A program made the position numbers and the translations under genes. From positions 1,941,496 to 2,005,495 of the forward strand of contig NW_020289975.1 in NCBI RefSeq assembly GCF_003144245.1: 64,000 nucleotides of DNA, written 5' to 3'. The notes under the pieces were generated by a model that made no database searches, had not been told where the DNA came from, and saw nothing but the letters and a program-made list of their open reading frames with translations. This stretch comes from Jaminaea rosea (Eukaryota; Basidiomycota; Exobasidiomycetes; Microstromatales). Shown here in pieces: positions 1-64,000 of this stretch. Positions within the stretch are counted from its first letter, which is position 1; every line of letters begins with the position of its first letter.

Positions 1-880
1 ACTCCTTCTTGTAGTTGCGATGCTTCTTTGCCGCCCAGATAGCCATCTGCCCCACCGAAACTGCCGAGAAGAGAGCCGCAGCGGGCGAGGCAGTAAGGAT
101 GGTGATGCTGAGCCAGGCAATCGTCTCAAAGAGGTAGTTGGGGCACGAAACAAGCTCAAAAGCGAATCCTCGCGGGATCTTGCGTTCCTTGCCTCCAGCG
201 CTACGCAGAGAACGCAGGATCATGTGCGAGCGGAAGTTGCCCAGCTGAGCGAGCGTCCAGACTACGGCACAGCCTGCGATGAAGGCTGGGTTGGCTTGAA
301 GCGTTCCCCGAACGGCCTGCTCGCATAGGTTGGGGTGGTAGATGGCTCCCGCAAGGAGGACCCCGGAGAGGACCCAGTAGTGGGTCGAGTTCTTGAAGAT
401 GTTGAACAGCGGCATCGTAGCGGCGGAGAAGCGGTGCACAAAGACGGTTTCGACCTCGCGCTTGAGGTAGTGCAGCACAATGAGGCCCATTGCAACCTCC
501 TGGACTGCAGAGGGCTGCCACTTGCTGCCGTAGAGGCGAGGGGCAATACCGTAGAACCAGAGAGGGTGGATGAAGAGCGGGCCGAAGTACTCGGTGAGAA
601 AGACGGTGCGCCAGGCTACTTGCGGCCCAAGGTCCTTGACGTAGAGATCTGAGCCTGAAGAGACGTTGACTTGCTGGGCATCATCGAGGAGAGGCTTCTT
701 GTCTTCGTTGGTGATGCGCTGGCGCGAGGGAGTGAGCTTCGGGACTTTGCCGTGGATTTCAGCCTTGAGGGCGGCGAGAGTGGGTGCCGAGGAGAATGAG
801 AGCTGGAGTGGGAACGGAGAAGACGTCGCCTTGTCGGCAGACGGGAGGTTGCGATTGTGCACCTTGATAGTGAAGGGCAT
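1..880 (-). CDS. TSC13: Very-long-chain enoyl-CoA reductase, C-terminus cut by window edge
   Basis: The minus-strand frame is open from ATG at 880 to the window edge and gives 293 residues. The first ~85 residues form the ubiquitin-like N-terminal domain typical of the TECR/TSC13 family. The rest is the multi-pass steroid-reductase-type domain. Conserved family blocks are visible: HYLKREVETVFVHRFS around residue 135, and SCPNYLFETIAW with the family tyrosine near the end. The family reduces trans-2-enoyl-CoA in the fourth step of very-long-chain fatty acid elongation in the ER membrane, feeding sphingolipid synthesis. No intron is needed in the visible part. Only the last ~15 to 20 residues appear to be missing. 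The identification rests on family motifs read by eye and is strong. Confidence 0.93.
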   Translation of the reverse strand, partial: MPFTIKVHNRNLPSADKATSSPFPLQLSFSSAPTLAALKAEIHGKVPKLTPSRQRITNEDKKPLLDDAQQVNVSSGSDLYVKDLGPQVAWRTVFLTEYFGPLFIHPLWFYGIAPRLYGSKWQPSAVQEVAMGLIVLHYLKREVETVFVHRFSAATMPLFNIFKNSTHYWVLSGVLLAGAIYHPNLCEQAVRGTLQANPAFIAGCAVVWTLAQLGNFRSHMILRSLRSAGGKERKIPRGFAFELVSCPNYLFETIAWLSITILTASPAAALFSAVSVGQMAIWAAKKHRNYKKE

Positions 881-1108
881 CTTTGCGGCTGAGCAGGTGA
901 AGATGCTTGTGGAGTGAAAGGAAGAAGCTGGCTGAGCAGCCGGAAGACGCACGGCTATTCTCGTCTGCCACGCGAGCCGGAGACGGTGGGGGGCACGGCG
1001 AGCGGGAGTGGAATCAAATTTCCTGAGCTCAGTCGAGAGCACTCCCAGCCACTGTTGCCATCCATCCATCTCCTCTCTTCAACTTCACCAGCCACCCTCC
1101 TCATCAGC

Positions 1109-1708
1109 ATGGCAAAGTCACTCCGCGCCCGCTCAAAGGTTGCGGCACGTAACGCAAAGCGCTACAATGACAAGTCAGACTATGCCGTCGTCCAAGCAGC
1201 CCGCCTAGCCCAGACGTCCGGCAGGCTCCAGGAAAAGAACAAGCATGGCAAGACCGTCGCAGAGGAGGATGCAGACCAGCTCGAGGGCACTCAAGACGAC
1301 GAGAAGATGGCCGAGGAGCCATCAGAAACTGATGTGACAGGTGCTGAGACAAAGGGTTGGTATCCATTTGTGGCATCGAGTGGCGAGCACGCCGAGGACG
1401 TGATGTGGGCGCTGTTTGGACTCTGCGATCCAGATGACATCCGTGCCGGTGATGACGAGGTGGCGGTGGCGAAGCAGCTAGAGCGCCTGCTTTCGTGATA
1501 CCCAGACCAGTACTTTGAACTCGTGCTCACCTCACGCTTCTCCTACCCTGTCTCTGCCCATCACCTCCTTCAAGAAGACGGCGCCGAGCCCAAGAAGATC
1601 TCAACCTCGGGCACTAGAGAGTCACGAAGAGAGACTTGGCGCAAAGCAAAGGGATGGAAGCCCAAGCAAGGCACCAAGAACAATGGTCGTACCAAGCGGA
1701 GGAGGTAG
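1109..1708 (+). CDS. DUF2423 nucleolar protein (yeast YBL028C-like), probably spliced
   Basis: The start MAKSLRARSKVAARNAKRY matches the highly basic N-terminus of the DUF2423/LLPH family, small nucleolar proteins linked to pre-60S ribosome assembly. The ATG frame stays open to a stop at 1498. A second frame ending at 1708 encodes EPKKISTSG followed by a Lys/Arg-rich tail, closely resembling the C-terminus of yeast YBL028C (KKISTSG). The two parts therefore belong to one gene joined by an intron. I could not fix the splice sites: donors at 1341 or 1449 with the acceptor ending at 1574 keep phase, and the acceptor ending at 1510 is another option. Identity is good; the exact exon structure is unsure. 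Confidence 0.7.
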
Positions 1709-2148
1709 GCTAGCTCGACACGCACTCACTTAATAATTCCGCCGCGCCACGCGCTACCCCCGTATTCCCTGCGGCATCCATCGTCATCCTCGGGCTTCAC
1801 TTGGAATTGTATCTGCAAATCCAACCGAACCACCCATCGACCTCTGCGCTCACTACCGTGCCGTGCGCCGTGCGCCGTGCCGACTTTGTTACGCACCGCC
1901 GAGCTGCGCGCTTGCGGCAACTGATTGATTGCATCAACCATTGATGACCCGCCGCTCGCTCTTCCATGCCCGCTTTACCAGTTCACGAGGGCCCGCGACG
2001 ACGGCCCAAGCAATTAGCCCCTTGTCCACCGCCGCAATCTCGCTTTCTCCCCTCCTACCCACCAGACGCTTTCCTCAAAACACCGAAACCACGCTCTTTT
2101 TGCCCTCTCTCCTTGCCCACGCTACCACCACAACTTCACGAAGTCATC
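1709..2148. other. Intergenic, upstream of aspartic protease
   Basis: No supported gene. It contains a short GC-rich degenerate repeat of the type cgtgcgc at about 1857-1882 and the presumed promoter and 5' leader of the protease gene. Confidence 0.6.
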
Positions 2149-3938
2149 ATGCGCCTCTACCGACTGACAGCGCTCACACTCCTTTCCATCTCACTGTCCT
2201 TGACGCTGGCCAAGACCCCCACTACCTCCTCTGATCATGGCTTCGTCGTCCGCAAGACGCGCAGCCACGCTGAGCTCGCATCCCGCCTTGACTTCAAGGC
2301 TGCTGAGGACACCGCCAGAGACGTCGTTGGCGATGTCATCAAGGCCGTCATCAACGAGACTGTAGGCTTTGTGGCCACTCGCCTGTCACTGAAGCACGTA
2401 CCCGTCATCGACAAGCCCAAAGCCAGCGACAAGAAGCTCATCCACGCTTTCAGGATGACGACGCCTAACGGTAGAACCAAGTACCGCGTCCTACCGAGCG
2501 GGGGCGAGTTTCGTTTGCCCATTACCATTGGCGGCAAGTCCTACGAGCCCTTGGCTGACACGGGTAAGCGCACAAACGGGCCAGAGGGTGATCGCAGCCG
2601 CCGTGACACCGCTCACCGTTGCCTCCTGCTTTCACCTCGTTGCCCCTGGGCCCTCGCTGCTCCGCCGTCACACAGGCTCCTCGGACATTCTGCTTGACTC
2701 CAAAGCTGGCTACATTGGGCCACCCGAATCGAACACTGGCAAGCGCTTTCACGCCGCCTACGGAGGGGGTGAGTAGAGGAAGTAGCGTCGAGTCCGAGTC
2801 GCATTCCTAATCCTTGGTCCCATGCCCTGCACCAGGCGCCGATGTCCAAGGCGACATTTACCTCGACAATGTCACAGCGCTTGGCATCACAATCCCCAAT
2901 CTCGCCGTCGGCAAAACAACGACGGGCTCATTGATCGCAGAAGACCTCAAGCCACCCCCTTCTGGCGTCTTTGGTCTCGGTTACGACGGCAGCTCTACCT
3001 TCTTTCTGAACACGGGCGACAAGAGGCTCGAGCCCTTCATGGTGCGAAGCGTCAGAACTGGCTTGCTGAAGCAGTTTGCGATCGACCTTAGTACCAAAGG
3101 AGGTAGCATCGACGTCAACTCTGCGGTGAACTCAGCGGGCGTTGGGTTCACCAACATCGGTGAGGACGGCTACTGGTCGCTCTCCGGAACCATCAATGGC
3201 CAAACTATATCGGGTACCATCGACAGCGGTACCGATCATATCCTCGGCCCCAAAGACGATGTACTCAAGCTTTTCAAGGCGATGGGGCTGCAGATCATCG
3301 AGGATGACGTCGGTAACGTCGGCGCACACGTCGGCTGCTACAAGGGAGCGACCCTGGATTTCGTCTTCGGCTCGGCAACGGCTACGGTGACGGGCCCGAC
3401 AAGCACGACACCGCGCGAAGAAGGAGGCTGTGTCTTGTCGCTATTTGGCGTTGATGGCCTCACCGACTGGATCATCGGGCAGCCCTTCTTCTTCAGCACC
3501 TACACAGTCTTCGATCCTGTCAACAAGCGCATCGGCCTCAAGTCGAAGCAGCCTTCGGAGAGCGTTCCCAGCACCGCTGGTACTCCTCAAAATAGCACCG
3601 ACCCCACCAACAACGGAACTACCACTGATACCGGTCCGACGACGAACACGACGGTGACCAACCCTCCTACCGACACCACCAACACCACCAACACCACCAA
3701 CACCACTGGCACTCCGACGATTCCGATTCCCACCGTCGGTCCTCCTAGCAATAGTACGACGACCGTGAATCCTCCTACCATCCCAAGTCCTGCAGACGAC
3801 CCGCACCGGGTCGCTATCCCCAACGGGCCTTGGCCAATCGATCCTTGCCACGGCGGATCGTGCAAGGAAGAGCAGCCGAAGAAGGCGAGCGTACTTAAGG
3901 CCCCCGGCCGTTGCCCTAGCAAGCATTCGCGCTCCTAA
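2149..3938 (+). CDS. Secreted pepsin-like aspartic protease with Thr/Asn-rich tail
   Basis: Three exons: 2149-2563, 2676-2768 and 2836-3938, 536 residues. Residues 1-21 form a signal peptide (ALTLLSISLSLTLA core). The first catalytic motif DTGSSD is split by intron 1 and restored exactly by splicing, which supports the model. The second catalytic motif is IDSGTDHI, as expected for the A1 fold, and the C-terminal lobe has WIIGQPFF. The last ~140 residues are low-complexity Thr/Asn/Pro with many N-T/S sequons, built on a tandem ACC repeat, and suggest a glycosylated wall-spanning stalk. No hydrophobic GPI-type end is visible. The substrate cannot be told from sequence. The ATG at 2149 is chosen because it begins the signal peptide; the open frame extends further upstream without support. 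Confidence 0.9.
3674..3706 (+). repeat. Tandem AACACCACC repeat in protease stalk
   Basis: Three to four copies of a 9-base unit encode repeated Asn-Thr-Thr. Each unit carries an N-glycosylation sequon, so copy-number change would alter stalk length and glycosylation. Confidence 0.85.
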
Positions 3939-4455
3939 CCACTCATAGTCCTGGCTCTGGCTCCAGTAGGCATTCGACTGTCATTTCCCCCTCACACGGC
4001 CCGCCGATATTTCACCATTCCCAACAGACAATCTCCGAGCCCCGTACTCGTATTTATTGCTCTTCTCTGCCGTCACAGACCCTCATAGAGAGGCGCGTGC
4101 TCGGTCATTGCGTCGCCCGCCATCCTGCTCGCGCGTCTTATTGAAAGCCCTTATTTGCCTTGTCAATGCCAAAACCCTTCGCAAGTCTTGTTATTTTGTG
4201 ACCATCATGAGGAGCTTGCTGTTCGCCTCGCCTCGCCGCTTCGCCGAGTCGTATGCGGCTCGGAGGATTGGCGCGCCTGGCTGCGCCATGACGAAGGCGG
4301 ACCCAACTCAACTCGCCCGCGCTGCAATCGCCGCCGCGGCCGGCCTCTATCCAAGCCGCGAGTCGCTAGGGACCTGCGACCAACTTCTCCGTCTGGCCCT
4401 ACGATCCCCCTCCATCGTCATCATCATTTACCCCCCATCATAATTCTCGACTGCA
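3939..4455. other. Intergenic between protease and next gene
   Basis: No coding feature I can support. Open frames here lack any recognisable domain, and the region most likely holds the protease 3' end and the promoter of the gene starting at 4456. Confidence 0.6.
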
Positions 4456-7237
4456 ATGGCCCAGGCTGGGCCTAGCAGACTCGGCGGCAGCGAGCCGCCA
4501 GGCGGTGGGCCCGCTCCTTTGATCCGGCTCCGCTCCAAAGCCCCGCTGCCCCTCTTCACCTGCCCTCACCCAATCCCTGCGGCCTCTTCCACAATAGGGG
4601 ACAGCCTCAAGCTTTCAGTACTCCGCCTGCTCACGGGAGAGGTCAATGAACGATCCTCCACTGCGCCCATGACAGAGTCCGAGCTTCTCAAGCTGAGGAC
4701 TATTCACGGCTGGCGAATGGAGATGATTGCATTGGAGCTGCGTCAGAATGTCTTGATTGCGCCCGAGACGAGGGATAGGATCGGCGAAGGGGTCGAGGAT
4801 GACATGGAGGGGTTTGAGCTAGCCGACGATGCGGACTGTGGGCTATTGGAGGCTGACGATGAAGTCTTGTGAGTGTCGCAAGTCACACTAGTAGCATACA
4901 GTCGCGCTGACGCCCCGCCTTCCCGCTATCAGGATCCGCCTCAAGCCGGCATTCAGCCTTGCCGACCTTCACCTGCCCACGCTCGCCGCCAACCATCATT
5001 ACGCTCTACCAGCTGGAGCCCTCACACGAGCAGGGACCCTTTCCAGCCCACCTCCGTACTCCCAAGTCAACGTCAAGCGCGCCGCAGAGCCATCAAGCCA
5101 TAGCTCGAGCGTTCAGGGGCAGCCTAATGTCAATTTCCACGCTCGCCAATGGCGAAGCTATGCAAATGGACCACGAGTGGTGACGGCAGGAGCTGTTACC
5201 AATTCTACACCCGCTGAGATCAAAGAGGCAAAGAGAGCTGCAAGAGCTACGTCCAATCCAGCATTGGCTGGTCCATCACGGCCGCTCGGCCTGGGCATGG
5301 GCGTTGAGCCTCCCGCGGCCATCCCATCTGCGACAACCTACAAGCAGCCTCCTGCCAAGCAGCGCAAGTCCAAATCGACCAGCGTCGATCAAGGCCCTTC
5401 TGCTCCAGCGCAGAGCAGTCTAGTCCCACTTGTCTCACCGCCCCTTTCCGCAAACACACCAGCTCCTTCGTCAAGTGCTGCGGCTGCGCCGCCTCCGCCT
5501 CCTGCTCAGCGCAAAGCCAGCGCCTCCAGATTGGCTCCCATCAGAAGCGGATCTGCAACAGACCGCAACGCCTCGGGAGCCACCCCTCCCTCCCCTGCCA
5601 CCGCAAGCCACTTTGCCGTCGGCAGCACGTCCAACGGCAGCACAGGCGGCGGTGCGGACTCAATGCCCCTCACCGCTCTCGTCATCGGCCCAGGCGTACA
5701 AGGTACCGTAGGGCGAGGCTCGAATGCTGCAATGGGTCATGCCGGCCCCGCGGCACAGGCAGGCAACGGGACTCCATCGTCCTCTGATGTGGCAGGCGAT
5801 TACGGCAACGCCAAGGCCTTTGCGAGCTTCACGGCTGCAGGTGGGGAAGTTCAGCATCGCTCCAAGCCGCCGAGAAGGCAATCCTCCTCGCATAGTACCG
5901 CGGAAGACAAGAGAAAGGTATCCCAGCATGGAAGGACGAGGAGTCAAGAGGTAGCCGGAGAGGAGGGCGGCGACGCTGGTGAGCCGGCAAGAATGGCTGT
6001 CGAGGCAGCACAGAAGCGGGCAGCGGCGGCGAGGGCGGCGCTACAAGCTGCAGCGAACGGAGGGTACGGCACCGAGTCGTCTGCGATTGTGAGCAGCCCC
6101 GACCCGTCAGCTCAGAAAGAGACGGTCGCCCCTCTATCCTCTCCACCTGTCTCGCCGCCTGCACCTGTCCCGAAGGCCTCGCGCCCCGCAGGCGGCAAAG
6201 AGCGCAAGGCCTCTTCTTCATCAGCCAACAAGCCAAGGCGAGAGCGCGTCGAGCTACCCGAGCCGCCTGTCCTCCCACCTATAACCAACTTGGCGCCCTT
6301 CCCTGGAGCGCAGGGTGAGAGACAGCGAGAGACATTGCCTCCCATGCCGACGCCTGCGGACGTGGGAAGGGGAGCACCAGCCCTGGGACGCAAAGAAAGC
6401 TCGAATAGAGGCGTTGGCGAAGTTCAAAATGGACATGCGCCCCAGAGACGACCTACGCTTGACGAACGTTTGCCCTCCTCCAGCGATGCCGGTACACCCG
6501 GAGCAGGCACGCCTACGCCCACGACATCACGCTCTGTGTCGCCCGTCGTGGTTGCGCGACGTCCTTCCGGCAACGGCAGGCTTGCCAGCACGGGCGCTGA
6601 GAGCAATGGTAGTGGCACATCCAAGAAGGAGGGTGGTACGAGTCGTTTGGCTAGGCTGGCTGCGCCAGGTCTGGGACTCGGTGGATTTGGGAGGAAGAGT
6701 TCCAAGACAAGTGTGCCAAAGGCGACGGCTGATGAGGACGCGAATGGCGACGGTGGAGTCGAGGAGCTTGCCTCCAACCCTACCGAAGTGCAGCTTCACG
6801 ACGCCGACAGCCATGCCAACGGCGTCGAGTCCTCCGCGATTGCAAGCCGCGAAGACGACACGCCTCCCTCATCCGCCAAACTCAGCAAAGCTGAACGACG
6901 CTATCTGGACTACCAAAAGCAGCAGCAAGCCGAAGTCTCTCGCCAACAAGCAGCAGAGCGCGATCGCCTCGCGGCTATGGAGCGGGAGAAGCGTGAGAAG
7001 CGCGAGAGGAGGAAGAAGCGCGAAGAGGAGGAGAGGGAGCGTAAGCAGAAGGAGAAGGATGAGGTCTGGCAGGAGATCAGAAGGAGAGCGGCTGTCGAGA
7101 AGGAGAAGGAGAAGGAGAGAGAGAGGGCCGCCAGACCCGGAGGAATGGATAGGAAGCAAAGTAGTGCTAGCGGGGTGGTAGCGGCTGCCGAAAACGATGG
7201 TGGCCAAGGTGAGCCTCTGAGCGGCGGACGATCGTAG
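4456..7237 (+). CDS. Large disordered protein with C-terminal charged coiled coil, unknown function
   Basis: Two exons, 4456-4868 and 4933-7237, give 905 residues. The donor GTGAGT and acceptor CTATCAG join the frames as DDEV-LIRLKPAF. The only ordered-looking part of the N-terminus is residues ~45-170, with helical stretches such as LKLSVLRLLTGEV and HGWRMEMIALELRQNV, followed by LIRLKPAFSLADL. Residues ~200-740 are Ser/Pro/Ala-rich and look disordered. Residues ~800-880 are a very Lys/Glu/Arg-rich predicted coiled coil beginning KAERRYLDYQKQQQAEV. I do not recognise the family. A cytoskeletal or scaffold role would fit the composition but is a guess. Confidence 0.75.
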
Positions 7238-7347
7238 GGGACGATGATGACGATGGGGATGTGGTATTTATGTGAAGATTTACAGTGATGACCTATCAAC
7301 GGAAACGCTCTTTCATGAAATGTACAGTACTCCGTCGCACGCGACCT

Positions 7348-8878
7348 TCAGTTCTTCTTTCTCCTCTTATTCGCGCCTGGCCCATTGCTTCCCTCCTTCT
7401 TTCCCCTCGAGGCTCCAGGATCGGCACTCCCGTCCCTCTCCTTCTTCTCCTTCTTGACAGCCTTGTCCTTGCTCGCCTTCTTCTTGGTCTCTTCCTCTTC
7501 CGCCTGCCTGGCCAAGCAGTCCGAGCAGATCCACTGCTCCGGCAAAGGTGGGTGGACTCCCACGCAATCGAGGTGGAACCACTCGTAGCGGCAGTTTTCG
7601 CTGTCGCAACCAATCATCTCGCCGTAGGAGATCTTCTGGCAGAAGCAGTACAGCGTCTCGTCGCGGTCTTCATCGCCTGCTGCGCCGCCCATGTCTCCAA
7701 GAGTACCGCCGACGCCATCGTCGAAAGCTCCTGCGGAACCGCCGCGACGAGCGAGGCTGGAGTCGTCATCCCCGCCGGCTCCCTCATCGAAGGCGGAAAA
7801 GACGTTGGAGAGGGCAGAGTTGCCTACGACACTACCGCCGCGAGCCTTGTTGCCTCCCAAACCGGACTTGCGCGGTCGACCAGCGCTGCCTCCTGATCCA
7901 TACGTGGCTTGCGAGGAGCCATAGCCGCGTGAGGGTGAGTCCGCACCAGGGGAACCTGCCGCGCCTGGCGTAGTGCGCTCCAACGATGCACCACCACGTC
8001 CTCGTGCTGGTGTGCCAACCAGTCGCGAAGAAGAGCCACTTGCGGCCGCAGGCGATGCCATACCACCTAGTCCGCCCTTGCGCTTCATGCCGGCTGGCTC
8101 ATCAAGTCTCGCTCCTACACCGCCTCCTGATCCGCCAATCGCTCCAACCCCTACGGCCCCGGGCCCACCTGCACCAAACGCAGCTGCGATAGCCCCGAGA
8201 ATAGCGCTTCCCTGCGTTGCAGAGCTGATCGTCGAGCTCAATGGATTCAAGCCCGTAGCCTGCGCTACGTTGCTCCTCGCGACATTCATGACGGGCTCGC
8301 TGACTTTATCGAAGGTATCCTGCAGCCTTGCGGTATGCGCGTGAATGATGCGCCACAGGCGTTGTGCTAGTGCTTCCTTTTGCGACGAGAAGTCGTCAAC
8401 TCGACGATACTCGTGCTTGATGCGGTCTAGAAGACGGTCTGCGCGCTGCTTGTCTGCGTCCGTGAAGACATTAGGCCCTGAACTGCCGGGCTGTGTTGGT
8501 GATGTAGGGGAGGTAGCGCCATTTGGGGCTGATGGCAAAGAAGGGCCGCCGCCGTTGGCGTTGTTGGGTGCTGATGTACCAGCGGCTGTACCCCCAGCAG
8601 AAGCTGGTGCGCCCGGACTGCCCTTGTTGAGGAGCTCGCGCAGCTGGCCTTCCCTTGCTGCGATTTTGGGTAGGAGGTCCTGATGGTAGCGTGACGGCGA
8701 CGATAAATCGAGTCGGTCAGGTTTGGATCGCACATCTGCTCTCCACTCATGTGCTCACCTGAACTTTGGCATCCTTGTGCTGAATCTCCTTCAAGATGTG
8801 GGTGACCTCGTGGGACACATTGTCGAGCGAGGCCACGTACTCCTGACACACGGCGGCGATCTCAGCCGGGTCCTCCAT
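7348..8878 (-). CDS. YNG2: ING-family PHD finger protein, NuA4 acetyltransferase subunit
   Basis: Two exons on the minus strand, 8878-8759 and 8679-7348, encode 483 residues. The N-terminal ING domain runs from EDPAEIAAVCQEYVASLDNV through KEALAQRLWRIIHAHTARL and is interrupted by a Gly/Pro/Ser-rich insertion. The C-terminal C4HC3 PHD finger (YCFCQKISYGEMIGCDS, then WFHLDCVG and WICSDC) has all zinc ligands and the aromatic and acidic residues that ING fingers use to read histone H3 trimethyl-Lys4. A Lys-rich basic tail follows. In yeast, Yng2 activates Esa1 in NuA4. The long low-complexity linker makes it longer than yeast Yng2 (282 residues). It is convergent with the upstream gene, only 110 bases apart. 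Confidence 0.92.
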
Positions 8879-9021
8879 TGCTGGGGGTGAAGAAAGGAAG
8901 AGCGCAGCCTCCTCGGACTCCGCTGGTCAAATTCGATGAGCGTAGTGATGGGTGACGGCCTTACAGACCAGACTCGAAGACGGCTTTGGCCGAAGTACGA
9001 CACTTGGGTGTGCCTCCCTCC

Positions 9022-9040
9022 AGTCGAGTCGAGTCGAGTC
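9022..9040. repeat. AGTCG microsatellite
   Basis: Nearly four copies of a 5-base unit lie in the non-coding region between YNG2 and the cutinase gene. Confidence 0.85.
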
Positions 9041-9742
9041 TGATGGATTGCGGATCGCGGATGAAGTGGGATGAGGCAAGGCAACAAAGATGCAGGCCCG
9101 CAACCTCGAAAGCGAGGCTCAGGCCGACTGGGCGTGTTTCGTATCGGCCGGATCGGAAGGGAATTCCAAAGTTGCCAGTTGCAACCGAGTCTCCATTCGC
9201 CCTGGCGGCTGTTCCGCCTTTTCGCCGGCATAGAGCCTACAGCGACGACGAGTACCGCGTGCGATTCGCTCGGAGCCCGCCGTCGCCCTCGCATGGCCGC
9301 ATAAACTCCTTGATATGCTTCCCGGACTCTCAAGTACGTTTCATTGATATTGTCGAAGAGGAAGCAGCGATTAAGCGACGGGAAAGATGGACGTCGAGGC
9401 TCGTCAGTAGCACCCTTGAGCCCTTGCCTCCCGGACCCTCCGAAAGGCAGAGTACCTAGAGCGAGGTCATGAGGATCGTGAGGCAATGTAGCAACCAACG
9501 GTCGACCGGCCGGCGCAGGGCGCGCTAGGATTGATGCGGCCGACAAGGACGTCAACTCAAGCTCGGTCTCGCCTCCGCACCCAGAAATATGGTTGACCGA
9601 CGGCAACGCGGCGTTGCTTGTCATCGTCGGACAAGGGCAAGACAAGACCCAGACGCCAACTGGGTCGAGCCAGAGGCCGACGACAAGAAGCTGCGTTGCG
9701 TTGCGTAGAGCTTGTTGTTCCAGACAGCGCTAATGTACGCCA

Positions 9743-9789
9743 ACGTGCGTACGTGCGTATCGTGCCGGCGTCGTGCGTGTCGTGCGTAC
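9743..9789. repeat. Degenerate cgtgcgta repeat upstream of cutinase
   Basis: Five or more imperfect copies of a cgtgcgt-like 7- to 8-base unit, some inverted by their own near-palindromic nature (acgtgcgtacgtgcgta), lie ~190-230 bases before the cutinase ATG. They could be a clustered regulator site or a simple repeat. Confidence 0.6.
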
Positions 9790-9904
9790 CGCTGAGGAGA
9801 GGAGAGAATCAATGACTCTGGGTATTGCCATCTCGGGTACCTCTGAGATCAAACACGACGGAGCGAATGGTGTGTCACGCCGATTCAGGGAAGGCATGAT
9901 GTGG

Positions 9905-9910
9905 TATAAA
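9905..9910 (+). promoter_or_regulatory. TATA box of cutinase gene
   Basis: A consensus TATAAA stands 65 bases before the ATG at 9975, with a short leader. Strong TATA boxes fit sharply inducible genes such as secreted hydrolases. Confidence 0.65.
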
Positions 9911-9974
9911 GGCGGCCTCAGCTGGATGGAGAAGTCGATTTGCCAGCAACCTATCCACGCCCATCCTCATCGTC

Positions 9975-10802
9975 ATGATCGCGTCCGCCCTCCTCCAGCT
10001 CACTGTCCTCGCCACTGCTGCCTTTGCCGCTCCCGTCCAGGAGCTCAAGGAGCGTGCCGGCTGCTCTGCTTACAGTGAGTTCGAGACGCGAGACCAGTAA
10101 AAGGCCTGTCACACCCATGTGCTGATGCAACTTGCACTTCGCCCGCTGTCGCGCCAGCCATCATCGACACCCGTGGTACGGGCGAGCTCCAAGGCCCCTC
10201 CGCCGGGTTCCGCACCATGAACTCGCAGATCCTCTCGGCCATCCCAGGTGGCAAGGAGTACGACACCGTCTACCTTGCTGACTTCTCCCAGAACTCGGCG
10301 ATGGGCACCACCAACGTGAGTAGCAAGCGCGAGTCCTGTTGACAGGACACTGACTCTACACCGTCCATCGCCGCCTCAACAGATCGTCAACCAAGTCCAG
10401 AACACGCTCCGCTCGGACCCTTCGCACTGCTTCTTCCTCGAGGGCTACTCGCAGGGAGCTGCCGCTACCGTGGACGCCCTTCCCAAGCTCACCGGCGCCA
10501 ACTTCGACGCAGTCAAGGGCGTCTTCCTCATCGGCAACCCGCGCCACAAGCCCAATCTCGCCTGCAACGTCGATGCTTCCGGTGGCAAGACAACCGCTGG
10601 CGCCTCGGGACTGGCAGTCATGCTCCAGACGATTCCGGACAACTGGGTCAGCAAGACCAAGGACGTCTGCCTCGTTGGTGACGGAGTATGCTTCACAGCC
10701 AGCGGCTTCGGGATTACGCCGACGCACCTGACGTACCCAGGTAACTCGCAGGTCCAGACCATGGGTGTGGCCTTTGCGAAGCAGGTGTTGCAGGGCTCGT
10801 AG
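9975..10802 (+). CDS. Secreted cutinase (alpha/beta hydrolase)
   Basis: Three exons, 9975-10074, 10158-10315 and 10383-10802, encode 225 residues, the usual cutinase size. The signal peptide is followed by a Lys-Glu-Arg propeptide-like stretch. The mature protein starts near GCSAYTIIDTRGTGELQGPS, the family's first strand and loop. The nucleophile elbow is GYSQG. The catalytic Asp lies in VCLVGDGVC and the His in TPTHLTYPG. Four cysteines (GCSAY, SHCF, ACNV and the DVC/GVC pair) fit the disulfides of the fold. Cutinases hydrolyse plant cutin or other polyesters outside the cell, so this points to life on plant surfaces. Both introns have GTGAGT donors. Confidence 0.93.
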
Positions 10803-11158
10803 ATGCAGGATCGTCGCAGGTTTCGTAGACGCAGGAGCGTTGCCGTGGGAGGAGTTGCGAGGATCGTTGACACGGTGGGAGAAGGGCTCTCGCTTGCTCA
10901 TGTATTGAGACGCCAAGTCGGTCCAGCATCTATGCGTGCTTTGGAATCGTCCGTCGGAAGCTCCGTCGAGCCACTGCTTAATCTTATCGTATCGCACGGC
11001 AATTGCCCTGTTCTCCCGCGCGCGCAGCATGAAATGTGACGAAGCTTGTACGCGGTCACTGATTGCTGGCCGAAGATTGACAGGCCACCGGTGACAATCT
11101 CCATTATTTACCAAAAAGAAAAGAGTGGAACGTGAGGCAGCACAGTGCTGACTGTCTA
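10803..11158. other. Convergent intergenic region
   Basis: It holds the 3' ends of the cutinase and TVP38-like genes. I see no gene or structured element in it. Confidence 0.6.
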
Positions 11159-12974
11159 TCAACCACGCTGACCAGTGGCTTTTCCCCAGAGGCTACTGAT
11201 GCCGCCAGCAAGCGAGTCAGTGATGCTTGCCCCTCCTGTGCCCGATCCAGCAGCCCCGCTGAGCCGTACACTGCCATTACCGCTGCCGCCGAGTCCCAAT
11301 ATTCTCGAAGCTTTGCTGCCCTGCCTCACCGAGCTGTACCCGTTGCCTCGCTGCTGGGCTCGATGATCTGTTCGATCCCTGAAGCCGCGTAGTGACGAAG
11401 CTTCATCGTCTGAAAGGGAGCCGCGATGACTGCGTTCTTCGCTAGCCCACGCTCGAGCTGCCTCGTCATCCGCCTCGTCGTCTGTGAGCGCGTCCTCCTC
11501 CTCGGCCTCCCCTGGTTCGCCATTGCGCCCGCGTCGATTGACCCCAGCTATGGCACCGCGCATCCTCACTGGCGGAAGCTCATCGTCATCGTCCGAGTCT
11601 TCTCCTGACCTTCCCAACAGCGTGGATCGGCGGCCAGCCTGCCCTTCGTCGCCTTCCAGTCGCACGCTTCCGACTTGTGGCGCCTCCCCCTCTTCTAGCG
11701 GATTCCTTGCTGCCCCACTCCTCTTTCTCAGCACTACAGGCACAAGCACGGCCACACAGACTCCCCCTAGCAAGAGCGCATTGCGCCAGGTGAACAGATT
11801 GAAGTCCGCAGGCGAGGCCATCTGGTCCAGCTTCTCGCCGATGGTGACGTGGATGACTGAAACGGCAAAGATTCCACAGAAGGTGGAGAACCAAAACAAA
11901 GGGATGCCGATGCCCAGGTGTGGCGCAAGGATGTTGACGATGTTGTGCGGAGGAACGGGCATCATGCGGATGACGATCAGGTACGAGAGCATGTCCTGGT
12001 GCGGGAGGAGGGCAGGGAGACGGTCAACTCGATTTCTGAACGGTTCCTTGCTAGAGTGCGAACTCACGTCCCTCTGCCTGTCCAGCACCTCTTTCCAACT
12101 GTCGACCCTCCTCTTCCAAGACGGGATAGCGTGCAGCACCTCGCCCAGAAATTTGGAAATGAGGTAGCAGATGGTGGCTCCCGTCGCCACAGAGGCGCAT
12201 ACGACGGGTAGGGCGAGGGGGACACCCCACATTGCGCCGGCGAGGATGGACATGTACATTGATCCAGGGATTGAGAAGGCTTGGAGGAACATGTAGACCA
12301 TGATCCCTGACGGCGAGGCACGGGGAGAGACGGAAGTTAGCTCGCTGAAAGCAGGCTGTTTTGAGCGGAAACACTCGAATCTCACAGCAGAGCATGACCC
12401 TCCCGAAATTCTCGTCTTTGTACCTCTGCAGGACAGAGTTGAGCGCCTTGAGCTGATCGAAATTCTTTGGGATCTTGAATGCGGGCTTGTCCTCATCCTC
12501 AATATCCGGCAGAGCAAAATACAAAGTACCGCCCATGATGACAGCGCAGACGACAAAGAGGATGGCCAGCTGCGCAAATGCCCTTACGACGATGCGTCTT
12601 CGCTCGACGGAGGTTGCCTTTGACTGGGCTGCTTGCATCTCGGCGTCGTTGCTGGAGGAGCCCGGATTGACGTGCACGACGGATGGATTTTCTGGGTCAT
12701 TGGAGCCTGCAGAGGAGCCACTGATGCTTCCGCCGTCGTTGTTTGCCTTGCGAATAGTCCGCAGCGTATGGGACGAGTAAGATGAGCCGTTGTCGTCTAG
12801 GAAGTGCGGGCCTGGAGGTGGAGAGGGGGCTTTGGTTGGGAAAGGATTCGTCGTCGCAGAGACGCCACTGGCCCCACTGCTACTGCTGACACTGCCGTGA
12901 CGGCCATGTAGCGTTGAGGAGGCTATGTCGCCCTGCAGCCCTGCAGCTTGGCCTCTGTCGGACGACGTTGCCAT
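11159..12974 (-). CDS. TVP38: TVP38/TMEM64-family (VTT domain) membrane protein
   Basis: Three exons on the minus strand, 12974-12386, 12306-12068 and 11995-11159, encode 554 residues. Residues ~1-115 are Ser/Gly-rich and cytosolic, followed by a transmembrane helix (AQLAILFVVCAVIMGGTLYF). The VTT core follows: FLQAFSIPGSMYMSILAGAMWG, then PVVCASVATGATICYLISKFLG, and the conserved MLSYLIVIRMMPVPPHNIVN with the F/P-N-N-type motif, ending in another hydrophobic helix (NALLLGGVCVAVLVPVVL). The C-terminal ~180 residues are acidic and disordered, much longer than in yeast Tvp38 (337 residues). The family sits in Golgi and ER membranes; relatives (TMEM41B, VMP1) are lipid scramblases. Confidence 0.88.
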
Positions 12975-13640
12975 CGATGTGGGTGAGCCCCTGAGATTGC
13001 GGGGGTGGCGGTACGCGGGGAAGCGTCAAGATTTGAGGGAAGGAGGGATGGGAGGGAAAGGTTGAGAGAAGCGGTACAACAATGCTCCGCCAGCCTCCAG
13101 TCTAATTAGTAGTCAAGGTGGATATGGACAAGATGATGAGCGCTTGTAATGGTGCTTAGGGACGAGTGGGCAAGTGAGCGGGCGCCGTCGACGCAGCGGG
13201 CCTCGCCAGCCCCGGAAACGCCACGCGGGAATCGGACAGAGACCCTCATGCGTCTCAGCCGAATCCTGCAGCGACGACAATGAATGAGAAGCAGCCTCGT
13301 CTCAACACTGGTAGTCAGACAAGATCAGACAGTCGCTCATGCGATCATGGTGGGTCCTTTTCTCAAAGGTCAGTTGACCGCTGCGTTCCGATGTGCTATC
13401 GAGGTTTGTTTGGGCCTTGATGTCAGTGAGCTCGCAATACGCTCAATCTGGCACGTCGCAGAGGCGACAAGGCGGGCGGCGACTTGCTGCCCATTCCCAC
13501 GACGAGCAGCCCGAGTGGAGGCGTCTCGACTGAGATGCAGGCGACCGCACGGTGTCCACCTTTCCATCACTCCTTCCTCTAGCCCTATCCTCTCATTCTT
13601 CGACCCTCCCTTTCCTCACCGCCCGCTGTCACACAGCACG
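12975..13640. other. Divergent promoter region TVP38 / NTF2-like gene
   Basis: No supported gene. The two start codons face away from each other across 666 bases of ordinary sequence. Confidence 0.6.
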
Positions 13641-14300
13641 ATGCAATCCCCAGCCGACGAGATCCCTGGCGTCGTCAAAGCCCTCGTCGAAGCCCCCACG
13701 CCTGACGATCAACGAGCAGCCCTGCAGCGCTACTTCAGCCCAGATGCATCCTTCGACCATATGCTCTGTGCCGTCGCTTCGGGCCCGCAAAGCCGTGATA
13801 ATGGGGTGTTGCCCATCTATTACTGGTTGAGGATTATGAGCAATTCTAGCATCAGGATCGACAGTGTCGGTGAGCATCAATCGGGCGGGGGACAAGAATG
13901 CGTTCTATTCTAGCTCTATGCGAATCGCTGACATTCCGCCCTCCTCACTTGCTCAGCCTTCGACCAACGCAAGAACAAAGCCTACGTCGATGCTGCTCAG
14001 ACGCTTCGCCCAAATTTGTTCCCTTTCTCGCTCTACACGCCCACAGCCCGCATCCTCGTCGTCCTCTCCCTGCACAAGGGCGCGGACGGCCTCTTCTACG
14101 TGCATCGCCAGGAGGACTTCTACGAGCCTCAGGTCATCCCCGGCCAGGTCATCCCCGGCGGACATACGGTGGTTTTGGCCATCAAGCTGTTGATTGGCGT
14201 CAACTGCTTGGTTCTGGCGTGGATCGTGCAGACTTTCCTTGGCTTTTGGAGACCAAGTAAGAGGGGCATCAAGGGCGGGAAGCTGGTGAATGGGCGATAA
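13641..14300 (+). CDS. SigF-like NTF2-like domain protein with C-terminal membrane anchor
   Basis: Two exons, 13641-13869 and 13957-14300, encode 190 residues. The opening DEIPGVVKALVEAPTPDDQRAALQRYFSPDASFDHMLCAV and the following GVLPIYYWLRIMS match the fungal protein family annotated as sigF-like NTF2-like domain. The second exon carries KNKAYVDAAQTL and LHKGADGLFYVHRQEDFYEPQ, completing the cone-shaped fold. A hydrophobic segment at ~146-175 (AIKLLIGVNCLVLAWIVQTF) should anchor it in a membrane, with a short basic tail. The family is conserved in fungi but has no established function that I know of. Confidence 0.8.
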
Positions 14301-14440
14301 GTCCTGGGGGATGTCGGCCCATTGTATCGTTTCGATTGGCTCTTGATGATTGCCCCGTGTATCGCTGCGTGCCTTTCAGCGGGGTTTCCATGACCTCTGC
14401 CGTCTCTATGCTGGTATATATCCACTTCTCGTTCGCCTTC

Positions 14441-15424
14441 TCACCATCCCCACTTTGCCAAGCTTCCCTTGGTCGCCTCATACACGACGAACAGCGTCGC
14501 ATTGACGGGGATAGCCCTCAGCACCGTCGGGCCTACGCCATGCCAGAATGCCCTCCATCCTCCCTCCCTCCAGATGCTTCTTGCAGCCGCAACCACCCCC
14601 GTACGATGATCCGTAGCCTGCACGCGCGTCTTGATGCAATCAATAGGGAAAGTCGAAACCCACGCCACCACACCCGCTAGGGCACCAGAGAAGGCCAGCT
14701 CGACATTGGACAGCTGCGGTGCCTCACCACCAGGAAGGGGCGTGGCATCGTGCGTTGAAAGGAGCAGTCGGTTGAAGACCTCATAGCAGAGGAAGTACGG
14801 GCCGTATCCGACGTCGCGCAGGCAGGTAGCTCCCAGGCCGCGATATAGGGCTCGTAGGCCTCCTGAGGTCCACAGAGCTTTTGCGACGCGTAAAGGGTGA
14901 GGCTTGGCTCCTTGGCCGGAGTAATCGAGCTGCTCCCGAATCTTGACTAGCTCGACTGGGCTGGTGATCAGTGCTGAGGCGAGGCCGGAGGCGGCGCCTG
15001 CAAGGAAAACGTGGGACAAGAGCAAAGGAGATGATGCTGATGGTGAAGAGGTTGCAGGGGCTGAGCTTGACTGTAGTGTACGTAGAGCGAGCCCGTAAGA
15101 CCCAAAGATGCAAGCATTCATTGCTGCTACTCCCAGCATGGGGGAGGCCACCCCCTTGAAGAGGCCAAAGAAACGCTCGTCTCGCACAATGATGCGGTAT
15201 GCGTCCATTGCCGAGCGGTAAGTGGGTGCTGAGGAGATCAGCGGCGTGGTGACAGAGGGAGACGTCACCGCTGCAGCCGTCGTCGTCGGACGAGCATGCT
15301 GCGCTTGGAGGCGCGTCTTGATGGTATCGAATGGCTGGCCAACAAGGACCGACGCCGCTCCTCCTGCTGTTCCTGCCAGGAAGTCGACAATGGCTGAGGG
15401 TGAGGATGAGACATCGCTGGCCAT
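14441..15424 (-). CDS. Mitochondrial carrier family protein, ornithine/carnitine type
   Basis: Single exon, 327 residues. The start at 15424 (MASDVSSSPSAIVDFLAGT) is chosen because the family fold begins right after it. All three repeats show the P-x-[DE]-x-x-[KR] signature: PFDTIKTRLQ, PVELVKIREQ and PIDCIKTRVQ. Six membrane helices follow the usual spacing. The pattern (FLAGTAGGAASVLVGQPFDT, PVELVK, NATLFVVYEATK) is closest to the basic amino acid/ornithine (ORT1/SLC25A15) and carnitine (CRC1) branch of the inner-membrane carriers. Which substrate is carried cannot be settled by eye. A divergent promoter of 229 bases is shared with SND2. Confidence 0.88.
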   Translation of the reverse strand: MASDVSSSPSAIVDFLAGTAGGAASVLVGQPFDTIKTRLQAQHARPTTTAAAVTSPSVTTPLISSAPTYRSAMDAYRIIVRDERFFGLFKGVASPMLGVAAMNACIFGSYGLALRTLQSSSAPATSSPSASSPLLLSHVFLAGAASGLASALITSPVELVKIREQLDYSGQGAKPHPLRVAKALWTSGGLRALYRGLGATCLRDVGYGPYFLCYEVFNRLLLSTHDATPLPGGEAPQLSNVELAFSGALAGVVAWVSTFPIDCIKTRVQATDHRTGVVAAARSIWREGGWRAFWHGVGPTVLRAIPVNATLFVVYEATKGSLAKWGW

Positions 15425-15653
15425 GATCGCCTCGACCAGCGAGGACACAATGAAGCTGAGAGGAGGGAATAGGGATGATGCCAAGCTACAGAAGGCGGCA
15501 CGACGGAAGAATCGGCGACTTTGACCTCGGAAGACAAGGCACCGCCAGTCCGCCTCTCCGACTTCGACTGGATGCGTCTGGTCCACGCGACCTGGGAGCA
15601 TCTTCCTTCTTCACCTCCCCACACCGTCCATCTCATCTCTCCTCACCGCAACA

Positions 15654-16344
15654 ATGGCCAAAGGAGCTTCGAAGAAGATCTCCTCGCAAAATGCGGCCTC
15701 TCTCACCCTCCTACTCCGTGGCTTCTTGCTCAGCAACCTGATTCACATCCTCTCCTACACTCCCATCCTCGCCTCAGCCCGGTACAGGCACAGCGGCGCC
15801 TATAAGTGGGATGTGGCCAAGTACGTTCTCTCGGAGGGGGTGGCGCTCGCCATCGGTCTGCTGATGAGGGATATGGCCAGCAAAGGGGAGGATTTGAATG
15901 CCGAAGGACTCACGGCGTTGCTGTGGGATGTCGTCTTCGTTACGTGGTTCGTACATGTAGGGACTGCGCTTGTGTGGAGGCGGTTGTGGTGGTTGTATGC
16001 CGTGGTGAGTATGCGAGGTGACAGGCCTAAGTCGAACTTGCCTAAGTCGAACTCGTATGGCTCACACTGCTCACCCCACCTCGCCATCGTAGATCCCCTT
16101 GTACGGCATTTTCCTGGCGTACAGCAAGGTTCTAGTGCCCTTCATCTTCAAGGGCTCTGACCCGCTCGCCGGTCTCTTCGCCTCGCTGCGAGGAGGCAAG
16201 GGACCCAAGCAAGCATCGACGGCTCAGAACAAGGGCAATGCAGCTGCGGCTGAGCCAGGCTTGAGCAAGAGGCAGGCTAAGCTGCAGGCTAGGGCGGATC
16301 GCGGTGATCCGAGGGTGCAGAGGAGGGAGATGCAGAGGGGGTAG
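15654..16344 (+). CDS. SND2: SND2/TMEM208-family ER membrane protein
   Basis: Two exons, 15654-16004 and 16093-16344, encode 200 residues. The start MAKGASKKISSQNAASLTLL is typical of the TMEM208/Snd2 family. Three to four hydrophobic helices follow (LLRGFLLSNLIHILSY, ALAIGLLMRDMA, VVFVTWFVHVGTALVW, IPLYGIFLAYSKVLVPFIF). The tail is soluble, basic and Lys/Arg-rich (KRQAKLQARADRGD), as expected of a ribosome- or translocon-facing end. Snd2 acts with Snd1 and Snd3 to target proteins to the ER independently of SRP. It is convergent with the dihydrouridine synthase gene, 91 bases apart. Confidence 0.87.
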
Positions 16345-16435
16345 CCGTGATAGGACAAGCTCTTCATGCGCGCGCATCGCAACTTTGCAAATGCATCTGG
16401 ATATGAGTTATGTGACATTGAATGCGCACCGGCTT

Positions 16436-18073
16436 CTATTGCGCAGGCTGCTCGACGGCGGGGTCCTCGCCTCCCTTCTTCGCCTCATCCGCCGCGTTCT
16501 CCTCTGCCTTGCCTGGCACGACTCCTTCCGCAGCAGCCCCCGCCACCTCTCCGTTCACACTTACCTCTACCGCCGCCTCTCCTTCATTCGCTTGTGCGCT
16601 CGCCCTCCTCTCCTGTCTCTGCGCCAATGCCTTCTCCAGATCGCCCATGACATACTCCTTCCAGTCAGTCTTACACCTCCCCACGTCAATCCTGCCCTTG
16701 TACCTGTCTACCGCACACATCTCCTCATTGGTCTTTGCCCTCGCCACCCCCTCCTTGACCTTCAAAATCTCTTGACGCGTCAAAGCTCCATCAGTACCGC
16801 GCCTCCCTCCACTGCTGCTATTCCAGTCGAGCGTATTGAGGCAGTACTTTGTATTGCCCGACTGATTGTCAAGCATGACCGCGTACTTGAGCCACTTGGG
16901 CACAATCTCGTCCACGACGCAAGCCATGTCCCCCTCCCTGAAGCAAGAGGGGTTCTTCTCCGGCCCTCGTGCAAGCATGGACGAAGTGACCTTTCCATCC
17001 TTCATAATCTGCTGCGCCTCCTTCCACGACCACGAGTCGCCATTGTGGCATACGGGCATCTTCCCTCCCGTCTCCTCGCATACCGTATCCACCACTTCAG
17101 ATATGCGATTGAGCAGGGCAGGCTCTCGTGGTCGCATCTCCTTGGTGCGGCAATGAATCGTAATGGCATCTACTGCGCCCGTACGACAGATTTGGCGAAT
17201 GAGGGCTTTTGTGGCTTCCTCGGTGGGGAGAAGGCGAAGCTTGCAGGTGACGGCGACATGCGGCGGGGCAGCGCGACGCATTGCGCGGAGGATATCGCAG
17301 AGCAGGTCTGGGCGGGGCAGAAGACCAGCACCCATTCCGCCTGTGGTGGAGAAGTTCTTGGGACAGCCGCAGTTCAGATCTACGCCTGCTACATCATCGT
17401 TTTGCGTTACAAGCTTGACTGCCTCATACGCCCAAGCGGGGGTGGCGCAGCCCAGCTGAAAGATGACGTAGGGTCGCTCGACGGGATGAGTAGAGAAGAC
17501 AGATTTGCCGTCCTTCATGAAGTGGACTGCCTGGGTTTGCGGATCCACAATGCGCTCCGAGCCCATGAGGGCACGGTCGATGATCTCGGGGCCCCAGACT
17601 AGGTCTGCGCCATACTCGAGGGAGAGGAGGCGCGTGGGGAGTGCACCGATGCGGACCATGGGGGCGAGAAAAAGGCCGTGACGATAGTTGAGGAGCGAAG
17701 TAGATTTGGGGAGCTCCGAGGGGAAGTTGGAGGGGTCGTACGACGAGACCAGCTCCGGTGGGAGGGGCTTGCCTAGGCGAGGGCCATTGGGGAGAGGTGG
17801 GGCTGCTACGGAGGCAGATGGACCTGCGGCAGCCGGCAAAGCAGAAGATGAGGCCTGCGCCTGATGCTGCTGCTCACTGCCCGCTTTGCTCTCATCATCG
17901 TCAAGCCTCTGCCTCTTGAACGGAGACTCGCCAGAGGGCGGTGACTGCTGGACGACGCTCATGGCCAGCTGGGAGGCGGTGGTGAAGTGGGAGCAGTAGA
18001 GATGACGAGAGATTGGAGATGCTCGGGGTGTCGTCGAGCGTAGTAAAGGTGCAAGAGCGAGGGGCAACCTCAT
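16436..18073 (-). CDS. SMM1: tRNA-dihydrouridine(20) synthase, DUS2 type
   Basis: Single exon of 545 residues from ATG 18073. The TIM-barrel starts at YRHGLFLAPMVRIGALPTRL, the FMN-binding strand of the family. The motifs DLNCGCPKNFSTTGGMGAGLL (with catalytic Cys) and ITIHCRTKEMRPREPA are diagnostic of DUS2 rather than DUS1, 3 or 4. The enzyme reduces uridine 20 in the D-loop of cytosolic tRNA using FMN and NADPH. A second ATG at 17962 begins MSVVQQSPPSGESPF. The 37 residues before it are rich in Arg, Ser, Leu and Ala and look like a mitochondrial presequence, so both starts may be used. The C-terminal ~60 residues are Ala/Glu-rich and disordered. Confidence 0.92.
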   Translation of the reverse strand: MRLPLALAPLLRSTTPRASPISRHLYCSHFTTASQLAMSVVQQSPPSGESPFKRQRLDDDESKAGSEQQHQAQASSSALPAAAGPSASVAAPPLPNGPRLGKPLPPELVSSYDPSNFPSELPKSTSLLNYRHGLFLAPMVRIGALPTRLLSLEYGADLVWGPEIIDRALMGSERIVDPQTQAVHFMKDGKSVFSTHPVERPYVIFQLGCATPAWAYEAVKLVTQNDDVAGVDLNCGCPKNFSTTGGMGAGLLPRPDLLCDILRAMRRAAPPHVAVTCKLRLLPTEEATKALIRQICRTGAVDAITIHCRTKEMRPREPALLNRISEVVDTVCEETGGKMPVCHNGDSWSWKEAQQIMKDGKVTSSMLARGPEKNPSCFREGDMACVVDEIVPKWLKYAVMLDNQSGNTKYCLNTLDWNSSSGGRRGTDGALTRQEILKVKEGVARAKTNEEMCAVDRYKGRIDVGRCKTDWKEYVMGDLEKALAQRQERRASAQANEGEAAVEVSVNGEVAGAAAEGVVPGKAEENAADEAKKGGEDPAVEQPAQ

Positions 18074-18174
18074 GCAATGTGTTGGCGGTGGAAGGCGATG
18101 ATGGGACGGAAAGGAGATTGGCTCGTCTTGAATTTTGGTTTCAACCAACCTCAACCTCAAGCGCTCGCTGCGTC

Positions 18175-18197
18175 GGGCGGGCGGGCGGGCAGGCGGG
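18175..18197 (+). promoter_or_regulatory. G-quadruplex motif in DUS2 / AAT1 divergent promoter
   Basis: Five GGG tracts lie on the + strand, four of them separated by a single C and the fifth by five bases. This meets the standard G4 motif rule. It lies ~100 bases before the DUS2 ATG and ~170 before the AAT1 ATG. Confidence 0.6.
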
Positions 18198-18366
18198 CAG
18201 CCACGCGAGTTGGCTTCGGTGATCTGGGCGGGAGAGGCGAGTGGCCGATGCCGGATTGCGACGACGAGGGAGCACGCAGCAAGAATATGTAGAGCCACAG
18301 CTGCTGCCAGAGCAGAGCAGGCTTCGATCCTTCTTCCCTTCTCATCAGTATCTTCCTACACCCATC

Positions 18367-19920
18367 ATGCTCTCTCGCACCGCCGTCCAATCACTGCGTG
18401 TCGCCGCATCAAGGAGAGCTACTGCCTCCGCCACCGTCGCAGCTCCGCGCCTCTACGCAGTCGCACGAGCTGCGCCGCAGAGCACCTGGGCTCATGTCCA
18501 GGGAGGTCCCCCTGATCCGATCCTGGGTGTCACCGAGGCCTTCAAGAAGGACACAGACTCCAGGAAGATCAACCTCGGCGTGGGCGCTTACCGTGATGAG
18601 AATGGCAAGCCTTACGTGCTGCCTTCGGTCCGAAAGGTGGGAGATGAGTGTGGAGAGTCGGCAACTTGGAGCGCATATACTGACTCGACATCCTCTCGCA
18701 TGATGTTGCGTAGGCCGAGGAGCAAGTCCTTGCCCAAAAGTATGACAAGGAGTACCTGCCCATCACTGGCTTCCCCGACTTTGTCAAGAACGCCGTCGTC
18801 CTTGCATACGGCAAGGACTCGAAGCCCATCAAGGAGGGTCGCGTTGCCGCCACGCAATCTATTTCGGGCACTGGAGCTCTGAGGATCGGTGGAGCCTTCC
18901 TCGCTCGTCACTACCCTCACTCCAAGACCATCTACCTGCCCACTCCATCGTGGGGAAACCACACGCCCACATTCAAGGACTCTGGGCTCGAGGTCAAGCA
19001 GTACCGCTACTATGACAAGGAGACTGTCGGTCTCGACTTCAAGGGACTCATTGAGGACCTCAAGGTGCGGCGAAGCGACCAGGAGCTACGATGATCTCTC
19101 TTTCTTCTCTCATGAGCTAACGTGATTGCCCTGCTCGCCCACAGAACGCTCCCGAGAAGTCCATTGTCCTCCTCCACGCCTGCGCGCACAACCCGACGGG
19201 TGTTGACCCTACGCAGGAGCAGTGGAAGGAGATCTCAGAGGTAGTCAAGGCAAAGGGCCACTTCCCCTTCTTTGACATGGCTTACCAGGGCTTCGCCTCG
19301 GGTGACGTTGACCGCGACGCATTTGCGCTGCGTCACTTTGTGGCCGAGGGACACCAGGTTGCGCTCAGCCAGTCGTTCGCCAAGAACATGGGCCTCTACG
19401 GTGAGCGAGTGGGCTGCTTCTCCCTCGTCACCGGCTCGCCCGAGGAGCAGAGCCGTGTCGACTCCCAAGTCAAGATCGTCGTTCGTCCCATGTACTCGAA
19501 TCCGCCCGTGCACGGCGCTCGTATTGCGGGCACGATCCTCAACGACGCACAGCTCTACCAGCAGTGGTTGGGTGAGGTCAAGGGGATGGCAGACCGCATC
19601 AACGGGATGAGGTCGACGCTCAAGAACTTGCTCGTCAAGGAGCTCGGCAACAAGAACAACTGGTGAGCATGCGCTCGAACCTCTTCTCACGTGGAATTCT
19701 GACTGCTCATCACCTCTCCTGCCTTATCATTGCTCGCAGGGACCATATCACCAACCAAATCGGCATGTTTGCCTTCCTGGGTATCACGCCCGAGCAGGTG
19801 CATGAGCTCTCCACGAAGCACCACATCTACCTGACGAAGGATGGTCGTATCTCTGTTGCGGGTATCACTGACCACAACGTGCGCCACTTGGCAGAGTCGC
19901 TGCACAAGGTCACTTCGTAA
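18367..19920 (+). CDS. AAT1: Mitochondrial aspartate aminotransferase
   Basis: Four exons, 18367-18636, 18714-19064, 19145-19662 and 19740-19920, encode 439 residues. The first ~40 residues ([28 protein letters not shown]) form a clear mitochondrial presequence. The fold-type I PLP enzyme follows: [48 protein letters not shown] and [11 protein letters not shown]. The PLP lysine lies in [16 protein letters not shown]. Near the C-terminus is GRISVAGI, which carries the substrate-carboxylate-binding arginine. It interconverts aspartate and oxaloacetate with glutamate and 2-oxoglutarate in the malate-aspartate shuttle. Two donors are unusual (GTGGGA and GTGCGG), but the protein is continuous across them. 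Confidence 0.96.
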
Positions 19921-20267
19921 GGCTGCGCAGCGCGGGCACCTTACCGTCTGGACAGGGCTCGGGGCGCGGTACGAGTGTGATGATGACGATGTCATAGGTG
20001 GAGCAGGTCTCGCTCGTACATAATAGAAAACATGCTGAAGGGAGAGCATGAGAATGAGAGTGGAGAGCGTGCATGAAACGAGATGCTTTGACCTCGACCT
20101 CGCGTGTCCATGAGTGGGCCCGTGTTCCGCCCTTCGGCGAGAAAGTTGATCCAACCGGCCGCGATGGCGATCGGCTGTTCTCTTTTGCTCCCTCACCATC
20201 AATCTAACCTCACACAACCTCGAGCCTTGAATACACACCCTCGCTACCCACCTCGCCGCCGGCCAGC
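19921..20267. other. Intergenic, AAT1 to JTB-like gene
   Basis: No supported gene. It contains the 3' end of AAT1 and the promoter of the next gene on the same strand. Confidence 0.6.
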
Positions 20268-21339
20268 ATGAGCGCTGAGCAACATCTCGACTCCCTAGAC
20301 GAGGTTGCGTCGTCGTCCTCGTCTTCCCTCCTCGTCGCCCGTCGTCCCCCATGGACGTCTCCTGGCTGGCGTCCACCCACCGAGGACACCCTTCAGCCCG
20401 GCTCCTCATCATCATGGATCGGCGGAGGTCCCATCGGCGGCGTGCCAGAGCGCAATCGTCCTGCCACACCAGCAGAGCTAAGCGCTCTAGGCTCACAGGT
20501 GTGGAGCAAGGCGGGCGGGTACCCGGTCGAGGGATTGGAGAAGGCTAAGCTGGGCGGCGGCGAGTCCAGCTCGCATGGCTCTTCATCATGGTCGCCCTCG
20601 ACGTCTCCCGGCGAAGGCAGCAGCAGCAGCGGTAGCTCAGAAAATTCCTCGATGATCGATCCGAACCAGTACGACCTCTCTCGGACTCGCGCTTTCACTT
20701 GCAGAGCCCTGAGTGAGTGCGAGCCATGCCCTCCTCAGACTAGAGGGCATCCTTTCTGTAGGCCATACGGAAATCGCAGAATGGTGGCTTGTCGGGCTGT
20801 ATACGATGGGGTGAGCGCAGTGGGAGGTGGTACGAGCGGGACCGGCTTGAGCAGGCGTGAGGAACAAGATGACTTCACAAAGATGATGAGGGACCCCGGC
20901 GGGGCCGAAGGAATACAGGTAATCTCGGCAGCCTCCGGTCTCAGAGCACCACCGGGGCAGCAGCAGAACAATCTTCCACAGCTTCCAAGCGACGTCGATC
21001 TCATAGGCTGGGAAGCGTGCGGTAAAGTCGTACGCAACGAGACGCGCGACTACCTCGAGTTCGTTGTGAGTGCACCTTGCCCCCCCCCCCTGAAGACGCT
21101 CATCACTCGACGCTGACCCATCCCTGTATACGCCGCGCTCCTAGATGATCCTCGTCCTTCTCGCCCTCTTCTCTCTGCAAATGCTCATAAGGCGCAACCG
21201 TCAGCTGTGGGAGAAGGTTCACTTCGAAGGGAGCCCGTCGTCCGATAATGGCGCTGGAGAAGGAGGGTCAGGCAGGCTTCGTACAGGGGATGGGCAGAGG
21301 AGGGCTAGGAGGACGAAGGCGGTTAGGAGGGCTAGATGA
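20268..21339 (+). CDS. JTB-like cysteine-rich single-pass membrane protein
   Basis: Two exons, 20268-21065 and 21145-21339, encode 330 residues. Residues 1-125 are Ser/Gly/Pro-rich and look disordered. A cysteine module follows: ECEPC, a C-x-P-x-G stretch (FCRPYGNRRMVAC) and, after a ~70-residue Gly-rich insert, WEACGKVVRNETRDYLEFV running directly into a transmembrane helix (MILVLLALFSLQMLI) and a basic tail RRNRQLWEKV. Order, spacing and tail closely resemble metazoan JTB (ECSPC, C-x-P-x-G-x-C, SC, FW-F-E, helix, RQRQL). JTB is a small membrane protein linked to mitochondria and cytokinesis in animals. The homology is my inference from the motif pattern. No N-terminal signal peptide is obvious, so topology is unclear. 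Confidence 0.65.
21080..21090 (+). repeat. C11 homopolymer in JTB-like gene intron
   Basis: A run of eleven C lies 15 bases after the donor of the only intron of the JTB-like gene. It is prone to slippage and sequencing error but lies outside coding sequence. Confidence 0.85.
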
Positions 21340-21726
21340 GCGGGGCCAGCGGCCCAGTGGGGGAAATGGGTGCAGATGTAGTTGGTGAAAGAACGGGAGG
21401 GCAGAGGTGCGTAGAGGTTGTCAAGCAGCGTCGCAAGGTCACAAATACCCTTCAACATCCATAGATCAACCTGCTCAGGGAGCGCTCATCGTGCGTACCG
21501 AGTCGCAGTCCACTGTCTGCCCCTCTTCAGATTTCGTCAAATCCCGTTTTCGCCGCAGGGCCATGCCAGTGGACTGTCCGTTGCTGCTGTGATTGGGCTA
21601 TATTGAATCCTGCGCCAACAGTCGTGATGCAAGGCTCCCAGCCCCATAGGCCATGCTACTGCCTCTACATCACCCGCATTGCTCGCTGTATCCCCCCGCT
21701 CCTCCCTTCTTCGTGTCACACTCCCT
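21340..21726. other. Convergent intergenic region
   Basis: It holds the 3' ends of the JTB-like and subunit e genes. Nothing else is supported. Confidence 0.6.
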
Positions 21727-22542
21727 CTACTTGTCCAGCGAGCCGAGGAACTTCTCCAGGTCAAAGTTCGGGCTGTCCGGGTCTGAGACGACTGTGAGAG
21801 ACGGACGAAGAATTGATGCAGTGTGGTCAGCTCGAGCTTCTGACTGAATGAAAGACGGTGTATACGGCAGGATGGAGCCAACGAGCTGGTGCTTCCCTGA
21901 TCTTTTGTGAAGGGGGAGCCACTGCGCAAGAGCATCTCTCGCGGTCTCATCCTCCCAGCACAGAATCACCCTGCCTCCGTTCCATGACCATCTCAAAAAA
22001 GCGGCTGAATGTCGCTCGCCTCCTGGCCCAGCTCGGCGCTCATCTGATCTGCAGCTCTCATGAGCCTGAGAAGATGAGAGGTAGTCTGCCGCTCGTTCAA
22101 TCAATTGACGAGCGACGGCCATTGCTCATCTTCTCACGGCAGCGGCTGCTTCTCGGAGAAGCTGTCCTTTCCTTTGCACTGGCCCTCCTACTGCCCCATC
22201 TATCTCTCCTCGATCCCAACGCTCTCTAGATCTCCGCGCGGTTACTCACCTCCGCTCTCCTTGGCAGCGACCTTGACCCTCAGACTCTCCTTGTACGCCT
22301 CCTTTGCCCTGTTGATCAAGTCCTCCTGTCGCTTCCACTCTGCGGCCTCGAAACGCTTGTCCTCGCGCGCTTGCAACGAACGACGGCGGACGATGCCGTA
22401 GCCGATGCCGCCAAGGAGGGCAGAGTAGCGGACGACCTGCAGATGCGGGGAAGGAAGGGGTATGGTGAGCAAAGCCGAATCAAAAGGTTTTGCAAGGGGC
22501 AAGTCGTGGGCAACTCACGTTGACTACTGGTGAGGCGGTCAT
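21727..22542 (-). CDS. TIM11: ATP synthase subunit e, mitochondrial
   Basis: Three exons on the minus strand, 22542-22519, 22436-22250 and 21791-21727, encode 91 residues, the usual length. The spliced start MTASPVVN-VVRYSALLGGIGYG gives the single inner-membrane helix with the GxxxG-type motif that subunit e uses to dimerise F1Fo-ATP synthase. A charged helix follows (RRSLQAREDKRFEAAEWKRQEDL). The last exon encodes DPDSPNFDLEKFLGSLDK, the conserved C-terminus. The first exon is only 24 bases and the second intron is 458 bases, far longer than any other here. Two acceptors 9 bases apart (exon start 21791 or 21782) both keep frame. The identification is strong because all three pieces match the family. 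Confidence 0.88.
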
Positions 22543-23373
22543 TGTGATGATGTGGTGACGGGAAGGGTGGGAATCTAGGTGGTCCGTAAGAAGCGGAGGA
22601 TCGAAACAGCCAAAGAGGGGTCGAGCCGATTTTGCAAAGCAAGAGCAGAGGCAGCTCAGAAGCTAGCTGGTGATGGAGGGTAGCGGTGCGAGTGGGAGGT
22701 TGCAATGTCAGGCTCGCTAAGTCCTTTGCCTTCTAGGATTATGATGGTGGTGCGGGGAAGGTGGTAAAGGTAATGTAGGAAGATCTCAAGATTCGGTGAG
22801 CCACGGCCCACACTCACTCAACCCACGGCCACGCTCTCGCCAAGTCGACTCGAGAGCCAGACACGGCCAAGCGTCGCCGACGAGACGAGTTGAGTTGAAG
22901 GCGGACGGAGCGGACGGGCGAGGTCGGACAGGGTGACACGTGACGCGGGGCTGGGCATCAAGGGGGACGCTGGTAGCAATGAGCCGGATCGAGAGGCAAT
23001 GAGACGTCGATGGATGGATGACAGCTTGCTAGCTGCTCATCGGCCGGCAAGTCTGAGCTATTTGGATGGCAGCGAGGGCGGTGAGGGGGTTCCAGCTGTC
23101 TCTGTGCCGCTACTTCACGCCGATGGGCCTGCAACGCTTGCCCTGATGAGGCTCAAATGAACATCTGGTCTTCATGCACTTTATGGCACGTTCAGCATCT
23201 CTCTCTCTTGTGGCATCGCTGTCATCAAGTCGCTATGACCGCTTCGCCGTGACATCTTCTTCTCGCCGGCCGCTCCAAGATCGCGAGTCCGTGCGCGGAT
23301 CGATTGACTTTGCTTTCCCGTCCGTCCTGACTTTTCAATCCTCAGCCTTCCCTCTGCCAGACCTCTGCCCAGC
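22543..23373. other. Divergent promoter region subunit e / prefoldin 4
   Basis: There are 831 bases between opposite start codons. No gene is supported. A CACGTG site near its middle is listed separately. Confidence 0.6.
22937..22944 (+). promoter_or_regulatory. CACGTGAC element, Cbf1/bHLH type
   Basis: The reverse complement, GTCACGTG, matches the Cbf1 consensus RTCACRTG. In fungi this site binds bHLH factors controlling respiration and sulfur genes; here it lies between ATP synthase subunit e and prefoldin 4. Function is inferred only. Confidence 0.45.
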
Positions 23374-23921
23374 ATGCGAATGGTGAGGATGAGGTGACGA
23401 GTCGTCGAGACGTCTTTGTAGCGACATAGATCATGCTCATATGTGTCTCCACCACACCCGCACAGCTCGACGAGGACGCCGACTCGAACGATGTGGCTGT
23501 CTCGGCCTCGGATCAGGAAGCCATCAACGCTTTCTCACGATTCAACAGCCGCATCTCCGAGGCTGAAGACGAGCTGAAAGCCAAAAAGGAGGAGAAGGAG
23601 GCGACCGATGAGGTGGTGATGGAGCTGGAGCTAGTCGATGAGGAGGAGCAGGTGCCGTGAGTCCCGCCCTTTTTGCCTACAGATCTTCCGATCTCATCTC
23701 ATCCCCTGCCTCGCTCGCACAGCTACAAGATGGGCGACTCTTTCATCCACATCCTTCAACCTCAAGCACTCGAATTCCTCGAGAGAGATTCGAAGCGACT
23801 GGATACAGATATTGAGGAATTGAAGAAGACGGTCGATGAGTGTGAGGAGGGGATGGAGAAGTTGAAGGTGGTCCTCTATGGCAAGTTCGGGAACAATATC
23901 AATTTGGAGAGAGGCGACTGA
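23374..23921 (+). CDS. GIM3: Prefoldin subunit 4
   Basis: Three exons, 23374-23382, 23466-23656 and 23723-23921, encode 132 residues, as expected for this beta-type prefoldin. The first exon is only nine bases (Met-Arg-Met), matching the family start MRM-L. Exon 2 carries VSASDQEAINAFSRFNSRIS and the first coiled-coil helix ELKAKKEEKEATDEV. The beta-hairpin YKMGDSFIHI and the second helix ALEFLERDSKRLDTDIEELK follow, ending KVVLYGKFGNNINLERGD. Prefoldin is a cytosolic hexamer that delivers nascent actin and tubulin to the CCT chaperonin. It is convergent with the next gene, 72 bases apart. Confidence 0.92.
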
Positions 23922-23993
23922 CAAGGAGATGATGTACAATAGAATGAGAAACAGTCAGCCAATAGGACTGAAAACAAGGCTTGGTCATTGCGG

Positions 23994-24525
23994 CTATCTG
24001 GACCAGACCTTCCACCAGCTCCTACCCTCTTTCTTCCCATTCTCCGCACCTTCCGTCACCCCAGCGAGAGCTCCCTGCGCCTTCTGTCTGAGCTCCTTGA
24101 TCTTGTCCTCCATCTCTCCCCTCTGTTGCTCCTCGACGACCTTCTGTTCCTCCCCATCAAGGTAGGTCCAGAGCAAGTGGAGCGCAAAGTACGCACCTGA
24201 CCCGTAGGCGATGCAGCGCAGGAAAGGCGGGTAAATCTCGCGATAGAAGAGACTGTGGCGTGATGGCGGACCACTTCGGCGAGGATGGCGTTCGAAGAAG
24301 TCTGATTGGGATGAGGACGTGGAGGGCTTGCCTGAGGTTGACGGGGAGTTGGGCGGGCTAGACGTGGAGTTGAAGCGCAGCTGCGGGCGGGAGACGACAA
24401 TGGTCAACATCAGAGGCTTCTCAGCATACCGATTTCGTGAGAGGCCTCACCAGAGTACGCTGCGACGGCTGAAATGTCCGACTTCCGACTGCGGCCAAGC
24501 CCACGCTTGATAACCTCTTGCTCAT
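23994..24525 (-). CDS. Small mitochondrial single-pass membrane protein, unknown
   Basis: Two exons on the minus strand, 24525-24451 and 24380-23994, encode 153 residues. The N-terminus (MSKRLSSVGLAAVGSRTF, then QRTLLRFNST across the splice) is a good mitochondrial presequence with an R-x-x-x-S/T-type cleavage region. A Ser/Pro linker leads to FYREIYPPFLRCIAYGSGAYFALHLLW, which looks like a membrane helix. After it comes a charged helix (GEEQKVVEEQQRGEMEDKIK) and a basic C-terminal WWKVWSR. I do not recognise the family. The start codon is 170 bases from that of divergent NOP13. Confidence 0.7.
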
Positions 24526-24694
24526 CGTTGTGGTCTGATGAGGTGGTGTTGCGGGGAGGCGTTGGACGCCGCTCTCCCTGTCCGTTCGTTTGATTGAGCC
24601 GCTGCCGCCGTCGGACGGAGACGAGCGCTCGCTCAAATTTGCCCTGTTTCCGAGGGGCCTGATTTTGTCCTCCCAACCATCACCCTTCTTCGTC

Positions 24695-26670
24695 ATGTCA
24701 ATCGTCGAGGCATCCTCTGAGATCGCAGACGAGTCGTCGGTACAGCCTCGCATTGTCGGTGAGGATGGCTTGACAAACAAGGAACGCAGAAAGGCGAAGC
24801 AGGAGGCAAAGAAGAAGCAGGCCGAAGAGGCAAAGGTTGCAAAGGTCGACAAGAAGAAGAGGGTCCTCGAGCAAGAAGATGGCCAAGGGGAAGACACGCC
24901 AGCAACCGAAGGAGAGGAAGCTGAGGAGCCGGTCGAAGCTCTGTCCCACAAGGAGCAGCGCAAGCGCAGGAAGCTCGAGAAGAAGGGCCTCCTTCCCCCT
25001 CCTGCCAGCGCTGACGGCGGCGCAGACGCAACGCCCTCGTCCTCCCACGCAAAGCCGCAACGCCCTGATCTGCCTGAGCGGTCACCCTATGCAGTCTGGG
25101 TTGGGAATCTTTCCTTCCAGACGAACATTGAGCGCCTGCAAGGCTGGTTTGAAGAGCGTGGCATCCAGGGCATCAGCCGCGTGCACATGCCCCGTGGAGT
25201 CAAGAAGTTCGAGCAAAACAAGGGGTGAGCACTAGAGAGAACGAGCTGTCGATGCCAGCGTGTGCTGATATCGTGCCTTCCCTTCGCCCGACCGCCGCCA
25301 GTTTCGCCTACATCGACCTCCCTTCTCGCTCAGCAGTAGAGTCAGCCGTCGCTCTCTCAGAAGACCACCTGGACGGGCGACGTCTCCTCATCAAGTCCTC
25401 GTCCGACTTCTCCGGCCGACCCGCCCTCGACCCATCCCTCGCCGCCCTTGCCACTTCGAGCAATACCACTAATGCTTCGCCGTCAGTAGCAGCAGCAGGA
25501 GCAGCAGCTGGCTCCGCTATGGAGCCTCATGGTGCTGGAGGCAAGACTGGCCTGACAAAGACAGCGCAGAAGATTTTGCGAGCGCAGAGGAACCCTGCAG
25601 GGCCGACACTCTTTGTGGGCAATTTGAGCTTCAACTCGACTGAGGAGGGATTGCGTGACCTCTTCGAGGCATCAGCTAAGGCCAGGGATGCGTGGAAGAA
25701 GGCCGAAGCCGGTAAGCCGAAGAAGAAGGCGAAGAAGGTTGTCAAGAAGAGCAGCAGCAAGAAGGCAAAGGCTGAGGACAGCGACAGCGACAGCGACAGC
25801 GATGACGGGAGCGATAGCAGCAGCAGCAGTAGCAGCAGTAGCAGCGAGGAGGACTCGGAAGACTCTTCGGACGAGGAGGACGAGAGCGATGAGGAGGAGG
25901 AGGGCGACAAGGACCAGGTGCGAGGTGCCGGCATCCGTAAGGTCAGGATGGGAACGTTCGAGGACTCAGGCAAGTGCAAAGGGTGAGTCAGGCGTAAGTC
26001 AAAGAAATGACATCCTGCGCGCCCACACATTGGCTGACCCCTTCCTTCCCTTCGCCGCCGCAGCTTCGCATTCATCGACTTCCACACACCCGCGCACGCA
26101 ACCGCCTCGCTCGTCGACCCTCGCAACTACAGGCTGGACGGGCGCGAGCTCAAGCTCGAATTTGCAGGTGCCGACGCCGTGCGTCGAGGCGCACCGAAGG
26201 GCGCGGCCATCAACTCTGCTGGCGGTCGTGGCGCCTGGCCGAGCCCCAACGAGAGTGGCATGGCTCCTCCTCCAAAGAAGGAGCGTGCCGCCCCCGAGTG
26301 GCGCCAGAAGAAGGGTGAGAAGCGCAAACACTTGGCTCCGAGTGAGGATTCGAAGGGATCGAGGAAGCGCCTCAAGCGTGAGGAGAAGCTGGCTGCTAGA
26401 AGGGAGGCTGCCGCCATGGCTCCGGGCGGGGCTGGTAGCCCTCCCGCTAGTGGAGCGGCGGGCGGTGGTGTAGAGGGGGCTCGTGTGCGTCACAAGGAGA
26501 CTCAGGCGGAGCGTCAAGCGAGAAGGGAGAAGGCTGCAGCGGGCGGAGGTGCTGGCAGTGCTGCGGGTGGCAAGAGGGCTAAGCCTGGTGCGGCGCTTGC
26601 AAATGCGCAGAGGGGAAAGACTGGTATTGACACGAGTGGGGAGGCGGGCAAGAGGACGACGTTTGAGTAG
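24695..26670 (+). CDS. NOP13: Nucleolar RNA-binding protein with two RRMs
   Basis: Three exons, 24695-25224, 25302-25982 and 26064-26670, encode 605 residues. A Lys/Glu-rich N-terminus is followed by RRM1 (~130-215: SPYAVWVGNLSF, then GFAYIDLPSR) and RRM2 (~280-440: GPTLFVGNLSF, then VRMGTFEDSGKCKGFAFIDF). The block FEDSGKCKGFAFIDF is shared almost exactly with yeast Nop13. RRM2 is split by a ~75-residue insert of Lys-rich then Ser/Asp/Glu-rich sequence between its first helix and RNP1. The C-terminus is basic and nucleolar in style. Both introns fall in the same Gly codon of the two RNP1 motifs, in the same phase. The likely role is in pre-ribosome maturation. Confidence 0.9.
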
Positions 26671-27037
26671 ATTGAGAAGGGCAAAGGTCTCAAAGTCTCG
26701 CGGGCCCCTGATGCGGTCTCGAATGAAATTGCTTCAGCTCTGCGCAGTCAGCGAGTGGCCCAACGTGACCCAACTTTCAGCCGCCGGATGTTCGTGCTCA
26801 TGAGGCGCCCATCGGCGCTCCATGCCACAAGCGCAGCAAGATAACCAGACCGGGGTCGCGGAGAGCACGAAGATTCGCTACAATTGAAGGGCCTTGAAAC
26901 AAGCTATCACGGTCAAGGAAGCTCTAGGAGTACCTGATTCACACGTGCGTTCTGTTGCCAGTAACATCGGCTCCCATCGAACGCACTTCTCGACTGCACT
27001 TCTCGACTACTGTACCACCCACACCGCAGCTCACATC
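26671..27037. other. Intergenic, start of secreted-protein island
   Basis: It contains the NOP13 3' end and the promoter of the first cysteine-rich gene. Frames reading through it from 26894 lack support. Confidence 0.6.
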
Positions 27038-27435
27038 ATGCTTTGCCTCACACACCTCGTTCAAACCCTCTGGCTCGCGGCCGTGGCTGGCCTGCTTCTC
27101 TGTTGCACACCCATCAAAGCCGATTTCATTGGCATGTGCTGCCCGCAGTCGGGCTGTACTGGACGATGCCAATCCGTTAGCGGCAAAAGGGCCGGATCCA
27201 ATCCTATCACTCTACCTTTGTGCACGAGCTTCAAGCCTCGATTCAAGATGACCGAAGTATGCAGCCACGCGGACTGTTCGAATGGATGTCTCGATGGCGT
27301 CACGAATCCCAATCAGTGCATCTCTCCTAGTAAGTACGAGCGCTTTGGACACCGCTTCTCCCGTAGCTGACAGTCGGAATGTCGCGCTGTGACTGGTACG
27401 TAGAGTTGTCGAGTATTGGCTGCGTCATTTTCTGA
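27038..27435 (+). CDS. Small secreted cysteine-rich protein, paralog A
   Basis: Two exons, 27038-27329 and 27404-27435, encode 107 residues. The signal peptide (LVQTLWLAAVAGLLLCC core) ends near IKA. The mature part begins DFIGMCCPQSGCTGRC and carries ten cysteines. It shares with paralogs B and C the frame I-G-x-C-C, C-x3-C, C-x-S-F, V-C-x4-C-x3-G-C, Q-C and a final G-C-V-I-F. The last nine residues and stop come from a tiny second exon; the intron lies in the same place and phase as in B and C. I do not recognise the family. Size, secretion and Cys content suggest an effector or surface protein. If the intron were retained the frame would stay open to 27370 and the final cysteine would be lost. 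Confidence 0.8.
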
Positions 27436-28061
27436 GCTCGGCAAGACTGGTGCTGACAGTCCATGGTGCGAGGCAGGTTCGGCGCGTGGCAGTGTGACGT
27501 CCTCGCTACACATCAGCGCCATGTAAGAGAGCAAGAGCAAGCTCTCTGTCATCGCCCCATTTACTTTCGCTCATCTTTTCTTCCAGAAGCATTGTGACCA
27601 AGCTCTTCTATCTTCGTGCATAGCACAAGGTCAAGCCACTTCAACGCCGATGCTTTGCTGTGGTTGCGAGGATTTGTCCTTCTGCACTTGGCTGATGCCC
27701 AGGCTATCGCTCAGCTCAGCATTGCGCATACGACGGTGGCGAGAGTACTTGGGGAGATTAGGACAAGGGTCTAGGGGCAGGACAAGGTCACAAAGGAAGG
27801 GGCCGTCGGAGCATCGCGTCTCCGAGGTCTGCGGGCCGCAAGTGGCGAAGCGGCATGATTTCGACGTTATCACGATATCAGGCGGGCGGCGGGCCGTGGT
27901 GGCAGTGTTGTTCCGTGGCCGAGAGGGCCGATATCGACAGTGAGCGCTTGGATACTGTAGCCCAAAAGAGCGCCTGTCTGGACGACTCCCCGATTCTCTC
28001 CTCTTCGCACATCAACAGCTCTCACAACCATCGGAGATATCCATAATAGTTGAACAAAGTC
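27436..28061. other. Intergenic between paralogs A and B
   Basis: No gene or degenerate copy of the family is visible on either strand. Confidence 0.6.
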
Positions 28062-28453
28062 ATGCTCTTCATCGTCAAGCGCAGCAAGACGGCCTGGCTG
28101 TCGATCATGAGCATACTGCTCGTCACCTCTTCAGTCCTCGGCGAGACCATCGGCAACTGCTGCCCTCAAAGCCAATGCGGGGGAACTTGTCAGCCGGTCG
28201 AAGGATCGCGTACGGCGTCCAATCCCATCCTGGCATCGTGCCCAAGCTTCAAAGCAAGCTTCACAGTCAAGAAAGTGTGCTCCGCTGTGGACTGTGCAGC
28301 CGGGTGTGTCGCTGTCAATGTCGGCCCTGGACAGTGCCTGTCTCCTCGTGCGTATGGGTTTGCAGATCTTGGCAGTCGCTCTTGCTGACCATATAATTGT
28401 CGGATACTCACCTTCTGCCAGGCCTGCCGTCCATTGCTTGCATCATCTTCTAA
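28062..28453 (+). CDS. Small secreted cysteine-rich protein, paralog B
   Basis: Two exons, 28062-28347 and 28422-28453, encode 105 residues. After the signal peptide (WLSIMSILLVTSSVLG) the mature protein starts ETIGNCCPQSQCGGTCQ. It has the same ten cysteines as paralog A, with PSFKASF and VCSAVDCAAGC blocks and the end LPSIACIIF. It is closest to paralog A: both share CCPQS, the SNPI block and a 32-base last exon, and both introns are exactly 74 bases. The donor is GTGCGT, unusual for this window. The start is the first ATG before the hydrophobic stretch. Function unknown. Confidence 0.8.
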
Positions 28454-29217
28454 GCCTGATGGCACGGTAGATGGGTCGGCCGCAGGGTCGTGGGTGACGA
28501 TGCCTCTCTCAGTGGCGACAGTATACGCGTCACGGTCGAAGCTCAGCTCCTCGCAGTCTCTATGTGTGCGTCATTTCAATCGTGCTCTCGCCGCCACTTC
28601 TTGTGACTTTGTCACTGTGATCAAGCTGGCACCTCGTACACATGATGAATCAATCATCCACCTTTGCTGTCACTCAGGCCTCCTACTGTGTCGCTCGAGA
28701 TGTGGATACAGCATCGTAAGTGCACTAGCGCACAGATCAGAGGTGCTCATCGGTGATGGTACCCTTGAGGATTTTTGTTTTCACATTGTCTCTACCCAGC
28801 GGAGCGCGGCGTTGGCTATGCCAACCGTACGAGATATCCTCGTGGGCTGGGGGCGCTCGAGTGCATGGACTGCCTAGGCCCTCGGGGCCATTCTCCGGTG
28901 AGTCCTAGAAACGTTGACTCAAGGGCGCAATAGCAAGAAGCAGGCCGAGCACTACACCGCCTTGACCCGCTTGAGACGCTCATCCGGCCAGTCTTCAACA
29001 CTCCACTGGGCGTGGGGCTGTCGACCAAAGCTACCGGCCAATCGACGGGCGTGACACGGATTGGCGGCGCCAGTCAACGGGCAGATCAACTTTGCTGGGT
29101 GGCTGTGAGAGATGTCAAGTAAGCCGCAGGTCTCTGCCATCCTCACTCCTTTCTTTCACGGCTCTCGCAATCTGAAAGCAAGCAACCAACTGAAAGTGAG
29201 GACCTCAGACCGCCACG
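28454..29217. other. Intergenic between paralogs B and C
   Basis: The longest spacer in the tandem array. I looked for a broken fourth copy and found no IGxCC or DCxxGC remnant. Confidence 0.6.
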
Positions 29218-29570
29218 ATGCACCTCGTGTACAATCTCAAGACTGTTGGCCTCGTCACCGGTCTCCTCATGATCGACCTCGCCTCTGCTGCACTCATTGG
29301 CAATTGTTGCTCTGTTGGTCACTGCAACGCCAGCTGCACTGGCGTTGAAGGTCAAGCGGGCATGAATCCCACTGGCACATGCATGAGCTTTCAAGCCACG
29401 ACTCACATCAAAGCCGCATGCGCTGATCCGAGTTGCAAGCAGTGCGTCTCCGTCGCAAGCACTGGCTGTATGACAGCAAGTGAGTCCAACGGCTGTCGTC
29501 CGGGCCTGATGGCCGAGCTGAACCTCGATTTTTCGTTCTAGACCTGCCTCTCAAGTGCGTCGTTGTTTAA
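29218..29570 (+). CDS. Small secreted cysteine-rich protein, paralog C
   Basis: Two exons, 29218-29479 and 29542-29570, encode 96 residues. The signal peptide (VGLVTGLLMIDLASA) is followed by ALIGNCCSVGHCNASCTG. Ten cysteines align with A and B, including TCMSF, ACADPSCKQC, GCMTA and a final KCVVV. The last coding exon is 29 bases, one codon shorter than in A and B, but the intron phase and place are the same. It is more diverged than A and B are from each other, with shorter inter-cysteine loops. Function unknown; secretion is inferred from the signal peptide. Confidence 0.78.
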
Positions 29571-30080
29571 GGCACGTCTTTCCTCGACTACGAGGGGAGG
29601 GAGATGCGACTGGGGCCAGGTACATGGCGACTACACGAGGTATTGCTCTCTCCTCGCGAAATCCGCCTGTTGTAAGCCTCTGATTGACTCTCTCTGTCTC
29701 GAGGGACGCTTGCCTCACCGTTCGCTGATCCCGCCGCTCTGCTCGGCATCTTCTCATAGCTTTCTTCGATGTCCACCCCGTCTCCCTACATTGACCGCAG
29801 ACGGACCTTGCGCTCTACCTCCCCACATTGTCCCTCGTCTTCCTGTCCGCCTCGCTCCCTATCCGACCAATAGCCTAATGGTCTCTTCTTGAATCTAAAA
29901 AGCTCACACTCTTCGTGGTCGTATGCATTGGGTGCTGCACTCTCGAGTACGAGTCACTTGTCTCGTTAGATATATGATGTGGTAATTCAAACGGAGTGGG
30001 TCAAGAACGCAGCATACAATGTCGGCGCTGCAAAAAGAAGTCAAAGGCGAAAGGAGTCGGAGGCTTGGTATATCGCCCGT
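29571..30080. other. Intergenic, 3' of paralog C
   Basis: A convergent spacer between paralog C and the next secreted-protein gene. Nothing further is supported. Confidence 0.6.
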
Positions 30081-30597
30081 CTACTGGACGAGAGTGAGTC
30101 CCGAGTTTGCAGCCGTGTGCTTGTTGACGTTGACAGGAGCGCGCTGTCCGTCCTTGACGAAGGTGCAGTATGCCTGGACTTCAGTGTCCATGTTCTTGCC
30201 AGACGTGTCTCCGGGACGGCAGAGGGTATAGCCAAACCTGAGCGACGAGTCCTTGGGGACGTAGTTGACGCAGGCGCAGCTGTTAGCGAGGCGAGAGGGA
30301 GAGGGAGAATAGGTGAGTGAGCGATGCGCGCCTCAGTGCATGAGTGCTGGAAGGGGAGGCTACCCACCGCCACTTGTCGCAGGCTTCGGCAGCGGTCTTT
30401 GCGCCCGAGTTGGCGAAGGTGTAGACCTGGCGGCGAGCGATTGACAGGAAAGATGGTCAGCGACTACGGCAGAGCACTGAGTCGCTTCGCCGCCCTCTCA
30501 CCTGTCGCTCATCGTAACGCTTTTGGAGCTCAGGAGCGGCCGAGACGACGCCAACGGCGACGAGGGCAGAGACGACGAGAGATGTAGCAAACTTCAT
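30081..30597 (-). CDS. Small secreted protein with Kex2-like site
   Basis: Three exons on the minus strand, 30597-30502, 30426-30368 and 30279-30081, encode 117 residues. MKFATSLVVSALVAVGVVSA is a textbook signal peptide, followed by a short APELQKR segment whose Lys-Arg fits Kex2 processing. The mature ~90 residues hold five cysteines (EACDKWRCACVNYVP, LCRPG and AYCTF) and end in a Cys-free tail. It is not related by pattern to the paralog A-C family and I do not recognise it. All three junctions preserve frame, and the donors are GTGAGA and GTGGGT. Its place next to the cysteine-rich array makes a secreted-protein island. Confidence 0.75.
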
Positions 30598-31635
30598 GGT
30601 GTTGAGCAGAATGAGTGGGAGAGGGGTAGAGGTTGAAGCAAGGGTTGCGAAAGCAAGCTGTGATGCAACGACTGAGCTCATATTTGTAGCAGTATCTCGA
30701 CTCCATTCGTCAACCCCGCAATCGAACCCGCCTGCCCTTTTGGCGAACCTGCCTCACTCAATCGAATCAGGTGCCGACGGTCTGGTCCCGCCTCCTCCCC
30801 GCATCACGACGGGGTTCCGGCGGGAGGGGGAAAGGCGAGGCGTCGTTCAATCGGGCGTGCCGCCGCACGTCGACGTCGCAGCCTCGACCCGAACTTTGCG
30901 ACTCCGTTCTACTCAATTTCTACCGAGCGCGAGATGCGTATGGCCGCTTCAAACAGGAAAACGATCGTGATGTGTCATGACCATGTGTTCACCAATGGCA
31001 GCCTGGCCGGCACGCTGTGGGCTCGAGCGCAGGTGCTATTCTGCAAGACGAGCCTGCGCTGAATCGCTGTGCCCGATCAAGCTCACACAGGGCCCTGCGC
31101 CGAGACCACTCAAACGCAGGCAGCAAAGTCCATGTGCAACCATGCCCTACCCAGATCAATCGTCGATTTCCCTCATCGTTGGACTTGCTCGAGGTCAACG
31201 AGGACGCGGCAGGGGCATCATCGACCCAAAGGAGGGTGGTCAAGATGCTGCAGAGCAGACTCACCGCTCGAGGGGGGCAGGCGCACACTGGACGCAGCAC
31301 ATCAGGCACCTCATCGGCTTGGACCTCCTATGTTCGGGATTTGGCATGTCAACAACAATTGAAGGGCTAGAGCAGCGATGAAGACGATCCGAGAGACCGT
31401 GACAAGATGACGACAAAGAATGAAGAGTGAATGTGCAAAAGGATGAGAGATGCGAGCACAGGGTGTCGCGGCGCTGCGTTACGTGCCGTTGCGGGCACGG
31501 GATCTCGATGGTCGTGTTACTACGAGTAAGCTACTGCTTGATACTACGGGTACTGCTGCTGCTGCTGTTGCTGCTGGACAGAGAGAAGAAAGGGGGGTAT
31601 CTTCAAGAGAGACGGCCTGGCGAGTTCGAGAGCCA
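30598..31635. other. Intergenic upstream of small secreted protein
   Basis: About 1 kb. It holds the promoter of the 30.6 kb gene and the BEM1 3' end. Open frames on the + strand have no recognisable content. A short CTG/TTG microsatellite lies near 31555-31577. Confidence 0.55.
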
Positions 31636-34011
31636 TCACGTCCGGTCGGCGTAGAGATTGAGCTTGGCGCCTGAGGCAAGCCATTCCCTGAGGTCCTCGT
31701 CGTCGTGCATTCGAACCATACCGCTTGCGCCGGGCTCAGGATTGGCGTCGCGATACCGCAGGACGTTGATGTCTGCGCCGAGCCGGTCGCGTACCCTGGC
31801 GAGAGAAGAGAAGAATGGAAGTCAGCGACCAAATGGGGCGGGTGTACGTTGCGCTCGCACTTACTTCTCCATCAATTGCCCGTGCGTGACGCTAGGCGGA
31901 ACCCGAATAGCCACCAAATCGTCATTGGCGCGGTGAAAGATCTTGATCTTCATGAAGGAGGGCGAGGCAGCCCCAGGCCCTCCTGCTGAGATGGCTCCAC
32001 CGCTCATCCTGCCCTCAGAGCCGCGCGAGTTTTGCGTTTCCACCGTCGTCGCCGAAGCGTTGCGCTGCATGTAGCTATGCGGAGGTTGCAAACCGGGACC
32101 GCTACTCCTGCTGTTCGAGGCAGAGTGGCCTGAGGAGCGGGTTCCCATGCTTAAAGAGTCCATCTTGCCAGCGAGATCCGGTGCACGGCTGCTGACACTG
32201 GCTGAACGGTCGTGATGAGGGCCAACGGTTCTAAGAGCGGACCAGAAGAGAGAATGTCAGCCAACGCTCACTCAAAGCTCCTCACGGCTCGTACTCACGC
32301 GTCCTCCGAGTACTTGGCTGTTCCGTTCCCGTACGGCGGCTGAGGTGATCGCACCTCCTCCACGTCATCCCCGCCCAACTGTGCAGGCATCTTTCCTTTA
32401 CCCGACCCCTTCCTTCCCAATCCCCCGCTATCACTCCTCGGCCTCATCCCTGGCGCATGCGTCGTGCAGTGATCTCCCGGCCGAGGCTCAAAGAACAGGC
32501 GTACCAGCTCTGACCGCAGGATGTATTCTGGCAGGCGAGTCAGCTCCGCTATGTACTGGTCCAGGTCGCCTCGTCGCTGCGCTGTTATGTAGTCGTCGAC
32601 CTTATCCAAGGGCCCGGGCATGAGAGGCAGTATTCGCTCGGATTGATTGCCGTTCTCGTCGAGTTGTCTGCCAGCTTCTGCGGGAAAGTGGTCGAGGAGG
32701 GCAATTTGAAACTCATAGAAGTCTTCGTACAATCCTGCGGGAGGGGCGAAGGAGCAGGGTGAATGAAGCAGATTAGCGCCGGAATGCAAGGCCCGGCATG
32801 TCGATATGGTCGCAAACTCACGATAGAGTATGAGATCGCGGTCCTCGCCCTCCATCGTGCGCGGCGCCGTCGGTGGCGCATGTACAGACCACCCCGCCGT
32901 GTGATATGCCTGCAAGCGAAACCAGTAGTCGCCCTGCTCGAAATGAAATGAATCCACCGTAGCGTACGTGATGATGCCCGCCGGCAAGGGCTCTCCAGGC
33001 GGCATTCCAGCAGGTAGCTGTTCTTGCGACTGTGCAGCATCTGGGTAGGGGGATCCCCACTTGTCATCCTTGGGTGGCAGTGACGGTGAGGGCTCGTCAG
33101 GTTCAACTACGCCGCCTGCAAGAGCATCCTGCGATGACGACGGGCCCATCGCCGCTGCTGGTGCTCCTCCAAAATCAAAGCGTCCCAGCGGAATCGTGTT
33201 CTTCTTGTATTCTGCTGTCATCTTCTTCCACTCCTCGACTTTGGGTACGACGCCCGAAGAAATGAGCTCTTCGACGTTGTCGACCACCTGACCCGTTGCG
33301 AGATCCTTGATCTCAACGAAGGCTACGGGGATGAGGCCAGGACCTCCCAATCGACCAATTGGTTTGGCAACGAACCCTGTGCAAAGGAGAGCGAGGAGCA
33401 AGAAGGTCAGCGTGTGGACCGTTTGCCCGCTTGCAACCCATTCCCTCTTGCCCAGACTTACACTCGAAATTGGACTGGGCAATCACGATCATCGACTCGC
33501 CCGCTTTTGCCCCCAACTCGTCATCTCTCTCCGCCTCAAAATCGTATTTGACGACCGCATAAAACCCTCCTCCCCCCTTTGCCGTCATCGCAGCTCCCGC
33601 AGCTCTCTGCGCGGGTGATTGTGAAGACGAGGGCCCCGCAGCAGCTGCGCCTGCTTGGCCGGGCCTCGAGCTCTTGGTGACAATTTCCACTGACCCAGCA
33701 GGAACCAACCCTCTCGCCCCCGTCATGGGATTGAATGCTTCAATCCATTCTGCATTGGGCAGTGGATCCGTGAGGACGTGAAAGAAATCGCCCTTTGTGA
33801 AGCCGAGCTCATTGGGAGCGCGTGATTTGTAGTCGGTAATGGCTTTGAGGACCATCTTGGGAGGTTGATGAGAGATGGCGCCCTTGACATTGGAGAGGGC
33901 ATTGGATGACGTTCCGCCACTGCTGCCGCTACCACCACTTCCCCCTGGTCTGCTGCCACCCGATGTGCGATCCTTGTTGAGGGATCTGCGGAAGTCTTTG
34001 AGGCCCTTCAT
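31636..34011 (-). CDS. BEM1: Cell polarity scaffold Bem1/Scd2
   Basis: Five exons on the minus strand, 34011-33462, 33376-32822, 32734-32299, 32230-31865 and 31795-31636, encode 688 residues. Domains in order: SH3-1 at ~50-110 (VLKAITDYKSRAPNELGF), SH3-2 at ~150-210 (YAVVKYDFEAERDDELGA, then EWFVAKPIGRLGGPGLIP across intron 1), a PX domain at ~315-430 with LYRLYEDFYEFQ across intron 2, and a C-terminal PB1 at ~600-685 (FMKIKIFHRANDDLVAIRV). This is the exact architecture of yeast Bem1, which links Cdc42, its exchange factor Cdc24 (through PB1) and PAK kinase at sites of polarised growth and mating. All four splice junctions fall inside conserved blocks and restore them. Confidence 0.95.
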
Positions 34012-34524
34012 TGCGGGCAAAATGTGATGGTGAGAATGACGGGCGAGGACGAAGGAGTACGAGAAGTAGAACGAGGAGATGATCTGCGAGAGCGTCTCGT
34101 CGTGGGTTGCTGCGTTTGCCCGACGACACCCTTGACTACAACTGCTTTCTCTCTCTGTCTCTCTCTCTCTCTTTTCGGTGTTGACTCCAGATCCAATGGA
34201 ATCGAATCTCAGACACGACGGCGGGTCGAAGGCGTAGAGTGGGTTGGCCAGTCAAGTTGCGATGCAGCAGGCAGCAGGCAGCACCGGAGCGGCACGCCTG
34301 TCAGACAGACCAAAAGAGAGGCCGGCGAGCGACGAGGCAGCGGCGACAAGAGACGGACCACGACTCTCTCTCGTGGGCTGCCGCGCCGCCAGTGTCGATC
34401 AGACGGGTGGTCCCTTGTTCCGCGACGCAGAGCACCGAGGGCACCGAGGGCGAGAGGGCGATGTCGAGGCCTTCTTGTCCCCCTCCTCTTCGATCTCCAT
34501 CCTATTCTTGGAGCCGCGACCGAT
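34012..34524. other. Divergent promoter region BEM1 / VPS72
   Basis: An open frame runs through here in phase with VPS72, but its sequence is low-complexity and unlike the family, so I treat it as 5' leader. It contains a CT microsatellite. Confidence 0.6.
34148..34175 (+). repeat. CT microsatellite upstream of VPS72
   Basis: A pyrimidine tract of CT repeats with a single interrupting G. Such tracts are common in fungal core promoters just upstream of transcription starts. Confidence 0.8.
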
Positions 34525-36681
34525 ATGGCCTCGTCGTCGCCGCCGCCTGGTGGTGTCGACGATGGTGGCGACCACGGAATCGAGACAGTCCAAGCGCTCG
34601 CCCTTGGACGCTCGAAGCGCAGCACAGCAGGCAATCGAATGCGCGCCCTCCTCGATAAGCAGACGGACCTCGACGATGATGACATGTTTCGCGAAGAAGC
34701 AGACGACGACGAATTTGCAGCAGTCAAGGAGGTTCAGGAGGACATCTTCGACTCGGACTTTGGAGATTCGAGCGAAGATGAGGGCGCGGCGGCCAACGGT
34801 GACGATGATGAGGAAGCTGGAGAACGCCAGCTCGAGGAGGAAGCACAGCAGAAACAAAGGGCAGCAGCCAAGAAGCGACAGGCGGCCAACAGGATGGCTC
34901 CCTCCGTCATCAGGCGGCCAAAGCCAACGAAGACGGGCGACACTGCTCCTTCCAAGTCGAAGCGCATATCCTTTGCACCAGAGGCGTCCCCTTTCGACGG
35001 ATCTTCGAGTAATCGCCGCGTCTCTTCGAGACGAGCCACAGTCCAATCAGCACTAGATACGCAGTCGCGTCTGGAGGAAGCGGAAGCTCGTCGCCTGCAA
35101 CATCCAATGGTTCGCAACCCTCCAAAGCAAAATCAAAAGCCCTCTCTTACCCAAGACGAGCTCATCCATCTGGCCCTCGATCGCGAAGAAGAGAATCGCA
35201 AGAGTCTCAAGGAATATTACGAGGGCGAAGAGGAGAGGAAGCGGGCTGAGATGGCAAGGGATAAGAGCGAGCTGCCTTCCAGCTGGCTCAGATGGAGGAG
35301 TGTAAGAGCTGTGCGGGCCAAGACGCCGCCGATAGCAGCGGCAGCTGTCAACGGTAGAGCGGGGCAAGGCGAGGCTGCGGTCCCTGAGGAGGCGAGTCCT
35401 CTAGTTCAAGTCATGGATGATGTCGCGACAGGCGCAAAGGAGCAGACTCAGTCGTCCGTCCGGCAAGGGGAAGACGAAAGCCTCAGCGTGAAGGAGACTG
35501 CGCAGGTGCAAGCCGAAGTGCAGGCATCCACAGGAGCAGACGAATCATTGGCAACAGCGGCTACTGCAGAGTCAGATCAGTCCTTCGAGACACCTCCTCC
35601 TCGGGACCTTGCGGACGGAGATCAATCTATGTCCAACACAAGGGCAGAGCCAAACGAGGCCGACGGAAAACCTACGCCGCAAAAAGCTCAACACAACCCA
35701 CCGATTGCGCAAGAGCCCTATGACTCTCTCGCTCAACAGGCAAACCATGACACCTCCGTGCAAGAGCACCGTGCCTCTTCATCACAACCGCAGCGACCCG
35801 TGGACGTCACTCTCGACCCGGTGCTCGAAGCCCGCAAAGTCGCTGCCGCCCACACCACCGCCACTTCTGCACCGCAGTCCGTGGCTCCTACCTCTCCATC
35901 CCGCCTCGAATCTCGTAACATCGTCTCCCTGCACTTCGCGCATCGCCCCTCCAACAATATTGAGGGTCGTCTCGAACAACTCAACGCCCTCTTCGGCAAT
36001 CACGTGGATTGGACCTCAGCGCCCATCGTCTCGCACCGTAATAGGCCTATGCGACCACGAGCGTCACTGTGCGCGATAACGGGCAAGACGGCTAGGTATA
36101 TGGACGCGAAGACTGGCATACCTTTCGCCGATGTGAGGGCGGCGAAGGTTCTGAGAAGGTTGCAGGGGCTGGACCAGCATGCAGAAGGAGAGGGTTGGGA
36201 GTGGATGGAATTGACGACTGTGCCTGGGGCTGGTGGCCAGAGCGAAGATAGGGAGCGCAGTCAGTCGGTCGTGCAAAGCGAGGACCAACCTGCTGAACCC
36301 GTCAAGAAGAAGGGCGGCCGCAAGTCAGGAAGAGGAGCGGCGAATGGCCGGCCAGAAGGCTTCCTGACTGGCTTCTGGTCAGACTCGTATCCACGCTCGA
36401 CAGGTTCCACGGCTGCTGGCTCTGGCTCGGCAACAGCGACGGCAGGCTCATCCATCACACCTGGGCTCGGCCGCTCGATCTCGACCTCCTCCTCATCAGC
36501 AATTTCTTCTGGCCCGCGCAAACGCAAGTCAGCCTTTTACTACGACTACAGCGGGATTGCCCCCGGAGACGAGAAGGCCATCATGGAGAGAGCGTTGGCT
36601 CTTCCTGAGGGGACGACGAGGAGTGGGCGAGCGCGGGGCGTTGCTTCTGGTAACGGAGCAGGCGGCTCAGGTGGAAAGTGA
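34525..36681 (+). CDS. VPS72: SWR1 complex subunit Vps72/Swc2 (YL1)
   Basis: Single exon, 718 residues from ATG 34525. The N-terminal YL1 domain (~25-230) shows GRSKRSTAGNRMRALLD, then an acidic DDDDMFREEADDDEF block and IFDSDFGDSSEDEG, the H2A.Z-binding region. A Glu/Gln-rich charged linker follows. The YL1_C module at ~490-545 reads RASLCAITGKTARYMDAKTG and GIPFADVRAAKVLRRLQ. Vps72 hands the variant histone H2A.Z to the SWR1 remodeller. The start is chosen at the ATG shortly before the conserved block, although the frame is open 501 bases further upstream. A Ser/Gly-rich tail follows YL1_C. Confidence 0.92.
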   Translation: MASSSPPPGGVDDGGDHGIETVQALALGRSKRSTAGNRMRALLDKQTDLDDDDMFREEADDDEFAAVKEVQEDIFDSDFGDSSEDEGAAANGDDDEEAGERQLEEEAQQKQRAAAKKRQAANRMAPSVIRRPKPTKTGDTAPSKSKRISFAPEASPFDGSSSNRRVSSRRATVQSALDTQSRLEEAEARRLQHPMVRNPPKQNQKPSLTQDELIHLALDREEENRKSLKEYYEGEEERKRAEMARDKSELPSSWLRWRSVRAVRAKTPPIAAAAVNGRAGQGEAAVPEEASPLVQVMDDVATGAKEQTQSSVRQGEDESLSVKETAQVQAEVQASTGADESLATAATAESDQSFETPPPRDLADGDQSMSNTRAEPNEADGKPTPQKAQHNPPIAQEPYDSLAQQANHDTSVQEHRASSSQPQRPVDVTLDPVLEARKVAAAHTTATSAPQSVAPTSPSRLESRNIVSLHFAHRPSNNIEGRLEQLNALFGNHVDWTSAPIVSHRNRPMRPRASLCAITGKTARYMDAKTGIPFADVRAAKVLRRLQGLDQHAEGEGWEWMELTTVPGAGGQSEDRERSQSVVQSEDQPAEPVKKKGGRKSGRGAANGRPEGFLTGFWSDSYPRSTGSTAAGSGSATATAGSSITPGLGRSISTSSSSAISSGPRKRKSAFYYDYSGIAPGDEKAIMERALALPEGTTRSGRARGVASGNGAGGSGGK

Positions 36682-37344
36682 CTAAGGTCGATGGAACCAA
36701 TCGCGAGAGTAGCTCTGTATTCTAAAACGCATTCAATACCCATTTCATGTTAGCATCACGTCGAAACGCGCGTAAAGGGGGAGGCCAGGAATGGCGGACG
36801 CCGCGCACGTGACCTCGACACGTCGGCCAACGCGAGACCCAAGCACAGGCGCCATTCGCTGGTAGTGAGGAGCTAGGCCTCGCCTTGCGTTTGATCAGAG
36901 GCAGCGATGGTGGACTTACAGACCCAGGGGTGAAGGATGAGATTGGTCATGCTCAAGAGGCCCGCCCTGCACGACCACATGGTGACTGCTTGGCTCGTGG
37001 CTAGACGATGCTCGACGGACGGGGAGGAGTCGCTGCTCCATGGCGCTTTCCGCCTGACGCGGAGACAGAGACACGCCCGCCTGCCCGCCCGCATCATCAT
37101 CTGCATCCCATCTTTCCAGCTTCCTCTTTTCATCTACCACTTCCGGACCGTCGCTAGCCTTTGATCTGGAGTAGGAACACCACGCAGTGTCGCATAGTCG
37201 ATTCGCGCAACTCATCCCGACGTCTACGCCGAGCACGCTTGGCGTTGCGCCTCACGACGGCTGCCTGTTGCCCTGCCGCCGACGCGTCCTGCATCGTCCT
37301 CTCCCATCAGACTCGCAAGCCTGCCCAAGTGGTGCCCTGACGCC
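36682..37344. other. Intergenic VPS72 to DSN1
   Basis: No gene supported on either strand. It includes a CACGTGAC element at 36806-36813. Confidence 0.6.
36806..36813 (+). promoter_or_regulatory. CACGTGAC element, Cbf1/bHLH type
   Basis: A second copy of the same 8-mer found at 22937, about 540 bases before the DSN1 ATG. Cbf1 binds this sequence in yeast promoters and centromeres; relevance here is unproven. Confidence 0.4.
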
Positions 37345-39545
37345 ATGTCATCCAGCAGACGGTCCACTGGCAGGCAGTCCAACTCCGTCGCCACGTCTTC
37401 GTCATCGCCAGGTCATCTTCCAGCAACGGCCGCCTCGCGAGCCCGCGGCAATGGAGGCGCTGCACGATTCGAGGACTTTGCAAATTCAACAGTAGTCACT
37501 GACGCAGATGATACCTTTGGGGCAGCTATCAAGGGGAAGCAGAGAGCGGCTCAGAATGAACAAGAAAGCGTCGATGAGTTCGCTGCTGCCGCCACCGCCA
37601 CCAGTGAGCTTGCTGCATCTTCGTCGAACAATACCAGGAGACCAAGAAAGAGTGAGTGTATGCGCGCGACGTATCATGGTAGCAAGTCTGCCCACTGACC
37701 TCGCCTTCTCTGCGTGCAGCTTTCAACGAAGTGGCCGACGATTCCGGCTTTGTCTTCACCGTCGAGCCCAAGCGCGATGCTGTCCCTGCGAGCTCCTCGT
37801 CGATGGGCCCCCCAAAGATACCCACCTCGCGCTCCTCGCGAGCATCAAAGGCCCACGCTCCGCCACCCTCAACGTCCCGCTCCAAATTCATCAGCGAGCC
37901 TCTACCCTCCGATCAGGTAGGCGAGACTCCTATAAATCGACGCAATCGTCTCTTCAGAGGTGGAGCGGGGCCTAACCTGCCATCCACACCAGCCTCACGA
38001 CGTACAGCCAGCGGATCGTCTTCATCACGTCGCTCCTCCCTCAACTTCAAGACGTCACGCCGCTCCTCGAGTCTGCGTGATGGGTCTATTGCCTACCCAC
38101 ACCCGAGTGTACCAGACAAAGAGCTCTACCGGCATTGTGCGGACAATATGCCACCCGTAGCCCGTATGAAGCACCTCGCCAGCTGGACACTAGAGCGCGC
38201 TCGTGCAGAGGTGCTCGAAGCTACGCCTGCCGCTGGGCTGGGCAGACCCACAGCACCCAAAGGCAAGCGTGCTGCGGCAAAGGCGGATCAGGGTAAAGGC
38301 ACTGGGGACGAAGGCAGCGGCGCGTGGAGCAGCCAGGAGAAGAAGGTACTCGAGCGATGTCGCTCCAGTCTGGAGAAGGTGATGCTCGACACTCTGCGAG
38401 ATCTGAGCGACCAGAAGATCAACATCAGCTGGACGGCTGCAGCTGCAGCAGCGAAGGGATCAGCCGGCTCGACACCGCAGCCTCGCCCGAATCCGCTCAA
38501 CGAGTCGAACAAGGCATTGGCTGAACAGCTGGGCTCGCTCGTTGCGGCTCTGAGGTCGGAGAATGCTCGCTGGGAGGAAGAGAGAAAGGAGATCGAGGCC
38601 TTTGAAGAAGTCACCGCTTCCATGCTTGGGGCGGGCGCCTCTATTGGCGCAGCAACTTCACGAGACGTGACCAGTGCAGCCCCGTCGTCTTCCTCGAGTA
38701 AGCTGGACGAGCTCGACTGGACGACGGAAGAGCTCGATCCCTCCATGACACGCATGATGCAAGACGCTCGTCGCGCTCTTGCCCTTGAGGAAAACTGGCT
38801 GCCAGCCGCAGCATCATCTGAAGCCGACAGCAACACCATCGCAACCGCCATCCGGGCCGCAGCAGCTGCGAAGCGCAAAGCGGAAGAGGACAATCTGGCA
38901 GCGCAGCGCAAGGGGAAGCGCAAGAGCGAGATGATCCCGTCGCTTTCCAAGGAAGACGAAGCGATGATCATCGCAGGAACGAACCTCGATCCCCGCTGGG
39001 CAGATGTGGAGTATCGCTCCGATGTGCTACATTCCCACACGCACATCGCGGACCGGCTCTCTCTACTCTCTTCGTCGTACACGAGCTCCATCTCCGCGAG
39101 GGCAGCACAGGCTCTTAGGCAGCTGGCGTTCGCTCCAGGGGACGCGGCCGAGGCTGCTGCTGCGGGCGCTGAGGCGGGAACCTCGTCGTCTTCGTCGTCG
39201 CAGCAGCAACGTGGCGCTGAAGGTTCCGAGTCGCGCAAAGCGGCACGAGAACGTCGCGAGCGTATCTTGCGAGGCATTCGCGAGTCTATCGGGCCTGTGA
39301 GGAGGCAGGAAATTGAGGATGAAGATGCCGAGGCTAAGGCGCTTGAGGAGCAGGCGGCTGCTGAGGCGGCTGCGCAGGGTGGAGACCGTAAAAGTGGGCC
39401 GGATGACTCTGGTGTGCAGTTGGCGGATCAGAGCGCCGTCGACTTGTTCAGAGCTTTCGCTAGTACGAAGAGAGGAGGTGCTGCGGGAGGCGGCGGCGCA
39501 TCTTCGAGCAAGGGTAGGAGGAGTGGCAGGAGTAGTAGGAGATGA
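37345..39545 (+). CDS. DSN1: Kinetochore MIS12-complex subunit Dsn1/Mis13
   Basis: Two exons, 37345-37651 and 37720-39545, encode 710 residues. The first ~250 residues are basic and Ser-rich, with an Arg-Arg-Ser-Ser patch (SRRSSLNFKTSRRSSSLRDG) that in Dsn1 is the Aurora B target controlling CENP-C binding. The conserved core then opens with YPHPSVPDKELYRHCADNMPPVARMKHLASWTLERAR. Helical segments with coiled-coil character follow (VLERCRSSLEKVMLDTLRDL, LGSLVAALRSENARWEEERK). The MIS12 complex bridges the inner kinetochore to NDC80. The Ala/Glu-rich C-terminus is longer than in yeast. The next gene converges 238 bases away. Confidence 0.88.
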
Positions 39546-39783
39546 GTGCGCGAGGGCAAGACGTAGCGGAAGCTTCATATCCAGGACATTGTACAGCTCT
39601 GCGCCGCAGGCGCTGTGCCACAGCTTCATCTTTCCATTCTCAATGTTCCAATTCCGTTACTTGACTATCAGACTGCAGTGGCTGTGGCAAGACCGCACGC
39701 TCATCGTCGAATGCTTCTAATTGAAGGGGATATTATCGAGGCTCAAGCTACCCGTCCGAGCGACCATCTTTCCCACGCGCCTA

Positions 39784-40901
39784 TCACAGTCTAGCAGCAT
39801 CAGCGCCCCTTCCTCCAGGACCAAGCTTCCACGCCCTCTGCACAGCCTCGAGTGCAAGCTTGTAGCTCTCCTCACGCTTCGCGTCCCTCGCTGTCCCCTT
39901 CCTTGCAGCCTTATCGAACGCGTGTCCCTCTCCACTCACATCGTGGAAGTAGAGATCGCTCGGGCCCTGCCCTTCTGGCGTCCCCTTGAGCTTCTCAATC
40001 AAGGCCTTGCCATCCCTGTACAGCGTATCACCTCTTGCGCAGGTCAGCCAAACCAGGGGAGGAAAGCTGCCCGGGTCCGCCTTGACGGGGCTAACGAGCG
40101 GGTGGGTCCTATCCACGCCCACGCTCAGAATGTAAGACTGGTCGAACATCTTCGCCACCCCTAGTGGGATAGCCCCGCTATGCTTTTCAGGCGGAGGTGC
40201 CTTCAGCTCCCTGTCGACGCTCAAGTTCGTAGGAGGGTAGAAGGCCAGTACACCGCAGAGGTCTTTACCATGCAGCGTAGAAGCGCACAGCGCCAGATTG
40301 CCCCCTGCGGAGAATCCACCCACTGTACATCGTCTAGTGTCCCATCGCCCAGACTGGGAGAGGGCGTAAAGGATGGCATCCTCCGCGTCCTGTACGGCCG
40401 CAGGCCATGGCCACTCGGGCGCTTTGCGATAATCGCAGTCCAGTACTACGCACCCCAACCGGGAGGCAAGGTCGCCGCAGAATTGACGATCCGAACCTAG
40501 TGATGGGATCATGAAGCCTGATCCATGGAAATTGACGTGAATGGGAGGTGGTGATGAGCTCTTGGTGAGAGATTTGGGTTGGTAGATGTGCACGCGTAGC
40601 TTGCGATTCTTGTCGCGCGAGGGAAAGGTGGTGTGCGTCACGGTCACGTCGGATGGGACGCCCTGCAGAATGTATTGGGCTAGAAACATGCCCACTGTAG
40701 CAAAGAAGCCTCAAAAGTGTCAGTCACTGAGCTCGCTCACCATTATTACTCCTTCGTCCTCGCACACTCACATCCGAGAGCTCCGCGAATCAAAGCGGCA
40801 GAGAGTCGCAGACGAATGTACTGCAGCGACATAGGGTGATGCTTGATAGGAGCTGCATCCCTTCCGGGAGCCTTGCGCTGTAGCTGGGTATCTTCTGACA
40901 T
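39784..40901 (-). CDS. Alpha/beta hydrolase, HSL-type esterase/lipase
   Basis: Two exons on the minus strand, 40901-40772 and 40694-39784, encode 346 residues. The oxyanion-hole motif is HGSGF, a variant of the usual HGGGF. The nucleophile elbow is GGFSAGGN. The catalytic acid is likely Asp in CARGDTLYRDG, and the histidine lies in GEGHAFDKAA. DCDYRKAPEWPWPAAVQDAE is the typical region after the oxyanion hole in the hormone-sensitive lipase family. There is no signal peptide, so the enzyme is probably cytosolic or lipid-droplet-associated. The substrate is unknown; this family includes esterases, deacetylases and kynurenine formamidases. Confidence 0.87.
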
Positions 40902-41168
40902 GATTGTTGATGCTGTTCTAAGATGAGGGGAGAGGAGTCAGGAAAGGAAAGGTGCGAAGGAGCGAATACGGCGGCTGGCTGACTGATCGACTCGCGGAGC
41001 CCGAGCGCACCTGCAGGGTCCAAAGTGGAGCGAAGCGACCGACTCGAGCTGCGTGTGAGAGAGCCACACCGGACAAAGTCGTGGTGAGGTTTGAAATTGA
41101 GAAGATATTGACAATGGATAAGTGAAGTGAGATGGACAAGAAAGAACACTGCGCTCCATGAAACCGCC

Positions 41169-43232
41169 TCACATCAAACCTACGCCCCTCATATCCTGGA
41201 TCAAGCGTCTCTCCTCTGGGCTGAGGTGCGTCTCGTCGCCCGTCAAGCGACGCGCCCCGCGAGCATCATCGTCCTCATCGTCGCCATCGACTGCATAGGC
41301 AAGCGTGCCCCGGCGAGGAGGAGCACCCCAGATGGTCGCTGAAGAGGGAGAAGCACCCGTTACGCTGCCACTTGTCGGCGCCGCTCCTGCCGTCCCTCGC
41401 CTCCCATTAGCAGCAGCGGGAAAGATGATCCAATCCTCCCCAGTGCCCGTCGCCCTACCGCCTTGCGCCGTGGCCAGGCCAGCGTTGACACGCATAGCCT
41501 CTCTCAGCCTATTGATGAAGCCCACTGGCGCACCGCTAGCCTCAGCCAGCTCATCAGGTGCCTGCCCGCCATTCTCTGCAGCTCGCTGTGCCTCTTGCTC
41601 GCGGCGAGAAGCAGCAACCAGTGCGCGACCCCAGCGGTGGACTCGCCAGTAGGAGAGGAGCGAGGAGAGTAGAATGAACCATCCGAGGACCATGAGCATG
41701 TAGGCGAGCCAGTCGGAGGAATTCGACATGTCATTACCGCCGTTGCCGTTGCCAGATGAGCCGGAGCCTGCACCGACCGCGATGCTGTCCGCGTCGTTGG
41801 CGAGAGACGTGGCCATATCCGTGCCCGTGGGTGCTGGTGGTGCGACGGCGGATACAGTGGCGGCGATTGCGCGGGCGAAAGCTGGTGTTGGGTCAGGAGG
41901 CGGTGGTGGGTAGACCAGTGTAGCACCCCACCAGGTAACTGCCGTCATAGGCTCGACGCCGCCTGTTCCTGCATCCCCTCCACCATGACCGCCGGAGCCA
42001 CCACTGCCTCCGCCTCCATTCCCTACTCCGCCCTCATCCAGCTGCATACCCCTCGTCCTGAGATAGAAGCCATATTGAATCAAGGTGACCCCCAATCCAG
42101 CCCTGCTGCCACATCGAGCAGCGTGCGTCGTGTGCAGTAGATACGTGAGAAGAAACCCAACGAATTGGAAGCACATGCTGACCAGTAGGTTCCAAGCGAA
42201 CCCGAAGAAGTTGCCAATGGGCAAGCCCTCCAATATCAGATCCTCGACGTCGCCCACATGGCCTCCTCCGGGCGTCCACCCGAGACCACCTGGAGCAATA
42301 GTCGTCTCCCAATAGCCCGGTGCGGTATCTGCTGCTGCGACCTCATACGTAGGCGGAAGAACATCGTCCTCCAGGTCGTCGTCTTCGCCTCGATCGTCCG
42401 GATTGCCACCGCCGTTTGCTTGGCGACGTCTACGCCCCTCGGGCTTGGCGTTGAGGTTGGCAAAGACGCCGTCCTGGTTTATGCCGCCGCCCATCACACG
42501 GCGTGACCTTGTGACGCCTGTCGATGGAGCGCCGTCGACGTCGCTGGTGGCAACGGTGGAGTAGTTGGCGCCGGGAACTCGCATGCCTACATAGCGACCG
42601 AAACGGCCGAGTAGGAGTCGGGCACGGGCGAAGCCTTGTGCGTTCTGCGTGGCTGCTGCTGAGGTCGGGCCAGCGGTAGAGTAGGTTGTGATGTCCGGCG
42701 ATCCGAGCGAATCGAGGCCAACGCGCGAGGTGCTGGCCTGCGGGCTTGACCCCAAAGCTTCAGGGAAGGGGGACGCAGAGCGTGATCGGCCGCTGCGAGG
42801 AGCACCAAAGTAGGAGGCCTCCTCGAAGTCGTAGCCGCCTGCTGGAGTCGAGGAGCGGGGCGCATGACGCCGCGAGGAGGCAGCTGGGGTGTCCTCCTGT
42901 TCGCCGTCGCTTACGCCGAGCGGGTCGTGCGCGAGGGAGCTGCGTACTGGAGTCTGCGGGGCGCTGAGGAGTGATGCTGGCGGTGGTTGGGTAGTTCGCG
43001 AGCGGGGAGCTTCTGCGGCCATGGCATCCCCAGCATCGAAGTAGACGTCGTCGTCATTGTGGGCGACAGTAGTAGCAGACTCATAGCCGGGAGGTGAGGA
43101 TGATGGAGGAGGAGGAGCAGCAGAATTGAAGTCGCCACTGTCATCAGCATCATCGTCGAATGCTGCATCCATCTCTGCTCGAGAGGAAGGGGTGCGACCC
43201 AGCAGTGGGGCGTTGTCGCGAGAGGAGGGCAT
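41169..43232 (-). CDS. BSD2: Bsd2/NDFIP-family Rsp5 adaptor
   Basis: Single exon, 687 residues. The N-terminal half is disordered and carries two PY-type motifs, PPGYES at ~48 and PPTYEV at ~295, which bind WW domains of the Rsp5/NEDD4 ubiquitin ligase. The signature DGVFANLNAKPE is followed by a three-helix membrane domain: GNFFGFAWNLLVSMCFQFVG, LTYLLHTTHAARCGSRAGLG-VTLIQYGFYL and, after a Gly-rich insert, YMLMVLGWFILLSSLLSYW. Yeast Bsd2 sends metal transporters and misfolded membrane proteins to the vacuole. The ~90-residue Gly/Ala/Pro insert between helices 2 and 3 looks lineage-specific. Confidence 0.93.
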   Translation of the reverse strand: MPSSRDNAPLLGRTPSSRAEMDAAFDDDADDSGDFNSAAPPPPSSSPPGYESATTVAHNDDDVYFDAGDAMAAEAPRSRTTQPPPASLLSAPQTPVRSSLAHDPLGVSDGEQEDTPAASSRRHAPRSSTPAGGYDFEEASYFGAPRSGRSRSASPFPEALGSSPQASTSRVGLDSLGSPDITTYSTAGPTSAAATQNAQGFARARLLLGRFGRYVGMRVPGANYSTVATSDVDGAPSTGVTRSRRVMGGGINQDGVFANLNAKPEGRRRRQANGGGNPDDRGEDDDLEDDVLPPTYEVAAADTAPGYWETTIAPGGLGWTPGGGHVGDVEDLILEGLPIGNFFGFAWNLLVSMCFQFVGFLLTYLLHTTHAARCGSRAGLGVTLIQYGFYLRTRGMQLDEGGVGNGGGGSGGSGGHGGGDAGTGGVEPMTAVTWWGATLVYPPPPPDPTPAFARAIAATVSAVAPPAPTGTDMATSLANDADSIAVGAGSGSSGNGNGGNDMSNSSDWLAYMLMVLGWFILLSSLLSYWRVHRWGRALVAASRREQEAQRAAENGGQAPDELAEASGAPVGFINRLREAMRVNAGLATAQGGRATGTGEDWIIFPAAANGRRGTAGAAPTSGSVTGASPSSATIWGAPPRRGTLAYAVDGDDEDDDARGARRLTGDETHLSPEERRLIQDMRGVGLM

Positions 43233-43886
43233 GGCGTTGATAATCTTCTATTGATGAAGCAGGGCAAAGGCTGCGGGATAGTTGCGTCGCAAGGGAAGGG
43301 GCAAGCCAGGGGGAGGACCTACGTGGAGATGGCTATGCTGCGCACTCGCTGCTGGTGGCGCTGCTCCCCTTTGAAATGCGCCGCTGTGACTGCCACGAGG
43401 TACGGCACACAGGCCCTTAGGGGAGTTATGCTCTGTGGAAGGGGAAATGAAGGATGGGGAGGGAGAAGTTGTTGTGATTGTGATGTCAAAGGGAACAAGG
43501 AGGTGGGTGACCTAGAGGTTTGACCCACTTAGCCGCCCCGCCGTGCCTTGCCTTGAGTCCGTCGGCGAGGCATTGCCGGCCTCAGCTCAACTCAACGTCT
43601 CTTGTCTTGGCTTGACTGAGCTCACCCATCCACCCACCCACCCACTTGCCTCTCCGCTTGCCCGTCTGACCCTCCGTTCCGCGCCCCCGAGCTCGACCTC
43701 AACTGAGACGCGGGACACGGATAGAGAGGCTACGAGCATCGACCTACTCGCTCCTGGAGATCCAAATCACTTACTCTCTCTCTCAAGCTGCAGTGCTGCG
43801 GGACATGGATATTGATGCACTCTCATAGCCTCAAGTGCTCTCTATCAAGACAGTTCACAGCGCAGCCCTAGCAGCACTCGCTCTTC
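43233..43886. other. Divergent promoter region BSD2 / NUP42
   Basis: No gene supported. It contains a CCCA repeat at 43625-43645. Confidence 0.6.
43625..43645 (+). repeat. CCCA microsatellite
   Basis: Five imperfect CCCA units lie in the BSD2/NUP42 intergenic region. Confidence 0.8.
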
Positions 43887-45701
43887 ATGGTAGTCTGCAA
43901 ATTCTTCCTCCAAGATCGCTGCGTCTTCGGCGACTCGTGCCGCAACGAGCACCCAACAGGCGGCTCAGCTAGCGGCGGCGGAGGCTTCGGCTCAACGTCC
44001 GCTTTTGGTGGTGGTGGAGCCGCTGGTGGTGGTGCTAGAGCGAGAAGCGGAGGCTTCGGATCAGCTGCACCTCCTCCCACCTTTGGCGGAGGAGGCTTTG
44101 GTGGTGCCAGTGGAGGGTCCGCTTTTGGCGCTAGCACCGGTGGCAGTGGCAGCGGAGCAGCGACTGGTTCTGCTTTTGGCAGCTTTGGCAACAAGACTGC
44201 TACTTTCGGCGGGCAAGGAGGTGGGACGACGACGAGCGCGTTTGGACAGCCTGCTACGGGGAGCGCCTTTGGCCAAGCAGCAGGGCCTACTGCTTTCGGT
44301 GGTGGTGGTGGCGGCGGTGGCGGCGGCTCAGCTTTTGGCGCTGCTCCCACCGGCTCAGCGTTTGGCAGCAGCGGTAGCGGCAGCGCCTCGGCTTTCGGAG
44401 GCGCAGCATCCACTGCGCCTTCAGCCTTCGGCCAGCCATCCGCCTTTGGCGCCTCTTCTCAGCCGCAGCAACAACAGCAATCAGGCTCAGCCTTCGGAGC
44501 CTCTCAGCCAAGCGTGTTCGGGTCCACTGCCGCGCAGTCAGCGCCACTTGGCGGGCCAGCAAACCAAGCCCCTCCCCACACCCACCCAGGGCAGGTGAAC
44601 CTCACCCCTTCCGGCCTGGAAGAAGACCTCAGACTCAATCGGCCCTTATACCGCCCTTCGGTATTTGGCCCAGCAAAATACGAGCCCAATCTACTCTTCT
44701 CTGGGTCAGACACCTCACCGGAGGAACTGCGCCTGCAGGCACTAGAGGCTGCGGGTACGAATAGGGGGCAGGAATATACAAACTATGAGGCGCAGCTGTT
44801 CGCCAGACATGATGGCGACGTGGGGAGGGCATTGGCTGACTCGAGAGGGGCGCATCAATTGGCGGAGCGCAATAGGGAAGAGGCGATCAAGAGGATGAAG
44901 GGGGGAAACAATCCCGCGCCCTCACAGCCTGCGGGATCGGCCTTTGGTGGCGGAACGCAACAGACAAATGTGTCTGCCTTTGGGTCGACGTCGACACCGC
45001 AGAAGCCTGCTGCGGCTTCCGCTTTTGGGCAGCCATCAGCTTTCGGCTCGACGACGACGCCTTCAACATCCGGCTTCGGACAGCCTAGCGCATTCGGTGG
45101 CGCGTCATTGCCAACACCATCAGCATTTGGGTCGGTAGGAAGCTCGGGAGGCTTTGGAGGCTTTGGCGCCGGCGCAGCAGGGACCGCTCAGCAGAGCTCG
45201 ACCAGCACGCCGTCCGCCTTTGGAGGGGGCGCTTCTGGCGGTGGTAGCTCAGCGTTCGGTCAGCCCTCCGCCTTTGGTCAACCATCAGCGTTTGGGTCCA
45301 CTGCCAATCAGGCACAGCCATCAACATCAGGGGGCTTTGGCCAGCCCAGCGCATTTGGGTCTGCCACGCCGTCATCGAGCGCGTTTGGAGGAGGAGCAGC
45401 GAGCACGCCGACACAGCCCTCAGCCTTTGGCGCATCGACCACTCCTGCAGCAGCGCCCACAGCACCATCAGCCTTTGGCGCCTCAAGTAGCGCCTTCGGC
45501 ACCTTCGGCAGCGGTAACAACGCAACGTCAACTGGCGGTTTCAGCAATACTGCTCCCCGTCCAGCAGCTCAAGATGATCCCTACGCAGCCTTGGCAACAA
45601 AGGAGGCGGATTTGCCGCAAGCGATCATGGATCTGTTCAATCAGGCTGAGTTCGAGTGGGGGAAAGTGCCAGGTGTTGAGCCACCATTGAGTGTGAGATG
45701 A
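43887..45701 (+). CDS. NUP42: FG-nucleoporin Nup42/Amo1 with CCCH zinc finger
   Basis: Single exon, 604 residues. It opens with a CCCH finger, CKFFLQDRCVFGDSCRNEH (C-x7-C-x5-C-x3-H). Two blocks of Gly/Ser/Ala-rich sequence with dozens of FG dipeptides, many as SAFG or PSAFG, flank a structured segment (~235-345) with GLEEDLRLNRPLYRPSVFGP and NYEAQLFARHDGDVGRALAD. The C-terminus (LPQAIMDLFNQAEFEWGKVP) matches the Gle1-binding end of Nup42 proteins, where FEWGKVP is conserved. Nup42 sits on the cytoplasmic face of the nuclear pore and stimulates Gle1/Dbp5 in mRNA export. It is convergent with TPA1, 75 bases apart. Confidence 0.92.
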   Translation: MVVCKFFLQDRCVFGDSCRNEHPTGGSASGGGGFGSTSAFGGGGAAGGGARARSGGFGSAAPPPTFGGGGFGGASGGSAFGASTGGSGSGAATGSAFGSFGNKTATFGGQGGGTTTSAFGQPATGSAFGQAAGPTAFGGGGGGGGGGSAFGAAPTGSAFGSSGSGSASAFGGAASTAPSAFGQPSAFGASSQPQQQQQSGSAFGASQPSVFGSTAAQSAPLGGPANQAPPHTHPGQVNLTPSGLEEDLRLNRPLYRPSVFGPAKYEPNLLFSGSDTSPEELRLQALEAAGTNRGQEYTNYEAQLFARHDGDVGRALADSRGAHQLAERNREEAIKRMKGGNNPAPSQPAGSAFGGGTQQTNVSAFGSTSTPQKPAAASAFGQPSAFGSTTTPSTSGFGQPSAFGGASLPTPSAFGSVGSSGGFGGFGAGAAGTAQQSSTSTPSAFGGGASGGGSSAFGQPSAFGQPSAFGSTANQAQPSTSGGFGQPSAFGSATPSSSAFGGGAASTPTQPSAFGASTTPAAAPTAPSAFGASSSAFGTFGSGNNATSTGGFSNTAPRPAAQDDPYAALATKEADLPQAIMDLFNQAEFEWGKVPGVEPPLSVR

Positions 45702-45776
45702 CGGAAGGTGCGGAAAGAGAGAAGAAATCTATGTAACATTACACATCGTGCCATTCACATCGACAATCACACGGCA

Positions 45777-47864
45777 TCACGCCTTCATCTTCTGATCCTC
45801 CTCTCCATCCTCTTCATCCTCCTCCTCAACAGCTCCCACGGTATACTCCCCAATGAGGTCCCATCTGCTCCCTCCTGCGCTCGCATTGAGGTATTTGATA
45901 AAGTGCAGCACGCCCTCGTCTCTCAAGGCGACGGAGAGGGTGTTGAAGGACGGCGTGAGGTTGAGAAGGACGCCGTCAAAGTCTGAATCGGCGTCATCAT
46001 CGTCGAGCTCTTCCATTTCCTCGTCTTCGCCCTCCTCATCCTCGGCTTTCTGGCCATCCTTGGACTCTGCTGCGTTGCCCTCCTCCTTCTTCTCTCCGCT
46101 GGGATCGCCATTCTTGGCGCCAGACCCACCTTGCCTATACACCTCCCCTGTAGCTCCCTCGTCTTCATCATCTGGAGCCATATAGCATGCCCATCCTCCA
46201 GCCTCGCCGCTCATCCACTTCCCCGCGACATCCTTTGCCTGCTTCTTGCTCAATTGCGATGAGCCAGCCTTCTTCGCTGAAACGGCTGCAGCAGCAGTCT
46301 TCCTCTTCTTGCCCGCAGCCAACCCAGTCGGCCCCGCCGGCCCGCCGGCAGCGTCCAACGCAATACGTCCTACGTCCGGTGTGAGGCCGAAAGTGACGTC
46401 GAGGACCGTCTCCTCGTCTGCGCGTGCGAGCGTGTAGTCCAGTCCAGGCCTAAAGCGACGAGCCTCAAAGGGTCGATGCGCCAGTGGTACGAGCTGGGAG
46501 ATGTTTGCTAGGAAGTGCCTGAAGGCGGGACTGGGCAGCACTGTCGTTCGGAGAAGGTCGAGGAGCTCGAGCGGCTCCTCGTAGGGGATGGTGTTGGGCA
46601 GTGTTGGGTTGGCTGCGCTGGGGAGCCGAGGCTTCTGCGACGCTCTGAGGGAGACATAGCGCTGCCTATGCGGCGGGCCAATGAGCTCCCAGTCCTTTGA
46701 GACGCCCGCATCTTGTGAAGGGATTACGATGCCCTCTTCACCTTTGCCGCGCTGCCACCACCTGAAACCAGCTTCATCGTCCAGCGCCTTCAGGCCCTTC
46801 TCCATCGCTGCCGCTACTTTTGAGTTGAAGATGTCGCTGAGCAAGATGTGGGATTCGTCGCCAAACTTCTCAAAAAGTTGAGCCTGCGTCTTGGGGGCGA
46901 GGTAGGACGGGTTCAAGAAGGGCTTGAGGAAGTCGACATCGTCCTGCGTCATTTGCGAGCCAGGCAGAGGCGGGTCCAGCCCTTCCGGGTAAGGCGTAAA
47001 GGAAGCAGCAGCCCTCTTGGCTCCCAATCCCGCGGCGCTGGCATGTTCCTTGCGCTCTGCCTCCTCGCGATCCTCGTCCGCCTGATCGAAACCAGGCTCA
47101 TCACTCTGCGGGCGATGGAACCATCCAGAGATGCTCAAACGGGAAGCCGTGGGGTGGCACACCTCCTCGACCGAGTGGAAGGAGTGTCCAGGCTGCACGG
47201 CGAAGAAGGTATACTGGTTCCACTTGGGCGGGATCGAGACAGATGGGACCGTCTCTGGTTCTCTTGGCTCACCCTCGGACTTTGCCGGCTTGACAGGGTA
47301 GAGCTCGAGTGCACCTCCCCACTCGGGCTGCCAAGGGTGAGCAGGGTCTGGCAGGTAAAGGATGTAAGAGACTCGACGAGTCGCAATGACATCGTCGTGG
47401 TTGAGGAGGTGACATCCCGAGCGGTAGTCGTTGATGCTCATATCCTTCTTCTTTGCGCTCAGTGGTCCGCAACCCGTGACATCCTGGAGCCATCGACGGA
47501 ACTCTGGCGAGTACATGGCATCGCGCACCTTGAGGAGGCTGGTGAGGCGCGCCGCTTCTGGTGCCTCAAGCCCGTCGAGGTTGGCCAGGTCGCCCGTTTG
47601 ATTGACCTTGTAGATATCCGTCTCTTTGTCCGCGAAGCGCAGCTCTTCGATGATCTCTGTTCGCGCCTTCTGGAGGAGCTCGTCGTTGATGAGGCCGTCG
47701 ACGACGGCATGGCGGTATGGTTGCGACGTCGAGTAGGATGAGGCCACCTTGGCGCGGGTGTCCGGGGCGAGGACATCAGGCGCAAAGCGAGCCTTGATCT
47801 CTTCGCGGACCTCTTCGGCAGGGGTGCCGTTGCCGTTGCTCTTGGCGTCGGCGGTGCTGCTCAT
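45777..47864 (-). CDS. TPA1: Prolyl 3,4-dihydroxylase Tpa1/OGFOD1
   Basis: Single exon, 695 residues. The catalytic double-stranded beta-helix in the first half has iron ligands His and Asp in CHLLNHDDVI and the distal His in GHSFHSVEEV, with RLSISGWFHRP giving the 2-oxoglutarate-binding arginine. SYILYLPDPAHPWQPEWGGALELY is the conserved strand between them. The second, non-catalytic domain spans ~320-690, with an acidic Asp/Glu-rich insertion (~595-650) before DFDGVLLNLTPSFNTL. The enzyme hydroxylates a proline of ribosomal protein uS12 and affects translation termination. The Lys/Glu-rich insert makes it slightly longer than yeast Tpa1 (644 residues). Confidence 0.94.
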   Translation of the reverse strand: MSSTADAKSNGNGTPAEEVREEIKARFAPDVLAPDTRAKVASSYSTSQPYRHAVVDGLINDELLQKARTEIIEELRFADKETDIYKVNQTGDLANLDGLEAPEAARLTSLLKVRDAMYSPEFRRWLQDVTGCGPLSAKKKDMSINDYRSGCHLLNHDDVIATRRVSYILYLPDPAHPWQPEWGGALELYPVKPAKSEGEPREPETVPSVSIPPKWNQYTFFAVQPGHSFHSVEEVCHPTASRLSISGWFHRPQSDEPGFDQADEDREEAERKEHASAAGLGAKRAAASFTPYPEGLDPPLPGSQMTQDDVDFLKPFLNPSYLAPKTQAQLFEKFGDESHILLSDIFNSKVAAAMEKGLKALDDEAGFRWWQRGKGEEGIVIPSQDAGVSKDWELIGPPHRQRYVSLRASQKPRLPSAANPTLPNTIPYEEPLELLDLLRTTVLPSPAFRHFLANISQLVPLAHRPFEARRFRPGLDYTLARADEETVLDVTFGLTPDVGRIALDAAGGPAGPTGLAAGKKRKTAAAAVSAKKAGSSQLSKKQAKDVAGKWMSGEAGGWACYMAPDDEDEGATGEVYRQGGSGAKNGDPSGEKKEEGNAAESKDGQKAEDEEGEDEEMEELDDDDADSDFDGVLLNLTPSFNTLSVALRDEGVLHFIKYLNASAGGSRWDLIGEYTVGAVEEEDEEDGEEDQKMKA

Positions 47865-48182
47865 GGCGTTGGTGATGGTGATTGAGTCGATTGTAGCGGA
47901 AGGAGGGCGTCAACCGGCAGCAGCAGCTTCCTCGAGGTCAAATTCCCTTCCTTCTTGCTCCGCCCGCCTGCCGGAACGGAACTGGTTGACTGTCTGGCAT
48001 TGGCTTTGGAAATCGGGTCAGACGGAGCGGCAAAGGCGGCGGCGGCGAAGGGTGGAGCAGAGGAAGCAAGCAAGCAAGCAAGCGTCAGTCCGATGTGCGA
48101 GGACCGAGGGAGCAAGCACATCATTGCTAAGGAGCCGGTGTGGTGCTGCCAGGGCAACTCACCTTCCTATCCATCCCTTCGA
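47865..48182. other. Divergent promoter region TPA1 / BNA3
   Basis: 318 bases with no gene. A perfect AAGC pentamer repeat lies at 48064-48083. Confidence 0.65.
48064..48083 (+). repeat. AAGC x5 microsatellite
   Basis: Five perfect copies of AAGC lie 100 bases before the BNA3 start codon, within its likely 5' leader or core promoter. Confidence 0.9.
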
Positions 48183-49739
48183 ATGCTCATCAGGCCAGCT
48201 ACATCTCTAAGCCACTCACCCCTCGCACGCTTCGCCGCCGCCGCCTGCTTCAGCACCATGAGCTCCGCCTCATCTGCGCATCAGCAAGCGCAAAACCCCA
48301 ACCCAATGGCCAAATCCTCCAAGATCGGCATCGTAACAGACCGCATACACGATGAATACACTCGCGGGCCCGATGTCTGGTCGACATTCAATCCCGCTGT
48401 ATTCCCTGATTGCGTCAATCTAGGGCAAGGTTTCATGAACTGGGCTCCACCGGCCTTCATTCGCGAGTCGCTGCAGGAGCTATCAGACAAACGAGTCGAC
48501 GTTCACCACTACTCGCACCCAAAGGGGAGGCCGAGGCTGAGGAAAGCGATTGCGGACCATCTCAGCGAGCAATACCGTAAGCCTCGCGACCCCAGCCAAG
48601 ATCTTGTAGCTGGCGGCTCGTCATCCCTCCCCAAGCAGCGCAAGGATGTAGGCGCTCAGCTGGACCCAGAGACCGAAGTCCAAATCACTTCTGGCGCAAA
48701 CGGGGCAATCTACTGCGCCACGACCGCCTTTCTCGAGCCAGGGGATGAAGTCATTTTCATTTCGCCACACTTCGATCAATACCAGTGCGAGGTGACCTTC
48801 ATGGGCGCCAAGCCTGTGCCAATTGCATTGCTGCCGCCGAAGGAGGTACGAGGGTCAAAGGGAAGCGATTGGAAGCTGGATTGGGAAAAGATCGAGGAGG
48901 CCATGAAATCGCCCAAGTGCAAGGTAAGGAATTGCGCCAGTACGCGGTGTTTGGGAGGCACCGCATGCTGACTCGCCTCCTCCGTGCTCTCGTAGGCCAT
49001 CATCTTCAACACGCCGCACAACCCTGTAGGAAAGGTGTACGACGATGAGGAGATCTCGCGCCTCGCCTCACTTTGCATCAAGTACGATTTGCTCTGCATT
49101 GCAGACGAGGTGTACGACATCCTCACTTTCGACAGCAAGCCTCACCTGCGCATTGCGTCGTACGAGGGCATGTGGAACAGGACGATTACCATAAGCTCAG
49201 CGGGCAAGGCCTTTGCTGCTACAGGATGGAGAATCGGATGGGCTGTTGGCCCTCCTCATCTCATCAAGCCAGTTCTCGTCGTCTCAACCCGCATCAGCTT
49301 CTCCACCAATAGCATTGCAGCAGAGGCAGCGGCGGTAGGCGTAGAGGAAGCGGCGCAACGCGGCTTCTACCAGTCTCAGATCCAAGAATACGAAGCTCGC
49401 CGTGGGCAACTCTGCTCTGCCCTCGACACCCTTGGCCTGCCGTACACCCTCCCAGAAGGCGCCTACTTCATCATGGTCGATGCCTCTGCGATCCAGATTC
49501 CCGAGGACTACCCTTTCCCTGAAGATGTGCAGAAGCACTACCGGACTGCCTATTTCGTGGCCAAGGAGGCCAAAGTCGTTTGCATCCCGGCGACGGCCTT
49601 TGTGAGCGAGGAGCATGTGCCCATGTTTGAGAAGTGGCTAAGGTTGAGCTTCTGTAAGGACGAGGAAGGGAGAGAGGGTGGTGAGCTCGAGAAGGGTGGC
49701 AAGCAGTTGCAGGCGCTCAAGAAGTATATCAAGGCGTGA
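48183..49739 (+). CDS. BNA3: Kynurenine aminotransferase
   Basis: Two exons, 48183-48923 and 48996-49739, encode 494 residues. The fold-type I PLP core reads VNLGQGFMNWAPPAFI, HHYSHPKGRPRLRKAIADHL, TSGANGAIYCATTAFLEPGDEV, FNTPHNPVGKVY and ADEVYDILTF. The Schiff-base lysine lies in SSAGKAFAATGWRIGWAVGP, and the carboxylate-binding arginine is near WLRLSFCK. It matches Bna3/KAT enzymes that make kynurenic acid from kynurenine. The N-terminus MLIRPATSLSHSPLARFAAAACFST resembles a mitochondrial presequence. An internal ATG at 48258 could give a cytosolic form. The donor is GTAAGG. Confidence 0.93.
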
Positions 49740-50056
49740 TCGGGGCTGGGGTAGAGATCGTTATCTGTCTGTACATGCGTACTCATCGTCTCGGTAATGT
49801 CGCATTCGCATAGACTAGATGAGCATGAGGGGTGAGCACGCACGCGCCAGTCCCGAGGTGTTGGTTTGATTGCTCTGTCCGCACGGCTGCCGGCACTCTT
49901 TGGTTTGTCTCCGTCGTCTCCTACGCAACCGATCAAGCGCGCTCAATGATCTGCAAGGCGCCGTAGCCTACTGTGCTCAAGGTCTACCTCCTCATCATCA
50001 TCTTCTTCTTCTTCTTCTCGTCATCTCCTGCTTCAACGCTATAGGACTTGGCTGGA
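49740..50056. other. Intergenic BNA3 to ERD1-like gene
   Basis: 317 bases with no gene. It includes a CTT-rich tract near 50007-50025 in the likely leader of the next gene. Confidence 0.6.
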
Positions 50057-52049
50057 ATGTCCCTCCCACGGGAGGCGGCGGCGGCGGCGGCGCCTTTGCT
50101 CAGGCTACGCGACGAATATCGATCGACGCATCCCTTCTCGGAAGTCTTCCCGCCACCCTATCGCGTCATTCTCCTTCTCAGCCTCGGAGTACTATGCTGG
50201 GCAGCTAACATACACGGGCTTCGAGTGTTGGGTCTCAAGCCGGATGAGCTTCTTGCTGCTAGTGGCAGTGGACCACGATTGGGGGAGGAAGCCGAGGACG
50301 ACGAGGATGGGGCTGCGGGACCAGCGCCTTTGCCCGTTCATGCGACGAGGAAGCATGGCAGTGAAGATGGGCAGGGAGAGGCAGGCTTGTCAATACGAGG
50401 CGGCAGTAGCAGCAATGGCGTCAATGGGTCTCACCACGTCGAAAGGCACTGGATCTCTTACGCTCCCCGCGGCATCTACGGCATCGCCGCCATGCTGGCC
50501 GCCTGGGCGTTAGGGCATTGTGAGTACCAACCTCACCCCCCTGTCGACACCATCTCCGAACTATGAAGCTGACCCTACTTCCTGTCCTGACTCATCGCGC
50601 AGGGTTCTTCTTTCGCCTCTATGTCTCACGCCAGGGCGACCCAAGTGGGCGTCACGCGCAAGCCTTTCAAGGCATAGCGGTCCTGGGCGTCTTCGTTGCT
50701 GCACTCTGGCCGGGCAATGTTCTCTACAAGGGGAGACGCAAACAGTTCGGAAGGTGTGCAGGCGGCGATTCAAGAGTATCGCAGCTGTCAATACTGATCC
50801 TCATCGATGACGCTCTCTCGCACCCGCCCACAGATCCCTCCTGCCGCTCCTTCTGCCGCGCCCTCTGTTCTTTCGCGCCCCGACCTTTCCCTCCATCCTC
50901 CTAGCAGACATCCTCACGTCCTTTGCCAAAGTCTTCGGCGACGTATGGCTGACGGCCTGCTTCCTCGTGCCACGGAAGGAGCACCACACCTGGTGGAACG
51001 GAAGAGGTTCGTGGGTCGTACCCGTCCTGGTATCGTACCCGTATGCGGTCAGGTTAATTCAGTGCTTGGCTGAGTATAGGTATAGCAAGGGACCGGCCGC
51101 ATACGGCGGGGCAATCAAGCAGAAGAGCCGACGACCCCTGGCAAACGCACTGAAGTACGCTAGTGCTTTTCCCGTCATCTGTGAGCATGAGAGGGCAACT
51201 TACTTGATAGCGTTGGCCTGGGTTCACTCGTCATCCTTTACCTCTCTTCGCTCGCACGTAGGGATCTCCGCCTCTCAGTCCTCACGCGCCGGCGCCGTTC
51301 CAGACCAAGACGAGGACGGAGGCTCCCTCTGGCGCTGGTGGTTCCTCTCTGTCCTGGTCAACTCTCTCTTCTCCTTCTGGTGGGATGTGACCAATGATTG
51401 GGGATTGGAAGTATTCAAGCCGGAGACGTGGACAAGCAAGGAGCACCATCAGCAGCAGCAACACAACCAGCAGAGGAGACGAAGCTCGTTTGATGGGAAC
51501 GGAGTGGAACAAAGACCAGGGGGGATGCATCGCCGCGGTTTGAGTACGTGGCCTGCACCAAGAGGAGCAGCTGTGAACGAGGCGGTTGTAGATGAGTATG
51601 GAGAGGAAGAGGGGATGGAAAGTGGGGACGCCTCCTCTTCTGCTCTGCTTGATGTGCCGTTGCGCTCCTCACCTTCGCGCTCACACCATCTCCATGGTCA
51701 TTCCCACGGCCACGCACGGCAAGCCTCACGCCTGCTGCGTCGTCCCTCTGAAGGGTTCCCCACCCTCTTCCCGCCCACGGTATACCAAGCCGCCATCCTC
51801 CTCGACCTGGTGCTCCGCTTCACCTGGTCGCTCAAGCTTTCCCCTCACCTGGCGCAGCTGGTGGATCTGGAGAGTGGAGTCTTCGTGCTCGAGGCGCTTG
51901 AGATTTTGAGAAGGTGCGGCTGGGTCTTCCTCAGGTGTGAATGGGAAAGTGTAAAGAGAAGAAGAGCTAGAGAGGTGTTGCGCGGGGGCAGGGTCAGGGA
52001 GGGGGTCAAGGAGGTGGATGAGGTCATACTGGAAGGACTGCAGAGATGA
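50057..52049 (+). CDS. ERD1: EXS-domain Golgi/ER membrane protein, Erd1-like
   Basis: Four exons, 50057-50519, 50603-50753, 50834-51180 and 51262-52049, encode 582 residues. The N-terminus has a membrane helix (YRVILLLSLGVLCWAANIHGL). The EXS domain core reads LADILTSFAKVFGDVWLTACF, then WVVPVLVSYPYAVRLIQCLAEYR, LKYASAFPVI and WWFLSVLVNSLFSFWWDVTNDWGL. Yeast Erd1 is needed to retain ER lumenal proteins and recycles phosphate from the Golgi. A His/Ser-rich loop of ~120 residues (SRSHHLHGHSHGHARQAS) interrupts the domain, which is larger than in yeast (362 residues). The third intron (81 bases) keeps frame if retained, but removing it gives FPVIW-ISASQSS, a better domain fit. Confidence 0.82.
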
Positions 52050-52162
52050 GGTCGTGTGGGCGAACGGAAAGTAGTGGATCGCAGCAGAACGCAACGCAAG
52101 CGCATGCTTCATCTTCCTTGCAATCTCTGTGCTAGATTGACGTGGTATTTCCTGTGCCTCAC

Positions 52163-53170
52163 TCAATCCTCCTGGTCGTCTTCTCCCTCTCCGACCGTGG
52201 CAAAGCTCAAAGTCTCCACCCTCGCCTTTCCCTTTGTTTCCACCTCCAACAACTCATTCAAGACCTTCAAAGCCCCCGGATCGATGGTTGCAATGAGCTC
52301 CCACTCCTCGCCATCCCACTCCTCATCCTCCACCTTCTCGACATTCGGCATGACCTTGTCCTTGCACTTCTTGCCCTCCTTTGCCGGCATAGTGATCCTG
52401 ACGCGCATCCTGGCCCTTTCGAGGGGCAACGTCTTTGCAGCCTGGATGGACTTGATGACGTCGAGGGATTGGGATTTCGCTGTCTTGCCCGTCTTTACCG
52501 AATAGTGGATCTCGGACATGGCCTTTTCTATTACGCCTACCGTGTAGGGTCGCTTGGTGGACGGGTCGACGCAGCGTGAGGCTACTTGAGTAGCTATGTC
52601 GCGCCAGAGGGAGCTGAGTTCGGCATTGCGCTCTTTTTCGCCTACTTGGAGTTCGCCCTGCGTGTGCGAGGAGTAGGTGGAAAATGTCAGTGTGAAACGG
52701 CGCGCTGATGGGCATGGGAAGGCGAATGAGCTGACCTTCTTGAGGATCTGCGTAGCGACACGGAGGGATGAGCTGGTCAGCATACAGCCACGCTGACTTG
52801 TGGTCATTTTCGTAACCGACTGACCTCAAGCGTGATCTTCTCGCGATCTGTAGTCCCAAAGGCCTTCTGCAAGTCCTCTTGCGGCGCTACTTGGCCCTTA
52901 GACACGTTGACGAAGACGTTCTCAATCTGCACCACCTCATCGAGGTCTGTCTCCCTGCAGGCGAGGCGAGAACAGAGGAGGAAAGGCTGATCGTCATCGT
53001 TGGATCCTCGTCTCGTCTGCCTCTCTGCTGCTGCGCACTCACACTCCCGTGCGCCACTCTCGGACCTTGTTCTTGTAGCAAGCAATCTCGAATCTCTTGC
53101 CTCCCTTCTTGAGTCGGACGACCGAGACGTTTGTGAGCTTGATCTGGTTGGCCGGCTGGTTGATGGGCAT
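52163..53170 (-). CDS. SDO1: Ribosome maturation factor SBDS/Sdo1
   Basis: Four exons on the minus strand, 53170-53043, 52954-52825, 52747-52736 and 52657-52163, encode 254 residues, the family length. Domain I begins [20 protein letters not shown] and contains [13 protein letters not shown] and [38 protein letters not shown] is reconstructed from a 12-base exon joined to exon 4, and matches the family motif I-L-x-K-G-E-x-Q. Domains II and III follow ([39 protein letters not shown]). SBDS with Efl1 releases Tif6 from the 60S subunit. The donors of introns 2 and 3 are GTCAGT and GTCAGC, both unlike the GTGAGT norm here. Confidence 0.93.
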
Positions 53171-53384
53171 TGCGAAGGCTGGAGATGAAGGCAACGGACG
53201 CAGTACAAAGGTAAGACAACGCCGAGCCTCGCTCGACACGAGGGTCTTAGTGGAAATCTTGATAGTGGATTACATAAGCTGCACGAGCCACCCACAAAGT
53301 CAATGCGGGGCTAGTCAGAGTTGATTGCCTCAGCCGCCGGCCGCATCGCATCCTTGACCTCCGATCCATACATTCATCATCATC

Positions 53385-54636
53385 ATGAATCTCTTGGACT
53401 GCCTTCCAAGCTTCCACCGTGTCACTCCAGTGCCGCGCTCTCCATCTGCAGCACATGTCGACCTCCTTCTCCTCGGCTCAGGCTGGACATCCACTTTCGT
53501 CCTGCCCCTCGCAGCCGAAGCTGGCCTGAGTACCGCTTTCACCACTCGTGCCGGAGGAGGGGGCAGCATCAAATTCGACTTTGACCCAAAAGAGGATGAT
53601 AATGTCGAGGCTTTTCGATCCCTGCCCGATGCTACGACTGTGTTGATCATCTTCCCCGTCTATGAAGAGGGAGGAATCGAGAGGCTTGTGAGGGGCTACT
53701 TGGAGAGTAGGGACGAAACTGGTGTAGACAGATACTACGATGATGAGAAGAGGGCGAAGACGAGGGATCTTGATACCAACTTTGTGCTGCTGGGTAGCAC
53801 GGGAATCTACGATGTGAGTGGGCGCGAGTGAGACAGCATACTTGGGCGGCGACACGCCTCTGACCACACTGGCCACCTCGCAGAATGGTCCCACTTTTGC
53901 ACCTCACGAGGACTTGCTTCTGTCCCACCACAAGAAGAAAAAGCATCACAAGCACCATGACAAGAAACCCAAGGACCCTTGCCCAGACAAGCCCTCATCC
54001 CCGTGGATAGACGAGTCCTCTCCCTACTCCCCGCTTCCTCGGGCCATCTCCGAAGAGAAGCTCCTCGCCCTCTCAAAGCCCAACAACGCCGTACGTGCCA
54101 AGCCCATCTCCACCGCTGTGCTGCTACTCTGCGGCTTGTGGGGACACGGAAGATCGGTACGCCGCTACTTGAGCAGGCTGCCCGGGGACAAGAATGTGGT
54201 TCGTGAAATGGGAAGTGTGCATTTCGTTCATGGGAGAGACGTAGGAAGGGCGTGCGTGGCTATGGCCAAAGACTTTGACATTGCCGCGGGCAAGAGGTGG
54301 ATCTTGACGAATCAGCGGATTTAGTGAGTCCCACGCTCCCAGGCCAGCTCAAACTGCACAATCGGCGCCGATGCTCACCCACCCCTTCTTGCTCGTCTCC
54401 ACAGCGACCTCTGGGATCTTTCCTCTCGATTCGGCTCCTCGGGCGAGGAGGGTCGCAATCATCCACCTACAGGCCCTCTCCCTGGCATAGTCGCAGAGCT
54501 CATGGACGAGACAGGCGTCAAGGCGCTGCCCCGTAGTGCAGAGGAAATGCACACTTTGAACGGCAGCAAGACATTGGATGGAAGGGCATTTTGGAAGGCG
54601 TTTGGGCTGACACCCGATTCGCCTTGGGTTGATTGA
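53385..54636 (+). CDS. NAD(P)-binding Rossmann-fold protein, epimerase-like
   Basis: Three exons, 53385-53813, 53884-54323 and 54405-54636, encode 366 residues. The N-terminal nucleotide-binding turn is LLLLGSGWTSTFVLPLAAE, a G-x-G-x-x-x-x-F pattern like the YeeZ-type branch of the extended SDR superfamily. FVLLGSTGIYD and GPTFAPHED follow, then STAVLLLCGLWGHGRSVRRYL and FVHGRDVGRACVAMA, similar to the later strands of epimerases. The usual catalytic Y-x-x-x-K is not obvious, so it may bind rather than convert its substrate. A loop at ~155-175 is a Lys/His run (HHKKKKHHKHHDKK), odd for this fold. Its substrate is unknown. The start ATG lies 214 bases from divergent SDO1. Confidence 0.75.
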
Positions 54637-54705
54637 TTGAAGAGTGGAGGTGGAAGGCTATTGTACATACAGGTCAATCATCTACTGATCAGTCTTTTTG
54701 CGCCT

Positions 54706-56042
54706 TTACGACTCGAGAATGTCTCTCAAGAACTCCCACTCGGTGCTGCCTCCCTCGCCGTCTTCACCACCGATGGTGACAGCCCTCAAGTCCTCGGGCA
54801 TGACCGTCATTCTCCTCCCATTGCTTCCTTCCCCCCCACCAGTGCTACCGCTTTGCGCAAGCATTGCGTGCCGCGCAGCCCGACTGGTCAGCTCAGCAAT
54901 GAAGACGGTGCACAGCCGGGAGAGGAGGGAAGGAGACTCGTGCGAAATCATCTGCGCATGCGTGCGAGAGAGAGGGCGGACGTCAGCAATATGGCACTGA
55001 AGGTGAACAATGGGCTCGCGCTCACTCACCTTGATCGCATCATCGCTTCCTTTCATGACTCTCTTTACCCTAGCCAAGGGCAAACCCGCACCGTGCGTTC
55101 GCAGAACATCGCTGTTTCTACTCGTGCTCCTCCCCTCGCCTGAGGCAACATCGCTACGACTTCTTCCTCTTCCCCTTTTGCCCAGGCGCGTCGCGTCATC
55201 CTCGTCTTGCTCGACCTCGTCGCCTTCTTCGTCCTCCTGCTTCTCGTAGCCATCGTCCTCATCCTCTTCGTCGCTGCAATGGCTCAATCCATCGGCACCA
55301 CGATGCTCCATGAGCCAGAGCTGGCGCTCCCAGAATAAGCTGGCGAAGGACTTCTCAGAGGTGGAGGCTGTAGATGACGACGTAGCAGTGGCGAGGCTGG
55401 CAGACTTCTTGCCGCCGGCTTGATCGCTGAAGAGGTCGACAATACGAGGAGGGCGATCGCGGGGACGAGTCGGCTCAAGCTCCTGCTGTGGAAGGGTGCG
55501 CTGCTTTTTGCGAGGGGTACCGACGCCGCTGCTACCGGCTGTGGACGATGAATCGGCAACATGGTATAGACGCTGTCCTAGCCCACGCTGCACCGACGGT
55601 CCCGCCAATGCAGCGATGGAGATACTGTCCCTGCCCCTGGCCCGGCCTCGGTCCTCTTCTTGCCATCCCACGTCATCATCTTCCCCCAGGGTCGCGACAT
55701 CGAATGACTGATCCTCATCTTGGTCGTCGTCGTCGTCTTCATCCGATCCGCTCCCCAAACTGGACAAGCTGATGCTTCTCTCCCTCTGGCTCTGAAGTCG
55801 CACGACACCTTCTGCTGACGCTGGATCAGGGGCGTGACGGGCAAGGCGGCCATTGTAGCTCCTGGAGCCGGCAGGTGTGATCGACTTGGCGGAATTTGAG
55901 GATGATGAAGAGCAGTTGGAGGAGGTGGAACCCGAACCTGAGCCCGATCCTGAGGCAGACGCCGACACGGATGGCGAGGGAACAATGTAGTAGGTGGGAT
56001 GAGCAGAGGCTACTGAACCACTTGGACGAGTGTGTGGTTGCT

Positions 56043-56073
<31 letters not shown>

Positions 56074-56385
56074 ATGATGGTGGTGGTGATGATGAGCAGC
56101 AGGAGAACGCGCATGGTGGCCGTGGGCGTGCAGGTGGCTAGCCTTGTGATGATGCGAGTGGCCATGGTGGTGATGGCGACGACCATGGTGATGACTTATG
56201 TCCGGGTTTTGGGCCTGTGCACCATACTGCAAACCTCTATGAAGCAAGGGCGGTGGTTGACTGGGCCCTTGCATCGTTGTATGCATCATTGCTGAGCCGC
56301 TTGCCTGCTGATGATGATGGTGATGATGGTGATAGCTGTCCCGACTAGTCACCGCAGGGCGCGATGGCGAATCAGGCAGGCTCAT
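54706..56385 (-). CDS. HAP5: HAP5/NF-YC-like histone-fold protein with poly-His region
   Basis: Two exons on the minus strand, 56385-55030 and 54951-54706, encode 533 residues. Residues 1-130 are disordered, with long His and Gln runs. The block SFASLFWERQLWLMEHRGAD, an acidic spacer, then GLPLARVKRVMKGSDDAIK-MISHESPSLLSRLCTVFIAELT across the splice, matches the order of HAP5 (FW-x-Q, LPLARIKKIMK, MISAEAP, ELT). The end EWEFLRDIL resembles the HAP5 YDFL-D-I helix. HAP5 pairs with HAP3 and HAP2 to bind CCAAT and control respiration genes. Here the acidic insertion of ~85 residues between FWERQ and the first helix is unusual, and divergence leaves other NF-YC-like proteins possible. The 78-base intron is in frame. 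Confidence 0.75.
56041..56094 (-). repeat. CAG/CAT trinucleotide repeats coding Gln and His runs
   Basis: On the coding (minus) strand about ten CAT or CAC codons precede five CAG codons in the N-terminal region of the HAP5-like gene. Repeat instability would change the lengths of the His and Gln runs. Confidence 0.85.
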
Positions 56386-56847
56386 GATCGTGCGATGGTG
56401 TTGGCGGGCGGGTCAAGTGACCAGAAGGGACACACGACGGAGGTGCAGATGGAGGCGTCGATCGCCGAGCGCGAGGGGCTTTTTTCGCCATCTAATCTGA
56501 TTAAAGGGCGGCGCCCGTTCCGTCTTTTCATTCGTAGATGCTTGGCACCCGTGATGGCTGGGGTTGCCTTCGACAACAGTACGAGGATACAGGACTCATT
56601 TGACATCGAAAGACAGTAGGGAACCATGAGGTGTCAAAAAGCTACAATCGAGCTGTATGACAGTCGTGTATTACGTCAAGAATTCTAAGGGAAAGAGGAG
56701 AAACAAGACTGGCTGAGCCAACAGGGAGAAGGTGAAACAAAGGACGAGACGCGGACTCGGAACGGAACGGAGCGGATACAGGAGCTTCACCAGCTCACAC
56801 CTTCTCATCATCATCATCCCAACGTTCTCGAGCATTCAGTACATGGC
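56386..56847. other. Intergenic HAP5-like to paralog D
   Basis: No gene supported. It holds the HAP5-like promoter and the 3' end of paralog D. Confidence 0.6.
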
Positions 56848-57260
56848 TCACGTCGTGATGACGCACTTGACCTCCCGCGTCCCGGATAAAGCCACGCAAT
56901 CAGCGCCAGCCCAATACTTCCTCTCACAGCCCTGGCTGCAGTCCGAAACAGAGCATGCTTCTTGGAGGGGATGAAAGGTAATGAAGGACGTGCAGCTCGA
57001 AGTGATGCTTGAAGCCCCTCGCCGGTTGCCCTTCACCGTCTGGTAGATACCATTACAGTCGCGACTGGTGGTGTAGCATCGTCTGGTGAAGAGGCGTAAA
57101 GCCGGAGTGGCGAACGTCAGCCCAGGTGCTTGATGACCGCTCGTTGAGTCGGGGAGGCGACGTACCCAATAGCAACGATATCGCCAAGGACAAGACAAAC
57201 GAATTCGAGACTGAGGCCCGTCAGGAGGCCAAAGTTCTTGAGCAGAGCGGTGAGGCGCAT
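56848..57260 (-). CDS. Small secreted cysteine-rich protein, paralog D (unlinked copy)
   Basis: Two exons on the minus strand, 57260-57166 and 57082-56848, encode 109 residues. The signal peptide (LKNFGLLTGLSLEFVCLVLG) is followed by DIVAIGRCYTTSRDCNGIY. The later blocks SCTSF, ACSVSDCSQGC and KCVITT align with paralogs A-C at 27-29.6 kb. It has eight cysteines, not ten: the second Cys of the CC pair and the fourth Cys are both Tyr. The intron lies in the Gly codon of the IGxC motif in phase 2, not near the 3' end. It sits alone between HAP5-like and GDH2, ~27 kb from the tandem array. Function unknown. Confidence 0.75.
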
Positions 57261-58045
57261 GATTCTGAGGCGATGGTGGAAAGGCCGCGAGTGGGATGAG
57301 AGAGGACAGCAAAGCATTTCGATCCAAATCAAGCGCATTGCTGGCCTCGCAAGTTGGGGCACGGATGGACGGTCCGGATCTTGAGGGCAACAAAGGCAGG
57401 CGGCACGATACGAGGAGACCTCGCCCATTGAGCCGGGTGCCCCCACGTCTCAACTGGAAATCGGGCCAAGCCTCTGAGGGCTTGATGAGGTTGGTAGTGG
57501 CAGCCGATACAGCTCAAATGTGGTGCCTGCGTCGCCTGTGATCAGGCAGAAGTGATGATCCGCAAAGGGTCATGAGAGATCCCTCTGTTACACTCTTCAT
57601 CCCATCAGCGGTGCCTAGGTTGATCCAGAGGACGCAGCGTGCCTGCAGGTGTACAAGTAGTTCTACGTCACCGAAGTGAGCGACGTAACGATTGCCTGAT
57701 CAGCAGGCGATTTGCAGCCAGTCGTCGCATCCGCTCGGGAGTGAAGGTAATCGTCAGTAGGAGAGACACTCTCGTGAGACGATCTGCTTTGCAGCCAGCC
57801 TGGTCAGCGAATGTTCCGCCGCGAGAGCTGTCATTGGCAATCCACAGCTGCCTGAGCGGGGAAACGCGCCATCGCGAGGACATCAAGATGCATTGATCAT
57901 GTTTTCTGCCTGCACAAGTGTGCGTGCCATGGGCTAGGCCGTGGTGTTTAGATTTGGTCTACAGGGGATAGCTGAAATTGCTAGTCGGTGAAACGGAAGA
58001 AGTGGGGGATAGGCAGGCATTGTCCGTTGTGCATCGTCACTCGCT
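57261..58045. other. Intergenic paralog D to GDH2
   Basis: 785 bases. Short open frames on both strands have no signal peptide or domain. I see no further family member. Confidence 0.6.
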
Positions 58046-61000
58046 CTACGACGAAGGTGCGAGATTCCTCAGATGCAGGAAGAAGGCGACGTGGCTTGCC
58101 CCTGGCCCATTCTTGTAGATGAAGTCAGCAGCCAAGAAGGCAGCAAAAGCAGAGCGGGCATACGCCTCCGGGATGCGCTCGATGAGCTTTTCCAGCCCGA
58201 CCTTCTTCTGCAGCGTCTGGGGGAAGACATGCGACATGACCGAGTTGCGAATGGCGACATTGTGGAACAAGTCGGTGCCCTCGAGCTCCTCGGAGAGGAC
58301 GTTGAGTGCTTGTGACAGCTCGGTCGAGATGAGAGAACGAGGCTTGCCCGTCGCGGTCGCCTCATGCCAGATGGCCTCGAATTCCTTCTGTGCGTTCTGC
58401 GAGATGATGTTCTGGATGTCGCGCACGTAGCCCAGGTAGAACTTCGAGGGCTGGCCATCCTTGAAGATCATCAGGTCCTGATATTCCTCGTCGGTCAAGC
58501 TGAGACCGCATAGGACTTCGAGGGATGAAGAGGTGACACCGCCCTTGTTGGCACTGGCGTCAGGGTAGAGGATGACGCCGCGACGCTCGAGTTCGACGCG
58601 AGCCTGCTTGGTGATGAAGAGGTTGGCACCCTCGGCGATGTACTTGAAGTGGGGTTTGCCCTCGGCGTCGAAGAGCTTCGTCACATTGCTGATGTTGATT
58701 GACTCGGGTCGGCCACCGCAGGGGACGAAAAGGTCGGCCTTGAAGCGCAAGTGGGCGGTGTTGCGGAATTGGACACCGTCGGGGATGACCTCACCGCTAG
58801 GCAGCTTGACATCGTTCTCCTCGACAAGGACGCGGTAGCCATCTGGGCCCAGCTTCGAGACGTCGAAGTCGGAGATCATCTTCCTCGCTCGCGCCAGACG
58901 TGTCAGCTCCTCTCGATTCAGGCCGACCGGGTCGTGAATGACACCCGAGCCGTCGATGATCGTCGTCGTCTTATCCTTGCTCAGGAAGATCTCGTTGGAT
59001 CCCAAGTCGCCATCAGGGCCACCTGTCTGCACCTTGGTGACGTCCTCCTCTCGAAGGCCCAGCTTGCGAATGATGCCCGTCGAGTACTGGCGCACCGAGA
59101 GAGACGTCATGCCCCAGACATCGTGAGGGACACCGCCGAGCGTGGCAGCCGTCTTGCCGGTAGTGAAAGACTTCCACCAAGGCGCATTGCGCTGTCGTGC
59201 ATGCTCAGCGGCCCAGTCCATGCAGTCAGCGGTACCCTCGTCGGGTCCCAGGAACAGAATCTCCTCCTTGCCGACGAGGTCAACGATCTTGACCTTGACT
59301 CCGGGGGACTGCCCCTCGAGCAAGACATCGAGCAAGCTGTCACAGTACTTCTCAAAGCACATTCGCGGGTTGGCGTCGAGGCTGGGCAAAATCGTACCCT
59401 TTGAGCCGCCCTCGGGGATGTCCTTGTTCTTGAGATGCTGCGTTGACGCGAGTGCGTAATTCTCGTCGAAGAGCGTGCGCTGGTTGATACTGTACGTCTC
59501 GCGATTGCGGCTGCGAACGATGCGGATACCACCGCGAGCGACGTCGCGGAAACGTACATGGAAGCCACGGAAGTCGGAGCCAACGACAAAGAAGATGCCA
59601 AAGGGCTTGATTGGGTACTCGACTTCGGGCAGGAAGCCAGGGTCCAAGCGGAAGCTAAGTGCAACCTTGGTCGGCGTGTAGAAGTTGGTCTTGAGGACAG
59701 CCTTGTTGAAGAGGAGCAGGGCCTCGAGGACCTGGAACTCATGCTGATTGACAGTCGCTTTGCGGATGCGGGCATACATCTGGTCATCGGTGAGGACCTC
59801 TTCCTTGACTAGGCGCTGGTATGAGAGCGTGGGGACGAGCTCATCATCCTCCGTACCTCCCGGGTAGTGAATGTTGGCGAAATGGACGTAGAGGAGGCGG
59901 ACGATATCAGGGTACGTCTGCAGCACGTCCTGGATCGATTGGCGAGTGAAAGTCTCCTCCCTGAAGCGCAGCTTAATGTCGTTGAGGACGGCTGCTTGTT
60001 CCGGGTTCGACTCATCGAGATACCTTCGCAGAGCTTGGTAAGACTGACCGAGACGATTGCAGAAGTGCTGGGCAAAGAGCCAGCCGACGTAGGCGTAGGT
60101 GGCTTCCTGGACAGCGTGTGTCGAGGCAGACTCGCCAGCCTGGAAGAAGGGGTTGTCGGGCAGGCAGAAGACGAGAGACGCCTCCTTGATGACCTGGTGA
60201 ATCGAGTGCTCAATGGGCGGAGCCTTGGAGCCAGGCAGCGGGTTGAGGTACAGCGAGACGATTGTGACGCCATTGCTGAACTGCTCGACGTATTTTCGGC
60301 TCGAGAAGAGGTGGTAGAAGTGGTAGAGAGAAGAGAGAGCAGAGAAGAAGCCGTGTGTAGTCTCCTGGCGGTACCCAATGACGACGCGGTGCTCGCGAGA
60401 GCCCTCGACCTGGAAGAGCTCAATGACGGGTCCTGTTCGGTCGAGAGCCTCTTCAATGACTTCTTGGTAGATTTCGAGGGTATTTGAGCTCGCCTTGGAA
60501 AGGAAGTCAGGGTCTGAGACGCAGCGAATGTCTCGGAACTCAGGCGTTCCGGCTTTGGGCACAGGCTGTACGAACTTGCACTTGGACAAGAAGTAGCAGC
60601 GAAGGCGTTGAGGGGACGATGACGATACAGAGCCCTTGGAGCGGTACGTCTCGAGGCGCCACGCATCTGACGTGTTGCTCTTGTCGAGGTACTTCTCGTC
60701 GATGCGAGTCTCGTATTGCGGCTTGGCTCCACCGTCAGCTACGCTGGCTCCAGGGGAACTTGAGTGAATGAAGACGGCGCCTTCGGACGTCTCGTGCTCG
60801 AGATCGATCTCGAGAGTGTTCGAGTGCTTGGTATATGCGAGAACCTTGGCACCGTAGAGGGCGGTGATGTGATCGCAGATGGTAGAGAGGGATTCGGCGG
60901 CAAAGTACTGGTCATCGATGCCAAGGTTTTGGTAGAACCACATGACCTCAGCCTCGACGAGCTCAGGAGGGATGAAGCCACTCTCCTTGACGCTTGCAAT

Positions 61001-61328
61001 GGCCTTCTGCGCTTGCTCGGCCTTGCCCGGGAATGTCGTCTCTGCGTAGCCGCTGTCAGAGATGGGGGCCACAGGACAACGACTTGATCAGTATACGCAA
61101 GCCACCTATGTCCTCGCGGCATCGCCGGTAGACTCACTTGGCGTTGGGAACGGTGGGCGTCTGTGTGCCGCTACCAGACTTGGAGCCTGGCACCGAGAGG
61201 AGCGAGTTCTTGAGCGAGGCCATCGAGGACAAGGCCGCTGAGCCAGCTGCTGCTGATGATGATGATGATGATGACGACGACGTTTTGGCGTCGCTTGAGG
61301 GAGTCGACGAAGCAGCAGTAGGTGCCAT
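58046..61328 (-). CDS. GDH2: NAD-specific glutamate dehydrogenase
   Basis: Two exons on the minus strand, 61328-61138 and 61052-58046, encode 1065 residues, the size of fungal NAD-GDH. The first ~60 residues are Ser/Ala-rich, with an 8- to 9-Ser run. After the splice comes GYAETTFPGKAEQAQ, a family start. The dehydrogenase core has DFRGFHVRFRDVARGGIRIV, KDIPEGGSKGTILPSLD (with the catalytic lysine region) and QTGGPDGDLGSNEIFLSKDK, the NAD-binding Rossmann turn. VPCGGRPESINISNV and EGANLFITKQAR follow. The enzyme oxidatively deaminates glutamate to 2-oxoglutarate and ammonia with NAD, feeding amino acid nitrogen and carbon into catabolism. It complements AAT1 in the same window. Confidence 0.96.
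61255..61281 (-). repeat. Trinucleotide repeat coding a Ser run in GDH2
   Basis: GAT then GAC repeats on the + strand read as ATC/GTC in other phases and as serine codons in the GDH2 frame, giving a short poly-Ser stretch in the variable N-terminus. Confidence 0.75.
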
Positions 61329-62479
61329 TGCGACTGGTGGAGGTTGGGGATGAGGTAGAGTTAGGGATGAAGAAGCAAAATTTCGGCGCTGCGATCCTCT
61401 CGGGGGTTGTTTATGAGGACGATGGAGCCCCGAAGGTTGGATCGACGGTCGAAAGCAAAAGGCTGCGAGCAGCACAAGAGGTTGAGGCGGCACAGAGGCG
61501 GGGCGTCTGCATCGATTTTTTGGCCTCCAGCTCCTCTGGCTCAGGGCAACTGCCGACCGCACAGGCCATCATCTGCAGCTTCCCTCAACCCCACGCCAAG
61601 TGTCCCTTCTCTTCTCTCCTTCTGCCGCCTTGAGAGCCCAACGAGAATCGAAAATCGAGAATCAAGACGAATGCGATCCTGGTCTCGTGTATGTACGCAC
61701 ATCCCCATTGCAGTGCTCAGCCCCGACCGCCGAAGAGGGCTTTGACGATGTTGAGGATCATCGTCGACGAGCGCGGAGCGTAAGGAGCATTTTGGGCTCT
61801 CGCCCGCCTTGCAGGCTTGCAGCTTCCGTCACCTCCCCTTTCGCTCTTTCCCTCCCGCCCCCGCCGCCGCCCCCCGCACTGAATGAACCCTCGCTCCCTC
61901 CGCCTCATGCAAGTCAGGGCCTCGTGACGACAAGACAGGACGATCGTGGCGTCTTGCTCGCATCTCGCGCAGCTTCGTCGTCCGCGGGCCGTCGGTCGGC
62001 GCTGCGAAGAGGAAGAAACCGACGAAGCGGATGAGCCGTACGCAACCTCCAATGCACACAGTACACTACATCTTATTGCCCTAGGCCCTGCTTGAGGGGC
62101 CCCCGTGGCCGCACTGCCGAGGCAGACGGCGAAGCTGCAACGATGTTGAGATTCCCCGCGGCGAAGCTCTGGTAGATGGAAAAGAAGCTGGGGAAGAGGA
62201 AAGTAGGCTGCCAAGAGTCGAGGAAAAGAGGTTAGCACTCTACGCTCCATCCTGACGCTCCAGTACAAAGCATGGAGAGATGGCATCGTTGCCATCGCCG
62301 TCGTCATCGTCATGAACGGCTTCCACCGCGATGCGCGATCCAGTCACACTGTGCCCGTCATCATCATGACCATCGATTGGGACAATTATGTGTGAAAATG
62401 GATGGTCGGAGGATATAGAGGGGAGACAAAGTGCGCAAAGAAAGTGTCCACCATCGCCCGCCGCCGCCTTCGTGCCCGC
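61329..62479. other. Intergenic GDH2 promoter / MAP kinase 3' region
   Basis: The longest non-genic stretch (1.15 kb). A minus-strand open frame at 61717-62313 is Arg/Ser-rich without a domain and is rejected. A C-rich G4 motif on the minus strand is listed separately. Most of it is probably GDH2 control region. Confidence 0.55.
61850..61875 (-). promoter_or_regulatory. G-quadruplex motif upstream of GDH2
   Basis: On the minus strand four G tracts of 3 to 6 are separated by loops of 7, 1 and 1 bases. It lies ~525 bases before the GDH2 ATG, on the GDH2 coding strand. Confidence 0.5.
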
Positions 62480-63953
<1,474 letters not shown>

Positions 63954-64000
63954 TGCAATGACGGGCAGAGGAGGCCAGGTCAAGGACGCGAGAGGGGGGA
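63954..64000. other. Window end, MAP kinase 5' region
   Basis: The last 47 bases lie upstream of the MAP kinase ATG and contain no feature. Confidence 0.6.

What the first reader, a model, noticed from the sequence alone, without database searches (positions are those of the whole stretch)
27038..29570. Tandem family of unknown ten-cysteine secreted proteins
Three adjacent same-strand genes (27038-27435, 28062-28453, 29218-29570) encode secreted proteins of 96 to 107 residues. They share ten cysteines in the order I-G-x-C-C, C-x3-C, C-x-S-F, C-x4-C-x2,3-C, C, C-[VI]. Each ends in a tiny exon of 29 or 32 coding bases after an intron in the same place and phase. The pattern is not that of hydrophobins (which have two CC pairs in eight Cys), CFEM, cerato-platanins or the known smut effectors I can recall. 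The family looks like recent tandem expansion of an effector or surface protein next to core genes.
Basis: partly seen in the sequence, partly recalled or inferred. Interest (0 to 1): 0.85.

Follow-up and report, generated by a model that had tools for sequence, protein, structure and literature searches.

The report
Fungal family of cysteine-rich secreted proteins
Three small secreted proteins of a leaf-surface fungus prove to be part of an old, genome-wide family of about 36 genes with a predicted crystallin-type shape, a shape also known from a yeast killer toxin, so they may serve against other microbes rather than in plant disease.

The parts
27038..27329 (+). g1 exon 1: signal peptide (by eye) and cysteines I-IX
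27330..27403 (+). g1 intron, GT-AG, 74 bases, phase 1
   Evidence: same place as in annotated paralogues P0005 and P0006
27404..27435 (+). g1 exon 2: 32 bases, cysteine X in GCVIF, stop
28062..28347 (+). g2 exon 1: signal peptide (by eye) and cysteines I-IX
28348..28421 (+). g2 intron, GT-AG, 74 bases, phase 1
28422..28453 (+). g2 exon 2: 32 bases, cysteine X in ACIIF, stop
29218..29479 (+). g3 exon 1: signal peptide (by eye) and cysteines I-IX
29480..29541 (+). g3 intron, GT-AG, 62 bases, phase 1
29542..29570 (+). g3 exon 2: 29 bases, cysteine X in KCVVV, stop
57166..57260 (-). W4 exon 1: fourth family member in the window, signal peptide (by eye) up to AIG
   Evidence: read by eye; domain hit
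57083..57165 (-). W4 intron, at the glycine before cysteine I
   Evidence: read by eye
56848..57082 (-). W4 exon 2: eight core cysteines including the last (KCVITT), no intron before cysteine X, stop

Best explanation
The three genes belong to an old, dispersed, highly diverged family of secreted disulfide-rich proteins of Jaminaea rosea. SHOWN: a shared domain with an eight-cysteine core, an intron shortly before the last cysteine in the three window genes and two annotated paralogues, purifying selection between g1 and g2, and spread over 7 contigs. MODELLED: the same intron in 15 further domains, and one gene with three domains in one precursor. PREDICTED: a compact all-beta fold with two Greek-key motifs, like beta-gamma-crystallin and (from print) the yeast killer toxin WmKT, locked by four disulfides, with a fifth (cysteines II-IV) in the ten-cysteine subtype (about 0.6). 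INFERRED: the proteins leave the cell, resist proteolysis on the leaf surface and bind and impair wall components of competing microbes, with paralogues diversified against different targets (about 0.3 for this function).
Confidence: 0.4

Rival explanations
1. Plant-directed apoplastic effectors: the proteins act on leaf tissue or suppress plant defence during an unrecognised plant-associated phase.
For: Small, secreted, cysteine-rich, clustered and divergent genes of the smut subphylum. J. rosea forms filaments on Tween40, and the authors suggest that such species may use lipids or hydrophobicity as signals on arrival at a host surface (PMC7766764, passages).
Against: J. rosea is presented as a phylloplane fungus in the passages read; no pathogenicity or host-induced expression is known to me. 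No Pfam match to a named effector family.
Confidence: 0.25
2. CS-alpha-beta (defensin-like) peptides: the second half of the domain is a defensin fold that acts on membranes or channels.
For: Pfam SLR1-BP matched 8 of 38 members, best E 0.00049, 20.9 bits against a cut-off of 22.7; two other defensin-type models matched one member each at E 0.045 and 0.05. The first, 13-row profile matched scorpion alpha-KTx at E 0.01 and noxiustoxin at E 0.38.
Against: No match reached its cut-off where scores were shown. The 18-row and 38-row profiles gave no PDB match at E <= 10. C-x-C occurs in 2 of 38. The helix spacing C-x3-C is C-x2-C in 14 of 37. The model has no helix in this part.
Confidence: 0.1
3. 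Surface-active or wall-associated structural proteins that coat cells and aid attachment to leaves.
For: Other small secreted cysteine-rich families are surface-active (hydrophobins, cerato-platanins, HFS proteins; PMC8596622, passages). One member (C8:436599-435754) follows a proline-rich stretch in a long open frame.
Against: The cysteine pattern differs from hydrophobins (C-CC-C-C-CC-C) and HFS (C-CXXXC-C-C-C-C-C) as given in that paper. Such diversification over some 36 genes is unusual for a structural coat (inference).
Confidence: 0.2

Closest known systems
WmKT / HM-1 killer toxin of Cyberlindnera (Williopsis) mrakii
   Same: Small secreted all-beta protein, 88 residues mature (PMC12715866, passages); beta-gamma-crystallin fold (PMC10462633, passages); ten cysteines and five disulfides (recalled, no call)
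   Different: Its Pfam family is not among the matches of 38 members and no PDB sequence matched the 38-row profile; WmKT was not among the rows, so no direct structural comparison was made; activity untested here
Beta-gamma-crystallin-like orphan candidate effectors of fungi (PMC10462633)
   Same: Predicted double Greek key in secreted orphan proteins
   Different: That study is of 20 fungal genomes; whether J. rosea is one I did not see in the passages read. Here one species carries some 36 genes with a shared eight-cysteine core
Abundant Perithecial Protein of Neurospora crassa (PDB 5z6e, 5z6d)
   Different: The title of 5z6e names calcium; the calcium motif (recalled) is absent in 38 of 38 copies here
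Pfam SLR1-BP, plant defensin-like pollen coat proteins
   Same: Spacing over cysteines V-X
   Different: Below cut-off where shown; C-x-C in 2 of 38; helix spacing not kept in 14 of 37

Membership tests
Beta-gamma-crystallin superfamily | Two Greek-key motifs in one all-beta domain | tested here: inconclusive
Beta-gamma-crystallin superfamily | Sequence match to Crystall or Crystall_2 above cut-off | tested here: not met
   Crystall_2 in 1 of 38 members, E 0.11, 12.8 bits against 25
Beta-gamma-crystallin superfamily | Calcium clamp [ND][ND]xx[ST]S (recalled; absent in some true members, recalled) | tested here: not met
   0 of 38, shuffled mean 0.2
WmKT-type yeast killer toxin | Match to the Pfam yeast killer toxin model | tested here: not met
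   No such family among the 13 listed for 38 members at E <= 10
WmKT-type yeast killer toxin | Structural match to 1WKT | tested here: inconclusive
   Not among the rows; not compared directly
WmKT-type yeast killer toxin | Kills or inhibits yeasts | not testable with these tools
   Needs purified protein
CS-alpha-beta defensins | Helical C-x3-C and strand C-x-C | tested here: not met
   VII-VIII spacing is 2 in 14 of 37, 3 in 21; C-x-C in 2 of 38
Hydrophobins | C-CC-C-C-CC-C | tested here: not met
   A CC pair in 7 of 38 copies, at cysteines I-II; no hydrophobin model among the matches
CFEM, cerato-platanin, KP4, KP6/Hce2 | Pfam match above cut-off | tested here: not met
   None among the 13 families listed for 38 members at E <= 10
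Cyanovirin-N (UniRef name of P0003) | Pfam match above cut-off | tested here: not met
   No family for P0003 at E <= 10

The most novel reading that the evidence does not exclude
A leaf yeast not known as a pathogen carries an arsenal of some 36 crystallin-fold, killer-toxin-like proteins, including a three-domain precursor that may be cut at dibasic sites, as a diversified chemical defence of its leaf niche.
Probability: 0.22. Interest if true: 0.65.

Novelty: new variant of a known kind. Interest (0 to 1): 0.42.

Why it matters
If the fold and role hold, a large orphan family in a smut relative not known as a pathogen would show that effector-like expansions can serve competition between microbes, and would offer many natural variants of a killer-toxin-like scaffold. 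It also warns that tandem cysteine-rich genes in this subphylum should not be called plant effectors by default. One member at least, g2, was not found in the public protein set searched, so such families may be undercounted.

Tried and rejected
Rejected: recent tandem expansion. CS-alpha-beta fold, suggested: spacing and C-x-C fail, and the larger profiles gave no PDB match. Cyanovirin-N label of P0003: no Pfam support. Viral relatives by predicted structure: 46 matches at E <= 10, none at 0.001. Subtelomeric location of the C14 cluster at 10-17 kb from the contig start: 2 TTAGGG in the first 1500 bases, no array. WmKT (1WKT) is absent from the rows, which proves nothing. Dibasic sites of the three-domain gene: 5 in 508 residues, 4 outside domains and 1 inside domain 2; not telling by itself. 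Literature on this family: none noticed in the listings of searches, of which I saw titles and abstract starts; passages or a section were read in PMC7766764, PMC9632046 (no 'crystallin'), PMC9816061 (section 16: fused yeast killer toxin-like domains in rusts, in the Ecp2/PF14856 cluster), PMC10462633, PMC13211469, PMC12715866 and PMC8596622. The J. rosea genome paper that I recalled is not held.

Full report
WHAT IS THERE. The three genes are as described. g1 is 27038-27329 + 27404-27435, g2 is 28062-28347 + 28422-28453, g3 is 29218-29479 + 29542-29570. The spliced proteins have 107, 105 and 96 residues, a hydrophobic leader by inspection, and ten cysteines after it. Each ends in an exon of 32, 32 or 29 bases including the stop, after a phase-1 intron. 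No Pfam family matches any of the three at E <= 10.

WHERE IT COMES FROM. The window is C1:1941496-2005495 of a 16.6 Mb assembly of 21 contigs. Proteins named Jaminaea rosea by NCBI lie on contigs of 534040 and 736123 bases, the lengths of this assembly's C14 and C8. P0001 and P0003 read uninterrupted from C14 and C8, and P0005 and P0006 exon by exon from C14. J. rosea is in Microstromatales, Exobasidiomycetes, Ustilaginomycotina. A paper that I read only in passages names it among phylloplane fungi (PMC7766764).

THE FAMILY. Single-protein searches of the whole genome and a profile run on the fetched DNA give 38 domain copies in 36 apparent genes on contigs C1, C3, C6, C8, C14, C16 and C19; the search tool says counts of families are lower bounds. 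By contig the copies are C1 10, C14 14, C8 7, C3 3, C16 2, C6 1, C19 1. Not every copy was modelled as a whole gene. One further copy (C1:1938881-1938273, minus) reads in two pieces and was left out of the 38. One hit with stops (C3:1117566-1117760) was not fetched. In the window the fourth member, W4, lies on the minus strand at 57260-56848.

CYSTEINES. In the 38-row alignment 33 rows have all eight core cysteines; the five others lack one or two: A3 (VI), E8 (I and V), F7 (X), K (I), J3 (VIII). In the 29-row alignment cysteines II and IV are both present in 6 rows (g1-g3 and the three genes at C1:1.863-1.866 Mb), II alone in one, a cysteine in the IV column alone in one, neither in 21. This fits an accessory II-IV disulfide. 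The joint loss of I and V in E8 (public protein P0005) fits a I-V disulfide, but rests on one row, and K lacks I while keeping V. J2 also has ten cysteines, in another arrangement.

INTRONS. A phase-1 intron shortly before the last cysteine can be modelled in 20 of the 23 domains of the C-[VIL] group (E1 with a weak donor); W4 and D1 read through without it, and E2 is unclear. Models were chosen partly because they give that cysteine, so the independent support is P0005 and P0006, whose public sequences have that junction. Of the other 15 members, 14 read through to a last cysteine in forms such as YCP, YCF or WCG, and for F7 none was found. The gene at C1:1872.6-1874.4 kb reads as three domains in one 508-residue precursor, each split by the same intron; dibasic sites occur in both linkers and after domain 3, and one inside domain 2.

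AGE AND SELECTION. Seven pairs were computed with my own count of synonymous and non-synonymous differences. g1-g2, 67 codons: identity 54%, pS 0.74, pN 0.35. g1-g3 and g2-g3: pS 0.83; g3-A2: 0.82; A2-A3: 0.71; D2-D3: 0.75. The closest, the C16 pair, has pS 0.59 and pN 0.17. These look like old, constrained duplicates; pS near 0.75 means saturation, so ages and ratios are not measurable. In the tree g1 and g2 pair (95/93) and g3 joins A2 and A3 (86/77), about 105 kb away; 7 of 35 inner branches are well supported.

RELATIVES. Three database searches were made: g2 alone found nothing; two profile searches found four proteins (E <= 0.1) and five (E <= 1), six in all: J. rosea P0001, P0003, P0005, P0006, and P0002 and P0004 from an unnamed metagenome source, which differ from two C8 genes at 3 of 101 and 6 of 107 positions. 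So g2 was not found in that set as a protein of roughly 58 to 184 residues. Distant relatives elsewhere are not excluded, because the search needs shared five-residue words.

AGAINST THE FOLD. Pfam crystallin models do not pass (one member, Crystall_2, 12.8 bits, cut-off 25), the calcium motif is absent in 38 of 38, WmKT was not compared directly, and eight of 38 members weakly match the plant defensin-like SLR1-BP family, best 20.9 bits with a cut-off of 22.7. The defensin reading fails on C-x-C (2 of 38) and on the VII-VIII spacing (2 residues in 14 of 37). I therefore say 'crystallin-like fold predicted' and do not file the family as a member.

FUNCTION. Beta-gamma-crystallin/WmKT is listed among folds found in over 80% of 20 fungal species among orphan candidate effectors (PMC10462633, passages). 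HM-1, the same toxin, is an 88-residue all-beta protein said to bind mannoproteins and inhibit glucan synthase (PMC12715866, passages). From fold, secretion, many diverged copies and a leaf-surface lifestyle I infer antagonism against microbes as the likeliest single role, at about 0.3; plant-directed effector 0.25; surface or wall protein 0.2; defensin-like 0.1. No expression or activity evidence was available.

VERDICT. A real, larger and older family than reported; a new variant of a known kind if the fold holds. Interest is moderate.

Noticed in passing
window 30597-30081, minus strand: Beside the cluster, a three-exon gene (by eye) for an unrelated 117-residue secreted protein with a lysine-arginine site after the leader and five cysteines; no Pfam family at E <= 1.
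   Followed up: partly
C14:10.2-15.0 kb, minus strand (L047): Three paralogues appear to use a GC-AG intron (GCGAGT donor) at the glycine before cysteine I, where the fourth of the group, P0006, has a GT donor.
   Followed up: partly
C1:1938881-1938273, minus strand (L044): A family copy that reads in two separate frames, about 3 kb before the window; either an undetected intron or a decayed gene. Not joined.
   Followed up: no
C8:436599-435754, minus strand (L056): A family domain after a proline-rich stretch in a long open frame (851 residues open), unlike the small members.
   Followed up: no
P0003 (BDZ90DRAFT_260819): UniRef names this member a cyanovirin-N domain protein; Pfam gives no support.
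   Followed up: partly
P0002 and P0004: Metagenome proteins that differ at 3 of 101 and 6 of 107 positions from two C8 genes, so a second strain or sister species may exist for selection tests.
   Followed up: partly
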